Assembly (NCBI RefSeq): GCF_001403735.1
Contig: NZ_CXPG01000020.1
Span: 372,001 to 436,000 of the forward strand
Direction: 5' to 3'
Origin: Jannaschia rubra
GTDB lineage: Bacteria; Pseudomonadota; Alphaproteobacteria; Rhodobacterales; Rhodobacteraceae
DNA: 64,000 nucleotides
Positions 1 to 64,000 of this stretch are shown piece after piece. The notes below the pieces were generated by a model. The model did no database searches. It was not told the origin of the DNA and worked only from the letters and a program-made list of their open reading frames with translations. The first letter of the stretch is position 1. Each line of letters opens with the position of its first letter. A program made the translations under genes and the position numbers.

Positions 1-1127
1 TCGAGCACCGACTGCACGCCCGGTGCGCCGCCAAGGCCCAGACCGTACATCACCGGCCGGCCGACCGCGACGCAGTCGGCGCCCATCGACAGCGCGCGGA
101 TCACGTCGATGCCGCGCCGGATGCCGCTGTCCATGATGACCGGCACGCGGCCGTTCACGGCGCGCGCCACCAGCGGCAGCGCGCTGATCGCGCCGGGAAC
201 GCCATCGATCTGGCGCCCGCCATGGTTCGAGACCTGGATCGCGTCCGCGCCGCCGGCGATGATCGGATCGACATCCTCGGGGCGCAGGATGCCCTTGACG
301 ATCACCGGCAGGCCGGTCTCGTCCTTGATCAGCTTGATATCCTCCGGCGTCAGATCGACCTTCTGCGCGAAGAAATCGCCGCTGCCGCCCTTGGCGGGGT
401 CGTGGTTGCCGAAGGTCATGTCGGAACGGAACGGCATGCCCATGGCGAGGAAATCGTCGGGCGTGCCCGGCCCGAGCGCGTCGGCCGTCAGCACGATGGC
501 GGAGTAGCCAGCGGCCTTCGCGCGCCGGAGCAGCGACCGGGTCACGTCCTCGTCCCGGTTGAAATAGAGCTGGAACCACTTCGAGCCCGTGGTCGCCTCC
601 GCGATCTCCTCGAGCGTCCGGTTGGAGGCGCCCGACGAGCAGTAGAGCGCGCCAGCCATGCCCGCGCCGCGCGCGGTGGCGACCTCGCCCTCCTCGTGGG
701 TCATGCGGTGCGCGCCCATCGGGGCCACGAAGAACGGGAACGGCATCCGCTCGCCCAGGATCTCCACGGAGAGGTCCACATCGCCGGAGCTGACGCCGGT
801 CAGCCGGTGGGTCATGATGCGGAAATCCTCCATCGCCCGACGGTTCTCGCGCAGGGTCCATTCGTCCCCCTTGGCGCCGGTGACGAAGACGTAGCCTGCC
901 TCCGGGATGGCCTCGCGGAACGGCTCCCTGAGCCTCGGCAGGCTGATGACGTCGATGTGGGAGCTGGCCGTCGAGGCGCCGTAGCCCGACGGGGGAGATA
1001 CGGCGTCCGAGGCGACTCCGGCGGTCGCCTCGGACCCGGTGTCGGCCTGCGCCATGGCGGTGCCGGCAAAGGGCATCGTGCCGATGGCGGTCGCGGCGGT
1101 TCCAAGAAAGGCTCTTCGGCTGGTCAT
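1..1127 (-). CDS. Tat-exported FMN-dependent alpha-hydroxy-acid oxidase/dehydrogenase (3' end cut by window)
   Basis: Partial gene: the start ATG is at 1127 and the frame is open to base 1, giving about 375 codons. The N-terminus MTSRRAFLG is a twin-arginine signal, followed by a hydrophobic stretch ending near AMAQA, so the product is probably exported folded with its flavin. The body matches the FMN-dependent hydroxy-acid dehydrogenase family (lactate dehydrogenase/oxidase, glycolate oxidase). Visible motifs are FFVAPMGAH, the catalytic-His block SNHGGRQ, and the late FMN-phosphate block DSGIRRG followed by ADCVAVGRP. A GGAG ribosome site precedes the ATG. It is third in line after nanA and nanM with a 66-bp gap, so probably co-transcribed with them. 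The substrate is not evident; an L-2-hydroxy acid such as lactate is the family default. Confidence 0.85.
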   Translation of the reverse strand, partial: MTSRRAFLGTAATAIGTMPFAGTAMAQADTGSEATAGVASDAVSPPSGYGASTASSHIDVISLPRLREPFREAIPEAGYVFVTGAKGDEWTLRENRRAMEDFRIMTHRLTGVSSGDVDLSVEILGERMPFPFFVAPMGAHRMTHEEGEVATARGAGMAGALYCSSGASNRTLEEIAEATTGSKWFQLYFNRDEDVTRSLLRRAKAAGYSAIVLTADALGPGTPDDFLAMGMPFRSDMTFGNHDPAKGGSGDFFAQKVDLTPEDIKLIKDETGLPVIVKGILRPEDVDPIIAGGADAIQVSNHGGRQIDGVPGAISALPLVARAVNGRVPVIMDSGIRRGIDVIRALSMGADCVAVGRPVMYGLGLGGAPGVQSVL

Positions 1128-1193
1128 GTCGGGTCTCCGGTCCTGGGTTGGCCGCGCAGGTCGCGACGGGGCAATGTCGGCTTTCGCCAGTGT

Positions 1194-2351
1194 CTAGTCC
1201 GTGACGGTGATCGTCCCGTCCTCGGCGGCGATCAGGAACACGTCCGTCCGCGCCGCCCGTTCGCCATCCTCACCGCCCACGATGAGCAGGCCGCCATCGA
1301 CAGCGAAGGATGCGCCATAGGCGAGACCCTCGGGCAACTCGCCGGGCTGGGACCAGGTTCCGTCTTCCAGAAGGAAGACTTCGCCGGCCCAATGCTTGTC
1401 GAGACCGTCGTGGGCGTACCACCGCCCCGCATCGGCGGCTGCGCGCGCGCCCTGGAAGTTCGCGCCACCCGCGACAAGGAGCCCGGCATCGGTCGCGCCC
1501 GCATAGGCGCCGGCCAGCCCTTCCTGGACGTCGCTACCCTCAGGCGCGGGAATCGGCGCGTCGTCGGCCCAGTCCGCCGTGTCGCCGTCGATGCTGACGG
1601 TCCGGACGGCGTCGGTGCGCAGGCCCGGCTTGATCTCGCCGTTCACGAGGGTGAAGGTCTGCGGCCCGGTGGCGACGATGGCCGCGCCGGTGTTCGGATC
1701 GGAGGGATCCCGGCCCAGGTCGCCCCATTCGTTCGCAGCGGGATCGTAGGTCAGGATCAGGTCGTTCCAGCGGTAATCGGTCGGCTCCATCCCCATGTAG
1801 GCGTCCACCACGGCGTTCCAGGCGTCGGGGTCGGTGTCCTTGTCGATGGAGGTGATGTCGGCCAGGTAGGTGTCGAACAGCTCCTTGTTGTAGCCGCCGA
1901 AGACGGCGATGCGCCCGTCGTCCAGCGTCACGGCCCCCGCGCCGAGCAGGCCCGCGGGCGTGGTCGTATCGAGCGCGGACCAAGCGTCGGCATCGGGGTC
2001 GTAGCGCCAGACAGTGTCGAAGACGATCGGCGAGGCCGCGTCCTCGGTCGCCTTGCCGGAGCCGCCGAAGACGTAGATCGCACCGTCCACTACGGTGGCG
2101 GCGGGTTGCGAGGGGGCGGGACCGGTGAAATCGGCGCGCTCCGTCCAGCCAGCGGCGCGGTCATTCAGGTCGAGGGCGTAGAGCGCGGTTCCCGCCGAGC
2201 CGAGGCCCACATAGATCGTGTCGTCCACCCGGACGCCGATGCCGTTCTTCACGCCTTCGGGAAGGTCGGGCCAGTCCTCGGCTGTGGCAGCGGTCGCTGT
2301 GACCACGACTGCGAGCGCGAGTGCCGCGGAGAGGGGAATGGATTTCGTCAT
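1194..2351 (-). CDS. nanM: Kelch-repeat N-acetylneuraminate epimerase (mutarotase)
   Basis: 385 aa. The N-terminus (MTKSIPLSAALALAVV, then ATAATAE) is a Sec signal peptide, so the protein is periplasmic. The rest consists of kelch beta-propeller blades: repeated Gly-Gly pairs such as VFGGSG, VFGGYN and VAGGANF, each followed by Asp-rich loops and a W or Y. Length and layout fit NanM/YjhT, which interconverts alpha- and beta-N-acetylneuraminate so that the released sugar reaches the beta form taken up by the transporter. The start at 2351 is supported by GGGAG about 8 nt upstream. It lies 38 bp downstream of nanA on the same strand, opposite the siaPQM operon. Assignment to NanM rather than a generic kelch protein rests on fold plus context. 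Confidence 0.85.
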   Translation of the reverse strand: MTKSIPLSAALALAVVVTATAATAEDWPDLPEGVKNGIGVRVDDTIYVGLGSAGTALYALDLNDRAAGWTERADFTGPAPSQPAATVVDGAIYVFGGSGKATEDAASPIVFDTVWRYDPDADAWSALDTTTPAGLLGAGAVTLDDGRIAVFGGYNKELFDTYLADITSIDKDTDPDAWNAVVDAYMGMEPTDYRWNDLILTYDPAANEWGDLGRDPSDPNTGAAIVATGPQTFTLVNGEIKPGLRTDAVRTVSIDGDTADWADDAPIPAPEGSDVQEGLAGAYAGATDAGLLVAGGANFQGARAAADAGRWYAHDGLDKHWAGEVFLLEDGTWSQPGELPEGLAYGASFAVDGGLLIVGGEDGERAARTDVFLIAAEDGTITVTD

Positions 2352-2389
2352 GGTCGTCTCCCTTGGTTGGATCATCGATCGCATATGGC

Positions 2390-3286
2390 TCAGGCAAGCC
2401 ACGGCTTGACGTCGTCTCGCGCGAGGACGGCTCGCATCCGGTCCTCGGCGTCCTCCACGCGCAGGGCCATGGGCGCCCGGGTCGGGCCGCAATCGATGCC
2501 GATGGTGCGGAAGGCGGCCTTCATGCCGGGCAGGACGCCGATGTCGAGGAGCGCCTCGACGAAGATCTGCGACACGTCCTGCAACTCCTGCGCGCGGGTC
2601 AGGTCGCGGGCGGCGATGGCCGCGTCGAGCGCGACGTAGAGCTTGCCCAGAAGATTGTAGGTCGTGCCGATGCCGCCATCCGCGCCAAGCGCCGCGCCGG
2701 CGAGGTAGATCTCGTCGAAGCCGAAGAAATAGGTGGCGTCGGGACGGCGGCGGCGCAGCATCGAGAACTTGAAGAGGTCGGTGGAGGTGAACTTGATCCC
2801 CGCGACGTTCGGAAGATCGAGGATGCGGACCAGCGTGTCGAGCCCGATGGGCCGGCCGGTGCGGATCGGCACCTCGTAGACGATCAACGGCAGGTCGGTC
2901 GCTGCCGCGAGGTCGCGGTAGTAGCCTTCGATCTCGGCATCCGAGAAGGGATAGGAATGGGGCGGCAGGGCGGAAAGGCCGTGGTAGCCGAGTTTCTTCG
3001 CCTGCTTCGCCAGACGGATCGAATCGCGCAGGCTGGGCATGCCGACATGGGCGATGAGGCGGGCGCCGGAGGCGCGGGCAAGGTCGGCCACCACCTCCTG
3101 CTGGGCGGCAAGTTCGTCGGCGTCGAGCAGGCCCGATTCGCCGCTGCTGCCGCCGACGTAGAGACCCGCAAGGCCCTGGCGCAGGACGTAGTCCGTCAGC
3201 GCACGCTGGCGGTCGGGGTCGAAATCCCCCGCGTCGGTGAGCCCCGTCATCAACGCCGCATACATTCCGGCCAGTCGTTCGGTCAT
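2390..3286 (-). CDS. nanA: N-acetylneuraminate lyase (DapA/DHDPS superfamily aldolase)
   Basis: 298 aa, the normal length for the family. It cleaves N-acetylneuraminate to N-acetylmannosamine and pyruvate through a Schiff base. Tyr137 (in VYEVP) and Lys165 (in GIKFTS) sit at the same numbers as the catalytic Tyr and Schiff-base Lys of E. coli NanA, and the carboxylate-binding loop GGSSGE is at 45-50. ATG at 3286 is chosen because AAGGA lies just upstream; an in-frame start further out (3355) would run through the operator region. It is divergent from nanR, with the shared promoter between them. Other DapA-family aldolases are possible, but the Neu5Ac catabolic neighbours make NanA much the best call. 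Confidence 0.9.
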   Translation of the reverse strand: MTERLAGMYAALMTGLTDAGDFDPDRQRALTDYVLRQGLAGLYVGGSSGESGLLDADELAAQQEVVADLARASGARLIAHVGMPSLRDSIRLAKQAKKLGYHGLSALPPHSYPFSDAEIEGYYRDLAAATDLPLIVYEVPIRTGRPIGLDTLVRILDLPNVAGIKFTSTDLFKFSMLRRRRPDATYFFGFDEIYLAGAALGADGGIGTTYNLLGKLYVALDAAIAARDLTRAQELQDVSQIFVEALLDIGVLPGMKAAFRTIGIDCGPTRAPMALRVEDAEDRMRAVLARDDVKPWLA

Positions 3287-3341
3287 CTGTGTCGTTCCTT
3301 CGTTTTCCGGCCGCGGTGCGCTCACACGGGGCGATTTCGAT

Positions 3342-3396
3342 TTTCGTAATACCATCGCAGTTTGGGTTTACAAAGAAGGTTTTTGGTAATACCAAA
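3342..3396. promoter_or_regulatory. Divergent nanA/nanR operator region with two GTAATACCA boxes
   Basis: 3382-3396 reads TTTGGTAATACCAAA, a perfect palindrome with 7-bp arms around one central base. A second, half-degenerate copy (TTCGTAATACCATCG) lies at 3342-3356, its centre exactly 40 bp away, about four helical turns. Both sit in the 150-bp gap between the divergent nanA and nanR starts. GntR/FadR-type regulators bind such short palindromes, and E. coli NanR recognises GGTATA repeats, which resemble the GGTAT core here. Binding by the adjacent NanR is inferred. Confidence 0.6.
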
Positions 3397-3437
3397 TCAG
3401 GAAACGCAACGGAGCCGGGACGGGAGGGTGCCGCGAC

Positions 3438-4199
3438 GTGACGAGCGAGATCGACACCGACCGCCCGACCGAGGCCGCGGACCGCCAGCGCAGCGTGTCT
3501 TCGACCATCGCCGGCGTGCTGGTCGAGGAAATCCGCGACGGAACCTTTCCCGAAGACAGCCCCCTGCCCACGGAACGCGCGCTCTGCGAGCGGTTCGGCG
3601 CCTCGCGCCCCACGGTACGGGAGGCGCTGGCGCAGGTGCAGATGCGCGGCTTCGCGCGGGGCGGGGCGGGGCGGCGCCCGCGCGCGGCTTTGCCGTCGAT
3701 GGATTCGGCGCTGCGTGCGGCGGCGGGCCATGTGCGCGACGTGCTGGGCGACGCGGAAAGCGGCGCGCACCTGGAGCAGATGCGGCAGTTCATCGAGACG
3801 GGGGCGGCGCGCACGGCCGCCGCGCGGGCCGACAGTCTGCAGATCGCCAAGCTGCGGTCCGCGCTCGCCGCCAATGCGGAGGCCATCGGCACGGCGGAGT
3901 TCGCGGCCACCGACATCGCCTTCCACCGCGCGCTGGTCGCGGTCGTGGGCAACCCGGTGATCCTGACGCTGCACGACATGTTCGTCAGCACCATGATCGC
4001 GCACCGCCCCCCCACCGAGGACGCCGCGCGCTACGACAGCATCGCCCATGGCGAGCACCGCGAGATCTATGAGGCGGTGGTGGCGCGCGACGTGCTGCGC
4101 GCGACCGACGTGATGGACCGCCATCTGGAGCGGTCCTGGCGCGCGCGGCTGGCCGCGCCGCGGGGTCCGGAAAAGAACGATCGATCAACAGGAGGATGA
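3438..4199 (+). CDS. nanR: GntR/FadR-family transcriptional regulator of the sialic-acid cluster
   Basis: 253 aa from a GTG at 3438, preceded by GGGAGGG. The N-terminal winged helix-turn-helix (about 20-85) shows the GntR pattern: EEIRDGTF, PLPTERALCERFGAS, RPTVREAL. The C-terminal half (about 95-235) is an all-helical FCD ligand domain with the usual metal-site spacing (Asp/His in DIAFHRALV, His in MIAHRPP, HGEHREIYEAV). It is divergent from nanA and directly upstream of siaP; its stop overlaps the siaP ribosome site. The expected role is repression of both arms until Neu5Ac or a downstream sugar binds. The ligand is inferred from context only. Confidence 0.85.
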   Translation: MTSEIDTDRPTEAADRQRSVSSTIAGVLVEEIRDGTFPEDSPLPTERALCERFGASRPTVREALAQVQMRGFARGGAGRRPRAALPSMDSALRAAAGHVRDVLGDAESGAHLEQMRQFIETGAARTAAARADSLQIAKLRSALAANAEAIGTAEFAATDIAFHRALVAVVGNPVILTLHDMFVSTMIAHRPPTEDAARYDSIAHGEHREIYEAVVARDVLRATDVMDRHLERSWRARLAAPRGPEKNDRSTGG

Positions 4200-4201
4200 T
4201 C

Positions 4202-5161
4202 ATGAACATCAAGGCCACATTGCTTGCCGGGACGGCGGCGCTGACCCTTGCCGCGACCGCCGACGCGCGGGAGCTGACGCTGGGGATGCAGGACAACGAG
4301 GCATCCAACGTCTATGCCGGCGCGCAGGAATTCGCCGCCAGGCTGGAGGAGCTTTCGGGCGGGGAGCTGACCGTCAACATGTTCCCCTCGTCCACGCTGG
4401 GCGATTTCAAGGCGATGGTCGCGCAGGTGCAGGCGGGCGAGCTGGACATGGTCATCACCGGCTATCCCGACATGAGCTACATCATCCCCGAGCTGAACCT
4501 GATCGGCGCGCCCTATGTGGCAACCGATTTCGAGAACCTGCAGGCCATCATCGCGGGCGACTGGGGGCAGGAGATGGCCGCGAAGTTCGAGGAGCAGGGC
4601 GTCCACCTGATCGACGTGTGGTACTACGGCACGCGCCAGACCACGTCGAACCGCCCCATCGAATCGATCGACGACATGGCAGGCCTGCGCCTTCGGACGC
4701 CCAACGTGCCCTTCCTGATCGCCTATGCCGAGGCCGTGGGCGCGACCCCCGCCCCGGTGGCCTTCGCGGAGGTCTACCTTGCGCTCCAGACCAACCAGGT
4801 CGATGCCGAGGAGAACCCGCTGCCGACCATCGAGGCGCAGAAGTTCTATGAGGTCCAAAGCCATGTGGCGCTGACCAACCATTTCGTCGCCTCCGCCGCG
4901 GTGCAGGTGTCGAACGACCTGTGGCAGGGTCTGAGCGAGGAGGAGCGCGGCTGGATCCAGGAGGCCGTCGAGGCGGGGGGCGAGGTCAACGACAACGCGA
5001 CTGTGCAGGCCGAAAAAGACCTGATCGCCACCTTCGAGGAGCGCGGCCTGACCATCACGCGCCCCGACCTCGCGCCCTTCCGCGCGGCGATGCAGCCTTA
5101 TTACGACACGCTCGAGGCCGAGTTCGGCGAAGGGTCCATCGCGCGCCTGACCGGCGAGTGA
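4202..5161 (+). CDS. siaP: TRAP transporter periplasmic sialic-acid-binding protein (DctP family)
   Basis: 319 aa with a Sec signal peptide (MNIKATLLAGTAAL, cleavage likely after DADA). The DctP family substrate-recognition region contains the conserved carboxylate-binding Arg in LRTPNVPF, followed by AFAEVYLALQTNQVDAEENPL-like sequence, close to the Neu5Ac-specific SiaP signature. ATG 4202 is preferred over ATG 4196 because GGAGG (4191-4195) is 6 nt from the former and abuts the latter. It delivers Neu5Ac to the SiaQM membrane complex. The separate SiaQ and SiaM genes follow immediately. Confidence 0.88.
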   Translation: MNIKATLLAGTAALTLAATADARELTLGMQDNEASNVYAGAQEFAARLEELSGGELTVNMFPSSTLGDFKAMVAQVQAGELDMVITGYPDMSYIIPELNLIGAPYVATDFENLQAIIAGDWGQEMAAKFEEQGVHLIDVWYYGTRQTTSNRPIESIDDMAGLRLRTPNVPFLIAYAEAVGATPAPVAFAEVYLALQTNQVDAEENPLPTIEAQKFYEVQSHVALTNHFVASAAVQVSNDLWQGLSEEERGWIQEAVEAGGEVNDNATVQAEKDLIATFEERGLTITRPDLAPFRAAMQPYYDTLEAEFGEGSIARLTGE

Positions 5162-5219
5162 CGCTTCGGTCCGCGGGGGCCTCCGGGCGCCCCGCGGACG
5201 CATGACGGAAGGACACGGG

Positions 5220-5699
5220 ATGGACGGCAAGCGCAGATACAGCCCCGAAGGCATCGTCGCCTCGGTCCTGTTCATCGTATTGATCGGCATGGTGCTTGTG
5301 CAGGTCTTCGGGCGGACGCCGCTGTTCCGCGGGCCGGTCTGGACGGAGGAGGCGGCGCGCTGGCTCTGGGTCTGGATGGCCTTCATCGCCATCGCCGAGG
5401 TGGAGCGGCAGGACGGGCAGCTTCGCATGGCGTTCCTGGCAGACATGCTGCCCCAGGGCGCGCGGTGCGTCCTCTATACCGTCATCGACCTCGTCTATCT
5501 CGGGATCATGGGGCACCTTTGCTGGATCGGCTGGAAGACCGTGCAGCGGACGTGGAACAACGTCTCGGTCACGCTGCCGACGACGGATGCGCTGCTTTAT
5601 GCCTCGGCCTTCGTGGCCTCGTTCCTCATCGTCTACCGGATCGTCCGCCGCCTGTTCGGCCGGCGCGACCTCTCAACGCAGAAGGAGCCGACGCTGTGA
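5220..5699 (+). CDS. siaQ: TRAP transporter small membrane subunit (DctQ family)
   Basis: 159 aa from ATG 5220, which is placed 6 nt after GGAAGGA; an in-frame ATG at 5202 lacks a good ribosome site. Four hydrophobic helices are visible: 13-28, then WLWVWMAFIAIAE, then YTVIDLVYLGIMGHL, then LLYASAFVASFLIVY. The motifs WTEEAARW and RQDGQL are typical of DctQ subunits. It pairs with SiaM in the inner membrane and drives Na+-coupled uptake of Neu5Ac delivered by SiaP. The stop overlaps the siaM GTG by 4 nt (GTGA). Confidence 0.87.
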   Translation: MDGKRRYSPEGIVASVLFIVLIGMVLVQVFGRTPLFRGPVWTEEAARWLWVWMAFIAIAEVERQDGQLRMAFLADMLPQGARCVLYTVIDLVYLGIMGHLCWIGWKTVQRTWNNVSVTLPTTDALLYASAFVASFLIVYRIVRRLFGRRDLSTQKEPTL

Positions 5700-6970
5700 T
5701 CCTCGGAACCGTCGGCATCCTCTGGCTCGTCTTCGTGCTGCTGGGCGTTCCCATCGGGATCGCCATGATCTTCGTCTCGATGGGCTATTTCTACTGGACG
5801 GGCATGGGGATCAGCTTCGCGGTGCAACGGATGGTGGACCAGCTCAACAGCTTTCCTCTGCTCGCCGTGCCGCTGTTCATCCTGGCCGCGGGGGTGCTGA
5901 ATTCCGCCGGGATCACCAACCACCTGTTCGGCTTCGCCCGCAGCCTCGTGGGCCACATCACCGGCGGGCTGGGCCACGTCAACGTCCTGGCCTCGCTGTT
6001 CTTCTCGGGCATGTCGGGCTCGGCCCTGGCCGATGCGGGGGGTCTCGGCAAGATGGAGATCGAGGCGATGAGGGAGGCGGGCTACGACGACGAATTCGCC
6101 GGCGCCGTCACCGCCGCCTCCTCGATGATCGGGCCGCTGGTGCCGCCGTCGATCACGATGGTCCTTTACGGCGTGATCGCCAACGTCTCGATCGGCAAGC
6201 TCTTTCTCGGGGGCATCGTGCCGGGCGTGCTCTGTGCCGTGGCGCTTATGGTGATGGTCTGGTTCATCGCCAAGAAACGCGACTATCCCCGCGACCCGAT
6301 CCGCAGCGGGGGCGAGATCGGGACGCTCTTCGTCAAGTCGCTGCCCGCGCTGCTGACGCCCGCCGTGATCGTCGGCGGCATCTTCTCGGGCCTGTTCTCG
6401 CCCACGGAAGCGGCGGCGGTGACGGTGCTCTATGCCATCCTCATCGATCTGCTGTTCTACCGCGAGCTGACGCTGCGCCGCCTTTGGGACGCGATCTACG
6501 ACACGACCGTCACCTCGGCCTCCATCGCCACCATCGTCGCGGGCGTGGGGCTGCTCAGCTTCATCATGGCGCGCGAACAGGCGCCCCAGCAGATCGCGTC
6601 GTTCTTCCTCGATATCGCCAGCGGACCGATCACCTTCCTGATCGCCGTCAACCTGATGGTCTTCGTCCTGGGCTGCTTCATCGAGAGCCTCGTGATCCTG
6701 CTCGTCGTCGTGCCGATTCTGGTGCCGGTGGCCATGGGGTTCGGCATCGATCCGGTGCATTTCGGCATCATCGTGGTGCTGAACCTGATGATTTCGATCC
6801 TGACCCCGCCCATGGGCATGGCGCTGTTCGTCGTCGCACAGGTGGGGAACATTCCCTATCAGCGGCTGGCGCGCGCGATCCTGCCCTGGCTCATCCCGCC
6901 CTTCGTGGTGCTGTTCCTCGTCTGCGCCTTCCCGATCCTGGCGACCGGCCTGCCGAGCCTGATGGACTGA
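5696..6970 (+). CDS. siaM: TRAP transporter large membrane subunit (DctM family)
   Basis: 424 aa from GTG 5696, 8 nt after GAAGGAG and overlapping the siaQ stop as GTGA. A very hydrophobic, multi-helix protein with DctM hallmarks: the Gly/Ser-rich stretch SGMSGSALADAGGLG, SSMIGPLVPPSI, and the repeat-related late TPPMGMALF. It forms the elevator-type transport channel with SiaQ. Its stop overlaps the nanE start (TGATG), so the transporter and catabolic enzymes are translationally linked. Confidence 0.9.
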   Translation: MILGTVGILWLVFVLLGVPIGIAMIFVSMGYFYWTGMGISFAVQRMVDQLNSFPLLAVPLFILAAGVLNSAGITNHLFGFARSLVGHITGGLGHVNVLASLFFSGMSGSALADAGGLGKMEIEAMREAGYDDEFAGAVTAASSMIGPLVPPSITMVLYGVIANVSIGKLFLGGIVPGVLCAVALMVMVWFIAKKRDYPRDPIRSGGEIGTLFVKSLPALLTPAVIVGGIFSGLFSPTEAAAVTVLYAILIDLLFYRELTLRRLWDAIYDTTVTSASIATIVAGVGLLSFIMAREQAPQQIASFFLDIASGPITFLIAVNLMVFVLGCFIESLVILLVVVPILVPVAMGFGIDPVHFGIIVVLNLMISILTPPMGMALFVVAQVGNIPYQRLARAILPWLIPPFVVLFLVCAFPILATGLPSLMD

Positions 6971-7662
6971 TGCCCATGGATGTCCTGCAAACCCTGCGCG
7001 GCGGTCTCGTCGTGTCCTGCCAGCCGGTCGACGACGGCCCGATGGACCGGCCCGACATCGTCGCTGCCATGGCCGCGGCGGCGGTCGCGGGGGGCGCGGC
7101 GGGACTGAGGATCGAAGGGGTCGAGAACCTCGCCGCCGCCCGCGCGGCCGTGCGCGTGCCGATCATCGCGATCCTGAAGCGCGACCTGCCGGACAGCCCC
7201 GTCCGCATCACGCCTTTCGCCGACGACGTCCGCGCGCTCGCGGCCGCCGGGGCCGACATCGTGGCCTATGACGCGACCGACCGCATCCGGCCGGAACCCG
7301 CCGCCGACCTGGTCGCCGCGATCCGGGCAAGCGGGCGCCTCGCCATGGCGGATTGCGCCATGTTGGACGACGGTCGCCGCGCGCTGGTCGACGGCGCGTC
7401 GATCCTCGGGACGACCCTGTCCGGCTATACCGAGGCGACGGCGGGGCGGAGCGACGGGGTCGACCTGGCCCTGATCGGCGCCTTCCGCGATCTGGGCGCC
7501 TTCGTCATGGCCGAAGGGCGCGTGAATACGCCCGACCTCGCGGCGCAGACCATCGCGGCGGGGGCGGATGCCGTGACGGTGGGCACCGCGCTGACCCGGC
7601 TGGAAATCATGACGGACTGGTTTCAGAAGGCCGTCGTCGACGGCGTTCGGCGTCGCGAATGA
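6970..7662 (+). CDS. nanE: N-acylglucosamine-6-phosphate 2-epimerase
   Basis: 230 aa. A TIM-barrel enzyme of the NanE family, converting ManNAc-6-P to GlcNAc-6-P in the cytoplasm. Family features seen are the N-terminal LRGGLVVSCQPV, GLRIEGVENL, the catalytic-Lys strand IIAILKRDL, and the phosphate-binding end AEGRVNTP then GADAVTVGTAL. ATG 6970 overlaps the siaM stop; a second ATG at 6976 is an alternative start. It sits between the transporter and nanK, which makes its substrate (the NanK product) in the same operon. Confidence 0.88.
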   Translation: MPMDVLQTLRGGLVVSCQPVDDGPMDRPDIVAAMAAAAVAGGAAGLRIEGVENLAAARAAVRVPIIAILKRDLPDSPVRITPFADDVRALAAAGADIVAYDATDRIRPEPAADLVAAIRASGRLAMADCAMLDDGRRALVDGASILGTTLSGYTEATAGRSDGVDLALIGAFRDLGAFVMAEGRVNTPDLAAQTIAAGADAVTVGTALTRLEIMTDWFQKAVVDGVRRRE

Positions 7663-8567
7663 CCGGGGGCGACAGAAGGGACCTCGACGGCTTCGCGGTC
7701 GATCTGGGCGGCACGAAACTCGCGGCTGCGCGGATCGCGCGCGGTATCGTGGTCGAGCGGCTGCAGGCTCCGACCGATGGCGCCGCGCGCCCCGAGACGC
7801 AGGTCGCGGCGATCGGGGGGCTGCTCGACCGATTGGGTCACGATCCGGGCGCGCATCTCGGCGTGGCCGTGGCCGGCCGCATCGACGACGCCGGTCGCTG
7901 GCACGCGGTCAATTCCGGCACGCTCAGGACCATCGCCGGCTTTCCGCTGGCCGAAGCGCTTCGACGCGACGTGGGCCCGGCCACCTGCCTCAACGACGCT
8001 TCCGCGGCCGCCCTCGCCGAGGCGCGTTTCGGAGCCGGCCGCGACAGCGCGAGTTTCGCCTATCTGACCGTTTCCACGGGGATCGGCGGCGGGCTCGTCG
8101 TGGGTGGCCGTCTCCTCGAGAGCGCGAACGGCCTCGCCGGCCATGTCGGCTTCGTCTCGAGCCGTCGGGCGGAGGGTCTTTGCGGCAGCGGGCGGACGGC
8201 CACGGTGGAGGCGGTCGCCGGAGGACGGGCGATCGCGGCCGCCGCGTTGCGGGACGGACATCCCGCGGCAGATGCGCGGGCGGTCTTCGACGCCGCATCG
8301 GCGGGGGCGGACTGGGCCGAGCGGATCGTCGCCCGCTCGGCCGAAGCGGTGGCTTTGCTGATCGGCGACCTGACCACGATACTCGGGCTCGACACGGTCG
8401 CGATCGGCGGCAGCATCGGGCTGGCCCCGGGCTATCTCGATCGTCTCGCGTCGGCGCTGGCGCGCGAGCCCACCCTGTTCCGACCCCGCATCGCCGCCGC
8501 CGAACTCGGTCACGACGCACCGCTGATCGGCGCCCTCGCGGCCCATCTCGATAGGAGCATCCGGTGA
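7659..8567 (+). CDS. nanK: ROK-family N-acetylmannosamine kinase
   Basis: 302 aa, overlapping nanE by 4 nt (ATGA). ROK kinases of this position phosphorylate ManNAc to ManNAc-6-P with ATP. The first phosphate loop is VDLGGTKLAAA (about 14-24), the sugar site has the catalytic Asp in CLNDASAAA, and TVSTGIGGGLV and GHVGF follow. Odd point: the zinc site expected after GHVGF, normally three cysteines in a CxCGxxGC-type motif, reads GLCGSGRTATVE, leaving only one cysteine. Some ROK proteins lack the full zinc site, so activity need not be lost. The operon order nanE-nanK-nagB supports NanK over another ROK sugar kinase. Confidence 0.85.
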   Translation: MTGGDRRDLDGFAVDLGGTKLAAARIARGIVVERLQAPTDGAARPETQVAAIGGLLDRLGHDPGAHLGVAVAGRIDDAGRWHAVNSGTLRTIAGFPLAEALRRDVGPATCLNDASAAALAEARFGAGRDSASFAYLTVSTGIGGGLVVGGRLLESANGLAGHVGFVSSRRAEGLCGSGRTATVEAVAGGRAIAAAALRDGHPAADARAVFDAASAGADWAERIVARSAEAVALLIGDLTTILGLDTVAIGGSIGLAPGYLDRLASALAREPTLFRPRIAAAELGHDAPLIGALAAHLDRSIR

Positions 8568-9346
8568 AAGTCCTGATTCTGAACGATCCCGAAGCCGCGA
8601 TCGAGCGCGCGGGCGACATCGTCTCCGGAGCCGTGCGCGCACGGCCCCGGACCGTGCTCGGCCTCGCCACGGGTGGAACGATGCTGCCCCTCTACGACGA
8701 TCTCGTCGCACGGCACGACGCGGGCTTGCTGTCCTTCGCGGGGGCGACCACGTTCAACCTCGACGAATATGTCGGTCTCGCGCCTGATCATCCCTGCTCC
8801 TATCACCGCTACATGCGCCAGGCGTTCTTCGACCGGGTCGATCTGGATCGCGCCCGAACCCACCTTCCGCGCGGCGACGTCGCGGATCCGCAGGGCGAAG
8901 CCGAGGATTACGAGCGGCGGATCACGGAGGCGGGGGGGATCGACCTGCAAATTCTTGGGATAGGCCGGAACGGGCATATCGGCTTCAACGAACCTACTGC
9001 CAGCCTCGGCTCGCGGACCCGGATCAAGACGCTGACCGACGACACGCGGCGCGCGAACCAGCGATACTTCTCGTCCTTCGAGGAGACGCCGCGCTACGCC
9101 ATCACGATCGGCGTGGCGACGATCCTCGACGCGCGGGCGACGCTCCTTCTGGCGACGGGGGAGGCCAAGGCGGAGGCGGTCGCGCGCATGGTGGAGGGGC
9201 CGCTGAGCGCGGCCTGTCCCGCGTCGGCGCTGCAACTCCATCCCAACGCCACGATCGTCCTCGACGCCGGGGCCGCGTCATCGCTCACCCTGCGATCCTA
9301 TTACGAGACCGTCCATCCGGGAGGGCAAGACAGTGCCTTCGACTGA
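8564..9346 (+). CDS. nagB: Glucosamine-6-phosphate deaminase
   Basis: 260 aa from a GTG at 8564 that overlaps the nanK stop, with AGGAG a few bases upstream. It converts GlcN-6-P to Fru-6-P and ammonia, the exit point of the pathway into glycolysis. Signature sequence: LATGGTMLPLYD near the N-terminus, the catalytic-base block FNLDEYVGL, and GIGRNGHIGFNEP containing the ring-opening His, then SRTRIKTLT. Length is close to E. coli NagB (266). Its 3' end overlaps nagA by 14 nt. Confidence 0.92.
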   Translation: MKVLILNDPEAAIERAGDIVSGAVRARPRTVLGLATGGTMLPLYDDLVARHDAGLLSFAGATTFNLDEYVGLAPDHPCSYHRYMRQAFFDRVDLDRARTHLPRGDVADPQGEAEDYERRITEAGGIDLQILGIGRNGHIGFNEPTASLGSRTRIKTLTDDTRRANQRYFSSFEETPRYAITIGVATILDARATLLLATGEAKAEAVARMVEGPLSAACPASALQLHPNATIVLDAGAASSLTLRSYYETVHPGGQDSAFD

Positions 9347-10520
9347 CGCCGCGACGAGATCGTACCGGATCCTCGCCCGCAGGTGCTACGACGGGATCGG
9401 CGACGCGCTGCGGTCCGACACCGTGATCGAAGTCGAGACGGGGCGCATCGTCGAAATCCGTCCGGCCACCGGGCAGGACGCCGGCGATCGCGACCTCGTC
9501 GCGCACGATCTGGTCGCACCGGGCTTCATCGATCTGCAAATCAACGGTGCGGCGGACACCCAGTTCAACTTCGACCCCACGCCGGACGCCCTCGCGCGGA
9601 TCGCGCGGGGCGCGCGTATGGGCGGCACGGCCGGCATTCTCCCCACATTCATCACCGCGCCCGGCCGGGACTATGTCCGCGCGATCGGCGCGGTCCGGAC
9701 AGCGATCGCCGAGGGCGTTCCGGGGATTCTCGGCGTCCATCTCGAAGGTCCGTTCCTGTCGCCCGACCGGCCCGGTATCCACGATCCGGACGCGATCAGG
9801 GCGCTGGAACCGGCTGATCTCGACCATCTGATCGCCGCGAAGGCGGGGACGATCCTGTTGACGGTCGCGCCCGAGGAGTTGCCCGATGGCATGATGGCGC
9901 GGCTCGCGGCGGCCGGCCTTCGCGTCTTCGCCGGGCACACGGCCGCCAGCGCGGATCAGATCGCGCGTGCGGAGGCGGAGGGGCTCGTCGGCGTCACGCA
10001 TCTCTTCAACGCGATGACCCAGATGACAGGGCGCGAGCCGGGCGTCGTCGGCGCGGCCTTCGCCTCTCGCGGGCTCTTCGTCGGATTGATCGCGGACGGG
10101 CATCACGTCGATTGGCGCAACGTCGCGACGGCCATACGCCTGATGCCGGACCGCGCCTGCCTTGTGACGGATGCGATGCTCACGCTTGCCGGCACCGCCA
10201 CGTCCTTCGACCTCCACGGCCGCCGGATCGAACTCGGCGACGGACGGCTGACGGATGCAACCGGCCGGCTCGCCGGGGCGCACATCAGCTTGATCGAGAG
10301 CCTTCGGAATGTGCTGGAGCATGTCGGGATTGGCTTGCCCGCGGCCCTCCGGCTGCTGACGCGAAACCCCGGGCGGGCGCTTGGGCTCGAAGATGGCACA
10401 GGGACGATCGCTCCAGGCGGGCCTGCCACCCTGACCTGTCTGACGAATGGGATGGAAGTCGCCGAAGTCGTCATCGACGGCACACGGTTCGGGGCGCGCG
10501 ATGGATCACCCCTCCGGTAG
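9333..10520 (+). CDS. nagA: N-acetylglucosamine-6-phosphate deacetylase
   Basis: 395 aa from GTG 9333, 7 nt after GGGAGGG and inside the end of nagB. An amidohydrolase-superfamily enzyme removing the acetyl group from GlcNAc-6-P. Seen motifs are PGFIDLQINGA, the metal-ligand Glu in GVHLEGPFLS, His ligands in AGHTAAS and THLFNAM, the catalytic Asp in LVTDAM, and the closing LTRNPGRALGL. It is the last gene of the sialic-acid operon; a roughly 1.7-kb gene-poor stretch follows. Confidence 0.92.
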   Translation: MPSTDAATRSYRILARRCYDGIGDALRSDTVIEVETGRIVEIRPATGQDAGDRDLVAHDLVAPGFIDLQINGAADTQFNFDPTPDALARIARGARMGGTAGILPTFITAPGRDYVRAIGAVRTAIAEGVPGILGVHLEGPFLSPDRPGIHDPDAIRALEPADLDHLIAAKAGTILLTVAPEELPDGMMARLAAAGLRVFAGHTAASADQIARAEAEGLVGVTHLFNAMTQMTGREPGVVGAAFASRGLFVGLIADGHHVDWRNVATAIRLMPDRACLVTDAMLTLAGTATSFDLHGRRIELGDGRLTDATGRLAGAHISLIESLRNVLEHVGIGLPAALRLLTRNPGRALGLEDGTGTIAPGGPATLTCLTNGMEVAEVVIDGTRFGARDGSPLR

Positions 10521-12177
10521 CAAATCCTGAGGCTTCCTGCGCGAGAGGGGCGCCCGCCCGCGGAAGCGGGACGAGGAAGATGCCCGGTCTGATCGAAGGC
10601 AGGTTCCGAGTGGCCCGGACCCGCGGGACGTCCCTGACCACAGAACCCTCAATTCCGATCAAACAAGTCCCATAGCCGATCGATAACGGTCATGGTCGAT
10701 CGGCGTTATGGCCGTGCCCCATCATGCGATACGTCGATGAAGTCACCCGGTCCGGGATGGGCCGGGGCGTTTGTGACCTCATGGCCCGCTCCGCATGCGG
10801 AACAACCCCTGATCCGGTTTCGTACGATCTTGCAGGGACGTCCTCGCTCTCGATCCGTGCAAGGCTCTGCGCCATGCCGATCCGTACCTTGCAGCGATAC
10901 GTCGAGCCGGTCGACTGGCCGCAATTGTCGCAAGTGATCCCCTTCGGCCGGGCCAACGGGTGGTGCGGACGGCCAGATGGAGCATATGTCCGACGTCGGA
11001 GCCGCCATGCTGTCGCCGGGCGGCGTGGCTTCCGATGGGTCGCGGTCGCTGGCGCCGCGCCGCAGGCCCTTTCCCGACCGCCTCCTGCCCCCGCCCGGGA
11101 TCGTGCCGGGGCTTCCCTCGACGCGCGCAACGTGGCCACGCAGGAGAGCATCCTGTTCGTGATCGACGACTACGGGAATTTGCGGCGTGCGCGGCGGGTC
11201 GCGACGGCGACGGCGTTGGAACATGCGGCCGAGCGCGCGGACGCAGCCGTCAATACGCTGCACACGGTCGAGCCAGCCGCGGCGGTATCCGCTCTGACGG
11301 GACGGTCCCGGTCCGAATGTCCGGCGGTCGGCAAGGTCGGAGTGCCTGGAACTCCTCGCTCTGGAAGGCGAAGGCTTCGAACAATTCCTCGACATCCCGC
11401 AATAGCTCAGCGTCCGAATGTAATGACGTCAGGCCAAACCGCACCACCGCGCGTGACCCACCTGTCATCGCGATCGTTCCTTGCCAGGGTCTCCTCACCG
11501 CCGCCACGCATACCGTGTCTCCCTTCAGCCAGACGTTCTCAGGTCTGGAGAAGGCCAACCAGGCTACCCACAAGGTTCGGTGCGCCCTTTTCGGCGGCTG
11601 TCGGTCATCGCGCGTCGTGTTCCACCCTGATTCCGCACGGGCTTTCGCGGATGCCCGCGTTCCATGTCCTCGCTGGTACAGGCTTGCCCGCGCTTCGCTG
11701 GATCCATGCGCGCATCACGGGTTGCAGGATGAAGCTCCCGGTTGTCCGCTTGTAGATGACATCAGCGCAAATCTTCCAGCGTGGCGGACGACTCGTGACG
11801 TCCGTCATCGAGTGCATCGAGCGCCTCACCCGGACAATGAGGATGCTCGTCCTCCGGACCCCTCCCGAAGCTGCTCATGGCTTGCGTCCTGGCCCTGTCC
11901 GCCTGCACGTCCGGCGCGAACGACACTGTACGCCAAGGGCTTCATCGGCGGCAGGCCCACGGGTCCGGCACGGGTCGAAGGCGCCGTCGGCACCCTCCAT
12001 GCCGAAGTCCCGGTCGCGGTTTCCGTCTTGCGGCGCGGCGGGGCCGTCATCCGGTCCGGGACCGCGACGCTCAGGCGGCGCAACGACGTTCCTGGATGCT
12101 CCCGCGCCGGACGCCGCTGGCGCCTGTCGGCGATGTCGCCGTCCCTTCTGGACGGATCGCCCCCGGCGCGCTAGGAT
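10521..12177. other. About 1.65 kb without a convincing gene; possible decayed coding remnants
   Basis: Several frames are open here but none shows a recognisable domain, a good ribosome site with coding-like codon use, or family resemblance along its length. Two fragments look gene-like. On the minus strand around 11360-11475 a short peptide (MTGGSRAVVRFGLTSLHSD) faintly resembles a C-terminal aminotransferase-like segment. On the plus strand at 11874-11950 LLMACVLALSACTSG looks like a lipoprotein signal, whose frame then degenerates into Arg/His-rich sequence. A GCTTCC/GGAAGC inverted repeat at 10532-10567 could end nagA transcription but has no T-run. I read the stretch as decayed DNA between two operons. 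Confidence 0.5.
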
Positions 12178-12193
12178 TTGAACAAGCGTTCAA
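12178..12193. promoter_or_regulatory. Inverted repeat TTGAAC-N4-GTTCAA upstream of ivd, putative operator
   Basis: A perfect 6-bp-arm inverted repeat (TTGAACAAGCGTTCAA), 24 bp before the ivd start and just before its GGGAGG ribosome site. The position fits an operator overlapping the promoter or transcription start of the leucine-degradation cluster. TetR-family regulators of acyl-CoA and branched-chain catabolism use palindromes of this size. No regulator gene lies in this cluster, so the binding protein is unknown. Confidence 0.5.
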
Positions 12194-12217
12194 TTCCCGA
12201 CGGGAGGGATTCGGAGA

Positions 12218-13381
12218 ATGTTCACCGCGACGATGCAGTTCGACCTGGGCGAGGATGTGGGCGCCCTGCGCGAGATGGTCCACCGCTGGGCGCAGGAGCG
12301 TGTGGCCCCGATGGCCGCGCAGATCGACGCCGACAACGCCTTCCCGCCCGAGCTCTGGACCGAAATGGGCGACCTCGGCCTTCTCGGCATCACCGTCCCG
12401 GAGGAGGACGGCGGCGCCGGCATGGGTTACCTCGCCCATGTCATCGCGGTCGAGGAGATCGCCCGCGCCTCGGCTTCCGTCTCGCTCAGCTACGGCGCCC
12501 ATTCCAACCTCTGCGTCAACCAGATCGCGCTGAACGGCACGGCCGGGCAGAAGGCGAAATACCTGCCGGGGCTGATCTCGGGCCGGAACGTCGGCGCGCT
12601 CGCCATGTCCGAGGCCGGGTCCGGCTCCGACGTCGTGTCGATGCGCCTGCGCGCCGAGAAGCGCAACGACCGCTTCATCCTGAACGGCACGAAATACTGG
12701 ATCACGAACGGCCCCGACGCCGACACGCTGGTGGTCTATGCCAAGACCGATCCCGACGCCGGATCGCGCGGCATCACCGCCTTCCTGATCGAGAAGTCGA
12801 TGGCCGGATTCTCCACCAGCCCGCATTTCGACAAGATGGGGATGCGCGGGTCCAACACGGCGGAGCTCGTGTTCGAGGATGTCGAGGTGCCCTTCGACAA
12901 CATCCTGGGGCAGGAGGGCGGCGGCGTCCGGGTGCTGATGTCGGGGCTCGACTACGAACGCGTGGTGCTTTCGGGCATCGGCACGGGCATCATGGCGGCC
13001 TGTCTCGACGCGATCATGCCCTACCTCGCGGAGCGCAGGCAGTTCGGCCAGCCCATCGGGAACTTCCAGCTCATGCAGGGCAAGATCGCGGACATGTACA
13101 CCGCGATGAACTCCGCCCGCGCCTATGTGTACGAAGTCGCCCGCGCCTGCGACCGGGGGCAGGTCACGCGGCAGGACGCGGCGGCCTGCGTCCTCTATGC
13201 CTCCGAACAGGCGATGGTGCAGGCCCACCAGGCGGTGCAGGCCATGGGCGGCGCGGGTTTCATGGCTGACAGCCCCGCGGCCCGCCTGTTCCGCGACGCC
13301 AAGCTGATGGAGATCGGCGCCGGCACCTCCGAGATCCGCCGCATGCTCATCGGGCGGGAACTGATGGGGGCGATGGGGTGA
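12218..13381 (+). CDS. ivd: Isovaleryl-CoA dehydrogenase
   Basis: 387 aa acyl-CoA dehydrogenase. It oxidises isovaleryl-CoA to 3-methylcrotonyl-CoA with FAD, passing electrons to ETF. The catalytic base Glu247 lies in [11 protein letters not shown], the internal position used by isovaleryl-CoA dehydrogenases rather than the C-terminal position of most acyl-CoA dehydrogenases. Other family blocks are [28 protein letters not shown] and MQAMGGAGF-like sequence near the C-terminus. It is the first gene of the liu-type cluster, with methylcrotonyl-CoA carboxylase subunits downstream, which fixes the substrate with good confidence. Confidence 0.92.
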
Positions 13382-13418
13382 TGGCGGCGCCCACCGACCC
13401 CACGGGAGCGCGCGCCTG

Positions 13419-13832
13419 ATGGAGCGGACCGCGAACCCCACCTTCCTCGGCTACGTCCGCGAGGGATCGGTCCTGCACGAAGAACTGGGCTGGCTGGTGC
13501 ATGGGCTCGAATACCTCGTCGTCGCCATAGACATCGTGGGCTGCCTGATCCTGCTGCTGGGCGCCGCGCGGTTCGTGATCGGGTTCCTGCGGGCCGAGGT
13601 CGCGCGCGAGGCGAAGGCACGGGTGCGGGGGGTGAACGCCGAACGGGTGGAACTCGGCCGCTATATCCTTGCGGGGCTCGAACTGCTGATCGTGTCGGAC
13701 ATCGTGCACACGGCGCTCAGCCTCGCCATGGCGGACCTCGTGTTCCTGGGTCTTCTGGTCATCATCCGCTCGCTCATCTCCTTCTTCCTCGACCGGGAGC
13801 TTGAGCAGGTGAAGAAGGAGTTGATGGAATGA
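13419..13832 (+). CDS. DUF1622-like small membrane protein
   Basis: 137 aa with three hydrophobic segments: about 27-50, 80-95 and 103-121. The pattern ERVELGRYILAGLELLIVSD, then HTALSLAM and LVIIRSLISFFLDREL, is that of DUF1622 membrane proteins, whose function is not known to me. It lies between ivd and mccB, overlapping the next small gene by 4 nt, so it is probably transcribed with the leucine genes. No catalytic motif is visible. Confidence 0.75.
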   Translation: MERTANPTFLGYVREGSVLHEELGWLVHGLEYLVVAIDIVGCLILLLGAARFVIGFLRAEVAREAKARVRGVNAERVELGRYILAGLELLIVSDIVHTALSLAMADLVFLGLLVIIRSLISFFLDRELEQVKKELME

Positions 13833-14341
13833 GATGGCCGCGTTTCACCCTCCTGATGGCGGCGTTCGCCGCGACCCCGGCCATGGCGCAGCAGCCGGTG
13901 TTCGACGCCGCATCGGTGCGGGCCTGCTTCGAGGGCGCGGCCGATCCCGCCGCGCCCTGCATCGGAGAGGCCGCCACCGCCTGCATGGAAGCGAGCGACA
14001 ACGGCTATACCACCATGGGAATGGCCGAATGCACCAACCTCGAGACGGCGGAATGGGACCGGCTGCTCAACATCGAATACCGCCGGCTGCGCGACCAGTG
14101 GGAGGCCCTCGACGTGGAGGCCGCGGGAACGAGTATCGGCGCGGGCATCGACCGGAGCGATGCGTTGCGCGACGCGCAGCGGGCCTGGATCGCCTTTCGC
14201 GATGCCGATTGCGCCGCGCGATACGCGCAGTATCAGGACGGGACGATCCGCACCACGATCGCCACCGGATGCCATCTGTCGCACACCGCGCGGCGCACGC
14301 TCGAACTCGCGGCCATGGGGCGCGGCCTGGACGGCGAATGA
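13829..14341 (+). CDS. Secreted LprI/DUF1311-family protein
   Basis: 170 aa with a clear signal peptide (MRWPRFTLLMAAFAATPAMAQ). The mature part has several cysteines likely to pair in the periplasm (RACFEG, APCIGEAATACME, AECTN, DADCAARYA, TGCHLS) and the block LRDAQRAWIAFRDADC, which is the hallmark of DUF1311 (lysozyme-inhibitor LprI-like). The start at 13829 overlaps the stop of the DUF1622 gene, with GAAGGAG upstream. Its function here is unclear; the link to leucine degradation is positional only. Confidence 0.75.
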   Translation: MRWPRFTLLMAAFAATPAMAQQPVFDAASVRACFEGAADPAAPCIGEAATACMEASDNGYTTMGMAECTNLETAEWDRLLNIEYRRLRDQWEALDVEAAGTSIGAGIDRSDALRDAQRAWIAFRDADCAARYAQYQDGTIRTTIATGCHLSHTARRTLELAAMGRGLDGE

Positions 14342-14378
14342 TGACTGCCGCCCGCGCGCGCCCTGAAAAGGACCGGAC

Positions 14379-15977
14379 ATGAAACTCACCTCATCCCTCA
14401 TTGCCGGCTCCGAGCAGGCCCGCGCCAACCGCGCCGCGCATGAGGCCGCGCTGGCCGAGGTGCGGGACGCCGCCGAGCGGGCCGCGGCGGGCGGCGGCGA
14501 CCGCGCCCGCGACCGGCACCTGTCGCGCGGCAAGATGCTGCCCCGCGACCGGGTGGCGGGCCTGCTCGACCCCGGCTCCCCGTTCCTCGAGATCGGCGCC
14601 TTCGCGGGCCACGGGATGTACGACGACGCCTCGCCCGGCGGCGGCGCCATCGCGGGCGTGGGCCGGGTCCACGGGCGCGACGTGATGGTGGTCTGCAACG
14701 ACGCCACGGTGAAGGGCGGCACCTACTATCCCGTCACGGTGAAGAAGCACCTCCGCGCGCAGGAGATCGCGGAGGAATGTCGCCTGCCTTGCGTCTATCT
14801 GGTCGACTCGGGCGGGGCGAACCTGCCCAACCAGGACGAGGTCTTCCCCGACCGCGACCATTTCGGCCGCATCTTCTACAACCAGGCGCGCATGTCCGCC
14901 AAGGGCATCGCGCAGATCGCCGTCGTCATGGGCTCCTGCACGGCGGGCGGGGCTTATGTTCCGGCCATGTCCGACGTGTCGATCATCGTGCGCGAGCAGG
15001 GCACGATCTTCCTCGCCGGCCCGCCGCTGGTGAAGGCCGCCACGGGCGAGGTGGTCACGGCCGAAGATCTGGGCGGCGGCGACGTGCACACCCGCCTCTC
15101 GGGTGTCGCGGACTATCTGGCCGAGGACGACGCCCATGCGCTGGCCCTGGCGCGGCAGGCTTTACTTTCTGTTAACACGTTGACGGCATTCAACTTTCCG
15201 GCCGGTGAGCCCCCGGCCTATGACCCCGAGGAGCTGTTCGACGTGGTGCCCGGCGACCTGCGCACCCCCTACGACATCCGCGAGGTCATCATGCGGCTGG
15301 TCGACGGCAGCCGCTTCGACGAGTTCAAGGCCCGCTTCGGCGACACGCTGGTCACGGGCTTCGCCGAGGTCGAGGGCATGACCGTCGGCCTCGTCGCCAA
15401 CAACGGCGTGCTGTTTTCGGAGGCCGCGCAGAAGGGCGCGCATTTCATCGAGCTCTGTTCGCAGCGGAACATCCCGCTGGTGTTCCTGCAGAACATCACC
15501 GGCTTCATGGTCGGCCGCAAATACGAGAACGAGGGGATCGCCCGCCACGGTGCCAAGATGGTCACGGCCGTGGCCACCACCGCCGTGCCCAAGATCACCA
15601 TGCTGGTCGGCGGCAGCTTCGGGGCGGGGAACTACGGCATGGCGGGCCGCGCCTATCAGCCGCGGTTCCTCTGGACATGGCCCAATTCGCGCATCTCGGT
15701 CATGGGCGGCGCGCAGGCGGCGGGGGTGCTGGCCACCGTGAAACGCGACGCGATGGAGCGGGCGGGCGAGGAGTGGTCCGCCGAGGCGGAAGCCGCCTTC
15801 CGCCGCCCGACGGAGGAGATGTTCGCGCGCCAGTCGCACCCCCTTTACGCCTCCGCCCGGCTCTGGGACGACGGCATCATCGACCCACGCAAGTCGCGGC
15901 AGGTGCTGGCCCTGTCGCTGCGCGCCGCGCTCAATGCGCCTGTCGGGGAGACACGCTTCGGCGTGTTCCGCATGTGA
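14379..15977 (+). CDS. mccB: Methylcrotonyl-CoA carboxylase, carboxyltransferase (beta) subunit
   Basis: 532 aa, the usual length. It transfers CO2 from carboxybiotin on MccA to 3-methylcrotonyl-CoA, giving 3-methylglutaconyl-CoA. Acyl-CoA carboxyltransferase features: the N-domain oxyanion region [13 protein letters not shown] and [17 protein letters not shown], and the C-domain [20 protein letters not shown] and [15 protein letters not shown], then [11 protein letters not shown]. The [11 protein letters not shown] block is characteristic of methylcrotonyl rather than propionyl carboxylases. It lies in the liu cluster; mccA follows after one small gene. Confidence 0.93.
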
Positions 15978-15987
15978 CCGGGGTCGG

Positions 15988-16020
15988 GTGCCTCCGGCGG
16001 GCATATTCGGAAAGCAGGGA
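15988..16020 (+). repeat. Dispersed intergenic repeat, copy A
   Basis: This short intergenic sequence contains CCTCCGGCGGGCATATTCGG followed by AAAGCAGGGA. It shares the pattern CCTCCGGCGGG-(A/C)(G/A)TATT-N-GG-N-CAGG with two other places in this window (23556-23587 and, reversed, 23737-23770). All three are outside genes and just downstream of a stop codon or inside the nuoA-nuoB gap. I recall similar motifs scattered in Rhodobacterales genomes, but the function is unknown to me. Confidence 0.5.
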
Positions 16021-16035
16021 CGGGAGCGTGCCACG

Positions 16036-16461
16036 ATGACGAGCCTGCAGGAGATCGTGGACGCGAACCCCGAAGCCGAGACCTTCCGCTTCGGCGACGA
16101 CGCGGCCCGCTGCGACGCGATCCTGGCACTGGTGCGGTCGGGGCGGAAGACCGCGACCTGCGAGGCGGCGCGCCACTACGGCCCCCGCGGCGATGCCTGG
16201 CCCGAGGTCGGGCGGCGCGACGTGGCGTTGGACTGGGACGGAACGCCCGCCCTGATGGTCGAGACCGTCGCCGTCGAGACGCGCCGCTGGTCTGAGATGG
16301 ACGAGGCCTTCGTGGCCGCACAGGGCGAGTTCCGCGACCTGGCCCACTGGCAAAAGGTCTACCGCCCCTATTTCGCCGCCACGGGGGGCTGGTCGGACGA
16401 CATGAAGATCATGTGCGAGACCTTCCGCATGGTCGAGGATTACGCGGGAAAGGCCCCCTGA
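16036..16461 (+). CDS. ASCH-domain protein
   Basis: 141 aa from ATG 16036, with GGGAG 9 nt upstream; longer in-frame starts would enter the mccB end. The fold is suggested by FRFGDDAARCDAILALVRSGRKTATCEAARHY, the ASCH substrate-loop pattern (GxKTAT), and the closing HWQKVYRPYF with ETFRMVEDY. ASCH and related PUA-like domains bind RNA, and some hydrolyse acetylated cytidine. The gene overlaps the mccA start (TGATG), so it is co-translated with the carboxylase subunit, an odd partner. The exact activity is unknown. Confidence 0.75.
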   Translation: MTSLQEIVDANPEAETFRFGDDAARCDAILALVRSGRKTATCEAARHYGPRGDAWPEVGRRDVALDWDGTPALMVETVAVETRRWSEMDEAFVAAQGEFRDLAHWQKVYRPYFAATGGWSDDMKIMCETFRMVEDYAGKAP

Positions 16462-18392
16462 TGTTCGCCACCATCCTGATCGCCAACCGGGGCGAGATCG
16501 CCTGCCGCGTCATCGACACCTGCCGCAGGCTGGGAGTGCGGACGGTCGCCGTCCATTCCGACGTCGACCGCGGCGCGCGGCATGTCGCCATGGCGGACGA
16601 GGCCGTGTCGCTGGGCGGTGCCGCCCCCGCCGACAGCTATCTGCGCGGCGACGCCATCATCGAAGCCGCGCGGGCCACGGGGGCGGAGGCGATCCACCCC
16701 GGCTACGGCTTCCTGTCCGAGAACCCCGCTTTCGTCGAGGCGGTGGAGGCGGCGGGGCTGGTGTTCATCGGCCCGTCCGCCAGCGCGATCCGGGCGATGG
16801 GCCTCAAGGACGCGGCGAAGGACCTGATGGAGAAGGCCGGTGTGCCGGTCGTGCCCGGCTATCGCGGCGAGAACCAGGACCCCGCGCATCTGGCGCGGCA
16901 GGCCGGGGACATCGGCTATCCGGTCCTCATCAAGGCTGTCGCGGGGGGCGGCGGCAAGGGGATGCGGCGGGTGGAGGCCCCCGACGCCTTCGCCGACGCG
17001 CTGGAGGCGGCGAAGTCCGAGGCCGCCAAGGCCTTCGGCAACGACCATGTGCTGATCGAGAAATGGATCGCCTCGCCCCGCCACATCGAGGTGCAGGTCT
17101 TCGGCGACGGCACCCGCGCGCTGCACCTGTTCGAACGCGATTGCTCGCTGCAACGCCGCCACCAGAAGGTGATCGAGGAGGCCCCGGCCCCCGGCATGAC
17201 GCCCGAAATGCGCGCCGCCATGGGCGACGCCGCCGTCCGCGCGGCCGAGGCCATCGGCTATTCCGGCGCGGGCACGGTCGAGTTCATCGTCGACGGATCG
17301 GACGGCCTGCGCCCCGACGGCTTCTGGTTCATGGAGATGAACACCCGGCTTCAGGTGGAACACCCCGTGACCGAGGCCATCACCGGCGTCGATCTGGTGG
17401 AATGGCAGCTCCGCGTCGCCTCGGGCGAGCCGCTGCCCGCCGCGCAGGAGGACCTGACGATCGAGGGTCACGCCTTCGAGGCGCGGCTCTACGCCGAGGA
17501 TGCGGAAAACGGCTTCCTTCCGCAGACGGGCCGCCTGACCCACCTGCGCTTCCCGCCGGGCGTGCGCGCCGAGACGGGGGTGCGGGCGGGCGATACGATC
17601 TCGCCCTGGTACGACCCGATGATCGCCAAGGTGGTGGTCCACGGGCCGACGCGGGCCACGGCGCTTCTGTCGCTGGAACGCGCGCTGGCGGGGACGCGGG
17701 TGGCGGGGACGGTCACGAACCTCGCCTTCCTGCGCCGCCTCGCGCGGCACGAGGGGTTCCGGGCGGGGGACGTGGATACCGGGTTGATCGATCGGGATAT
17801 CGCGGCCCTGTCCGCGCGGCCGGAGCCTTCGTCGCAGGTGCGCGCGCTCGCGGCGTTGGCGGCGCTCGGGCTCGACCGGCCGCAATGGCAGGAAGGCGCG
17901 CACCTCTGGACGCCGCTCGCCTGGACGGCGCGGCTGGTCTCGCGGGGCGACGAAATGACGGCGCGGGTCGAGGCACGGGGCGGCGGCAGCTGTCGCGTGA
18001 CGCTGGAGGACGCCGCGCACGAGGTGACGCGCGACGGCGGCTGGCGCATCGACGGCGCGCCCGTTGCGGCCGAGGTGGCGCATGGGCCCGGCGTCGTCCA
18101 TGTCTTCGACGACGACGCGCACAGCTTCGATGTGCCCGACCCCCTGGCCGTCGATGCGGCGGGCGGGGCCGCGTCGGGGCTGGTCGAGGCGCCGATGCCC
18201 GGCCTCGTCAAGGCGGTCTTCGTCGAGACGGGCGCGACCGTGGCGCAGGGCGACCGGCTGGCCGTGCTGGAGGCCATGAAGATGGAGCATGTGCTGACCG
18301 CCCCCCGCGACGGCACCGTGGCCGAGGTCCTGGCGACCGCCGGCACCCAGGTCGAGGCGGGCGCGCCCCTGATCCGGATGGAGGAGGAATGA
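16461..18392 (+). CDS. mccA: Methylcrotonyl-CoA carboxylase, biotin carboxylase/biotin carrier (alpha) subunit
   Basis: 643 aa. Domains in order: biotin carboxylase N-domain (FATILIANRGEIACRVI), ATP-grasp (KAVAGGGGKGMRRV, FLERDCS-type LFERDCSLQRRHQK, EMNTRLQVEHPVTE), biotin carboxylase C-domain, linker, and a C-terminal biotinyl domain with the biotinylated Lys607 in EAMKMEH. It carboxylates its own biotin with bicarbonate and ATP; MccB then transfers the CO2. ATG 16461 overlaps the ASCH stop. The biotin is presumably attached by the BirA encoded at 42843. Confidence 0.93.
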   Translation: MFATILIANRGEIACRVIDTCRRLGVRTVAVHSDVDRGARHVAMADEAVSLGGAAPADSYLRGDAIIEAARATGAEAIHPGYGFLSENPAFVEAVEAAGLVFIGPSASAIRAMGLKDAAKDLMEKAGVPVVPGYRGENQDPAHLARQAGDIGYPVLIKAVAGGGGKGMRRVEAPDAFADALEAAKSEAAKAFGNDHVLIEKWIASPRHIEVQVFGDGTRALHLFERDCSLQRRHQKVIEEAPAPGMTPEMRAAMGDAAVRAAEAIGYSGAGTVEFIVDGSDGLRPDGFWFMEMNTRLQVEHPVTEAITGVDLVEWQLRVASGEPLPAAQEDLTIEGHAFEARLYAEDAENGFLPQTGRLTHLRFPPGVRAETGVRAGDTISPWYDPMIAKVVVHGPTRATALLSLERALAGTRVAGTVTNLAFLRRLARHEGFRAGDVDTGLIDRDIAALSARPEPSSQVRALAALAALGLDRPQWQEGAHLWTPLAWTARLVSRGDEMTARVEARGGGSCRVTLEDAAHEVTRDGGWRIDGAPVAAEVAHGPGVVHVFDDDAHSFDVPDPLAVDAAGGAASGLVEAPMPGLVKAVFVETGATVAQGDRLAVLEAMKMEHVLTAPRDGTVAEVLATAGTQVEAGAPLIRMEEE

Positions 18393-19033
18393 GCAAGATC
18401 ACCCTCCACCACGTCCCCGGCACGCGGTCCGACCGCGTGCTGTGGCTGCTGCGCGAGATGGGGCTGGAGGCGGAGGTCCGCGTCTGGCCCTTCGACAAGG
18501 CGCTGCGCGGGCCGGAGTTCCTGGCGCTGAACCCTGCCGGACGGGTGCCCGCGCTGGAGATGGGGGGCCGGTCGCTGTGGGAAAGCGGCGCCATCATCGA
18601 GATGCTCTGCGAGACCCATCCCGAGACGGGCCTCGGCCGCGCGCCGGGTGAGGCGGAGCGGGCGGACTGGCTGATCCTGCTGCATTTCGCGGAGACGATC
18701 AGCCAGCACTCCGCCGCGCTGACGCAGCAGCACATCGCGCTGCGCGAGGACTGGATGCGCTCGCCCGTGGTGATGAAGCTGGAGGCGGCGCGCGTGGGCA
18801 AGTGCTTCGACGCCATCGAGGCGCGGCTCGCGGGCGACTGGCTTCTCTCGTCGTTCTCGGCCGCCGATGTGGCGGTGGGGCAGGCGGTGATGATGGCGCG
18901 GCATTTCCACCGCATCGGCGACCGGCCCCAGCTTGCCGCTTGGCTGGCACGTTGCGAATCCCGCCCCGCCTGTCCGGTCGAGCCGGTGAACGCGCTGCAC
19001 GCCCGGGACTTCTACGAGGTGCCCGATGCCTGA
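18389..19033 (+). CDS. Glutathione S-transferase family protein
   Basis: 214 aa, overlapping mccA by 4 nt. It has an N-terminal thioredoxin-like GST domain (TLHHVPGTRSDRVLWLLREMG; LNPAGRVPALE; LWESGAIIEML) and an all-helical C-terminal domain. The Ser/Tyr expected as glutathione-activating residue may be Ser in GTRSDR. GST homologues inside branched-chain degradation operons have no established role that I know; detoxification of reactive enoyl-CoA intermediates is one possibility. Its end overlaps the HMG-CoA lyase start by 8 nt. Confidence 0.8.
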   Translation: MSKITLHHVPGTRSDRVLWLLREMGLEAEVRVWPFDKALRGPEFLALNPAGRVPALEMGGRSLWESGAIIEMLCETHPETGLGRAPGEAERADWLILLHFAETISQHSAALTQQHIALREDWMRSPVVMKLEAARVGKCFDAIEARLAGDWLLSSFSAADVAVGQAVMMARHFHRIGDRPQLAAWLARCESRPACPVEPVNALHARDFYEVPDA

Positions 19034-19880
19034 GGCCGTCGAGATCTTCGAGGTCGGCCCCCGCGACGGGTTGCAGACCGAAAAGCGCCCGATCCCCACC
19101 GCCGACAAGATCGCGCTGGTCGACCTTCTGTCGCGCGCGGGGTTCCGGCGGATCGAGGTGGCGAGCTTCGTGAGCCCCAGGTGGGTGCCGCAGATGGCCG
19201 ACGGGGCCGAGGTTCTGGCCGGCATCGCGCGCGCGCCGGGCGTGGGTTATGCGGCGCTGACGCCCAACCTGCGCGGATACGAGGGCGCGCGGGCGGCGGG
19301 CGCGGACGAGGTGGCGATCTTCGCTTCGGCCTCCGAAGGGTTCTCGCGCGCGAACCTGAACGCGACCATCGCGGAAAGCCTCGCGCGGTTCGCTCCGGTG
19401 GCGGCGGCTGCACGGTCCGACGGCGTGCCGGTGCGGGGCTATGTCTCCTGCGTGACCGACTGCCCCTTCGACGGGCCGACCGCGCCGGGCGATGTGGCGC
19501 GCGTTGTGGCCGCGCTGCGCGACCTAGGCTGCCACGAGGTGAGCCTGGGCGACACCATCGGACGCGGCACGCCCGAGGCGGTGGACGCCATGCTGGACGC
19601 CGTTTCGGGCGAGATCGAGGCGGCGGCGCTCGCCGGACATTTCCACGACACGGCCGGTCGGGCGCTGGCCAATATCGACGTGGCGCTGGCGCGGGGCCTG
19701 CGCGTGTTCGACGCCGCCGTGGGGGGGCTCGGCGGCTGCCCCTATGCGCCGGGGGCGGCGGGCAACGTGGCGACCGAGGCGGTGCTGGCGCATCTGGAGG
19801 CGGCGGGCTTCGATACCGGACTGGACGCGCAGGTGGTGGCGCAGGCGGCGGCGCTGGCGCGGGGCATGCGGTCGGGCTGA
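19026..19880 (+). CDS. mvaB: Hydroxymethylglutaryl-CoA lyase
   Basis: 284 aa TIM-barrel lyase splitting HMG-CoA into acetyl-CoA and acetoacetate, the last step of leucine breakdown. Motifs: the metal/substrate block VGPRDGLQTE at the N-terminus, EVASFVSPRWVPQMAD, SLGDTIGRGTPE, HFHDTAGRALANI with the metal-binding His pair, and the active-site cysteine loop GGLGGCPYAPGAAGN. The 8-nt overlap with the GST gene and the following overlap show a tight operon. Also called liuE in leucine-degradation clusters. Confidence 0.93.
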   Translation: MPEAVEIFEVGPRDGLQTEKRPIPTADKIALVDLLSRAGFRRIEVASFVSPRWVPQMADGAEVLAGIARAPGVGYAALTPNLRGYEGARAAGADEVAIFASASEGFSRANLNATIAESLARFAPVAAAARSDGVPVRGYVSCVTDCPFDGPTAPGDVARVVAALRDLGCHEVSLGDTIGRGTPEAVDAMLDAVSGEIEAAALAGHFHDTAGRALANIDVALARGLRVFDAAVGGLGGCPYAPGAAGNVATEAVLAHLEAAGFDTGLDAQVVAQAAALARGMRSG

Positions 19881-20365
19881 TGGATGTGTTCCGGGGGGCC
19901 GAACGCCTTATGGCGATGGACGACGCGGCCTGGGCGCGGCACGGCAACCCCCGGTCGGTGGCGACGCGGTTCACCGTGCTGCCGCTGATCGCGCTGGCCA
20001 TCTGGTCGCGCGTCTGGCTGGGCTGGTGGGCGCTGGTCCCGCTGGCCGGGGCGCTCGGCTGGAACTGGCTGAACCCGCGCCTCTTTTCCGCGGAGTACGA
20101 CCCCGACAACTGGGCCACCCGCGCGGTGGAGGGCGAGCGCATCTTCCTGCGCCACCGCGCCGACATCGCGCCCCGTCACCGGCGGATGGCCGTCTGGCTG
20201 AGCATGGGCAGCCTGCCCGGCCTCGCGGTCATGGGTTGGGGGCTCTGGGCGCTCTGGTGGGACTGGGCGGTGTTCGGCGTGGCGCTCGCGATCCTGCCGA
20301 AGCTGTGGTTCTGCGACCGGATGGTCTGGATCCATGCCGATTGGACGAAAGGGAGGGCAACATGA
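19880..20365 (+). CDS. Small membrane protein, possibly DUF6653 family
   Basis: 161 aa starting at ATG 19880 in a TGATG overlap with the lyase gene. It has two hydrophobic regions: about 33-57 (LPLIALAIWSRVWLGWWALV) and about 105-135 (SMGSLPGLAVMGWGLWALWW). It is Trp-rich with a conserved-looking WARHGNP-SV-TRF start and NPRLF. This resembles a domain-of-unknown-function family that I recall as DUF6653; the name is tentative. It sits between the last two leucine-degradation enzymes and overlaps liuC by 4 nt. Function unknown. Confidence 0.65.
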   Translation: MDVFRGAERLMAMDDAAWARHGNPRSVATRFTVLPLIALAIWSRVWLGWWALVPLAGALGWNWLNPRLFSAEYDPDNWATRAVEGERIFLRHRADIAPRHRRMAVWLSMGSLPGLAVMGWGLWALWWDWAVFGVALAILPKLWFCDRMVWIHADWTKGRAT

Positions 20366-21144
20366 CCCACGAGACGCTTGAGGTCGCCCGCGACGCGCGC
20401 GGCGTCGTGACGGTGACGCTGGACCTGCCGGAGACGCACAACGCGCTGTCGGCGGCGATGATGGACGAGTTGACCGGCCTGGCGGGCACGCTCGGCGCCG
20501 ACGACAGCCGGGTGGTCGTGCTGACCGGGCGGGGCGCGTCCTTCTGCGCGGGGGGCGACCTGCGGTGGATGCGGGCGCAGTTCGATGCGGATGCCGCGGC
20601 GCGGGCCGTCGAAGGGCGGCGGCTGGCGGGGATGTTGCAGGCGTTGAATACCCTGCCCAAGCCCCTGATCGCGCGGGTGCAGGGCAATGCTTTCGGCGGT
20701 GGCGTGGGGCTTTGCTGCGTGGCCGATGTGGCGGTGGCGGCCGACAGCGCGCTGTTCGGCCTGACCGAGACGCGGCTGGGCCTGATCCCCGCGACCATCG
20801 GCCCCTATGTCATCGCGCGGCTGGGCGAGGGGCCGGCGCGGCGCGTCTTCATGAACGGCCGCCGCTTCGGCGCGGCCGAGGCGCGGGACCTGGGCGTGGT
20901 GGCGCGCGTGGTCGCCCCGGACGATCTGGACGCCGCGGTCGAGGCCGAGGTCGCGCCCTATCTGTCCTGCGCGCCGGGGGCCGTGGCCGATGCCAAGCGG
21001 CTGGCCCGCAGCCTGGGACCCGTGATCGACGAGGACACGATCGCGGCCACCATCGACGCGCTCGCCGCCCGGTGGGAGGGGGAGGAGGCGGCCGAAGGCG
21101 TGGGCGCCTTCTTCGACCGGCGCAAGCCGCGCTGGGCCGACTGA
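20362..21144 (+). CDS. liuC: Enoyl-CoA hydratase/isomerase, probable methylglutaconyl-CoA hydratase
   Basis: 260 aa crotonase-fold protein. Oxyanion-hole strands SFCAGGDLRWMRAQ and GNAFGGGVGLCCVADVAVA, then the catalytic acidic block LTETRLGLIPATIGPYVIARLG, in the form typical of methylglutaconyl-CoA hydratases. It hydrates 3-methylglutaconyl-CoA (MccAB product) to HMG-CoA (lyase substrate), so the cluster contains every step from isovaleryl-CoA to acetoacetate. ATG 20362 lies just after GGGAGGG and overlaps the preceding stop. Confidence 0.88.
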   Translation: MTHETLEVARDARGVVTVTLDLPETHNALSAAMMDELTGLAGTLGADDSRVVVLTGRGASFCAGGDLRWMRAQFDADAAARAVEGRRLAGMLQALNTLPKPLIARVQGNAFGGGVGLCCVADVAVAADSALFGLTETRLGLIPATIGPYVIARLGEGPARRVFMNGRRFGAAEARDLGVVARVVAPDDLDAAVEAEVAPYLSCAPGAVADAKRLARSLGPVIDEDTIAATIDALAARWEGEEAAEGVGAFFDRRKPRWAD

Positions 21145-21250
21145 CCCGCCGTCACCTTGCCGAAGGGGCGGGGGCGCGATCTGACGTCTTGCCGTCGGGA
21201 CCGGTATCGCTAGGCTCGGGCGAAACCCTCGCCAGAAGGATCACAGGCCC

Positions 21251-22372
21251 ATGCTCACCCGTCGTGCGTTCACCCTCGCCGCCTCCGCTGTCCTGGTCAC
21301 GGGCTGTTCGGGCAGGCCCCCCGGCGCGGGCGTGGCCGCCCGGCGGCAGGACCCCGCGCTGCTGCCGCAGCCGAACCCGGGCTGGGATGCCTGGGTCGCG
21401 TCGTTCAAGGGGCGGGCTGCGGCGCAGGGCATCCGGCAGGACGTCATCGACGGTGCCTTTCGGGGCGCGGGCTTCCTGCCCGGCGTGGTCGAGCGCGATC
21501 GCAACCAGACCGAGTTCAAGCGCAGCTTCGAGGATTACATCGCCATCGTGGCGCCTGAACGGAAGGTTGCCGAGGGCCGCGCGGCCTTTGCGCGCAACCG
21601 CGCGACGCTGACCGCGATCGAGGGGCGATACGGCGTTCCCGCCGAGATCGTCGCGGCGATCTGGGGCGTCGAGAGCAATTTCGGCCAGCGGCGCGGCGAT
21701 ATCGGCACGGTCTCGGCCCTGTCGACGTTGGCCTATGACGGCCGCCGCGGCGCCTTCTTCGAGGCGCAGTTGATCGCGGCGCTGAAGATCCTCCAGGCGG
21801 GCGACGTGACACCCGATCGGATGGTCGGAAGCTGGGCCGGGGCCATGGGCCACACGCAGTTCATCCCCACGTCCTATCTGCAATCGGCGGTGGATTTCAC
21901 CGGCGACGGGCGCCGCGACATCTGGGGCGAGGACCCGACGGATGCGCTTGCCTCGGCCGCGGCCTATCTGGCGGGGGCGGGCTGGCAGCGGGGCGCCTCC
22001 TGGGCGGTCGAGGACCCGAACGGCAACCTGACGCCCGACGCGGGCGGGCCGTCGTTCCGGACGGGGCCGAACTTCCGCGTCATCAAGCGCTACAACAACT
22101 CCGACAGCTATGCCCTGGGGGTGGGCCACCTGGCGGACCGCATCGCGGGCGGCGGGCCGCTACGGCAACCCTTCGGGCCCGACCGATACGGCTTGACCAT
22201 CGACCAGCGGCAGGACCTGCAACGGCGGCTGACGGCGGCGGGATTCGACACCGACGGCAGCGACGGGGTGATCGGCCCGAAAAGCCGCACGGCCATCGCC
22301 GCCTATCAGCGGTCGCGCGGCCTGCCCGCCACGGGCGACCCGTCGGCGGCCCTGCTGGCAAGCCTCGGATAG
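21251..22372 (+). CDS. Lytic murein transglycosylase (MltB type) lipoprotein
   Basis: 373 aa. The N-terminal signal ends in a lipobox (VLVTGCSG), so it is an outer-membrane lipoprotein. Residues about 40-300 are the MltB/SLT2 catalytic domain with the active Glu in WGVESNFGQRRG, GAMGHTQFIPTSYL and GDGRRDIWGEDPTDALASAAAYL. Residues about 310-370 form a PG_binding_1 domain (DLQRRLTAAGFDTDG, DGVIGPKSRTAIAAYQ). It cleaves peptidoglycan glycan strands to 1,6-anhydro products. AAGGA lies upstream of ATG 21251. It stands alone between the leucine cluster and the SH3 gene. Confidence 0.9.
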   Translation: MLTRRAFTLAASAVLVTGCSGRPPGAGVAARRQDPALLPQPNPGWDAWVASFKGRAAAQGIRQDVIDGAFRGAGFLPGVVERDRNQTEFKRSFEDYIAIVAPERKVAEGRAAFARNRATLTAIEGRYGVPAEIVAAIWGVESNFGQRRGDIGTVSALSTLAYDGRRGAFFEAQLIAALKILQAGDVTPDRMVGSWAGAMGHTQFIPTSYLQSAVDFTGDGRRDIWGEDPTDALASAAAYLAGAGWQRGASWAVEDPNGNLTPDAGGPSFRTGPNFRVIKRYNNSDSYALGVGHLADRIAGGGPLRQPFGPDRYGLTIDQRQDLQRRLTAAGFDTDGSDGVIGPKSRTAIAAYQRSRGLPATGDPSAALLASLG

Positions 22373-22465
22373 CCGATAACACCGGCCCGTCCTTGCGGCC
22401 GCCGTCACGCCATGCGACCGGCGAGGGGCGGGTGCCGGACCCCGCGGTGCCGCCCGGAGGCTTTG

Positions 22466-23125
22466 ATGAAACGGATCGTCGCGATCATCCTTGTCGCCCT
22501 GTTCTGCGCGCAACCTGGCGTGGCACAGACGATCCGCAACGCGAACGCCTATCCTGTCTTTTTGCGCGAGGGGCCTGGACTGTTCTATCCCGAGACCGAC
22601 CGCCTCGACCCGGGCGAGGTGGCGGACCTGGGCCATTGCGACGAACGGGGCCTGTGGTGCATCGTCTCGACGAACGCGAAATGGGGCTGGATCAACGTGT
22701 CGGTCCTGGGCGCACGGGGTGGCACGGCGGCGGCACCGCTCGACCCCATGGACGTGGCGCCACAGCCGGTGCCCATGTATCCCGTGTTCGTCGACCCCCT
22801 GCCCGATGCGCCGGACCGAGCGTCGCCTGAGGCGCCCCGGGTGGCGGACGGGGTGCCGCCGCTGATCTTTTCGGTGACCGAGCCGTTCGGCAACGTCACG
22901 GCCGGGCTGGTGAACATGCGGGCGGGGCCGGGGACGGAGAACGCCGTCGTCGGGCGGTTGCGCCCCGGCGAGGGTGGCCGGATCGACGTCTGCAACCCGG
23001 CGCAGGACTGGTGCCGCATCGCCGCGCCGGGCGTGGGGCCCGCCTGGGTCAAGATGACGCTGATGGGCGCGCCCCGGCCCCGGTCGGCCGCCGGGCGCGT
23101 TGACGTCGCCCCGACCCGGCCTTAG
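22466..23125 (+). CDS. Secreted protein with two bacterial SH3 domains
   Basis: 219 aa from ATG 22466, 5 nt after CGGAGG. It has a signal peptide (MKRIVAIILVALFCAQPGVAQ). The first SH3b-like unit spans about 22-85 (FLREGPGLFYPE, GEVADLGHCDERGLWCIV, WGWINVSVLG), then a Pro-rich linker, then a second unit at about 145-205 (VNMRAGPGTENAVVGRLRPGE, WCRI, AWVKMTLMG). Each unit carries a Cys pair. Such proteins usually bind peptidoglycan or periplasmic partners. It precedes nuoA by only 33 bp, but a functional link to complex I is not expected. Confidence 0.8.
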   Translation: MKRIVAIILVALFCAQPGVAQTIRNANAYPVFLREGPGLFYPETDRLDPGEVADLGHCDERGLWCIVSTNAKWGWINVSVLGARGGTAAAPLDPMDVAPQPVPMYPVFVDPLPDAPDRASPEAPRVADGVPPLIFSVTEPFGNVTAGLVNMRAGPGTENAVVGRLRPGEGGRIDVCNPAQDWCRIAAPGVGPAWVKMTLMGAPRPRSAAGRVDVAPTRP

Positions 23126-23158
23126 AGCGGGGGAACCCGAGACGCCCGGAGGCTGCCC

Positions 23159-23524
23159 ATGGACTTTTTGCTTCGCGAATACCTGCCGATTTTGGTCTTC
23201 CTCGTCGTGGCGGTGGGGCTGGGGCTGGTGCTGGTTCTGGCGGCCGTGGTGCTGGCTGTCCGCAACCCCGATCCCGAGAAGGTCTCGGCCTACGAATGCG
23301 GCTTCAACGCCTTCGACGACGCGCGGATGAAGTTCGACGTGCGTTTCTACCTCGTGGCGATCCTGTTCATCATCTTCGACCTCGAGATCGCGTTCCTGTT
23401 TCCCTGGGCCGTGTCGTTCGCGGGCCTGACGGAGGCCGCGTTCTGGTCGATGATGGTCTTCCTGGGCGTCCTGACGGTGGGGTTCGCCTACGAATGGAAG
23501 AAGGGCGCTCTCGACTGGGAGTGA
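23159..23524 (+). CDS. nuoA: NADH-quinone oxidoreductase subunit A
   Basis: 121 aa membrane subunit with three transmembrane helices. The conserved loop between the first two reads [23 protein letters not shown], which in complex I lies at the quinone-site region, then [20 protein letters not shown], highly conserved in NuoA/ND3. It is the first gene of the nuo operon, with CGGAGG ahead of ATG 23159. Unusually for this operon, a 441-bp gap separates it from nuoB. Confidence 0.95.
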
Positions 23525-23555
23525 TCCTGTCCCCCGGCCGCGTCCCGGGCGGACG

Positions 23556-23587
23556 CGGCGCCGGTGAGTATTTCCGACAGGAAGAAG
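23556..23587 (+). repeat. Dispersed intergenic repeat, copy B
   Basis: This copy reads GCGCCGGTGAGTATTTCCGA then CAGGAAGAAG. It is a variant of the copy at 15988-16020, with the GC-rich left half degenerate and the TATTTCCGACAGGAAG right half intact. It lies 32 bp after the nuoA stop. Its inverted partner is at 23737-23770. Confidence 0.45.
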
Positions 23588-23736
23588 CCTCGTTCACCCG
23601 ATCTTAACCCGCCCGCGGCAGGCTGACCCCTGCGGAACAGGCTGGAGAGCCGATGGCCGTACAGGGAGAAGCCTGGCTTCCCCGCCCCCGGATGGCCTTA
23701 CGCCTGGCGATCTGTCCGCCGGGGGCGACCTGCCCC

Positions 23737-23770
23737 TTTCTTCCTGCCCTAAATACTCCCGCCGGAGGCT
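23737..23770 (-). repeat. Dispersed intergenic repeat, copy C
   Basis: On the minus strand this reads GCCTCCGGCGGGAGTATTTA followed by GGGCAGGAAGAAAG, the fullest version of the repeat in the window. It lies within the nuoA-nuoB gap, oriented against copy B. Confidence 0.5.
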
Positions 23771-23965
23771 CCTGCCCGGTGGACACGCGCGAGGGTGGCT
23801 TGGGGGCGGGACGCCATGTCGCGGGCGGGGGCCTGCAATTCCGTCGCCGTCCGTTCTATGTAACGTATCGCGGTGCGCGCGTTGACCCCCAATGGGGCGC
23901 GGGCTACACCGCAGACCGACCGGGGGCCCCGCGCCCCCGCCGAGATTCCCGAAGGAGCGGCGACG

Positions 23966-24499
23966 ATGGGCGTGCAGACCGGACTGAACACCGCGGGCGG
24001 CGACAAAGAACACGCCACCCAGCTTCTGAACCGAGAGCTTCAGGACAAGGGGTTCCTGCTGACATCGACCGAGGACATCATCAACTGGGCGCGCACCGGC
24101 AGCCTGCACTGGATGACCTTCGGCCTTGCCTGCTGCGCGGTCGAGATGATGCACACGGCCATGCCCCGCTACGACATGGAGCGGTTCGGCATGGCGCCCC
24201 GCGCCTCTCCGCGCCAGTCGGACCTGATGATCGTCTCGGGCACGCTGACCAACAAGATGGCGCCGGCGCTGCGCAAGGTCTACGACCAGATGCCCGAGCC
24301 GCGGTACGTGCTGTCCATGGGGTCCTGCGCCAATGGCGGCGGATACTATCACTACAGCTATTCGGTGGTGCGGGGCTGTGACCGGATCGTGCCGGTCGAC
24401 CTCTACGTGCCGGGCTGTCCGCCCACGGCCGAGGCGCTGCTCTACGGTCTCCTGCAACTCCAGCGGAAGATCCGCCGGACCGGAACGCTGGTGCGCTGA
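23966..24499 (+). CDS. nuoB: NADH-quinone oxidoreductase subunit B
   Basis: 177 aa from ATG 23966, 8 nt after GAAGGAG. It carries the N2 [4Fe-4S] cluster next to quinone: the paired cysteines in [11 protein letters not shown], then the Cys in [17 protein letters not shown] and in [11 protein letters not shown]. It sits in the hydrophilic arm against NuoD. Its stop overlaps nuoC (TGATG). Confidence 0.96.
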
Positions 24500-25104
24500 T
24501 GGAAGAACAACTTCGGGAACTGGCGGCGCATATCGAGCTGCGGCAGGGCGATCTGGTGTCGTCCCATTCCATCGCCACGGACGAGCTGACGCTGGAGGCC
24601 ACGGCGTCGGACGTGCCGGCCCTGGTGGACTTCCTGCGGAGCGACGAACAGTGCCGGTTCGCGTCGCTCGTGGACATCACCGCGATCGACTATCCGGGCG
24701 ACGACCGGCGGTTCTGCATCGTCTATCACTTCCTGTCGATGTACCGGAACCAGCGCATCCGCGTGAAGGCCCGCGTGCGCGCCGAGGAGATCGTGCCCTC
24801 GATCACCGGCATCCATCCCTCCGCCAACTGGTTCGAGCGGGAGGTGTTCGACATGTTCGGCGTGCTGTTCTCGGGCCATCCGGACCTGCGCCGCATCCTG
24901 ACCGACTACGGCTTTCGCGGTCATCCGCTGCGCAAGGATTTCCCGACCACGGGCTATACCGAGGTGCGGTACGACGAGGTCACCAAGCGCGTGATCTACG
25001 AGCCTGTGAACCTGACGCAGGAATACCGGCAGTTCGATTTCATGTCGCCGTGGGAGGGTGCGGAATACGTGCTGCCCGGCGACGAGAAGGGGGAGGCGAA
25101 GTGA
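24499..25104 (+). CDS. nuoC: NADH-quinone oxidoreductase subunit C
   Basis: 201 aa, a separate NuoC (30 kDa type) and not fused to NuoD as in E. coli. Conserved core: [62 protein letters not shown], and the closing [11 protein letters not shown] structural subunit of the peripheral arm. It overlaps nuoB by 1 nt and the following small gene by 4 nt (GTGA). Confidence 0.96.
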
Positions 25105-25280
25105 GCATCTTTTACCTTCTTGCGACTACTGGTGGTGGCCTTGTAGCTTTTGCCGTGGGAGTGCTGACCTTGTCTGATAGACTATCGATCTGGTTGAGCG
25201 CAAAGAAGCAAAAGCGGAACATGAATCGCTATTTCTGCGACTTAGAGGATCGCTATTTACGTAAAAAAGGGGGCAGGTGA
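25101..25280 (+). CDS. 59-aa low-GC membrane-anchored protein wedged between nuoC and nuoD
   Basis: The GTG at 25101 overlaps the nuoC stop (GTGA) and the TGA at 25278-25280 overlaps the nuoD ATG (TGATG), so the frame is fitted exactly into the operon. It has one N-terminal transmembrane stretch (about 2-26: [12 protein letters not shown], then AFAVGVLTL), then a Lys/Arg-rich tail with [15 protein letters not shown]. By my count 86 of 180 bases are G or C (48 percent), and it uses TTA, CTT, ACT and GTA codons that are rare in the neighbours. I do not recognise the family. The precise fit and intact frame argue for a translated gene of recent or foreign origin. Confidence 0.75.
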
Positions 25281-26521
25281 TGGACGGCGACATTCGCAGG
25301 AACACCTACGACGACGGCTCCCAGGATATGCTGACGGGTGAGCAGCGGATCCGGAACTTCAACATCAACTTCGGGCCGCAGCATCCGGCGGCGCATGGCG
25401 TGCTGCGGCTGGTGCTGGAACTCGACGGCGAGATCGTGGAGCGCTGCGACCCCCACATCGGGCTGCTGCATCGCGGCACCGAGAAGCTGATGGAGAGCCG
25501 GACCTATCTGCAGAACCTGCCATATCTCGACCGGCTGGATTACGTGGCGCCGATGAACCAGGAACACGCCTGGTGCCTCGCCATCGAGCGGCTGACCGGG
25601 ACGGAGGTGCCGCGCCGGGCGAGCCTGATCCGCGTCCTCTATTGCGAGATCGGGCGCATCCTGTCGCATCTGCTCAACGTCACGACGCAGGCGCTGGACG
25701 TGGGCGCGCTGACGCCGCCGCTCTGGGGGTTCAACGAGCGCGAGAAGCTCATGGAGTTCTACGAGCGGGCGAGCGGCGCGCGGCTCCACGCGGCCTACTT
25801 CCGGCCCGGGGGCGTGCACCAGGACCTGACGCCCAGCCTTCTGGACGACATCGAGACGTGGTGCGGCACGTTCCCCGCCGTGCTCGACGACATCGACGGG
25901 CTGCTGTCGGAGAACCGCATCTTCAAGCAGCGCAACGTCGACATCGCCATCATTTCCGAGCAGGAGGTGATGGACTGGGGCTTCTCCGGCGTCATGGCGC
26001 GGGGGTCCGGCCTGACTTGGGACCTGCGTCGCGCGCAGCCCTATGAGTGCTACGACGAGTTCGACTTCCTGATCCCCACGGGGCGGAACGGCGACTGCTT
26101 CGACCGGTTCCTGGTGCGCATGGAGGAGATGCGGCAATCGGTCCGCATCATGCTCCAGGCCATCGAAAAGCTGCGGGCCCCCGAGGGGCAGGGCGACATC
26201 CTGGCGCGGGGCAAGGTGACGCCGCCGAAGCGGGGCGACATGAAGACCTCGATGGAGAGCCTGATCCACCACTTCAAGCTCTACACCGAAGGGTTCCACG
26301 TGCCGGCGGGCGAGGTCTATGCCGCGGTCGAGGCGCCCAAGGGCGAGTTCGGCGTCTACATGGTGTCGGACGGGTCGAACAAACCCTACCGCGCCAAACT
26401 GCGCGCGCCGGGCTACCTGCATCTTCAGGCGATGGACCATATCTCGAAGGGGCACCAGCTTGCCGACGTGGCCGCCATCATCGGCACGCTGGACGTGGTG
26501 TTCGGGGAGATCGACCGTTGA
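25280..26521 (+). CDS. nuoD: NADH-quinone oxidoreductase subunit D
   Basis: 413 aa. The 49-kDa subunit forming the quinone pocket with NuoB. Conserved blocks are [14 protein letters not shown] with the quinone-site His, [42 protein letters not shown], and the C-terminal [12 protein letters not shown] 25280 is preferred over GTG 25277 because it gives the one-base overlap with the preceding small gene. Confidence 0.96.
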
Positions 26522-26552
26522 GGCCGCGTCCCGCGTGCAGGGAGGAATCGGC

Positions 26553-26738
26553 ATGATGACGATGATCGCGGTCGCCCTGCTTCAGGTCACGTCCGTCAGC
26601 CTTGCCATCTTCGCGGCGCGCAGGTTCCGTGATCCCGGCCCGGCCTATCTGCTCGGGAACGTGATCGGCCTGTCCCTTCTCGCCCTTGGGGGCGCGGGGG
26701 TGATCTTCGGATCCTCGTTCCTTCTTCTCGCCCAATGA
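26553..26738 (+). CDS. 61-aa two-helix membrane protein in the nuo operon
   Basis: Starts at ATG 26553, 8 nt after GGAGG. Residues 4-21 (MIAVALLQVTSVSLAIFA) and about 32-58 (YLLGNVIGLSLLALGGAG, then FGSSFLLLA) are hydrophobic, joined by RRFRDPGP. It sits between nuoD and nuoE. The family is not recognised; the good ribosome site and membrane character support translation. It could be a lineage-specific accessory of complex I, by position only. Confidence 0.6.
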   Translation: MMTMIAVALLQVTSVSLAIFAARRFRDPGPAYLLGNVIGLSLLALGGAGVIFGSSFLLLAQ

Positions 26739-26766
26739 TTTGACCTAGCCGACCGGATTCCACGCC

Positions 26767-28098
26767 ATGCTCCGCCGCCTTTCCCCCGACCAGCCCGAGA
26801 CCTTCGCCTTCACCCCCGCCAACCGGGAGTGGGCCGAGGCGCAGATGACGAAATACCCCGAGGGGCGGCAGGCCAGCGCGATCATCGCGCTGCTCTGGCG
26901 CGCGCAGGAGCAGGAGGGCTGGCTGACGCGGCCGGCGATCGAGCATGTGGCCGACATGCTGGGCCTCGCCTATATCCGCGCGCTGGAGGTGGCGACCTTC
27001 TACTTCATGTTCCAGCTTCAGCCTGTGGGGAAGACCGCGCATATCCAGATCTGCGGCACCACCTCCTGCATGATCTGCGGGGCCGAGGATCTGGTCGCCG
27101 TCTGCCGCGAGAAGATCGCGCCGCGTCCCCATGAGGTCAGCGCCGACGGGCAACTGTCATGGGAGGAGGTCGAGTGCCTGGGCGCCTGCTCCAACGCGCC
27201 GATGGCGCAGATCGGCAAGGACTACTACGAGGATCTGACCGCCGCGCGGCTGGGCGAGATCCTGGACGAGTTGCGTCAGGGCGCGGTGCCGGTGCCCGGA
27301 CCGCAGAACGGACGCTTCGCCTCGGAACCCTTGGGCGGCGCGACGACGCTCACGGATCACGCCGAAGACAAGGACCATGAGCACAACGTCTCGGTCGCGC
27401 AGGCGCTGGCCATCGGCGACACGATCCGGCGCATCGACGGGACCGAGGTGCCGCTCCGCACGCCGTGGCATCGCGCCGAAGCCGCCGACCTCGATCCGAA
27501 GACTGCCGCCCGTGACCCGATGCTGGGCCCTTCGGGACCAGACGGCAAGCAGGCCGGCAAGGTGCGCGGCGAAGACGACGCCAACCGCGAGCGCGGCGAC
27601 GCCAGCGATGCGGTGGCCAATGTGCGCGGCTCGGACGCCGAGGCCAAGGGCCGCCCGGACGAGGGTGAGGTCGCACCCGGCCTGCCCGGCGACGCGGCCG
27701 AAGGCATCGGCGAAGGCGCGCGCCCGGTCGTCACCGGCGGGTCGGTCGATGCCGACGGCCAGCCGGACGGCCAGAGGACCGCGACCGAGGTGCGGGCCAC
27801 GAGCGAATCGGTCGGCGCTGGCGCGGGCACTCGCCCGGCCGGCCTGGCGCAACCCCGCGCCGGACGGGGCGACGACCTGAAGCGCCTACGGGGCGTCGGA
27901 CCTAGACTGGAAAACATGCTCAATTCCATGGGGTTCTGGCATTTCGACCAGATCGCGGCCTGGTCCGACGCGGAAATCGCCTGGGTGGATTCCAACCTCG
28001 AAGGGTTCAAGGGTCGCGTGACGCGTGACGAATGGGTCAAACAGGCTAAGGTATTGGCGGACGGAGGAGAGACCGACACCTCCGCGCGCGACACGTAA
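26767..28098 (+). CDS. nuoE: NADH-quinone oxidoreductase subunit E with long C-terminal extension
   Basis: 443 aa, far longer than the usual 160-180. Residues about 1-175 are the thioredoxin-fold NuoE with the [2Fe-2S] cysteines in CGTTSCM and CLGACSNAP; this part passes electrons in the NADH-oxidising module with NuoF. About 176-375 is a low-complexity Asp/Gly/Ala/Arg linker. About 378-437 is a helix-hairpin-type domain ([43 protein letters not shown]), of a kind I recall in Rhodobacterales NuoE and ribosomal L21 tails. The next gene carries the same C-terminal domain. Confidence 0.93.
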
Positions 28099-28147
28099 CT
28101 GGGGGCGTCGACCGGGATGATCCCCCGACCATCTGGGGAGATGCACA

Positions 28148-28996
28148 ATGGACGACACCGGAGCCACCGTTCACAGGAACCGGATGCCCATCGCGGCGGC
28201 CAGCGGGGTCGTCGCGTGGCTTCTGTTCTGGCTGGCCGCCGACTGGGGATTCTTCTGGTCGCTGATCGCCGGCCTGATCGTGTTCGGGATCGTGCTGCTG
28301 CTCCTGGGCCTGATCGGGCGGGACGATGCGGCCTCCGCACCGCCGTCGTCGGCCTCGTCCCGTCCGCAGGACGCACCGCAGAGCGCCGTGCCTCCGACCG
28401 TCGCGGGCGGCGGGGCGGCTGCGGGGGGCGGGGCCCCTGCCGCGACATCCCCCGCGATGACGGGCACGCCCTTGGGCGAAGGTGCGCGCGCCGGCGGCAC
28501 GGCGCCGGCCGCGGAGGCCGAAGCTCCCCCGGCCGAGGCGAGCGCCAATCAGGCGGGCGTCGTGCTGACGCCCGAGCCCGCGCCGCAACCCACCAACCGG
28601 CCTGCCCCCGGCGCCCCCGACGATGCACTGCCCGCCTCGGCCCGGAAGGCGGTGGAGACGCCGTCCACTCCCACCGTGCCCGTGCCCGACGCGATGAACG
28701 AGGGCGGCGCGTCGAAGCCCGCAACGCTCGACGCACCGCGCGACGGCAAGGGGGACGACCTGAAGAAGATCAAGGGCGTGGGCCCGAAGCTGGAGCGCCA
28801 GTGCAACGAGCTCGGCTTCTGGCACTTCGACCAGATCGCCGCCTGGACCGATGCCGAGGTCGCCTGGGTCGACAGCCACCTGGAAGGGTTCCGGGGCCGG
28901 GTGAGCCGCGACGACTGGGTATCGCAGGCCAAGACGCTGGCGCTTGGCGGCGCGACGGAGTTCTCGCGGCGGGGGAGCGCCGACGGCGCGCGGTGA
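28148..28996 (+). CDS. Membrane protein with the same C-terminal helix-hairpin domain as NuoE
   Basis: 282 aa. Two adjacent hydrophobic segments (about 15-33 and 35-57, LAADWGFFWSLIAGLIVFGI, VLLLLGLIG) form a hairpin anchor; then a Pro/Ala/Gly-rich linker (58-210); then residues about 214-275 nearly repeat the NuoE tail ([43 protein letters not shown]). By eye about 70 percent of positions in the two copies are identical. It may help dock NuoE or another partner at the membrane, but this is inference. GGGGAG precedes ATG 28148. Confidence 0.75.
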   Translation: MDDTGATVHRNRMPIAAASGVVAWLLFWLAADWGFFWSLIAGLIVFGIVLLLLGLIGRDDAASAPPSSASSRPQDAPQSAVPPTVAGGGAAAGGGAPAATSPAMTGTPLGEGARAGGTAPAAEAEAPPAEASANQAGVVLTPEPAPQPTNRPAPGAPDDALPASARKAVETPSTPTVPVPDAMNEGGASKPATLDAPRDGKGDDLKKIKGVGPKLERQCNELGFWHFDQIAAWTDAEVAWVDSHLEGFRGRVSRDDWVSQAKTLALGGATEFSRRGSADGAR

Positions 28997-29056
28997 TACC
29001 TGCGACCCCGCGGTCGCTTGACGCCGCCCATACCGACCTGTTCAAGAGGCGCCGAA

Positions 29057-29284
29057 ATGACCGGACCCTCGGATCTCGACGTGGCGATCGCCAAACGCTC
29101 CGCCCGGGTGGCCATCGTCATCCTGGCGGTCTTTCTCGGCTGGGCGCTGCTGCAGTTTCTCGGCGCGCAATTCGACCTGTCGCGGCGGGTCATGGGCCTG
29201 GGCGATTCCGTGGCACTGGTCGGCATGGCCTGGGCGATATATGACACCGTGATGATCTGGCGGATGCGCCGGATGAAGGAGTGA
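29057..29284 (+). CDS. DUF5337-like small membrane protein
   Basis: 75 aa from ATG 29057 with AGAGG 7 nt upstream. Two hydrophobic helices (about 17-38 [18 protein letters not shown]; about 50-67 [17 protein letters not shown]) and a basic C-terminus RMRRMKE. Position and layout match the DUF5337 proteins found in nuo operons of Rhodobacteraceae. The AAGGAG that ends this gene also serves as the nuoF ribosome site. Role unknown. Confidence 0.7.
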
Positions 29285-29289
29285 CGACG

Positions 29290-30585
29290 ATGCTGAAAGA
29301 CCAGGACCGGATCTTCACCAACATCTACGGGATGGCGGACCGTTCGCTCAAGGGCGCCCGGGCGCGGGGCCACTGGGACGGGACCGGCGACCTGATCGCC
29401 ATGGGCCGCGACAAGATCGTCGAGGTGATGAAGGCCAGCGGGTTGCGCGGGCGCGGCGGCGCGGGGTTCCCCACCGGCCTCAAGTGGTCGTTCATGCCCA
29501 AGGAAAGCGACGGACGCCCGGCCTACTTGGTCATCAACGCCGACGAGTCGGAGCCCGGAACCTGCAAGGACCGGGAGATCATGCGCCATGATCCCCACAC
29601 CCTGATCGAGGGCGCGCTGATCGCCTCCTTCGCCATGGGCGCGCATGCCTGCTACATCTACATCCGCGGCGAATACATCCGCGAGCGCGAGGCGCTTCAG
29701 ACCGCCATCGACGAGGCCTATGACGCCGGGCTGATCGGCCCCGACGCCTGCAAGTCGGGCTGGGACTTCGACCTCTATGTGGCGCATGGCGCCGGCGCCT
29801 ACATCTGCGGCGAGGAGACGGCGCTGCTCGAATCGCTGGAAGGCAAGAAGGGGATGCCGCGGATGAAGCCGCCGTTCCCGGCGGGCGCGGGCCTCTACGG
29901 TTGCCCCACGACGGTGAACAACGTCGAGTCCATCGCGGTCGTGCCCACCATCCTGCGGCGCGGGGCCGAATGGTTCGCGGGCTTCGGCCGGCCCAACAAT
30001 GCGGGCACCAAGCTTTTCGCCATCTCGGGCCACGTCAACCGCCCCTGCGTCGTCGAGGAGGCCATGTCCATCGGCTTCGAGGAGCTGATCGACAAGCACT
30101 GCGGCGGCATCCGGGGCGGCTGGGACAACCTCAAGGCGGTGATCCCCGGCGGCGCCTCGGTGCCGCTCCTGCCGGGCAGCGAGATGCGGGAGGCGATCAT
30201 GGATTTCGACTACCTGCGGGAGCAGAAGTCGGGCCTGGGCACCGCCGCCGTGATCGTGATGGACAACTCCACCGACGTCATAAAGGCGATCTGGCGGCTC
30301 TCGGCCTTCTACAAGCACGAAAGCTGCGGCCAGTGCACGCCCTGCCGCGAGGGCACGGGCTGGATGATGCGGGTGATGGACCGGCTGGTGCGCGGCGATG
30401 CGGAGGTCGAGGAGATCGACATGCTGCTCGACGTGACCAAGCAGGTCGAGGGACACACGATCTGCGCCTTGGGCGACGCGGCCGCCTGGCCGATCCAGGG
30501 CCTGATCCGGCACTTCCGGGACGAGATCGAGGACCGCATCAAGCACAAGCGCAGCGGTCGCGTGAGCGCGGTGGCCGCGGAGTGA
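29290..30585 (+). CDS. nuoF: NADH-quinone oxidoreductase subunit F
   Basis: 431 aa. The NADH- and FMN-binding subunit. Seen: the NADH/FMN loops [15 protein letters not shown] and [41 protein letters not shown], and the N3 [4Fe-4S] cluster [11 protein letters not shown] with the fourth Cys in [15 protein letters not shown] 29290 is 8 nt from AAGGAG; an in-frame GTG at 29281 overlaps that site and is less likely. It overlaps the next gene by 4 nt. Confidence 0.96.
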
Positions 30586-31073
30586 TCCGCGCCCTGCCAG
30601 CCGCGCTGCCGTTCCTGGCGGCCGGTCCGGCGCTGGCGCAGGTCGCGCCCGCGGACGTCGTGACGCCGCTTTTTGCGCCCTATTCGCACGCACTGGCCGC
30701 GCTGGCGCTCTGGGCGCTGCTGCTGATCGTGCTGACCGGCCTGTCGGGACACGGCACGTCGCGCCGTCGGACCGACAGCGGGCATCCGGCGCGGGACTAT
30801 TCCGACCCCGCCTATCGCCGGTCACGCGCGCATCTGAACGCGGTCGAGACGTCGGGCGTGTTCGTCGCGGCCACGGTCGCGGCCATCCTCGCGGGCGGGC
30901 CGCCGTTCTGGGTGAACCTGTTCGCCGCGCTGTTCATGGTGGCGCGCATCGCAATGGCCGCCGTCCACATCGGGACCGAGAACCAGATGCTGCGCTCGGC
31001 CTGCTATGTGGCGGGCGTGGTCTGCACGCTGACGCTGGCGGTGATGGCGCTCATCGGGGCCTTCGTGTCGTGA
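30582..31073 (+). CDS. MAPEG-family membrane protein
   Basis: 163 aa from GTG 30582 (GTGA overlap with nuoF). Four hydrophobic segments. The [20 protein letters not shown] region (about 87-106) and [25 protein letters not shown] carry the family-typical polar residues in helices, as in MAPEG proteins (glutathione-linked membrane enzymes). N-terminal residues may act as a signal anchor ([12 protein letters not shown]). A link to complex I is only positional. Confidence 0.7.
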
Positions 31074-31119
31074 CGCAGGCCCCGCGCCATACCCCAACCC
31101 ACCGACGGGAGGTCGCCGC

Positions 31120-31503
31120 ATGAGGCTGACGGTTCTTCTTCTGGGCGCGATGGCGCTCGCATCCTGCGGCACGCTCGACAGCCTGGGCTCCGCGGCCTCG
31201 GGGCCGTTCAGCGGGGCAGGGGGGCTGCGCGGCAGCCAGACCGAGATCGGGGGCGTGCGGTTCCGCACCCGCGTGACGCCCGCCACCGCCGACGGCCGCG
31301 GTTTCGCCACCGCGACGCGGGGCGAGGGGCGCAACATGGCCGCCGCGCTGGAGGCCGGCCGGGCCGAGGCGGTGGCCTATTGCCTGCGGACCTTCGGCGG
31401 ATCCGAGATCGCCTGGTCGCAGGGGCCGGACCGTGCGCCCGAACAGGTCGCGGTGGACGAAACCGGCGCCGTCCTGCTGGCCGGAACCTGCATTTCGCGC
31501 TGA
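31120..31503 (+). CDS. Hypothetical lipoprotein in the nuo operon
   Basis: 127 aa. The signal MRLTVLLLGAMALASCG has a lipobox (LASC), so it is a lipid-anchored periplasmic protein. The mature part has two more cysteines (AYCLRTFG; AGTCIS) and a block FRTRVTPATADGRGFATATRG. GGGAGG lies 8 nt before ATG 31120. The family is not recognised; no domain is visible. It lies between the MAPEG gene and a DUF5333-like gene. Confidence 0.65.
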   Translation: MRLTVLLLGAMALASCGTLDSLGSAASGPFSGAGGLRGSQTEIGGVRFRTRVTPATADGRGFATATRGEGRNMAAALEAGRAEAVAYCLRTFGGSEIAWSQGPDRAPEQVAVDETGAVLLAGTCISR

Positions 31504-31605
31504 CCTGCGCGCGATCCGGCCCCCGGGGCGGGGGCGATATTGAATAGCATCGCCCTTGCCCCAAGTTCTGTCCTCTCCCCCAGCTTGCGACCCGAGGACG
31601 GACCC

Positions 31606-31998
31606 ATGCGCTTTCTTCCCATCCTGCTGTCGGCCGCGATCCTCGCCGCCCCCGCTTCCGCCGCCCTCAAGGACGAGGCGGGGATCACCGAAGGGCTGAT
31701 CGTCGTCGGCATCGCCTACGAGATCTCGCGCGTGTGCCCCGACATCGACGCGCGGCGGCTGCGCGGCCTGAGCTACCTTCTGTCGCTCAAGTCGGCGGCG
31801 CGGCAGATGGGCTACTCCCCGGCCGAGATCGAGGCGTTCATCGACGACAAGGCCGAGAAGCGGAAGCTGGAGGCCGTGGCCCGCGACAGGCTGGCCGGGA
31901 TGGGGGCCGTACGCGGCGACGTCGCCGGCCATTGCGCGGTCGGCCGGACCGAGGTGGCGCGCGACACCAACATCGGGCGGCTTCTGGCGCCGCGCTGA
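31606..31998 (+). CDS. DUF5333-like secreted protein
   Basis: 130 aa with a signal peptide (MRFLPILLSAAILAAPASA). The mature chain is mostly helical: GLIVVGIAYEISRVCPDI, RRLRGLSYLLSLKSAARQMGY, EIEAFIDDKAEKRKLEAVA. There are cysteines at VCPDI and GHCAVG. This matches the DUF5333 proteins encoded beside nuoG in Rhodobacteraceae. Function unknown; it could assist complex I assembly from the periplasm, by position only. Confidence 0.7.
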   Translation: MRFLPILLSAAILAAPASAALKDEAGITEGLIVVGIAYEISRVCPDIDARRLRGLSYLLSLKSAARQMGYSPAEIEAFIDDKAEKRKLEAVARDRLAGMGAVRGDVAGHCAVGRTEVARDTNIGRLLAPR

Positions 31999-32098
31999 TC
32001 GGTCGCCCCGATTTGGCACCTTGACGCACTGGCCTCCGCCGCGCGGCCGGTCTAGAACCACCTCCGAAACGCGCTGCTAGCAGACCGGAGCGATGGGC

Positions 32099-34111
32099 AT
32101 GGCCGACCTCAAGAAAATCGTCATCGACGGGACCGAAATCGAGGCTCCGGCCGAGATGACCCTGATCCAGGCCTGCGAGATGGCGGGCGTGGAGATCCCC
32201 CGCTTCTGCTATCACGAGCGTCTGTCCATCGCCGGCAACTGCCGGATGTGCCTGGTCGAGGTCGTGGGCGGCCCGCCCAAGCCCGCCGCGAGCTGCGCCA
32301 TGCAGGTGCGCGACCTGCGCCCCGGCAAGGACGGCGAGCCGCCGCAGGTCCGCACCAACAGCCCCATGGTCAAGAAGGCGCGCGAGGGGGTGATGGAGTT
32401 CCTCCTCATCAACCATCCGCTCGACTGCCCGATCTGCGACCAGGGCGGCGAATGCGACCTTCAGGATCAGGCGATGGCCTACGGCGTCGACTTCAGCCGC
32501 TACCGCGAACCCAAGCGCGCGGCCGTCGACATGGATCTCGGCCCGCTGGTCGAGACGCATATGACGCGCTGCATCTCCTGCACCCGCTGCGTGCGGTTCA
32601 TCACCGAAGTCGCCGGCACCTCGGCCCTCGGCCAGACCGGGCGCGGCGAGGATTCGGAGATCACCTCCTATCTGGGCGAGACGCTGAAATCGAACCTTCA
32701 GGGCAACATCATCGACCTTTGCCCCGTGGGCGCGCTGGTCTCCAAGCCCTATGCCTTCACCGCCCGGCCTTGGGAGCTGACCAAGACCGAGACGATCGAC
32801 GTCATGGACGCCCTGGGCAGCAGCATCCGGGTCGACACCAAGGGGCGCGAGGTCATGCGCATCCTGCCGCGCAACCACGACGGCACCAACGAGGAATGGA
32901 TCAGCGACAAGACCCGCTTCGTCTGGGACGGCCTGCGGCGCCAGCGGCTCGACACGCCCTATGTGCGCGTGGACGGCAAGCTGACGCGGGCCACCTGGCC
33001 CGAGGCGCTGGCGGCGGCGGCCGCGGCGATGAAGGACCGGCGGGTCGCGGGCATCGTGGGCGACCTTGCGCCCACCGAAGCGGCCTTCGCCCTGCGCAGC
33101 CTGATGGACGCGATGGGCGGCGTCACCGAATGCCGGACCGACGGGGCGAAGCTGGGCACGGACCGCGCGGAATACGCGGGGACCGCGGCGGTCGAGGATA
33201 TCGACACCGCGAAGGACGTCCTGCTGATCGGGACGAACCCGGCGGTCGAGGCGCCGGTGCTGAACGCGCGCATCCGCAAGGCCTGGCTGCACGGTGCCGA
33301 CGTGCGGCTGATCGGTCAGCCGGCCGAACTCACCTACGAGCATGAGCATCTGGGAACCGGGCGCGATGCGCTGGCGCGGATCTCGGCGGAGGACGAGGCG
33401 AGTCGCGACAAGCCCTCGATCGTTATCCTCGGCAATGCCGCGCTGACCGGCGACGACGGCGCGGCCGTTCTGGCGCACGCCCGGCAGATCGCCGAAGCGC
33501 GGGGCGCGGGCCTTCTGATCCTGCACACGGCCGCCGGGCGGGTCGGGGCGATGGATGCCGGATGCCATACCGAGGGCGGGATCGACGCCGCGTTGTCGGC
33601 CGACGTGGTCTACAACCTGGGCGCGGACGAGATCGACGTGCCCCCCGGACCCTTCGTGATCTACCAGGGCTCGCACGGGGACCGGGGCGCGCACCGCGCC
33701 GACATCATCCTGCCGGGCGCCGCCTGGACCGAGGAGCAGGGGCTTTTCGTCAACACCGAAGGGCGGCCGCAACTGGCGCTGCGCTCGGGCTTCGCACCGG
33801 GCGAGGCCAAGGAGAACTGGGCCATCCTGCGCGCGCTTTCTGCCGAAGTGGGGTTCCAGCTGCCTTTCGACAGCATCGCGCAACTGCGCCGGGCCCTGGT
33901 GGAGGCCGCGCCGCAACTGGCCGAACTCGACGAGGTTCCCGTCAACGACTTCGCGCCCGCCGGCCCCCTTCCCGACCTGGGGCAGGGCGATTTCGGATCG
34001 GCGGTCCGCGACTTCTATCTGACGAACCCCGTCGCGCGGGCGAGCGAGCTCATGGCCGAACTGTCGCGCCTGGCGCGCGAGCGCGAGACGGCGCCGATCG
34101 CGGCGGAGTGA
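32099..34111 (+). CDS. nuoG: NADH-quinone oxidoreductase subunit G
   Basis: 670 aa, the shorter alphaproteobacterial/mitochondrial type. The N-terminal [2Fe-2S] N1b site is [18 protein letters not shown] with an upstream Cys; then the His-Cys3 N5 ligands in [18 protein letters not shown]; then two clusters from [11 protein letters not shown] onward with a late Cys in LCPVGAL. The remainder is a molybdopterin-oxidoreductase-like scaffold without cofactor. ATG 32099, 8 nt from CCGGAG, is preferred over ATG 32093, which is only 2 nt away. Confidence 0.95.
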
Positions 34112-34113
34112 CG

Positions 34114-34509
34114 ATGGTGCCGCGGATCGGCCCGGTTCTGGCGGCGGTCGCGGCGCTGGCCGGCTGCGCGACGGAGGACCGGCCGGAGGGGGAGGTCTTC
34201 CGCCCCGAATACCTCGGGGTCGAGACGCGTCTGCTGGCCGACGATCTGGTCAACCTCCTCGTCACGATGGGGGGCGCGCGCGACCTGCAGGACGTTGTGG
34301 ACTATGCGGAATGCGCGGCCGCGCAATATGCGCTGATCCGGGGCTACGGATTCGCGCGGCAGGTGCGGACAAACGTTGTGGAAGAGGGTGGCCTTTGGCG
34401 CGGAGATGCGGTTTACACCGTTTCGCCGACGCTTCCCAAGGGACTGCGAACGATCGATGCCGAAGTGGCGGTGGAAGATTGCCGCGCGAAGGGCATCCAG
34501 ACCGTATGA
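34114..34509 (+). CDS. Hypothetical lipoprotein between nuoG and nuoH
   Basis: 131 aa. ATG 34114 is 2 nt past the nuoG stop with GGAG in the nuoG end. The signal MVPRIGPVLAAVAALAGCAT has a lipobox (LAGC). The mature part includes YLGVETRLLADDLVNLLVTMGG, DYAECAAAQYALIRGYGFARQVR, and GLWRGDAVYTVSPTLPKGLRTID with a C-terminal Cys. I have seen such a protein type beside nuoG in related genomes, but I cannot name the family. Role unknown. Confidence 0.65.
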   Translation: MVPRIGPVLAAVAALAGCATEDRPEGEVFRPEYLGVETRLLADDLVNLLVTMGGARDLQDVVDYAECAAAQYALIRGYGFARQVRTNVVEEGGLWRGDAVYTVSPTLPKGLRTIDAEVAVEDCRAKGIQTV

Positions 34510-34518
34510 GGAACTGAA

Positions 34519-35568
34519 ATGGTCGAATTCCTGGCATCACCTTTGGGCATCGGCCTGACGATTCTGGCGCAGATCCTGCTGCTGGTGGTGCTCCTGCTCA
34601 TGAGTCTCGCCGTCCTCCTCTATGCGGACCGCAAGATCTGGGCGGCGGTGCAGATGCGCAAGGGGCCGAACGTGGTCGGGCCGTTCGGCCTTCTCCAGTC
34701 GTTCGCGGACTTCTTCAAATACGCCCTGAAGGAGATCGTGATTCCCGCGGGCGCGGACCGGGCCATCTTCCTGATGGCGCCGATGATCACCTTTACCCTG
34801 TCGATGATCGCCTGGGCGGTGATCCCCTTCGGCGACGGCTGGGCGATCGCCGAACTCAACGTGGCCATCCTCTACGTCTTCGCCGTCTCCTCGCTCGAGG
34901 TCTACGGCATCATCATGGGCGGCTGGGCCTCGAACTCGAAGTATCCCTTCCTCGGCTCGCTCCGTTCGGCGGCGCAGATGATTTCCTACGAGGTGTCGAT
35001 CGGCCTCATCCTGATCGGCGTCATCATCTCGACCGGATCGCTCAACCTGACCGACATCGTGCGCGCACAGCATGGCGACCTCGGGTTCCTGAACTGGTAC
35101 TGGCTGCCGCACCTGCCCATGGTGTTCCTGTTCTTCATCTCGGCCCTGGCCGAGACCAACCGCCCGCCCTTCGACCTGCCGGAGGCCGAGTCGGAACTGG
35201 TGGCGGGCTATCAGGTCGAATATTCCTCCACGCCCTTCCTTCTGTTCATGATCGGCGAATACGCCACCATCGTGCTGATGACGGCCCTCATCTCGCTGAT
35301 CTTCTTCGGCGGCTGGCTGTCGCCCGTCCCGTTCCTGCCGGACGGGGCGTTGTGGATGGTGGGCAAGATGCTCGTCATCTTCTTCCTGATCTCCATGGTG
35401 AAGGCCATCGTGCCGCGTTACCGCTACGACCAGTTGATGCGGCTCGGCTGGAAGGTGTTCCTGCCCTTCTCGCTCGCCTGGGTCGTGCTGGTCGCCTTTC
35501 TTGCCCGCTACGAGGTGCTGGGCGGGTTCTGGGCGCGGTGGCCCGAAGTCCTCGTGGTGATCCAGTGA
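34519..35568 (+). CDS. nuoH: NADH-quinone oxidoreductase subunit H
   Basis: 349 aa, about eight transmembrane helices. The ND1-type subunit that joins the quinone site to the membrane arm: [23 protein letters not shown], the acidic-residue region [39 protein letters not shown], and [34 protein letters not shown] precedes ATG 34519. Confidence 0.96.
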
Positions 35569-35638
35569 TGCGCGGCCGGACGATCATATCCACGGTCCCG
35601 GGTGGCCATTCGGCCCCCGACCGCATGAGGAGAGTGCC

Positions 35639-36136
35639 ATGACTCAGCAGATCGACTGGACCCGTTCGGTCAAGTATTTCCTGCTCGCGGACATGTGGGC
35701 CGGGATGCGGATCGGGCTGAAGTATTTCTTCGCGCCCAAGGCCACGGTGAACTATCCGCACGAGAAGGGCCCCCTCAGTCCGCGGTTCCGGGGCGAGCAC
35801 GCGCTGCGCCGCTATCCCAACGGCGAGGAACGCTGCATCGCCTGCAAGCTCTGCGAGGCGGTCTGCCCCGCGCAGGCCATCACCATCGACGCCGAACCGC
35901 GCGACGACGGCAGCCGCCGCACCACGCGCTATGACATCGACATGACGAAGTGCATCTACTGCGGTTTCTGCGAGGAGGCCTGTCCGGTGGATGCCATCGT
36001 CGAGGGCCCCAACTTCGAGTTCGCCACCGAGACCCGCGAGGAGCTGTTCTACGACAAGGCGAAGCTGCTCGAGAACGGGGAGCGGTGGGAGCCGATCCTC
36101 GCCCGCAACCTGGAACTGGATGCGCCGTACCGATGA
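35639..36136 (+). CDS. nuoI: NADH-quinone oxidoreductase subunit I
   Basis: 165 aa. Carries clusters N6a and N6b in two ferredoxin motifs, [12 protein letters not shown] and [12 protein letters not shown], linking NuoG to NuoB. Other conserved blocks are RYPNGEERC and [12 protein letters not shown] 70-bp gap with GAGGAG precedes it. Its stop overlaps the following gene by 4 nt (ATGA). Confidence 0.96.
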
Positions 36137-36528
36137 CCGACCAGAACCCCTTCACGGCCTGGATGGGCCACATGCAGGGCATGGCCAAAGCCATGAACCC
36201 CGCGCTGGAATCCTTCACCCCGCAGGGGTTCGAGAAGCTGTGGCCCACGATGCCGCGCGACCTCATGGAGCAGTTCATGGGCAAGGGGCTCAACCCCGAT
36301 GGCCTGGACGCCAAGACCAAGATGCTGCTGACGCTCGCCGGTCTGACCGTGCTGGGCGCCCAGGCCGAGGCGCAGGTGCGCCTGACCGTGCGCCAGGCGG
36401 CCGAGCAGGGCGCGTCGAAGCAGGAGATCGCCGAGACGATCGGCCTCATGGGTCTGTTCGGCGGCCTGCCGGCGATGAACAAGGCCATGACCCTCGCCAA
36501 CGAGGTTCTGGAGGGGGACGCGGAATGA
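36133..36528 (+). CDS. Carboxymuconolactone-decarboxylase (CMD)-like protein in the nuo operon
   Basis: 131 aa, all helical. The C-terminal part (about 58-125) has the CMD/AhpD fold pattern: [54 protein letters not shown]. The CxxC plus His pair of peroxidase-active AhpD proteins is absent, so peroxidase activity is unlikely. It overlaps nuoI and nuoJ by 4 nt each, so it is firmly embedded. Role unknown. Confidence 0.75.
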
Positions 36529-37139
36529 CGATTCTCGACCTGTCGTTCTACCTCTTCGCCTTCGTCACCGTCGGGTCGGGGCTGTTCGTGGTGGTCGCGC
36601 GCAACCCGGTCCATTCGGTGCTGTGGCTCATTGCCTGCTTTCTGTCGACGGCGGGGCTGTTCGTCCTGCTCGGCGCCGAATTCGTCGCCATGCTCCTCAT
36701 CATCGTCTATGTGGGCGCGGTCGCGGTGCTGTTTTTGTTCGTGGTCATGATGCTCGACGTCGATTTCGCCGAACTCAAGGCCGAGATGGCACGCTACGTG
36801 CCGCTCGCCGCGCTGATCGGGCTGATCCTGCTGATGCAGCTGGTGATCGCCTACGGCGTCTGGGGCGCGGCCGAGGGCGTCGTCGTGGCCGAGGGGCTGG
36901 CCGACATCGCGGTCCCGCCCGCACTCAACACGACCTCGCTGGGCCTGATCCTCTACGACCGCTATTTCCTGATGTTCCAGCTTGCGGGGCTGATCCTGCT
37001 GGTCGCCATGATCGGCGCGATCACCCTGACGCTGCGCCACCGCAAGGACGTCAAGCGCCAGAACGTGCTGCATCAGATGTGGCGCGATCCGGCCACCGCG
37101 ATGGACGTCCACGACGTGAAGCCGGGGCAGGGGCTCTGA
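36525..37139 (+). CDS. nuoJ: NADH-quinone oxidoreductase subunit J
   Basis: 204 aa, five transmembrane helices. ND6-type antiporter-chain linker: [54 protein letters not shown] is the conserved helix pair with the pi-bulge region, ending with [19 protein letters not shown]. Starts in a 4-nt overlap with the CMD gene. Confidence 0.95.
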
Positions 37140-37173
37140 CCTGCCGCCCCGCCGCGACCGGCGGACGAGACTG

Positions 37174-37233
37174 ACAAGGCCCGGACCCGTCCGGGCGACA
37201 CGAAAAAGGGCACGGGCCGCCACAAGGCCCGGA
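37174..37233 (+). repeat. 12-nt direct repeat and hairpin in the nuoJ-nuoK gap
   Basis: ACAAGGCCCGGA occurs twice, at 37174-37185 and 37222-37233, 48 bp apart. The first copy is part of a perfect 8-bp hairpin, GCCCGGAC-CC-GTCCGGGC at 37179-37196. The second copy supplies the ribosome site for nuoK. A hairpin without a T-run inside an operon could act in RNA processing or stability; it is not a terminator candidate. Confidence 0.45.
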
Positions 37234-37241
37234 GGGACGAG

Positions 37242-37547
37242 ATGATCGGACTTGAACACTACCTGACCGTTGCGGCCACGCTTTTCGTGATCGGCATCTT
37301 CGGCATCTTCCTGAACCGCAAGAACGTCATCATCATCCTGATGTCGATCGAGCTGATGCTGCTGGCGGTGAACATCAACTTCGTCGCCTTCTCGGGCTTT
37401 CTGGGCGACCTCACGGGGCAGGTGTTCACGCTGTTCGTCCTGACCGTCGCCGCCGCCGAGGCCGCCATCGGCCTCGCCATCCTGGTCTGCTTCTTCCGCA
37501 ACCGTGGCACCATCGACGTCGAAGACGTCAACGTGATGAAAGGCTGA
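37242..37547 (+). CDS. nuoK: NADH-quinone oxidoreductase subunit K
   Basis: 101 aa with three transmembrane helices (ND4L type). It has conserved membrane Glu residues in [18 protein letters not shown] and [14 protein letters not shown], part of the proton path. GGAGGGA precedes ATG 37242. The stop is followed at once by the GAGGGG ribosome site of the next small gene. Confidence 0.95.
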
Positions 37548-37557
37548 GGGGATGAGC

Positions 37558-37764
37558 ATGGGCACGACCGAGACAGGCTATGAGAACGCGAACGGCCAGA
37601 AGGTTCTGGGTCCGTCCGATCTGACTTCAAACCACCACAATCAACGGCTTTTCGAAATGAGCTGTACGCACTGCGGCTGCGGCTACAATGCGAACGGCTG
37701 CGACATCCATATTCGCCGTTGTCCCTCCTGCCAGAATGGCAAGCCAAGTTCTGAGGCGCTCTAA
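37558..37764 (+). CDS. 68-aa cysteine-rich zinc-ribbon-like protein between nuoK and nuoL
   Basis: ATG 37558 is 6 nt after GAGGGG; an in-frame ATG at 37552 abuts that site and is unlikely. The TAA overlaps the nuoL ATG by one base. The second half is Cys-rich: [20 protein letters not shown] then [10 protein letters not shown], giving two CxxC knuckles plus two extra cysteines, as in zinc ribbons. The first half is polar ([11 protein letters not shown]). GC is about 56 percent by my count, lower than the flanking genes. Similar short proteins (a CxxCG-Y-ANG-D-R-CP-CQ-G pattern) occur scattered in proteobacteria, from memory. Function unknown; it is out of place in complex I. Confidence 0.75.
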
Positions 37765-39848
37765 TGGTGACGATCATTCTCTTCGCGCCCCTGCTGGGCG
37801 CGATCATCTGCGGCTTCGGCTGGAAGTTCATCGGCGAGACGGCGGCGACCGTGGTTGCGACCGCCTTCCTGTTCCTCGCGGCGGTCCTGTCTTGGGTCGT
37901 CTTCCTCGGGCATGACGGCGACACCCTGATCGTGCAGCTGTTCCGCTGGATTGAGAGCGGCACCCTGATGGCCGACTGGTCGATCCGTCTGGACCGGCTG
38001 ACGGCGATCATGCTGATCGTGGTGACGACGGTCTCGGCGCTCGTCCACCTCTATTCCTTCGGCTACATGGACCACGACCCGCAGTTCCGCGAGGGCGAGA
38101 TCTACAAGCCCCGGTTCTTCGCCTACCTGTCGTTCTTCACCTTCGCGATGCTCGCGCTGGTGACGTCGGACAACCTTCTGCAGATGTTCTTCGGATGGGA
38201 GGGCGTGGGCCTCGCCTCCTACCTGCTGATCGGGTTCTACTGGCGCAAGCCCTCGGCCGGGGCGGCGGCGATGAAGGCGTTCATCGTCAACCGCGTGGGC
38301 GACTTCGGCTTCATGCTGGGCATCCTCGCGCTGTTCCTCCTGACAGATTCGATCAACTTCACCGACGTCTTCGCCGCCACGCCCGAACTGGCCGAGACGC
38401 AGATCAGCTTCCTCTGGACCGATTGGAACGCCGCGAACCTGATCGCCTTCCTTCTGTTCATCGGCGCCATGGGAAAATCGGCGCAGCTCGGCCTGCACAC
38501 GTGGCTGCCCGATGCGATGGAAGGCCCGACGCCGGTCTCGGCGCTCATCCACGCGGCGACCATGGTGACGGCGGGGGTGTTCCTCGTCTGCCGGATGTCG
38601 CCGCTGATGGAATACGCCGATCAGGCCATGGCCTTCGTCGTCGTCGTCGGCGCGGCCACGGCCTTCATGGCGGCGACCGTGGGCCTCGTGCAGAACGACA
38701 TCAAGCGCGTCATTGCCTATTCGACCATGTCGCAGCTGGGCTACATGTTCGTCGCGGCGGGGCTGGGCGCCTATTCCGTGGCCATGTTCCACCTGCTGAC
38801 GCACGCCTTCTTCAAGGCGATGCTGTTCCTCGGCGCGGGCTCGGTCATCCATGCCATGCACCACGAGCAGGACATGCGGAACTACGGCGGGCTGCGCAAG
38901 AAGATCCCCTATACCTTCTGGGCGATGATGATCGGCACGCTGGCCATCACCGGCGTCGGCATCCCGCTCACGCACATCGGCTTCGCGGGCTTCCTGTCCA
39001 AGGACGCGGTGATCGAGGTGGCCTTCGCCGGCAACACGGGCGCCTTCTGGGCGCTGGTCGTGGCGGCCCTGTTCACCAGCTTCTACTCCTGGCGGCTGAT
39101 GTTCCTGACGTTCTACGGCAAGCCGCGGGGCGACATGCACACCCATGAGCACGCTCACGAAAGCCCGGCGGTAATGACCGTGCCGCTGGCCGTGCTGGCC
39201 GTGGGCTCGGTCCTGGCCGGGATGGTGTTCTACGGGCCCTTCTTCGGCTCGCAGGAGCAGGTGGACCGCTTCATGGGCGTGCCGGTCGAGCCGGTGGCCG
39301 CGCCGGTGGAGGAAGGCCTCGTGACGGAGGCGCCAGCGCATGGCGAGGCCCCCGCGGGCGAGGCCGGCGCCCTCCACGTCCGCGCGCCGCAGGTGCCGGG
39401 CCAGGGCGCGATCTTCGCAGGCCCCGAGAACCACATCATCCACGACGCGCATGAGGTTCCCGCTTGGGTCAAGGTCTCGCCTTTCGTGGCGATGCTGCTG
39501 GGGTTCCTCGCGGCCTGGGTCGGCTACATCGCGCGGCCGTCCCTGCCGGGCCAGTGGGCCGCGAACCTCGCGCCGCTGCACCGGTTCCTGTTCCGCAAAT
39601 GGTATTTCGACGAGATCTACGACGTCCTCTTCGTGCGCCCGGCCAAATGGCTCGGCCGTTTCCTGTGGAAGCGGGGCGACGGCGACGTGATCGACGGGTC
39701 GATCAACGGGATCGCCATGGGCATCGTGCCGATGGCGACCCGCTGGCTGGGCCGGATGCAGTCGGGATACGTCTTCACCTACGCCTTCGCGATGGTCATC
39801 GGGATCGTGATCCTGATCACCTGGACGACCATCGCAGCAGGGAACTGA
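37764..39848 (+). CDS. nuoL: NADH-quinone oxidoreductase subunit L
   Basis: 694 aa. The distal antiporter-like ND5 subunit: [19 protein letters not shown] with the key Glu, [53 protein letters not shown], and a long lateral helix near the C-terminus. A His-rich loop ([11 protein letters not shown], near 39133-39166) is a local oddity that could bind metal. ATG 37764 overlaps the preceding stop. Confidence 0.96.
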
Positions 39849-39851
39849 GAC

Positions 39852-41399
<1,548 letters not shown>

Positions 41400-41408
41400 G
41401 AGGCTGAT

Positions 41409-42842
41409 ATGCTGAGCGCGGACCTGAAGATCATCCTGCCCGAGATCCTGCTCGCCCTCTACGCGATGGGCGCGCTGCTCGGCGCGGTCTACACCCGGCA
41501 GGACGCGCTGGCGCGGCCGCTGGTCTGGCTGACGGCCGCGGTGCTGACGGCCGTGGGCCTCGGCGTCGCCTTCTCGTCGGGCAGCGGCGCGGCCTTCGAC
41601 GGCATGATCCTGCGCGACGGCTTCGCCCGCTTCGCGCAGGTGGCGATCCTTTTGTCGGCGGCGGCGGTCCTCGTCATCGGACAGGACGCCATGGCCCGCG
41701 CGGGCCTGCTCAAGTTCGAATACCCGATCCTCGTCATCCTCGCGGTGATCGGCATGATGGTCATGGTCTCGGCCGGCAACCTGCTCACCGTCTACATGGG
41801 GCTGGAGCTTCAGTCCCTCGCGCTCTACGTCGTCGCCGCCATGCGCCGCGACAACGTCAAGTCGACCGAGGCGGGGCTCAAGTATTTCGTGCTGGGCGCG
41901 CTGTCCTCGGGGATGCTGCTCTACGGCATCTCGCTGACCTACGGCTATGCCGGCACGCTCGACTTCGCGGGCGTCATCCTCGCCACGGCGGGCGAGGCGC
42001 CGCTGGGCCTGCTGTTCGGGCTGGTGTTCATGATCTCGGGGATGGCCTTCAAGATCTCGGCCGTGCCCTTCCACATGTGGACGCCCGACGTCTACGAAGG
42101 CTCGCCCACCCCCGTCACCGCCTTCTTCGCCACCGCGCCCAAGTTCGCCGCCATGGGCATGTTCACCCGCGTGGTCTACGACGCCTTCGGCGGCATCGTC
42201 TCCGACTGGCAGCAGATCATCGTGGTGCTGTCGGTGCTGTCGATGTTCCTCGGCTCCATCGCCGCCATCGGCCAGCGCGACATCAAGCGGCTGATGGCCT
42301 ATTCGTCGATCGCGCACATGGGCTACGCGCTCATGGGGCTCGCGGCGGGCACGGCGCAGGGGGTGGCGTCGATGCTCCTCTACATGGCGATCTACGTCGT
42401 CATGAACATCGGCACCTTCGCCTTCATCCTCGCCATGCGCCGCGACGGGCGCGAGGTGACGGACATCGCATCCCTCAACCTGCTGTCGCGCTCGCGGCCC
42501 GGGGTGGCGCTGGCGCTTCTCGTCCTGATGTTCAGCCTCGCCGGCATCCCGCCGACGCTGGGGTTCTTCGCCAAGTACGGCGTGGTGCAGGCGGCGGTCG
42601 CGGCGGACCTGATCTGGCTTGCGGTGCTCGGCATGATCTCGACGGTGATCGGCGCCTTCTACTACTTGCGGATCGTCTACCTGATGTACTTCGGCGAGGC
42701 GGACGAGCCGTTCCGCCCCGAGGTTCCGATGGTACAGATGGTTGCCCTCGTGGTGTCGGCCATCCTCATGGTCGCCCTCCTGCCGCAGCTTCTGGGGCTG
42801 GAGCCGCTGGCCGCCGCCGCCGCCGCCGCGCTGGTCAACTAG
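41409..42842 (+). CDS. nuoN: NADH-quinone oxidoreductase subunit N
   Basis: 477 aa ND2-type antiporter-like subunit: [75 protein letters not shown], and [21 protein letters not shown]. The last structural gene of complex I; birA begins on the base after its stop. Confidence 0.96.
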
Positions 42843-43592
42843 GTGCCGTCCGCCCCTTGGCCACAGGGGGTGGACCGCGTCGTCCTGCCCGAGGTCGACA
42901 GCACTTCGGCCGAGGCCGCGCGCCGCGCGCTCGCGACCCCCACCTGGATCATGGCGCATCGCCAGACGGCGGGCCGTGGCAGGCGGGGCCGGGCATGGGC
43001 CATGCCCGAAGGCAACTTCGCCGCCTCGCTCGTCTGGCGGCCGGGGGGCGATCCGGCGGCGATGGCGCTGCGCAGCTTCGTCGCGGCGCTGGCGCTGCGG
43101 GATGCCCTGGTGTCGCTCGGCGTCGCGGGGCTGACGCTCAAGTGGCCCAATGACGTGTTGCTCGACGACGGCAAGCTCGCGGGCATCCTCCTCGAATCGC
43201 CGGCGCCCGGCCTTCTGGTGCTGGGCGTGGGCGTGAACCTGATCGCCGTGCCCGAGGCTACGTCCCTTGAACCCGGTGCCGTGCCGCCCATATCGCTCCT
43301 GTCCGCATCGGGCCTGCGCGTCGAGCCGGCCGTGATGCTCGACGCCCTCGCTCCCGCCTTCGCCGCGCGCGACGCGCAGTTCCTGACCTGGGGCTTTGCG
43401 CCGATCCGCACGGCCTGGCTCGACCACGCGGCCCGTCTGGGGCGCGGCATCACCGTCCGCCTGCCGGGCGAGACCCTCACCGGCATCTTCCGCGATCTCG
43501 ACACGGACGGCTGCCTCGTCCTCGAGACCGGCCACGGCCTGCGCCGCATCGCCGCGGGCGACGTGTTCTTCGGAGAACCGCAATGCTCCTGA
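42843..43592 (+). CDS. birA: Biotin-[acetyl-CoA-carboxylase] ligase
   Basis: 249 aa from GTG 42843, directly after the nuoN stop and without an obvious ribosome site, so probably translated by coupling. The short type without a DNA-binding N-domain, hence a ligase only. Core motifs: the biotin/ATP loop GRGRRGRAW, LKWPNDVLLDDGKLAGILLE with the catalytic Lys, and the C-terminal SH3-like part. It biotinylates carrier Lys residues such as that in MccA. Overlaps coaX by 10 nt. Confidence 0.9.
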   Translation: MPSAPWPQGVDRVVLPEVDSTSAEAARRALATPTWIMAHRQTAGRGRRGRAWAMPEGNFAASLVWRPGGDPAAMALRSFVAALALRDALVSLGVAGLTLKWPNDVLLDDGKLAGILLESPAPGLLVLGVGVNLIAVPEATSLEPGAVPPISLLSASGLRVEPAVMLDALAPAFAARDAQFLTWGFAPIRTAWLDHAARLGRGITVRLPGETLTGIFRDLDTDGCLVLETGHGLRRIAAGDVFFGEPQCS

Positions 43593-44356
43593 CCATCGAC
43601 TGCGGCAACACCAACACCGGCTTCGCCATCTGGGACGGCACGTCCTTCCTCGCCTCCTGGCGCTGCGCGACGCAGCACCAGCGCACGGCCGACGAATACT
43701 ACGTCTGGCTCCAGACCCTGATGCACCTGCACCGGATCGACGTGACCATAACCGACGTCATCATCTCCTCCACCGTGCCGCGCGTCGTGCTGAACCTGCG
43801 GGTGCTCTGCGACCGCTATTTCGACACGCGGCCCTATGTGGTGGGCAAGCCCGACACCCTTCTGCCCGTGGACGTGCGCGTCGACGCGGGCACGCAGGTC
43901 GGGCCGGACCGCCTCGTGAACACCGTCGCGGGCTGGGACAGGCACGGCGGCGACCTCATCCTGGTCGATTTCGGCACGGCCACCACCTTCGACGTGGTGG
44001 ACACCGACGGCGCCTATATCGGCGGCGTGATCGCGCCCGGCGTGAACCTGTCGCTCGAGGCGCTGCACATGGCCGCCGCCGCCCTGCCGCACGTCGACAT
44101 CACCCAGCCGCAGCGGGTCATCGGAACCAATACCGTAGCCTGCATGCAGTCGGGCATATTCTGGGGCTATGTCGGCCTCATCAAGGAAACCTCAGCCCGC
44201 ATCCGGGCCGAACGTGGCCGCGCCATGAAGACGGTGGCCACCGGGGGCCTCGCCCCCCTGTTCCAGCAGGCCGAAGACCTGTTCGATTCATATGAAGAAG
44301 ACCTGACGATGCACGGCCTGACCGTGATCCACCGATTCAACAAGGAAAACACATGA
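43583..44356 (+). CDS. coaX: Type III pantothenate kinase
   Basis: 257 aa. Phosphorylates pantothenate in the first step of CoA synthesis. ASKHA-fold motifs: LTIDCGNTNTGFAIWDG at the N-terminus, GPDRLVNTVAGW, LVDFGTATTFDVVD, GGVIAPGVNLSLEAL and GTNTVACMQSGIFWGYVGL. Sits between birA and the RNase J gene, overlapping both. Confidence 0.93.
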   Translation: MLLTIDCGNTNTGFAIWDGTSFLASWRCATQHQRTADEYYVWLQTLMHLHRIDVTITDVIISSTVPRVVLNLRVLCDRYFDTRPYVVGKPDTLLPVDVRVDAGTQVGPDRLVNTVAGWDRHGGDLILVDFGTATTFDVVDTDGAYIGGVIAPGVNLSLEALHMAAAALPHVDITQPQRVIGTNTVACMQSGIFWGYVGLIKETSARIRAERGRAMKTVATGGLAPLFQQAEDLFDSYEEDLTMHGLTVIHRFNKENT

Positions 44357-46029
44357 GCGCCAAGCGCGAACGACTGATCTATCTCCCCCTGGGCGGGGCC
44401 GGCGAAATCGGCATGAACGCCTACGTCTACGGCTATGGCCCCGAGGGGAAGGAACGCCTGATCCTCGTCGATCTGGGCATCGCCTTTCCCGACATGGACA
44501 CCACCCCCGGCGTCGACGTCATCCTGCCCGACATCGCCTGGCTGAAGGACCGGCTCGACCGCCTGGAGGCGGTATTCGTCACCCACGGTCACGAAGACCA
44601 CCTGGGCGGCGTCGGGCACCTTTATCCGCAACTGAAGAAACCCGTCTACGCCCGCAAGTTCACCGCGAACCTCGCCCGCCGCAAGCTGGCCGAAAAGGGC
44701 CAGGACCAGAACGCCGTGACCACGGTGGGCCCCTGGCCCGAGACGGTCGAGGCGGGGCCCTTCACCGTGGGCTTCCTGCCGGTATCCCATTCCATTCCGG
44801 AATCGGCCGCACTGGTGATCGACACGCCCGCGGGGCGGATCATCCACTCGGGCGACTTCAAGCTCGACGCCGCCCCCATCGTGGGCGAGGCCTTCGACCC
44901 CGACCTCTGGGCCGAGGCGGCGAAGCCCGGCGTTCTGGCGCTGGTCTGCGATTCCACGAACGTCTTCTCGCGCCATCCCGGCCGGTCGGAATCGCAGGTC
45001 GCGCCGAACCTCGTGCCGCTGGTGAAGGACGCCACCGGCATGTTCGTCGCCACCACCTTCGCGTCGAACGTGGCGCGGCTCAAGTCGCTGGCCGACGCGG
45101 GCGTCGCGGCGGGTCGGTCGATCTGCCTCATGGGGCGCGCCATGCGCCGCATGACCGAAGCGGCGAGCGAGGAGGGGCTGCTCAATGACTTCCCCCGGAC
45201 CGTCAGCCCGGAGGACGCGGCCAGCCTGCCGCGCGAGAACCTGATGCTGATCGTCACCGGATCGCAGGGCGAACGCCGCGCGGCCTCAGCGCAGCTGTCG
45301 CGGGGCAAGTATTTCGGGATGGAGATGAAGGAGGGCGACACCTTCCTCTTCAGCTCCAAGACCATTCCGGGCAACGAAAAGGAAGTCGCCCGCATCATGA
45401 ACAACTTCTCCGAGATGGGGGTGGACGTGGTGACGGACGACGACGGGCTCTACCACGTCTCGGGCCACGCCAACCGGCCCGATCTGGAGACGGTCCACGG
45501 CATCGTGAACCCGCAGACCGTGATCCCCATGCACGGCGAGCACCGCCACCTGCGCGAACATGCCAAGCTGGCCGAATCGCTCGGCCGCACCGGCGTCGTG
45601 GCGCCCAACGGCACCATGCTGGAACTGTCGGGCAACGCTCCCCGCGTCGTCGACCATGTCGAGACGGGGCGCACCTATCTCGACGGGATGGCGCTGGTGG
45701 GCCAGTTCGACGGCGTGGTCCGCGACCGCCTCCGCATGGCGCTGAACGGCCATGTGGTCGTGGCGCTGATGATCGATGACGACGATGCGGTGATGGAGGA
45801 CACCTGGGTCGACATCCGCGGCCTGCCCGACGCGGCCAACGGCGCACCGCTCGCCGACCTGATGGAGCAGCACCTGGCCGGCGTCCTGTCGCGGGTCGAC
45901 AGCCGCACGGCGGGCGACGACGAGAAGCTCGAGGACCTCATCACCAAGGGCGTGCGCAAGGTGGCACAGGACGAGGTCGGCAAGCGGCCGGAGGTGACGG
46001 TCCTAATCACCCGGCTGACGGCGGACTAA
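44353..46029 (+). CDS. rnj: Ribonuclease J
   Basis: 558 aa metallo-beta-lactamase/beta-CASP RNase. Zinc ligands in THGHEDHLGGVGHLYP, HSIPESAALVID, HSGDFKLD and later MHGEHRHLREHAKLAE; CDSTNVFSRHPGRSES is the family block. It has 5'-3' exo- and endonuclease activity in mRNA and rRNA processing. ATG 44353 overlaps the coaX stop by 4 nt. It is the last gene before the terminator. Confidence 0.93.
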   Translation: MSAKRERLIYLPLGGAGEIGMNAYVYGYGPEGKERLILVDLGIAFPDMDTTPGVDVILPDIAWLKDRLDRLEAVFVTHGHEDHLGGVGHLYPQLKKPVYARKFTANLARRKLAEKGQDQNAVTTVGPWPETVEAGPFTVGFLPVSHSIPESAALVIDTPAGRIIHSGDFKLDAAPIVGEAFDPDLWAEAAKPGVLALVCDSTNVFSRHPGRSESQVAPNLVPLVKDATGMFVATTFASNVARLKSLADAGVAAGRSICLMGRAMRRMTEAASEEGLLNDFPRTVSPEDAASLPRENLMLIVTGSQGERRAASAQLSRGKYFGMEMKEGDTFLFSSKTIPGNEKEVARIMNNFSEMGVDVVTDDDGLYHVSGHANRPDLETVHGIVNPQTVIPMHGEHRHLREHAKLAESLGRTGVVAPNGTMLELSGNAPRVVDHVETGRTYLDGMALVGQFDGVVRDRLRMALNGHVVVALMIDDDDAVMEDTWVDIRGLPDAANGAPLADLMEQHLAGVLSRVDSRTAGDDEKLEDLITKGVRKVAQDEVGKRPEVTVLITRLTAD

Positions 46030-46080
46030 CCATCTGTTAACAAACGATTAAAGCAGGACAAGCCCTTGATGCGGCTGGCG

Positions 46081-46118
46081 AAAGGGGGCAATTGCCAATT
46101 GGCAATTCGCCCCCTTTT
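46081..46118. terminator. Bidirectional terminator between rnj and the convergent formate dehydrogenase gene
   Basis: AAAGGGGGC (46081-46089) pairs with GCCCCCTTT (46109-46117), and between them is a perfect 18-nt palindrome AATTGCCAATTGGCAATT, so the whole folds as one long stem with a single unpaired C at 46108. The T-run follows on the plus strand and the A-run gives T on the minus strand, so it serves both convergent genes. Confidence 0.85.
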
Positions 46119-46121
46119 CCG

Positions 46122-48890
46122 TCATTCCGCAGGCACGGCCTCGGCGGCCTCGGCGGCCTCGACCCGGACGGCGCTGAACTTGAACTCCGGGATCTTGCCA
46201 TAGGGGTCCAGCGCCGGATTGGTCAGCAGGTTCGCCGCCGCCTCGACATAGGCGAAGGGCAGGAACACCATGTCGGGCGCGATGGCCCGATCCTCCCGCG
46301 CCATGAGCGTGACCGTCCCCCGCCGCGTCGTCAGCCGCACATGCCCGCCCGCGGGCACCCCCAGCCGCCGCAGGGTGGAGGGATGAAGCGAGCAGTTGGC
46401 CTCCGGCTCCATCGCGTCGAGCACCTTCGACCGCCGTGTCATCGACCCGGTGTGCCAATGCTCCAGCTGCCGACCCGTGGTCAGCACCATGGGATATTCG
46501 GCGTCGGGCACCTCGTCGGGCGGAATGATCGACGCGGGCGTGAACCGCGCGCGGCCTTCGGGGCGGGGGAAGCCGTCGGCGAAGACGATGGCCTGCCCCG
46601 GATCGTCGGGCGACAGCGACGGATAGGTGACGGCCCCTTCCGCTTCCAGCCGGTCCCAGGTGATGTTGTCGAGCGACGGCATCACCCGCTTCATCTCGGC
46701 GAAGACGTCGCGCGGATGGGTATAGGCCCAGTCGAGCCCGCACCGCCGCGCCAGTTCCTGCGTGATGGTCCAGTCCTCGCGCGCCTCGCCCGGCGGGGGC
46801 GTCGCGGGCCGGCCCATCTGCACCTGCCGGTTGGTGTTGGTCACGGTCCCGGTCTTCTCGGCGAAGGCCGAGGCGGGCAGGATCACGTCGGCGTAGTTCG
46901 CCGTCTCGGTCAGGAAGATGTCCTGCACCACCAGGTGATCCAGCTTGGCCAATGCCGCGCGCGCATGGTCCAGATTGGGGTCCGACATGGCCGGGTTCTC
47001 GCCCAGGATGTACATTGCGCGGATGTCGCCCGCATGGACCGCATCCAGGATCTCCGTCACCGTCAGCCCCTTCTCGGCCAGCGGCTCCTCTCCCCAGAGG
47101 TCGGCATAACGCTGCCGCACCTCGGCCGATCCGACGGGGGCATAGTCGGGCAGGAACATCGGGATCATGCCGGCATCGCTCGCTCCCTGCACGTTGTTCT
47201 GGCCGCGCAGCGGGTGCAGCCCCGACCCCGGCCGCCCGACCTGCCCGCACATGAGCGCGAGGCTGATGAGGCAGCGCGAATTGTCGGTGCCGTGGATGTG
47301 CTGGCTGACGCCCATCCCCCAGAAGATCATCGCCGACCGCGCGCCGGCGAAGGTGCGCGCGACGTCGCGGATGGTGTCCGCGTCGATGCCGGTCAGGCCC
47401 TCCAGCCCCTCGGGGGCGAAGCCCTTCAGATGTTCGCGTTCCGCCTCCCAGTTCTCGGTCATGGCGGCGATGTACTGGCGGTCGACCAGCCCCTCGTCCG
47501 CGATGACATGCATGATGGAGTTGAGCAGCGCCACATCCGCGCCGGGCCGGAACTGGAGCATGTGCGACGCATGCCGCTTCAGCGCCTGACCCCGCGGGTC
47601 CATCACGATCAGCTTGCCGCCGCGCTTGGCGAACTGCTTGAAATAGGTGGCGGCGACGGGGTGGTTCTCGACCGGGTTGGCGCCGATGACGATGGCCACG
47701 TCGGCGTTCTCGATCTCGTTGAAGGTTGCGGTGACGGCGCCCGACCCGACGTTCTCGATCAGCGCGGCGACCGACGACGCATGGCAAAGGCGCGTGCAAT
47801 GGTCGACGTTGTTGTGCCCGAAACCCTGCCGGATGAACTTCTGGAACAGATAGGCTTCCTCGTTGGAGCATTTGGCGGAGCCGAAGCCCGCCACCTGCTG
47901 CCCCCGTCCGCGCAGGCCGTCCGCCGCGCGGTCCAGCGCCTCCTCCCAGGTCGCCTCGCGGAAGACGCCGCTCCAGTCGCCCGGATCGACGTTCAGCCCC
48001 TTCGCGGGCGCGTCGTCGCGGCGGATCAGCGGCCGGGTCAGGCGGTGGGGGTGGTGGATGTAGTCGAAGCCGAACCGCCCCTTGACGCAGAGCCGCCCCT
48101 CGTTCGCGGGGCCGTTCACGCCGTCGACCTTGACCACCCGGTCGCCCCGCACCTTGAGCGAGATCTGACAGCCGACGCCGCAGAAGGGGCAGACCGATTG
48201 CACCTCGCGGTCGAAGGCCGCGCTGTCGCCTTCCTGAGCCGCATCGACCATCGTCGCGGGCATCAGCGCACCCGTGGGGCAGGCCTGCACGCATTCGCCG
48301 CAGGCCACGCAGGTGCTCTCGCCCATGGGGTCGTCGAAATCGAACACCGGCCAGGCGTCGTGCCCGCGCCCGGCCATGCCGATCACGTCGTTGACCTGCA
48401 CCTCGCGGCAGGCGCGGACGCAAAGCCCGCACTGGATGCAGGCGTCGAGGTTGACGCGCATGGCGACATGGCTGTCGTCGAGCAGGGGGATCCGCTCCGC
48501 CTCCAGCGTGGGCAGGCGGCTTTGGGTGACGCCCGTGGCCTCCGCCGTGGCCCAGAGGTGCGAGGAGCGGTCGTGGGCGGCGGCGCGCTCGGGCTGGTCG
48601 GCCATCAGCATCTCGACCACCATGCGGCGCGCGGCCTTCGCGCGGGCATTGTCGGTGGTGACGACCATGCCGGGCAAAGGCTCCCGGATGCAGGAGGCGG
48701 CGAGCACCCGCTCCCCCTCGATCTCGACCATGCAGGCGCGGCAGTTGCCGTCGGGGCGGTAGCCGGGCGCGGGCTTGTGGCACAGGTGCGGGATCACCAG
48801 GCCGCGGCCGTTCGCCACCTCCCAGATGGTCATGCCGGGCGCGGCCTCGACCGTTTCGCCGTCGAGCGTGAAGCGGATCGTCTCTGACAT
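46122..48890 (-). CDS. fdhA: Formate dehydrogenase alpha subunit (molybdopterin, Cys type)
   Basis: 922 aa. Domain order: N-terminal [2Fe-2S] ferredoxin (IPHLCHKPAPGYRPDGNCRAC), a NuoG-like 4Fe-4S site, two ferredoxin clusters (CIQCGLCVRAC; CVACGECVQACP), then the molybdopterin catalytic domain starting at CPFCGVGCQ. The catalytic residue is Cys369 in TRLCHASSVAAL (codon TGC at 47784-47786), not selenocysteine. It oxidises formate to CO2; relatives (FdsA) work with FdsB/FdsG to reduce NAD+. No partner subunit is in this window. GGGAGGG lies before the ATG at 48890. Confidence 0.9.
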   Translation of the reverse strand: MSETIRFTLDGETVEAAPGMTIWEVANGRGLVIPHLCHKPAPGYRPDGNCRACMVEIEGERVLAASCIREPLPGMVVTTDNARAKAARRMVVEMLMADQPERAAAHDRSSHLWATAEATGVTQSRLPTLEAERIPLLDDSHVAMRVNLDACIQCGLCVRACREVQVNDVIGMAGRGHDAWPVFDFDDPMGESTCVACGECVQACPTGALMPATMVDAAQEGDSAAFDREVQSVCPFCGVGCQISLKVRGDRVVKVDGVNGPANEGRLCVKGRFGFDYIHHPHRLTRPLIRRDDAPAKGLNVDPGDWSGVFREATWEEALDRAADGLRGRGQQVAGFGSAKCSNEEAYLFQKFIRQGFGHNNVDHCTRLCHASSVAALIENVGSGAVTATFNEIENADVAIVIGANPVENHPVAATYFKQFAKRGGKLIVMDPRGQALKRHASHMLQFRPGADVALLNSIMHVIADEGLVDRQYIAAMTENWEAEREHLKGFAPEGLEGLTGIDADTIRDVARTFAGARSAMIFWGMGVSQHIHGTDNSRCLISLALMCGQVGRPGSGLHPLRGQNNVQGASDAGMIPMFLPDYAPVGSAEVRQRYADLWGEEPLAEKGLTVTEILDAVHAGDIRAMYILGENPAMSDPNLDHARAALAKLDHLVVQDIFLTETANYADVILPASAFAEKTGTVTNTNRQVQMGRPATPPPGEAREDWTITQELARRCGLDWAYTHPRDVFAEMKRVMPSLDNITWDRLEAEGAVTYPSLSPDDPGQAIVFADGFPRPEGRARFTPASIIPPDEVPDAEYPMVLTTGRQLEHWHTGSMTRRSKVLDAMEPEANCSLHPSTLRRLGVPAGGHVRLTTRRGTVTLMAREDRAIAPDMVFLPFAYVEAAANLLTNPALDPYGKIPEFKFSAVRVEAAEAAEAVPAE

Positions 48891-48984
48891 GGCCAGCCCT
48901 CCCTTGCGCCCGATCCTAGGGGCAGGGAGGCGCCGCCGAAAGCCCCCGCGCGACCGCGCCGCGCCGGGATGCGACGCCCCGCCG

Positions 48985-49722
48985 TCAGCGACGGCCGAAC
49001 AGCCGATACCACAGCCAGTCGGGCAGGATCTGCCCGCCCCGGAACAGCCAGGAGAAGGGCGAGGGAAAGCTGCGCTTGAAGTCGTCGGTGCACATCATCT
49101 CGAACATCCGCTGCGCGGCATCCTCGGGCGACATGAGGAAGGGCATGGAAAAGTCGTTCCTGTCGGTCAGGCGGGTGCGGATGAACCCCGGATTGGCGAT
49201 CTGCACGGTGACGCCGGTGCGCCGCAGGTCGGCGTGCATCCCCTCGGCCAGCGCCATGACGCCGGCCTTCGACGCGCCGTATCCCGTGGCCCCCGGCAGG
49301 CCGCGGAAGCCCGCCAGCGACCCGGTCAGGACGATATGGCCCGCGTCACGCTCCACCATGTCGCCGATGACGGCGCCCACGACGCGGGCCGCGCCGGTGA
49401 AGTTGATGTCGCACATCGCCGCGACCTGATCGGGCACCCAGTCCTGCGCCGCCTGCGGCCAGTAGACGCCGGCGGTGAACACCAGCCCGTCCAGTCGCCC
49501 CGCCCGCGCCGCCGCCTCGCGCACGCTGGCGCCGTCGGACACGTCGCAGGGGACGACGCTGCTGCGGCCGGGCAGGGTGGCCGCGACCTCGTGCAACCGG
49601 TCCTCCGACCGGGCCGACAGGATCACCTCCGCCCCCGCGCTCGACAGTTTGGCCGCCAGTGCCGCGCCCAGCCCTTCGGAGGCGCCGACCATCCAGTATC
49701 GCTTGCCCGTCCAGTCACGCAT
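48985..49722 (-). CDS. Short-chain dehydrogenase/reductase in the RpoE-linked operon
   Basis: 245 aa from ATG 49722 (a GTG at 49731 abuts the AAGAAGG site, so it is less likely). The Rossmann motif is GASEGLGAALA, the catalytic pair YGASKAG, the Ser in LTGSLAGF, and NPGFIRTRL. The C-terminus is hydrophobic/aromatic (LPDWLWYRLFGRR), suggesting membrane contact. It corresponds by context to the SDR of the RSP_1087-1091 cluster next to rpoE-chrR in R. sphaeroides. The substrate is unknown, probably lipid-related. Confidence 0.85.
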   Translation of the reverse strand: MRDWTGKRYWMVGASEGLGAALAAKLSSAGAEVILSARSEDRLHEVAATLPGRSSVVPCDVSDGASVREAAARAGRLDGLVFTAGVYWPQAAQDWVPDQVAAMCDINFTGAARVVGAVIGDMVERDAGHIVLTGSLAGFRGLPGATGYGASKAGVMALAEGMHADLRRTGVTVQIANPGFIRTRLTDRNDFSMPFLMSPEDAAQRMFEMMCTDDFKRSFPSPFSWLFRGGQILPDWLWYRLFGRR

Positions 49723-49744
49723 CGTCGTCACCCTTCTTTGTCAA

Positions 49745-50308
49745 CAAAAGCCGCGCCACTGCCTTCAGGCCCGGCGGCACCCCAGCATGGAAGAGCGAGA
49801 GCATCCAGAGCGCCTCCGCCCCGTTCGGCGCGGCCCCGATACGGCGCGGCGATGGCGGCCGACAGCAAAATGAGCAAAAGCAGCGGGCCCTGCCCCCCCG
49901 GGTGCGCGCAGATGGTCGGCCATGTGGACGAGAAACAGGGTCGCGGTGACGGCCACCGGCGTCGCGTCGACGAGCACGATGAGCAGCAGACGCCGTGCGG
50001 GGCCATCGCGCAGCACGGCGTCGAGCCCGCTGACGGGCGCCCCGTCGCCGCGCGACGACCATTCGACCGCCATCACCCGTCGCGCGAGCAGGACCGCCAT
50101 GGCGAAGATCGCCGCATACCAAGCCAAGGACGCCCCGGTTTTGGCCAGTGCCGGGGGGGTCGCGGCGGCGACCACGAGCTGGCGACAGCGGGGCGAGCGT
50201 GACGCCATGGCCTTCGACGCAGAAGCGGGGCGCGTAATCGTAGTCGGGAAGCCCCGACGCCGCCAGCATCGCCGCGAAGGAAGCCGGACGGGGCAGACCG
50301 GTGCTCAC
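49745..50308 (-). pseudogene. Broken MFS (GPH-type) transporter with internal deletion and frameshifts
   Basis: The original GTG at 50308 overlaps the DUF1365 stop (GTGA) and begins like an MFS carrier: SFAAMLAASGLPDYDYAP, then F-VEGHGVTLAPL. The frame then turns to Arg-rich nonsense near 50170. A second frame continues with membrane-type sequence (SLAWYAAIFAMAVLLARR; ARRLLLIVLVDATPVAVTATLFLV), and a third frame carries GPLLLLILLSAAIAAP near 49890-49830. Only about 560 bp remain of an expected 1.2-1.3 kb. So there is at least one large deletion and two frame changes. Confidence 0.8.
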
Positions 50309-51069
50309 CGTGAGACGCCGGAAGACGGCGGATCGGGCCGGTCGCGGAACGGCGCCCCCCGCCACCAGAGCCGCAGCGCCTGCCAGTGGATCAGCGCGAG
50401 CACCCGCCGGCTGCCGAAGGGCCGACGCAGCGCCGCGCGGAGCAGCGCGCCGTCGGTCAGGGGACGGCGCGGGCCGGTCAGCGTGGCGAGAAGCCTTCCG
50501 CCGGGCATCCGGTAGTCGATCCAGACGCCCACGCGGCTGTCCGAGATGTCGAAGCGGAACGTGTATCGCCCCTCGACCGGCTGGAAGGGCGAGACATGCA
50601 GCACCTTCTGCACCGTGATCCGCATGTCGGGCGCGATGGGGGCGAGGTCGTCGGCGTGGCAGAGATAGGAATGGCGGTCGCCATAGGTGTTCGTCACCTC
50701 GGCGATCACGGCGCGCAGCCCGTCGCCACCGTCGTGGATCAGCCAGAAGCTGACCGGGTTGAAGGTGTGGCCCAGCACGCGCGGCTGCGCCAGAAGCAGG
50801 ATGCGGCCCGGCGCGAAGTCCGGCAGGTGACACGCCAGCACGTCGCGCGCCCAGGGCAGGCCGCGCCCCTCGCCCGGCGGGCCGCCGTGGTCGCGGTCGC
50901 GCAGCGAGACGAGGTTGGCCCGGTCGCGCGAGAAGAACCGCGGCAGCGGGCCGGTGTCGGCGGGGTCGAGAAGGACGTAGTCGACGCCGTAGCGGAAGGT
51001 GTTGGCCACGCCGTCGGCCCAGCGACCGTGGAAGGTCGTGCCGGGCACATGGTCGAGGACGCGCCTCAT
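50305..51069 (-). CDS. DUF1365-family protein of the RpoE-linked operon
   Basis: 254 aa. DUF1365 features: FRYGVDYVLLD, FFSRDRANLVSLRDRDHG, ILLLAQPRVLGHTFNPVSFWLIHD, VIAEVTNTYGDRHSYL and KVLHVSPFQPVEGRYTFRFD. In R. sphaeroides its equivalent is in an RpoE-controlled operon tied to furan fatty acid formation, as I recall; the exact reaction is uncertain to me. Overlaps the upstream FAD gene by 4 nt and the broken MFS gene by 4 nt. Confidence 0.85.
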   Translation of the reverse strand: MRRVLDHVPGTTFHGRWADGVANTFRYGVDYVLLDPADTGPLPRFFSRDRANLVSLRDRDHGGPPGEGRGLPWARDVLACHLPDFAPGRILLLAQPRVLGHTFNPVSFWLIHDGGDGLRAVIAEVTNTYGDRHSYLCHADDLAPIAPDMRITVQKVLHVSPFQPVEGRYTFRFDISDSRVGVWIDYRMPGGRLLATLTGPRRPLTDGALLRAALRRPFGSRRVLALIHWQALRLWWRGAPFRDRPDPPSSGVSR

Positions 51070-52397
51070 TCGGCGGCGACCTGCACCGGGTCGCGCGCGG
51101 CCAAGGCGTCGGCCACGTCAAGCGCGCTGACGAAGCCGTCCTCGTGAAAGCCGTTCCGCATCCAGGCGCCGCAGAACCAGGTGCGATCGGTGCCGTTCGC
51201 CGCGCGCAGCCCCTCGACCGCCTGCATCATCGGCAGATCGTAGACCGGGTGACGGAAGGTGGTGACGTCGTGGATCAGATCCTCGCGGATGGGGCGCTGG
51301 GGGTTGAGGGTCGAGAAGAGCGGGTCGTCCTGGGGAATGGGCTGGAGCCGGTTCATCCAGTAGGTCAGCCCGATCCGGTCGGGGCGCGCGGCCTGCTCGG
51401 CGTAGTTCCAGGCGGCCCAGACCTTGCGCCGGCGCGGCATGACCGAGGGGTCGGCATGCAGCACCGCCTCGTTGTCCTGAAAGCGCACGCGGGAGAGGAG
51501 CGCGGTCTCGTGCGGGCGCGGATCGGCGAGAAGGCGCAGGGAGTCGTCGGCGTGGGTGGCGAGGACCACATCGTCGAACCGCTCCGGCCCCTGGCCTGCC
51601 AGAACCTCGACCCCCGGGGCATCGCGGCGGATGGCGCGAACCGGGGTGCCGAGCCGCTGCTCCACCCCCATGCGGGCCAGCCGGGCCGTCAGGCGGGCGA
51701 CATATTCCGCCGAGCCGCCGCGCACCGTGTACCACTGGTGCTGGCCCTTGTGGCTGAGCAGGTTGTGGTTGCGGAAGAAGCGCATCATGGCCTGCGCCGG
51801 AAACTCCATGACCTGCCGGGTTGGCGTGGACCAGATCGCCCCCGAAATCGGGGCGAGATACCAGTCGCGGAACTCCTGCCCCATGCCCAGCCGGTCGAGG
51901 AAGGCCCCGAGCGGCAGGTCCGGGTCGCAGGCCGCATCGGCCGCATGGGCGTTGAACCGGAAGATGTCGCGCACCATCCGCAGGAACCGCGGCGACAGAA
52001 GGTTGCGGCGCTGGGCGAACATCGTGTCGGCGGTGCGGAGCGAATATTCCACGCGCCCCCCGTCGAGCGAGGCGGCGAAGGACATGTCGCTTTCCGCGAC
52101 AGGCACGCCCAGGTCGTCGAACAGCGCGACGAGGTTGGGATAATTCGCGCGGTTCCAGACGATGAAGCCGGTATCGACGGGCCGGTCGCCGTTGCGCCCG
52201 GCGAGGATCGTGCGGGCATGGCCGCCGGCGCGGGACTCGGCCTCGAACAGGGTGACGCGGTGGCGGGGGGCGAGGGCATGGGCCGCGATCATGCCGCCGA
52301 TGCCCGCACCGACGATCGCGATGCGGCGCGGCGGGTGGTCGTGAAAGGCGGGGGGCAAGTGCGGCGGTGTCCGTCCTGTTGTGTTGTATTCCGGCAT
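51066..52397 (-). CDS. FAD-dependent oxidoreductase (amine-oxidase/desaturase fold), RpoE-linked
   Basis: 443 aa. The N-terminal FAD-binding motif is RIAIVGAGIGGMIAAHAL, then FEAESRAGGHART, and DTGFIVWNRANYPNL. A C-terminal FAD block lies in WFCGAWMRNGFHEDGFVSALDVADAL. This is the NAD(P)-binding/flavin amine-oxidase type next to rpoE in Rhodobacter (RSP_1091-like), which I recall as linked to furan fatty acid synthesis on membrane phospholipids. ATG 52397 has no good ribosome site; if the minus-strand TGATCC at 52424-52419 is the -35 element, the ATG would be at or near the transcript start, so the true start may be slightly downstream. Confidence 0.82.
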   Translation of the reverse strand: MPEYNTTGRTPPHLPPAFHDHPPRRIAIVGAGIGGMIAAHALAPRHRVTLFEAESRAGGHARTILAGRNGDRPVDTGFIVWNRANYPNLVALFDDLGVPVAESDMSFAASLDGGRVEYSLRTADTMFAQRRNLLSPRFLRMVRDIFRFNAHAADAACDPDLPLGAFLDRLGMGQEFRDWYLAPISGAIWSTPTRQVMEFPAQAMMRFFRNHNLLSHKGQHQWYTVRGGSAEYVARLTARLARMGVEQRLGTPVRAIRRDAPGVEVLAGQGPERFDDVVLATHADDSLRLLADPRPHETALLSRVRFQDNEAVLHADPSVMPRRRKVWAAWNYAEQAARPDRIGLTYWMNRLQPIPQDDPLFSTLNPQRPIREDLIHDVTTFRHPVYDLPMMQAVEGLRAANGTDRTWFCGAWMRNGFHEDGFVSALDVADALAARDPVQVAAE

Positions 52398-52466
52398 CCA
52401 TGCCGGGGGAATTCGTCCGGATCATCACGGCGCGCGGACCCAATGGTGCGACCATCGCATGAAAAC

Positions 52467-52496
52467 TGATCCGCGCAACAGCCCGCGCCGTAGTCA
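52467..52496 (+). promoter_or_regulatory. Putative RpoE (ECF sigma) autoregulated promoter
   Basis: TGATCC at 52467-52472 is followed after exactly 18 nt by TAGTCA at 52491-52496. This fits the R. sphaeroides sigma-E promoter pattern TGATCC-N18-TA, known for rpoE-chrR. Transcription would begin near 52503, which excludes the upstream ATG at 52459 as the rpoE start. A divergent TGATCC sits on the minus strand at 52424-52419 facing the FAD gene, but without a TA at the -10 position. Confidence 0.6.
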
Positions 52497-52548
52497 GGAT
52501 GAACTTGAAGCCCGCGCCGATGTTCCCGATAACGCGACCACGGCAGGC

Positions 52549-53160
52549 ATGTCCGCCCGCCCGGAGCCGGAGACGCATGTGGCGGAGACCGAAAAGGACG
52601 ATGCCCATTGGACAGCGCAGATGATTGCCGTCGGAGCGGCCCGCGACCGCGCGGCCTTCGAGGATCTGTTCCGCCACTATGCCCCGCGCATCAAGGCGTT
52701 CCTGATCCGCACCGGGCTTGCGCCCCCGGTGGCGGAGGACTGCATGCAGGATGTGATGGTCACGCTCTGGCGCAAGGCGCATCTCTACGATCCCGCGCGG
52801 GCGAGCGTGGCGACATGGGTGTTCACCATCGCGCGCAACCGCAAGATCGACATGATCCGCAAGACGCGCCGGCCGGAGCCGGAGGACCTGACCTGGGGGC
52901 CGGAGGCCGAGCCGTCGCAGGCGGACGTGGTCGCCATGCGCCAGGAGAGCGCGCGGCTGGCGCAGGCGGTGGCCGAGCTGCCGGAGCGGCAGCGCGACCT
53001 GGTGCAGCGCGCCTTCTTCGGCGAGGCGACGCACAGCGAGATCGCCGCCGCGACGGGCCTGCCCATGGGCACCATCAAGTCGCGCATCCGGCTGGCGATC
53101 ACGCGGCTGCGCGAGGCCATGCCGGAGGGTACGGCCGACAGGGACAGGGACGGGACGTGA
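52549..53160 (+). CDS. rpoE: ECF RNA polymerase sigma factor RpoE
   Basis: 203 aa from ATG 52549, chosen because the upstream ATG 52459 lies before the putative promoter. Sigma region 2 runs from AAFEDLFRHYAPRIKAFLIR through AEDCMQDVMVTLWRKA to TWVFTIARNRKIDMIRK; region 4 is LPERQRDLVQRAFFGEATHS with the recognition helix GLPMGTIKSRIRLAITRLRE. It is followed 4 bp later by chrR. In Rhodobacter this sigma factor switches on the singlet-oxygen response; that role is inferred here from sequence type and neighbours. Confidence 0.9.
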   Translation: MSARPEPETHVAETEKDDAHWTAQMIAVGAARDRAAFEDLFRHYAPRIKAFLIRTGLAPPVAEDCMQDVMVTLWRKAHLYDPARASVATWVFTIARNRKIDMIRKTRRPEPEDLTWGPEAEPSQADVVAMRQESARLAQAVAELPERQRDLVQRAFFGEATHSEIAAATGLPMGTIKSRIRLAITRLREAMPEGTADRDRDGT

Positions 53161-53164
53161 CGAC

Positions 53165-53806
53165 ATGAGCATCCGGCATCCCATCGGGGACGACCTTCTG
53201 CTGGGCTTCGCGGCCGGAACGCTGCCCGCGGCGCACGATCTGGTGGTGGCGACGGCGGTGTCGCTGGACGACGACGCACGCGCGCGGCTGGGCGGGTTCG
53301 AGACGCTGGGCGGCGCGCTTTTGGAGCAGGCCGATGCCGCGCCGGTGGGGGACGACGCGCTGACGGCGGTTCTGGGCCGGCTCGACGAGGAGGAGGACAT
53401 GGCGCCCCCGCGCCGTATCTGCGGCGGGATCTTTCCGGCACCTTTGCAGGACGCGGTGGGCGGCGATCTGGCGGCGGTGCGCTGGCGGCCCGTGGGGATG
53501 GGCGCGCGGCAGGCGGTGCTGCACCGGAGCCCGCGCGGGACCGCGCGTCTGCTTTCGATTCCGGCCGGTCAGGCGATGCCCGACCACAGCCATCGTGGAA
53601 CCGAGCTGACGCTGGTGCTCACGGGCGCGTTCCGCGATGGCGACCTGCGGTTCGCGCGGGGCGACCTCCAGGTTGCGGACGCCAGCACCGAGCATCGCCC
53701 CACGGCGGAGCCTGCGGAGGACTGCATCTGCCTTGTCGTCACCGACGCGCCGCTGCGCTTCGCGGGGCTGTTGCCGCGCCTGTTCCAGCGGTTTCTCGGG
53801 ATCTGA
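53165..53806 (+). CDS. chrR: ChrR-family anti-sigma factor lacking the anti-sigma-domain zinc ligands
   Basis: 213 aa, aligning without gaps in numbering to R. sphaeroides ChrR as I remember it. The N-terminal domain (1-85) should hold sigma-E using zinc bound by His6, His31, Cys35 and Cys38; here these positions are Pro6, Ala31, Asp35 and Ala38 (MSIRHP; VATAVSLDDDAR). The C-terminal cupin keeps its metal ligands His141, His143, Glu147 (DHSHRGTE) and His177 (TEHRP), plus Cys187 and Cys189. So the sensor half looks intact while the sigma-binding half cannot bind zinc in the known way. It may still inhibit, as zinc-free anti-sigma domains exist. Confidence 0.88.
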   Translation: MSIRHPIGDDLLLGFAAGTLPAAHDLVVATAVSLDDDARARLGGFETLGGALLEQADAAPVGDDALTAVLGRLDEEEDMAPPRRICGGIFPAPLQDAVGGDLAAVRWRPVGMGARQAVLHRSPRGTARLLSIPAGQAMPDHSHRGTELTLVLTGAFRDGDLRFARGDLQVADASTEHRPTAEPAEDCICLVVTDAPLRFAGLLPRLFQRFLGI

Positions 53807-53809
53807 GGG

Positions 53810-54262
53810 TCAGGGGGCCACGGGCACGTAGAGCGGCACGGTCGAGATCGCCATCTTGGCCGACCCCTCGGTCAGTTCGGCGGCATGGGCCAGATAGACG
53901 AGGGTCTGGCGTTCCTGATCGAAGATCCGCTTCACCCGCAGCGACTTGAGGACGATGGACCGGCTTTCGCGGAACACCTCCTCGCCGCTCTCCGAGGTGT
54001 CGATGTCGCCCAGCGTGATCGGCCCGGTCTGGCGGCAGGAGATGGAGGCGTTGGAGGGGTCCTCGAACCAGTTGCCCTGCGACAGACGGTCGATGATCGA
54101 GCGGTCGAAATAGGCGATGTGGCAGGTGACGCCCTCGACCTTGGGGTCGTCGATGGCATCGATGACGATGTCGTTGCCGACCCAGTCGACCCCCACCTCG
54201 CCGATCTTTTCGGCGGCGGCGGGCGTGGCGAGGAGGGCGGCGATCAGTGCGATGTATTTCAT
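53810..54262 (-). CDS. creA: CreA family protein
   Basis: 150 aa with a signal peptide (MKYIALIAALLATPAAA). The CreA core is EKIGEVGVDWVGNDIVIDAIDDPKVEGVTCHIAYFDR, then QGNWFEDPSNASISCRQTGPI with a pair of cysteines. A periplasmic protein of unknown function, widespread in proteobacteria. Convergent with chrR, 3 bp between the stops, with no clear terminator. Confidence 0.9.
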   Translation of the reverse strand: MKYIALIAALLATPAAAEKIGEVGVDWVGNDIVIDAIDDPKVEGVTCHIAYFDRSIIDRLSQGNWFEDPSNASISCRQTGPITLGDIDTSESGEEVFRESRSIVLKSLRVKRIFDQERQTLVYLAHAAELTEGSAKMAISTVPLYVPVAP

Positions 54263-54353
54263 GCGGGCGAACGCGCCGCCCGGTTCCGGGTTCCGCCCGC
54301 CGTCGCGTCATGGCAGGGTCGGGCTCGTCCGCCCCGAACCCGGAGAAGATACC

Positions 54354-54596
54354 GTGCTTGTCCTTCTGACGCTCCAGAGCCTCGTTCTCGCGGGATGGGT
54401 GGTGACGACGCTGGGCCTTTTGTCGGGCATGGGGTGGCGGGCGGTGGCCGACCGTCGCGCGGTGCCCGACATGGCGCCCCGCCCGCCCTATCTCCGCGAT
54501 CCCGGGACGCGGGTCAGGCGCATCGTCTGGTGCGTGCTGACGGCGGCGCTGGCGGTGCTTGCGGCGATCACGACGGTGACGCTGGCCTCGGCCTGA
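54354..54596 (+). CDS. 80-aa two-helix membrane protein
   Basis: GTG 54354 follows GGAGAAG. Helix 1 is about 2-22 (LVLLTLQSLVLAGWVVTTLG) and helix 2 about 58-77 (VWCVLTAALAVLAAITTVTL), joined by a basic/Pro-rich loop (RRAVPDMAPRPPYLRDPG). The family is not recognised. It lies divergent from creA and just before the pseudouridine synthase gene. The ribosome site and clean topology are the only support. Confidence 0.5.
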   Translation: MLVLLTLQSLVLAGWVVTTLGLLSGMGWRAVADRRAVPDMAPRPPYLRDPGTRVRRIVWCVLTAALAVLAAITTVTLASA

Positions 54597-54634
54597 CGCT
54601 TCCGTTCGCGCCCTGTCCGCGCTAGGGCGCGGGG

Positions 54635-55291
54635 ATGACCGGCCCCTCCACTCCCTATCGCCCGCCGCATGGCCCCATCGCGGTGATCCACCGGGACGAT
54701 CACCTGCTGGTGGTGGACAAGCCGCAGGGCCTTCTGTCGGTGCCGGGGCGGGGTCCGGACCTGACCGATTGCCTGCTAGCGCGGCTGGCGGCGATCTGGC
54801 CCGAGGTGCTGCTGTGCCACAGGCTCGACCGCGACACGTCGGGGATCATGGTCTTCGCGCTGACCAAGGAAGGCCAGCGCAAGATGGGCCGCATGTTCGA
54901 GGTGCGCCGCGTCCGCAAGCGGTACATCGCGCGGGTCGCGGGCCGGGTGGCGGCGCCGTCGGGGACGATCGACCTGCCGCTGATCGTCGACTGGCCGAAC
55001 CGTCCCCTTCAGCATGTGAACCACGAGACCGGCAAGCCCGCCGTCACCGACTGGACGCGCGTCGCGCATGAGGGCGACACGACGCGGATGCGCCTGATGC
55101 CGCGCACCGGGCGCAGCCACCAGTTGCGCGTGCACATGCGCGAACTGGGCCACCCGATCCTGGGCGATCCGTTCTATGCCACGGGGGCGGCGCTGGATCA
55201 TCCGCGGATGATGCTGCACGCCGAGGGCCTGAAGTTCGAGCATCCGGTGACGGGCAAGGTCATGCGGCTGGAGGCGCCGGTGCCGTTCTGA
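54635..55291 (+). CDS. RluA-family pseudouridine synthase
   Basis: 218 aa. The catalytic Asp65 lies in CHRLDRDTSGIMVFA. Other blocks are VIHRDDHLLVVDKPQGLLSVPG, RVRKRYIARV, MPRTGRSHQLRVHM, LGHPILGDPFY and MLHAEGLKFEHPVTG. It converts uridines in 23S rRNA or tRNA to pseudouridine. The short form without an S4 domain matches RluA itself more than RluC/RluD, but the target site is not provable from sequence. Confidence 0.88.
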   Translation: MTGPSTPYRPPHGPIAVIHRDDHLLVVDKPQGLLSVPGRGPDLTDCLLARLAAIWPEVLLCHRLDRDTSGIMVFALTKEGQRKMGRMFEVRRVRKRYIARVAGRVAAPSGTIDLPLIVDWPNRPLQHVNHETGKPAVTDWTRVAHEGDTTRMRLMPRTGRSHQLRVHMRELGHPILGDPFYATGAALDHPRMMLHAEGLKFEHPVTGKVMRLEAPVPF

Positions 55292-55363
55292 CGCGCCGCT
55301 CTGGTCTGGCGCGGCGGAGATGACTAGGTATCGGGCGAGCCATTCAACCCGAGGAGACATGCC

Positions 55364-56020
55364 ATGAGCCTGCGCATCAACCAGACCGTTCCCGATTTCG
55401 AGGCCGAGACCAGCGAGGGGCACATCCGCTTCCACGACTGGATCGGCGACGACTGGGCCATCCTGTTCAGCCATCCCAAGGATTTCACCCCGGTCTGCAC
55501 CACCGAGTTCGGCGCCGTCGCGCAGCTCGACGCCGAATGGAAGAAGCGCGGCGTCAAGGTGATCGGCATTTCCGTCGACGGGGCGGAGGAGCATCGCAAG
55601 TGGAAGTCCGACATCTCGGAGTTCGCAGGCGCGGAGGCGGGGTTCCCCATCATCGCCGACGAATCGCTGGAGGTGTCCAAGGCCTATGACATGCTGCCCG
55701 ACGACGCCTATCTGCCCGACGGCCGCACGCCCGACGACACCGCGACGGTGCGCGCCGTCTACATCATCGGGCCGGACAAGAAGCTGAAGCTGTCGATGAC
55801 CTATCCGATGAACGTGGGCCGCAACTTCGCCGAGATCCTGCGCGCCGTGGACGGGTTGCAGACCGCCGCCAGGCACGGCGTGGCGACGCCCGCCAACTGG
55901 GAGCAGGGCAAGGACGTGGTGATCCCCACGTCGCTGTCAAACGAGGATGCGACGGCGAAGTTCGGCGACTTCAAGACGCATTTCCCCTATCTGCGGATGA
56001 CGCGCGACCCCTCGCAGTGA
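55364..56020 (+). CDS. 1-Cys peroxiredoxin (Prx6 type)
   Basis: 218 aa. The peroxidatic Cys45 is in KDFTPVCTTEFG, and it is the only cysteine in the chain, so resolution needs an external thiol. Length and the C-terminal extension (DVVIPTSLSNEDATAKFGDF, PYLRMTRDP) mark the Prx6 subgroup. It reduces hydrogen peroxide and organic hydroperoxides. GAGGAG precedes ATG 55364. It lies near the oxidative-stress rpoE module, but a shared control is not shown. Confidence 0.92.
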   Translation: MSLRINQTVPDFEAETSEGHIRFHDWIGDDWAILFSHPKDFTPVCTTEFGAVAQLDAEWKKRGVKVIGISVDGAEEHRKWKSDISEFAGAEAGFPIIADESLEVSKAYDMLPDDAYLPDGRTPDDTATVRAVYIIGPDKKLKLSMTYPMNVGRNFAEILRAVDGLQTAARHGVATPANWEQGKDVVIPTSLSNEDATAKFGDFKTHFPYLRMTRDPSQ

Positions 56021-56030
56021 TCCGGCGCGC

Positions 56031-56705
56031 GTGAGCGACGGGCGGCCCGTCTCGCCCTATCTGGTGCCCGGTTTCTACGACCGGGCGCTGTCGCAGGGGC
56101 GCCACCGCGAGATCGTCGGCGGCCGCTGGGACGAGACGGGGCGCGCGCAGATGGATGTCCTGCGCGCGGCGGGGCTCCGGCCGGATCACCGGCTTCTGGA
56201 CGTGGGCGCGGGGGCATTGCGCCTAGGGTGCCGGGCGGTGCCCTGGCTCGACCCCGGCAACTACTGGGCGACGGATGCCTCGGGCGGGCTGATGCGGCGG
56301 GGGCGGGAGGTGGAGCTGGCCGACCCGGCCCGCCTGCCGGTGGAGCAGCTGATCGAGGATGCGGAGTTCGCCTATCCGGGCGTGACGCCCCGGATCGACG
56401 TCGCCATCGCCTTCGCCGTCTTCACCCATCTGCCCCATGACCGGCTGGCCGCTGCGCTGGGCCGGGCGCGGGTGCGGTTTCCGGGCCTGCGGGCGTTCCT
56501 GTTCACGGTGTTCCTGGTGCCCGAAGACCGCTTCGCCGGGGCCTTCCGACAGGCCGACGGCGTCGTGACGCATCCGGCGCGGCCGCCCTGGCACATGACG
56601 GAGGCGGTGCTGCACGCGCTGACGGAGGCGGCGGGGTTCGGGATGGACCTGCGCGACACCGTGCTGCCGCGCGGACAGCGGCTGGTCGAGGCGCGGCCGA
56701 AGTAG
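56031..56705 (+). CDS. Class I SAM-dependent methyltransferase
   Basis: 224 aa from GTG 56031. The SAM-binding motif I is LLDVGAGALRLG (about 55-66), an acidic turn ATDASGG follows, and PRIDVAIAFAVFTHLPHDRL is a motif-II-like block. The substrate cannot be told. It starts 11 bp after the peroxiredoxin gene, so it may be co-transcribed with it. Confidence 0.8.
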   Translation: MSDGRPVSPYLVPGFYDRALSQGRHREIVGGRWDETGRAQMDVLRAAGLRPDHRLLDVGAGALRLGCRAVPWLDPGNYWATDASGGLMRRGREVELADPARLPVEQLIEDAEFAYPGVTPRIDVAIAFAVFTHLPHDRLAAALGRARVRFPGLRAFLFTVFLVPEDRFAGAFRQADGVVTHPARPPWHMTEAVLHALTEAAGFGMDLRDTVLPRGQRLVEARPK

Positions 56706-56716
56706 CCCACGAAAAA

Positions 56717-56734
56717 GGCCACCCGAGGGTGGCC
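56717..56734 (-). terminator. Rho-independent terminator of rpmJ
   Basis: A perfect 8-bp stem GGCCACCC / GGGTGGCC with a 2-nt loop, followed on the minus strand by TTTTTC (plus-strand 56711-56716). It lies 27 bp after the rpmJ stop. The T-run shows it works for the minus strand; the plus-strand methyltransferase gene ends just before it. Confidence 0.85.
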
Positions 56735-56760
56735 CATCCGTCACGGTCTCGTGCCGATCC

Positions 56761-56886
56761 TCAGCCCTGGCGGGCCTTGAAGCGGCGCTGGGTCTTGTTG
56801 ATCACATAGACCCGGCCCTTGCGGCGCACGACGCGGCAATCGCGGTGCCGGTTCTTGAGCGACCGGAGGGAATTGCGAACCTTCAT
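56761..56886 (-). CDS. rpmJ: 50S ribosomal protein L36
   Basis: 41 aa, the usual alphaproteobacterial size. [40 protein letters not shown]. It carries one cysteine only, so it is the zinc-free form of L36. It has its own terminator and is flanked upstream by tRNA-Val. It is too short for most gene-length cut-offs but unmistakable. Confidence 0.95.
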
Positions 56887-56960
56887 GGCTGCGTCTCCTA
56901 TCATCGCGGCGCGCTGTGACGCCGTGGGTTGAACCTCATGCCCCCGGGACGGGAGCGGCG

Positions 56961-57035
56961 TGGTGGGCGATACTGGGATCGAACCAGTGACCCCTTCGAT
57001 GTCAACGAAGTGCTCTACCGCTGAGCTAATCACCC
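56961..57035 (-). tRNA. tRNA-Val (anticodon GAC), CCA encoded
   Basis: 75 nt on the minus strand. Acceptor GGGTGAT pairs with ATCGCCC and is followed by ACCA; D-arm GCTC...GAGC; anticodon stem CTTCG/CGAAG around the loop TTGACAT (anticodon GAC); T-arm ACTGG-TTCGATC-CCAGT. All stems pair, with one G-T in the acceptor. Confidence 0.96.
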
Positions 57036-57048
57036 CCTCACGACGAAA

Positions 57049-57068
57049 CCACGGAACGGAATCCGTGG
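57049..57068. other. Hairpin just upstream of tRNA-Val
   Basis: CCACGGA-ACGGAA-TCCGTGG, a perfect 7-bp stem 14 bp before the tRNA 5' end (on the minus strand the stem is followed by TTTCG). It may be a weak terminator or part of the 5' leader; no function can be assigned. Confidence 0.35.
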
Positions 57069-57178
57069 CCCCTTCGATTGGTGGCCGGTGGATAGATGCT
57101 TTCAACGGGTCGTGCAAGAGGGGTTTGTCAGAGTTTCCCCGCCGCCCTATCTTGCCCGCCAAGGAGGGGCCGCAGCCC

Positions 57179-58036
57179 GTGACGACCGCACCGTTCAACC
57201 TGATCCGGCCCGACGTCCCGGCAGCCCCCGTGGTGGTGGCGAGCCCCCATTCGGGCCGCTTCTACGACGCCGGATTCCTGCGGGCCAGCGTGCTGGACGC
57301 CGCGCGCATCCGCTCGTCGGAGGATGCCTATGTCGACCTCCTGCTCGACGGCATCCCCGCGCTGGGCGTGCCGGTCCTGTCGGCGGTGATGCCGCGCGCC
57401 TTCGTCGACCTGAACCGCGCGCCGGAGGAGCTGGACCCCGCCGTCGTCCACGGGGTCCCGCGCGGCCGGACCACGCCGCGCATCAGTTCGGGGCTGGGCG
57501 TCATTCCCCGCGTGGTGGCGCAGGGGCGGGCGATCTATCGCGGGAAGATCGGGCTGGAGGAGGCCCGGGCGCGCATCGACACCTGGTGGCGGCCCTATCA
57601 CGCGACGCTGGAGGGCCTCATGGCGGAGGCGGAGGGCCGGTTCGGCCGCGCGATCCTGCTCGACATCCATTCCATGCCGCACGAGGCGATTGAGGGGGCG
57701 GGCGCGCCGGGGCAGGAGCCGCAGATCGTGCTGGGCGACCGGTTCGGCGCCGCCGCCGCGCCGGCGCTGATGGATGCGGCCGAGGCGGTGTTCACGGACC
57801 TGGGCCTGCGGGTCGCGCGCAACGCGCCTTTCGCCGGGGCCTATGTCACCCAGGCCTACGGCCAGCCCGAACGCGGGCGCCATGCCATCCAGATCGAGAT
57901 CGACCGCGCGCTCTACCTCGACGAGGCGACGACCGAGCCCGGTCCGGAGTTCCAAGCGGTGCAGGCGATGATGACCGAGGCCATCGCGCGGTTCTGCGCG
58001 CAGGTCGCGCCCGCCCGGGACCTGGCCGCCGAATAG
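57179..58036 (+). CDS. N-formylglutamate amidohydrolase family protein
   Basis: 285 aa from GTG 57179, about 8 nt after AAGGAGGGG. Family motifs: [13 protein letters not shown] with the metal His, [39 protein letters not shown] with the second metal His and [30 protein letters not shown]. It hydrolyses N-formylglutamate or similar formyl/acyl amides. No histidine-utilisation genes are nearby, so the physiological role is open. Confidence 0.88.
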
Positions 58037-58039
58037 ACC

Positions 58040-59293
58040 TCAGCGCAGCGCGCGGCCCTTGGCGATGGCCGCTGCGCCGAACCGTGCGCGGATCGCGTCG
58101 GTGGCCCGCTCGGCGGCGGCCCGGCGCGCGGCGCCCGGATCCAGCAGGTCCCCGCCCCGGTCGGCCGCATCGGCCGCGCAGAGGTCCGCCAGCCCCACCC
58201 CGATCAGCCGCGCGGGGCCGGGGCCGCCCAGCGCGTCGAACAGCGCCCGCCCCTCGCGGTAGATGCGGTCGGCCATCTGCGTGGGCTCGGACAGGGCATG
58301 GCGGCGGGTGATCGTGGTGAAGTTTGCGCGCTTGAGTTTCAGCGTGACGACCCGGCCCGCCAGATCACGCGCCTTGGCACGGGCCGAGACCTGTTCGGCA
58401 AGACGCCAGATGTGGCCGTCGAGGATGTCGGGGTCGGCGGTATCCTCATCGAAGGTCGTCTCCTTCGAGATGGATTTGACGGGGCGGTGGGCGCGGACGG
58501 GGCGCATGTCCTCGCCCCGCGCCAGATGCCAGAGGCGGTCGCCCATCGAGCCGAAGCGCCGCGCGAGGTCGGCGCGATCCCAGCGCCTGAGGTCCGCGAT
58601 GGTGTCGATGCCCGCGCGCCGCAGCGATTCCTGCCCCACGGCGCCGATGCCGAAGACGATGCCCACGGGCTTCGGCGCAAGGAACGCCTCGGTCTCGGCT
58701 CGGCCGATGACGGAAAAGCCGCGTGGCTTGTCGAGGTCGCTGGCGATCTTTGCCAAAAACTTGTTGTGGCTGAGGCCGATTGAGCCGGTGATCCCGATCT
58801 CGTCGCTGATCCGCCGGGTCAGGCGGGCGAGCATCACCGCGGGCGGCGCGCCGTGCAGGCGGGCGGTGCCGGTGAGGTCGAGGAACGCCTCGTCGAGCGA
58901 GAGGGGTTCGATGGCGGGGGTCAGCTCCTCCATCATCGCGCGGATCTGGCGGCTGACCTCGACATAGAGGTCCATGCGGCCCTTGATGATGACCGCGTCG
59001 GGGCAGAGTTTGAGCGCCTTGAACATCGGCATGGCGGAGCGCACGCCGCGGATGCGCGCGATATAGCAGCAGGTCGTCACCACGCCCCGCCGCCCGCCTC
59101 CGACGATCACGGGCTTGTCGGCCAGTTCGGGCCGGTCGCGCTTTTCCACGCTGGCGTAGAACGCGTCGCAATCCATGTGCGCGATGGAGAGGTCGAAAAG
59201 CTCCGGATGGGCGGTGACGCGCGGTGACCGGCAGGCGGGGCAACGCGTCCCGTCGTCGAAGGTGGTCAGGCAGTGGCGGCAGAGCGCGGGCAT
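58040..59293 (-). CDS. dinB: DNA polymerase IV with N-terminal zinc ribbon
   Basis: 417 aa. Cys5, Cys8, Cys18 and Cys21 form an N-terminal zinc-ribbon-like knot not present in E. coli DinB. The Y-family core follows: HMDCDAFYASVEKRD with catalytic Asp41, SLDEAFLDLTG with the second acidic pair, GLSHNKFLAKIASDLDKPRG, and the little-finger part. A translesion polymerase. It converges with the amidohydrolase gene, the stops only 3 bp apart. Confidence 0.92.
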   Translation of the reverse strand: MPALCRHCLTTFDDGTRCPACRSPRVTAHPELFDLSIAHMDCDAFYASVEKRDRPELADKPVIVGGGRRGVVTTCCYIARIRGVRSAMPMFKALKLCPDAVIIKGRMDLYVEVSRQIRAMMEELTPAIEPLSLDEAFLDLTGTARLHGAPPAVMLARLTRRISDEIGITGSIGLSHNKFLAKIASDLDKPRGFSVIGRAETEAFLAPKPVGIVFGIGAVGQESLRRAGIDTIADLRRWDRADLARRFGSMGDRLWHLARGEDMRPVRAHRPVKSISKETTFDEDTADPDILDGHIWRLAEQVSARAKARDLAGRVVTLKLKRANFTTITRRHALSEPTQMADRIYREGRALFDALGGPGPARLIGVGLADLCAADAADRGGDLLDPGAARRAAAERATDAIRARFGAAAIAKGRALR

Positions 59294-59386
59294 CGGTGCA
59301 GTCTAGCCGGAGACGCAGGCAACGGGAACTGTCGCCGCGCCGGCGGGTTGGCTTCGTGCCGCATGACCTTGCGAAAGGACGGACCG

Positions 59387-59653
59387 ATGCCCGACGTTAC
59401 CCGCCCGCAGGATTCCCGCCGCAAGCGCCCCGCGCCCGGGGGGCCGGTGCCGGGTGGCGAAGACCTGACCCCTTCGGACGTGGCGCCGCACCGCTCGCGC
59501 GCGACATTCGGATGGGTGCTGGTCGCCGTGGTGATCGTGGTGGCCGCCGTCCTGATCGTCGTCTTCGCCGGACGCGCGCCCGACCTGTCCGACGGCGCGC
59601 CCGAAGCCGAGATCGTGGGCGAGGACGCCGTTGTCATCGTGCCCGAGGACTGA
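59387..59653 (+). CDS. 88-aa single-pass membrane protein with acidic tail (upstream of SPFH)
   Basis: ATG 59387 follows AAAGGAC. A basic, Pro-rich cytoplasmic N-terminus (RRKRPAPGG), one transmembrane helix at about 42-61 (GWVLVAVVIVVAAVLIVVFA), and a short acidic tail (EAEIVGEDAVVIVPED). The family is not recognised. The layout resembles the 78-aa protein encoded on the other side of the SPFH-NfeD pair at 60990. Confidence 0.55.
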   Translation: MPDVTRPQDSRRKRPAPGGPVPGGEDLTPSDVAPHRSRATFGWVLVAVVIVVAAVLIVVFAGRAPDLSDGAPEAEIVGEDAVVIVPED

Positions 59654-59727
59654 CCCCGCGAACCCGTCGTTGCATCGCGGCCCCCGCTGACCCAGAGTGC
59701 CGCGACAACGGATCGCAGGGACGGATC

Positions 59728-60621
59728 ATGGACGGGCAGGACGAGGTATTGGCTTTCGCGGGCGAGAACGCGGTGTTGATCGGCGTGGCGATCCTGGTGG
59801 TCGTCTGCATTCTCCTTGCGGTCCGGATCGTGCCACAGTCGGAGAAGTTCGTGGTCGAGCGGTTCGGCCGGCTGCGGTCGGTTCTGGGGCCGGGCATCAA
59901 TCTGATCGTGCCGTTCCTCGACCGCGTGGCGCATCGCATCAGCATCCTGGAGCGGCAGCTTCCCAATGCCCATCAGGACGCCATCACCCGCGACAACGTG
60001 CTGGTCCAGGTCGAGACCTCGGTCTTCTATCGCATCCTGCATCCCGAAAAGACGGTTTACCGCATCCGCGACGTGGATGCGGCCATCGCCACGACGGTCG
60101 CGGGGATCGTGCGCGCCGAGATCGGGATGATGGAGTTGGACGAGGTGCAGTCCAACCGCTCCGAGGTGATCGCGAAGATCAAGGCGCAGGTGGCGGATGC
60201 GGTGGACGACTGGGGGATCGAGGTGACGCGCGCCGAGATCCTGGACGTGAACCTCGACGCGCAGACGCGGGACGCGATGCTGCAGCAGCTCAACGCCGAG
60301 CGGGCCCGCCGGGCGCAGGTGACGGAGGCGGAGGGCAGGCGCCGCGCCGTCGAGCTGGCCGCCGATGCGGAGCTTTACGCCGCCGAGCAGACCGCCAAGG
60401 CCCGCCGGATCGCCGCCGATGCGGAAGCCTATGCCACAAGCGTCGTGGCCAAGGCCATCGCCGAGAACGGGCTGGAGGCGGCGCAGTATCAGGTCGCGCT
60501 GAAGCAGGTGGAGGCGCTGACCGCACTGGGGCGCGGGACCGGGTCGCAGACCGTGGTCGTACCGGCCTCGGCGCTCGATGCCTTCGGCGAGGCGTTCCGC
60601 ATGCTCAAGGGTCGCGGCTGA
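59728..60621 (+). CDS. SPFH/Band 7 (stomatin-like) membrane protein
   Basis: 297 aa. One N-terminal membrane anchor (about 16-34 VLIGVAILVVVCILLAVRI), an SPFH domain (about 35-180: EKFVVERFGRLRSVLGPGIN, ITRDNVLVQVETSVFYRI), then a coiled-coil Ala/Glu-rich segment (about 190-250) and a short end. Stomatins organise membrane microdomains and usually pair with an NfeD protein, which is encoded next and overlaps by one base. ATG 59728 was chosen as the start matching the family N-terminus. Confidence 0.9.
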   Translation: MDGQDEVLAFAGENAVLIGVAILVVVCILLAVRIVPQSEKFVVERFGRLRSVLGPGINLIVPFLDRVAHRISILERQLPNAHQDAITRDNVLVQVETSVFYRILHPEKTVYRIRDVDAAIATTVAGIVRAEIGMMELDEVQSNRSEVIAKIKAQVADAVDDWGIEVTRAEILDVNLDAQTRDAMLQQLNAERARRAQVTEAEGRRRAVELAADAELYAAEQTAKARRIAADAEAYATSVVAKAIAENGLEAAQYQVALKQVEALTALGRGTGSQTVVVPASALDAFGEAFRMLKGRG

Positions 60622-60905
60622 TGCTGTCGGAATGGTGGGCCTGGGCGCTGGCGGCCGTCGTTTTCGGCATCCTTGAGGTGGTGGCGCCTACCCATATCCT
60701 GCTGGGGTTCGCGGTGGGCGCGGGCCTCGTGTCGCTGGGCCTCGCCTTCGGCCTGCTCGGGGCGCTGGCGGCGACGGGCAGCGGGGCGGCCTGGCTGCTT
60801 CTGGTTTTCGCGGTGCTGTCGCTCGGCGCCTGGCTCGTGCTGCGGCGCCTGTTCGAGAGGCCGGACGAGACGCCCCGGACGTTCGACCGCGACATCAACG
60901 ACTGA
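60621..60905 (+). CDS. NfeD-like membrane protein
   Basis: 94 aa. Two or three hydrophobic segments (WAWALAAVVFGILEVVAP, LLGFAVGAGLVSLGLAFGLLG, WLLLVFAVLSLGAWLVLRR). The short NfeD1b form, lacking the C-terminal OB-fold of longer members; the tail is RPDETPRTFDRDIND. Overlaps the SPFH gene (TGATG), the classic stomatin-NfeD pair. Confidence 0.85.
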   Translation: MLSEWWAWALAAVVFGILEVVAPTHILLGFAVGAGLVSLGLAFGLLGALAATGSGAAWLLLVFAVLSLGAWLVLRRLFERPDETPRTFDRDIND

Positions 60906-60989
60906 ACCGCTATCGGCACCAATCCATCCGGGCACGGAACGCCCCCGCCCGGATCGACGTTCCCCCTGCGACAACGAAGGAGGATCGAC

Positions 60990-61226
60990 ATGGTCAGGGA
61001 ACCCGAGGACGCCCCCGTGCCCGAACGGTCGAAAGGCATTTTCTACGTCGGACTGGTGGTCGCCGTGGTGTTGGGCGCCGTCCTGCTCTTCATCATTCTG
61101 CCGAACATGATGACAGCCGCCGACGACGGACCGGCCGAAGGGGTGGACGGCATCGTCATGCCGTCGGACGACGGGTTGGTGGAAGGCGACGGCGACGAGA
61201 TCGTGGACAACCCCGCGCTGGAGTGA
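60990..61226 (+). CDS. 78-aa single-pass membrane protein with acidic tail (downstream of NfeD)
   Basis: ATG 60990 is 6 nt after GGAGGATC. A short charged N-terminus, one transmembrane helix at about 18-40 (FYVGLVVAVVLGAVLLFIIL), and a strongly acidic tail (DDGPAEGVDG, PSDDGLVEGDGDEIVD). The family is not recognised. Same topology and charge pattern as the 88-aa protein at 59387, so the two may be distant paralogues flanking the SPFH-NfeD pair. Confidence 0.55.
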   Translation: MVREPEDAPVPERSKGIFYVGLVVAVVLGAVLLFIILPNMMTAADDGPAEGVDGIVMPSDDGLVEGDGDEIVDNPALE

Positions 61227-61235
61227 GCGGCGCCG

Positions 61236-61937
61236 TCAGGCCCGCAGGTCGGCCAGGATCGCGCGGGCGGCGGCGGCCGGGTCGTCGGTCGCATGGATCG
61301 GCCGGCCCACGACGATGTGGTCGGCGCCCGCATCCACGGCCGCGCGCGGCGTGGTGACGCGCTTCTGGTCGCCCATGGCCGCGCCCTCGGGGCGGACGCC
61401 GGGCGTGACGATGAGCCTGCCCTCGGCCTGCGGCAGGGCGCGGATCAGTGCCGCTTCCTGCGGGGAGGCGATGACGCCGTCGGCGCCCGCCTCGAAGGCA
61501 CGGGCGGCGCGGGCGGCCACGAGGTCGGGGATGTCGCCCGGCACGATCAGCGCCGCGTCGAGGTCGGAGCGGTCGAGCGAGGTGAGCACCGTCACGGCAA
61601 GGATCTTCATGGACCCCTTGGCCTGCGCCGCCGCCGCGACGACGGTCGGATCGCCGTGGACCGTCAGGAAGTCGAGGTCGAACCGCGAAAGGCCCCGCAC
61701 GGCGGCTTCCACCGTGGCGCCGATGTCGAAGAGCTTGAGGTCGAGGAAGATGCGCTTGCCGTGTTCGTCCTTGAGCTCGTTGGCCAGCGCCAGCCCGCCC
61801 CCGGTCAGCATCCCCAGCCCGATCTTGTAGAACGACACCGCATCGCCCAGCCGTTCGGCCATGGCGAGGCCCGAGAGCGCGTCGGGCAGGTCGAGCGCCA
61901 CGATCAGGCGGTCGTCGGAACGGGTGGTGTCGGTCAT
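61236..61937 (-). CDS. pyrF: Orotidine 5'-phosphate decarboxylase
   Basis: 233 aa TIM-barrel enzyme making UMP from OMP. LIVALDLPDA at the N-terminus, the catalytic Lys/Asp network in FLDLKLFDIGATVEAAV, GVIASPQEAALIR, VTPGVRPEGA and the phosphate loop HIVVGRPI. Convergent with the small membrane protein gene, the stops 9 bp apart. Confidence 0.95.
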   Translation of the reverse strand: MTDTTRSDDRLIVALDLPDALSGLAMAERLGDAVSFYKIGLGMLTGGGLALANELKDEHGKRIFLDLKLFDIGATVEAAVRGLSRFDLDFLTVHGDPTVVAAAAQAKGSMKILAVTVLTSLDRSDLDAALIVPGDIPDLVAARAARAFEAGADGVIASPQEAALIRALPQAEGRLIVTPGVRPEGAAMGDQKRVTTPRAAVDAGADHIVVGRPIHATDDPAAAARAILADLRA

Positions 61938-61998
61938 GCTGCCTCCGCCGGTCGGGTCGGTCGGGGCCTAGGTCAGGGCGCGGCCGCTGTCCAGCCGG

Positions 61999-62187
61999 TC
62001 AGGCCTGCGACCGGGCGGTCAGGGCGCGCACGGCATCGGCATGCGTCCAGAGCGGATGGGCGGGAATGGAGAGGTGCTGGCGCAGGACCCGGCCGCTGCG
62101 GTTGCGGCGAATGGCGACGCCATCGACGCGCCCGGTCAGCGGGTCGAACCTTATGTCGGCGATCCGTATCAGACGGTGTGCGGTCAT
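61999..62187 (-). CDS. 62-aa basic hypothetical protein
   Basis: ATG 62187 has a very good ribosome site (AAAGGAGG) 6 nt upstream. The sequence is Arg-rich with no membrane segment (IRIADIRFDPLTGRVDG, RRNRSGRVLRQHL, PAHPLWTHADAVRAL). The family is not recognised. It lies between pyrF and the EVE gene, on the same strand as both. Confidence 0.55.
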   Translation of the reverse strand: MTAHRLIRIADIRFDPLTGRVDGVAIRRNRSGRVLRQHLSIPAHPLWTHADAVRALTARSQA

Positions 62188-62240
62188 CCCGGTCCTCCTT
62201 TACCCAGGGGCAACGCCGGCCGAGACGAGATGGTTGCGAT

Positions 62241-62660
62241 TCAGTTACGAAGGCCGGCCATCCGTCGGACAAGGCGCCATTCTTCGGGCGTCACGGGCTG
62301 CACCGACAGGCGGCTGTTGCGGACCAGCGCCATGTCCGAAAGCTCCGGCGTGTCCTTGATGCGCGCCAGCGTGACGGGGCTGGGCAGGGGTTCGACCGCG
62401 CGCAGGTCGACGCATTCCCACCGGGGGTCGTCGGTGGTGCTGTCGGGATGGACCGCCGCGCAGACCTCGACGATGCCGACGACGGCCTTCTCGTCCTGGC
62501 TGTGGTAGAAGAAGCCGAGATCGCCCACGGCCATGTCGCGCATGAAGTTGCGGGCCTGATAATTGCGGACGCCGTCCCATTCCTCGCCCGCGTCGCCGCG
62601 CGCCACCTGGTCGTCCCAGGACCAGACGCCGGGTTCCGACTTGAACAGCCAGTGATTCAC
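62241..62660 (-). CDS. EVE-domain protein
   Basis: 139 aa from GTG 62660, which overlaps the yciI stop (GTGA). EVE/PUA-like features: NHWLFKSEPGVWSWDDQ, WDGVRNYQARNFMRDM, GDLGFFYHSQDEKAVVGIVEV and WECVDLRAVEPL. EVE domains bind modified bases in DNA or RNA. The order gpsA-yciI-EVE is common in Rhodobacteraceae. Confidence 0.9.
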   Translation of the reverse strand: MNHWLFKSEPGVWSWDDQVARGDAGEEWDGVRNYQARNFMRDMAVGDLGFFYHSQDEKAVVGIVEVCAAVHPDSTTDDPRWECVDLRAVEPLPSPVTLARIKDTPELSDMALVRNSRLSVQPVTPEEWRLVRRMAGLRN

Positions 62661-62938
62661 CGCGACAGGACCCGGTTCCAGGTCACGATCCGCACTTCGG
62701 CGAACAGGCCGGCGGTGGCATAGGGGTCGGCGGCGACGAAAGCCTCGACATGGGCGCGGCTGTCGGTGTCGAAGACGATGAGGGAGCCGCACATCTCGCC
62801 CGTCGCGTCGAGCAGCGGCCCGGCCTGCACGATGCGCTCGTCGGCCTTGACGCGGGCCAGGTGGGCGTCGCGGTTCGCCTTGCGGACGTGCAGGTGGTTG
62901 GGCTTGTCGGTGCAGATCAGGGCGTGGAGCATGGTCAT
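62657..62938 (-). CDS. YciI-family protein
   Basis: 93 aa. A ferredoxin-like fold protein: HALICTDKPNHLHVRKANRDAHL, QAGPLLDATGEMCGSLIVFD, AHVEAFVAADPYATAGLF. The His/Asp pair conserved in YciI is visible (Asp of the ADPY segment and the His at RDAHL). Activity is mostly unknown. It overlaps gpsA by 4 nt; a second ATG at 62932 is an alternative start. Confidence 0.87.
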   Translation of the reverse strand: MTMLHALICTDKPNHLHVRKANRDAHLARVKADERIVQAGPLLDATGEMCGSLIVFDTDSRAHVEAFVAADPYATAGLFAEVRIVTWNRVLSR

Positions 62939-63885
62939 TCCTCGGTCAGGTCACGGTCCAGAAGGGCCTTCATCGCATCCTTGACCGTGACGCGCCCGGC
63001 GACAAGGGCCGCCGTGGCTTGGGTGACGGGCATGTCGACGCCGTGGGTTTCCGCCAGCCGCAGGGCGGCCGTGGCGGTGGCGGTGCCTTCGGTCGTGGCG
63101 TCGGGCGGGGCGTCGCCGTGGCCGATCGCATGCCCCAGGGCGAAGTTGCGCGACTGCGGCGACGCGCAGGTCAGCGCGAGGTCGCCCAGCCCCGAAAGGC
63201 CCATCAGCGTCTCGCGCCGGGCGCCCATGGCGGTGGCGAGGCGCATCATCTCGGCCATGCCCCGCGTCATCAGGGCCGCGCGGGCCGAATCGCCCAGGCC
63301 CGCGCCGATGGCCGCGCCGCAGGCGATGGCGACGACGTTCTTCAGCGCGCCGCCGAGTTCGACGCCCGCCACGTCCGTGGTGCGGTAGAGGCGCAGCGTC
63401 GGTGTGGAGAGGAGGGTCTGGAGCGCGGCACCCGCCGCTTCGTCGATGCACCCGAGCGAGAGGGCGGTGGGCAGGCCGCGCGCGATGTCGGTGGCGAAGC
63501 TGGGCCCCGAGAGGATGGCGGGAACGGCACCGGGAAGCGCCGCGCGCAGGATGGCGGTGGGTCCTTGCAGGGTGGTCAGGTCGACCCCCTTGCAGGCCGC
63601 GACCGCATGGCGCGGGGTCAGGCCGAGAGTGGGCAGCGTGGCGCCCAGCCTCTGCATCGGGATCGCCAGCAGCAGCGTGTCGCACTCGCGCAGGTCGGCG
63701 GGGTCGGCGGTGGGGTGGATGCCGGCCGGAAGAATCACGCCGGGCAGGCGCGGCAGGGTGCGGGTGCCGCGGGCCGCCGCCATCGTCCCCGCGTCGCGCC
63801 CCCAGAGCCGCACCTGCCGACCCGCGCGGGCCAGCGTGACGGCCAGGGCCGTCCCGAAGGCACCGGCACCCACGACGCCGATCAC
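62935..63885 (-). CDS. gpsA: Glycerol-3-phosphate dehydrogenase [NAD(P)+]
   Basis: 316 aa from GTG 63885, which overlaps the tsaD stop. The Rossmann motif GVVGAGAFGTALAVTLARAG is at the N-terminus, then LWGRD, AILSGPSFATDIARGLPTAL, the catalytic Lys in GGALKNVVAIACG and the GLGDLALTCASPQSRNF block. It makes sn-glycerol-3-phosphate for phospholipid synthesis. A further upstream in-frame start would lie inside tsaD and is less likely. Confidence 0.93.
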   Translation of the reverse strand: MIGVVGAGAFGTALAVTLARAGRQVRLWGRDAGTMAAARGTRTLPRLPGVILPAGIHPTADPADLRECDTLLLAIPMQRLGATLPTLGLTPRHAVAACKGVDLTTLQGPTAILRAALPGAVPAILSGPSFATDIARGLPTALSLGCIDEAAGAALQTLLSTPTLRLYRTTDVAGVELGGALKNVVAIACGAAIGAGLGDSARAALMTRGMAEMMRLATAMGARRETLMGLSGLGDLALTCASPQSRNFALGHAIGHGDAPPDATTEGTATATAALRLAETHGVDMPVTQATAALVAGRVTVKDAMKALLDRDLTEE

Positions 63886-64000
63886 GCCTTGGCCCCGCGC
63901 TTGCCCGACCCCAGCATCGGCGTCGCGCCCTCGTCGAGCGGCCACCGCGGGCGGGCAGCCAGGGTCAGGTCGTCGCGGTGGCCCAGCACGAGCCTTTCCG
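63882..64000 (-). CDS. tsaD: C-terminal end of tRNA N6-adenosine threonylcarbamoyltransferase (partial)
   Basis: 39 codons of a minus-strand gene that continues beyond the window. The visible end reads LAARPRWPLDEGATP, then MLGSGKRGAKA, then TGA. The RPRWPLD block and Gly/Lys-rich tail are typical of the TsaD C-terminus, and tsaD directly before gpsA is the usual order in this family. Overlaps gpsA by 4 nt. The fragment is too short for proof. Confidence 0.7.
   Translation of the reverse strand, partial: ERLVLGHRDDLTLAARPRWPLDEGATPMLGSGKRGAKA

Follow-up and report, generated by a model that had tools for sequence, protein, structure and literature searches.

Can a ChrR anti-sigma factor still hold its sigma factor when every zinc ligand of its sigma-binding domain has been replaced? 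The question is raised by the chrR gene of Jannaschia rubra (53165..53806, + strand, 213 aa), which lies in a window of 64,000 nucleotides, i.e., the whole stretch of DNA analyzed here. The encoded protein matches TIGR02451 with 172.2 bits against a curated cut-off of 124.5, and its best solved relative by sequence is R. sphaeroides ChrR (2Z2S_B), residues 1-201 of which align in phmmer without a gap to residues 1-201 of the window protein. Within the anti-sigma domain (ASD, residues 1-85; 53165..53419, +), the zinc ligand His6 is replaced by Pro (codon CCC, 53180..53182, +), His31 by Ala (GCG, 53255..53257, +), Cys35 by Asp (GAC, 53267..53269, +), the last residue ahead of predicted helix 3 and hence at its N-cap position, and Cys38 by Ala (GCA, 53276..53278, +). 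The ZAS ligand set H/C-X24/25-H-X3-C-X2-C is accordingly absent (P6, A31, D35, A38). Pfam zf-HC2 does not match this ASD even at E up to 10; the same model matches the ASDs of two zinc-type controls, L020 with 22.3 bits, just above the cut-off of 22.2, and L022 with 18.5 bits, below it. By contrast, the cupin-like domain (CLD; 53432..53803, +; Pfam Cupin_7, 55.4 bits, residues 100-193) has His, His, Glu and His at positions 141, 143, 147 and 177, and C187 and C189 are kept as well. The preliminary description had noted just this combination, four ASD ligands absent and the cupin ligands present in a gap-free alignment, and the ligand columns of the alignment with 2Z2S_B bear it out.

The gene adjoins that of its ECF sigma factor, rpoE (52549..53160, +), the stop codon of which ends 4 bases ahead of the chrR start codon. 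R. sphaeroides RpoE (2Q1Z_A, E 1.7e-74) is the single PDB match of this sigma factor at E up to 1e-20. The open frame of rpoE starts at 52381, and we chose the start at 52549 because an RpoE-type promoter-like site, TGATCC-N16-CGTA (52467..52492, +), lies upstream of it. The window has no other match to this motif, but one also turns up in 26 of its 100 shuffles (mean 0.29), so that by itself the site is not beyond chance and the case for it rests on the relatives. Divergent from rpoE, on the - strand, are a FAD-dependent amine oxidase-like gene (51066..52397; Pfam Amino_oxidase), which by its position would be the ortholog of ufaD (RSP_1091), and a DUF1365 gene (50305..51069; Pfam DUF1365, 225.4 bits) at the place of ufaO (RSP_1090), the product of which we take to be a DUF1365 protein as well. 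In R. sphaeroides, ufaD and ufaO are reported to make furan fatty acids (PMC7380195), and full activation of RpoE is described as needing RSP_1090, which also affects ChrR stability (PMC3818230). Against the characterised ChrR equivalog NF051881, the window protein scores 135.4 bits, under the cut-off of 300, as does the zinc-type control L020 (143.2 bits).

A sequencing error at the ligand codons is ruled out because 11 other Jannaschia genomes have the same loss (P/E6, A/T31, D35, A38) in differing synonymous codons. No second, intact ChrR was found in the 27 contigs of the host's own genome, rated 100% complete, where the next TIGR02451 match reaches 11.6 bits against the cut-off of 124.5. 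The ligand loss is thus real and clade-wide, and, judging from the sequence comparisons set out below, the most plausible reading of the protein is a ChrR that works without a metal. We put at roughly three in four the probability that Jannaschia ChrR functions with an ASD that folds and holds RpoE without metal, while the zinc-bearing cupin domain stays the stress-sensing part.

Ligand states among relatives

TIGR02451 matches are present in 326 of the 394 genomes searched in the host's taxonomic family. Most, though not all, of these loci went into a survey set of 306 rows, comprising 305 distinct sequences, the window's among them, and R. sphaeroides ChrR. The ASD ligands are HHCC in 264 of the 306 rows (one of the 42 others is a fragment without the ASD), whereas the cupin ligands are HHEH in 304, the two exceptions being L012 (VERH) and the shortened sequence L227; to judge from these counts, selection guards the cupin ligands far more than those of the ASD. 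When only the 288 rows with an adjacent RpoE are considered, 32 lack at least one ASD ligand: C38 in 31, C35 in 23, H6 in 23 and H31 in 14, these counts being rows rather than independent events. The residue that takes the place of Cys35 is Asp in 13 of the 23 rows, Ser in 9 and Asn in 1. All 12 ChrRs found in the 20 genomes of the genus share the P/E6, A/T31, D35, A38 state. The suggestion that this might simply be the common non-zinc form therefore holds for the genus (12/12) but fails for the wider family, in which 256 of the 288 RpoE-linked rows are HHCC.

Elsewhere in the survey, L079, L091, L097 and L021 are QHCA ChrRs, having neither His6 nor Cys38, and apparently represent two separate lines. 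Sixteen ChrR-like orphans (L217-L226, L228-L233), for which no RpoE of this type was found within about 1 kb on each side, include 9 without the zinc set and 7 with HHCC. A class-wide search with a zinc-free ASD profile, by design a biased probe, gave matches in 139 of 385 genomes. Of the best 30 matched loci, which were examined, 5 lie inside the host's taxonomic family and 25 outside; 3 of the latter are ligand-poor with cupin HHEH and an adjacent RpoE (RHDS, LHSG and MMRL), so that ASD ligand loss is not confined to this family. The MMRL protein (L366), in which all four ASD ligands are replaced beside an intact cupin and an adjacent RpoE, probably reached complete loss independently of Jannaschia.

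In an IQ-TREE phylogeny of 63 rows with the ligand columns blanked, the ligand-poor ChrRs of the genus belong to a clade of 20 (support 81/99). One side of it consists of seven genomes with HHSA, NHSA, SHCA or NHSS (99/95) and the other of Thalassobacter (HHNA) and the 12 Jannaschia (100/99), Jannaschia alone (PADA) being supported at 100/100. The relatives thus hold intermediate states, and the state of the window protein lies at the extreme of a gradation rather than being the outcome of a single event; when mapped on the tree, the loss proves clade-wide in Jannaschia, as the preliminary description anticipated, but its view that four ligands were lost together does not stand. The codons at residue 35 (TGC for Cys, AGC/AGT for Ser, AAT for Asn, GAC/GAT for Asp) are linked by single-base steps. 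Fitch parsimony leaves the direction along Cys, Ser, Asn and Asp unfixed, with one shortest labelling beginning at Asp. About four independent exits from Cys lead to Asp, Ser or Asn at this residue. Overall, the change between HHCC and non-HHCC takes a minimum of 9 steps on the ChrR+RpoE FastTree phylogeny (288 rows), 7 on the ChrR-only tree and 7 on the 63-row IQ-TREE phylogeny.

Two broader interpretations follow this pattern. The first, to which we would give even odds, is that the ASD zinc of ChrR is not the singlet-oxygen sensor, and that several lineages turned the ASD into a metal-free lock, Jannaschia with 0 of 4 ligands and with a path visible in its relatives, leaving the cupin alone to read the signal. 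The second, possible but rather doubtful, is neutral drift, whereby the zinc was a small structural extra that was lost without any change in behavior. The several independent losses (at least 7-9 changes) would suit drift, as would the reported mixing of zinc-type and zinc-free members in several anti-sigma groups (PMC7406223). However, among the RpoE-linked ligand-poor rows, C38 is lost in 31/32 and H31 in 14/32, and residue 35 changes to Asp, Ser or Asn only, which hints at structural selection, albeit over few independent events. Drift overlaps with our favored reading of a working, metal-free ChrR, the sole difference being whether behavior changed.

Possible substitutes for the zinc anchor

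In zinc-type ChrR, a single zinc joins three parts of the domain: the N-terminal segment through His6, helix 2 at its end through His31, and helix 3 at its start through Cys35 and Cys38. We propose that this staple was given up stepwise in the Jannaschia line, and that ordinary packing, together with N-capping of the helix by residue 35 (Asp here, Ser or Asn in relatives), may have replaced it. Asp, Ser and Asn are favored helix N-caps, and residue 35 is the residue ahead of helix 3 in the AF2 models of both the window protein and the zinc-type control L020. Counter-examples to such capping are Ala at this position in 5 of the 9 ligand-poor orphans and Arg in L366.

The AF2 model of window ChrR, computed on 12 rows, has ASD helices at residues 9-16, 22-34, 36-55 and 65-74, nearly the same as in L020, and its top six Foldseek matches in the PDB are the ChrR chains of 2Q1Z and 2Z2S (E 3e-17 to 4e-14). 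AF2 does not model zinc, so the models say little about the metal. Ten-residue pLDDT averages across residues 11-50 run to 90/86/82/83 for the window protein and 87/92/88/76 for L020; over residues 1-10, they are 63 and 75, respectively. Across residues 61-80, the values are low in both (69/48 and 67/55), so that helix 4, a sigma-binding helix, is uncertain in the two models alike. The overall mean is a modest 71.8 for the window protein and 79.1 for L020.

Other candidate substitutes fared less well. A change in the partner as the explanation of zinc loss was rejected: at 14 RpoE positions, 10 or more of the 12 Jannaschia agree on a residue that fewer than 25% of zinc-type rows have, but these positions single out no mechanism, and K38 is unchanged. 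D25 and R41 occur in 20 of the 20 rows of the ligand-poor clade, against 6% and 43% of zinc-type rows, respectively, but a D25-R41 salt bridge is a weak candidate, with D25 in none and R41 in 7 of the 12 other RpoE-linked ligand-poor rows.

It is improbable, in our estimate, that the site was instead rebuilt for another metal, such that an ion is bound by the acidic turn D35-D36-D37 with His5 or other residues. D35 and D36 are indeed fixed in the PADA clade, where residue 37 is Asp or Glu and His5 is invariant, and His5 is present in 12 of the 12 rows of A2. Yet zinc-type ChrRs also have D36 (81%), Asp or Glu at 37 (70%) and His5 (99%), so that D35 alone is new; moreover, Pro6 gives way to Glu6 in one species, and the intermediates have Ser or Asn at residue 35. 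We retain the metal-free ASD as the preferred reading. The cupin domain would still respond to stress, presumably singlet oxygen, by bringing about the loss of ChrR and hence the release of RpoE, in concert with the proteases and furan-fatty-acid genes known from R. sphaeroides.

Constraint on the anti-sigma domain and fate of the module

ASD distances in the PADA clade are below those of zinc-type pairs in 5 of 5 RpoE-distance bins, and the ASD/CLD distance ratio is 1.45, against 1.52 (sd 0.29) for the zinc type; when pairs are not matched for RpoE distance, the mean ASD/RpoE ratio of the PADA clade slightly exceeds that of the zinc type (1.59 vs 1.51). Codons for the Jannaschia replacement residues vary, although the residues themselves are conserved. 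Two close pairs, taken without a zinc-type baseline, give ASD dN/dS values of 0.18 and 0.21; in them the ASD changes faster than the CLD, with an ASD/CLD dN ratio of 3.31 and 2.00 and a CLD dN/dS of 0.08. The comparison of WIN with L003 gives an ASD dN/dS of 0.64 on low dS, and in several pairs dN/dS is saturated or unstable. The RpoE-type promoter motif is found upstream of rpoE in 245 of 252 HHCC rows, in all eight intermediates and in 9 of the 12 Jannaschia, against mean backgrounds over 50 base-content shuffles of 0.36, 0.02 and 0.04 rows, respectively. Within the genus, RpoE of this type (66-100% identity) is present in all 12 genomes that bear ChrR and in 0 of the 8 others, seven of which have ECF factors at best 29-33% identical and one of which has no match; simple loss of one operon could also give this pattern.

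These observations bear on the reading of ChrR as a relic, in which the ASD has stopped binding and RpoE is constitutively active. Such a reading is very improbable, even though inhibition in R. sphaeroides is reported to require zinc at these ligands (PMC6852236) and though ChrR and this RpoE are both absent from 8 of the 20 genus genomes, so that the module is dispensable in some. The ASD is under the usual constraint, and is kept even where the cupin decays, and none of the 20 genomes has this RpoE without ChrR; accordingly, the "permanently active" module envisaged in the preliminary description finds no backing.

Most of the clade shows no decay of the whole chrR gene, but the cupin decays in L012 and partly in L011. 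The CLD of these two proteins is the most changed in the genus (mean distance 0.58 and 0.41, vs 0.24-0.31 in other Jannaschia), keeping 32 and 46, respectively, of the 55 CLD columns that are invariant in the ten other rows. Their ASD distances (0.39 and 0.36, vs 0.31-0.40) and RpoE distances (0.28 and 0.26, vs 0.23-0.29) are ordinary, and of the 26 invariant ASD columns they keep 24 and 25. The genomes concerned, G006 (L012) and G012 (L011), are the only two of the 12 ChrR-bearing ones without DUF1365, a family present in the 10 others and in 14 of 20 genomes across the genus, and both also have no promoter match; in L013, the promoter match is likewise absent, yet DUF1365 is present and the CLD ordinary. 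An ordinary ASD and RpoE beside a changed CLD point to a lock that is preserved even when its sensor is fading. The extreme case is L012 (1501-2139, G006), in which the cupin ligands are lost as well, a decaying sensor with a kept lock. G004, G007, G014 and G019 keep the ufaO-like DUF1365 gene, with neither this RpoE nor ChrR found.

From these patterns of conservation, the zinc-free ASD looks functional, and its role as a lock appears to be under selection. The earlier suggestion of a changed mechanism, i.e., inhibition without zinc, rather than random decay gains support from the ASD distances of the PADA clade, the conserved replacement residues and the mostly retained module. Least probable of all is that the module was re-purposed, with the cupin and the zinc-free ASD answering a signal other than singlet oxygen: PF00124, the reaction-centre family, is without a match in the host's own genome (G000), but is present in 11 of the 12 ChrR-bearing genus genomes, and the window keeps the cupin ligands, the promoter site and the ufaD/ufaO-like genes. 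Across the genus, PF00124 is found in 14 of the 20 genomes.

The role of the zinc and comparison with known systems

On what the ASD zinc contributes to the sensing of singlet oxygen, two published views diverge. It has been proposed that singlet oxygen is sensed in part through its reaction with the zinc-thiolate site of the ChrR ASD (PMC6432622), and a review from the ChrR field describes the precise role of this zinc in the response as unknown (PMC6852236). The ChrRs analyzed here bear on this question by offering a natural series from four ligands to zero, in marine bacteria and with the module largely intact, by which the role of the zinc can be tested beyond single mutants. They are valuable for this series and also because the cupin ligands are guarded whereas those of the ASD have been lost repeatedly. 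They are a case of a protein giving up a structural metal, and the purpose of the ChrR ASD zinc may already have been put to a natural experiment.

The premise that the zinc fold is essential for holding the sigma factor stands only in part: it is so described for R. sphaeroides ChrR, where zinc binding is said to be required for inhibition (PMC6852236), but other ASDs are reported to hold sigma without zinc (PMC6852236, PMC7406223, PMC5358783). About 44% of class I ASDs are stated to have no HX3CX2C, and mixed groups exist (PMC7406223). RshA-SigH binding is described as independent of metal (PMC3427169), and in a meningococcal protein the His of the ZAS motif is reported to be dispensable, consistent with RsrA and ChrR (PMC2893595). 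Among the matches listed in the literature searched, no description of a ChrR lineage without ASD ligands was found; in the part of PMC7074977 that concerns J. rubra, the species is named only for gene order.

Of the known systems that come nearest, R. sphaeroides ChrR (2Z2S, 2Q1Z; TIGR02451) shares with the window protein the gap-free alignment over residues 1-201, the cupin ligands, C187/C189, the rpoE-chrR pair and the ufaD/ufaO-like neighbors; it differs in its four ASD zinc ligands, none of which the window protein has, and in the D25/R41 pair of the ligand-poor clade. The nearest clade, Thalassobacter (HHNA) and the seven-genome sister group (SHCA, HHSA, NHSA, NHSS), likewise has an adjacent rpoE, the promoter site (8/8) and D25/R41, but, unlike Jannaschia, keeps His31 in 8/8, His6 in 5/8 and Cys35 in 1/8. 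E. coli RseA and M. tuberculosis RskA differ from ChrR in being membrane proteins without a cupin domain. Their ASDs resemble that of Jannaschia in working without the zinc motif (PMC6852236, PMC7406223), RseA being described as having no significant sequence similarity to ChrR (PMC6852236). B. subtilis RsiW, too, is reported to hold SigW without zinc (PMC5358783), although, unlike window ChrR, it keeps CHCC ligands and a membrane anchor. Zinc-free ASDs are thus already known, as in RseA and RskA, and the ligand-free ChrR lineage is a new variant among them.
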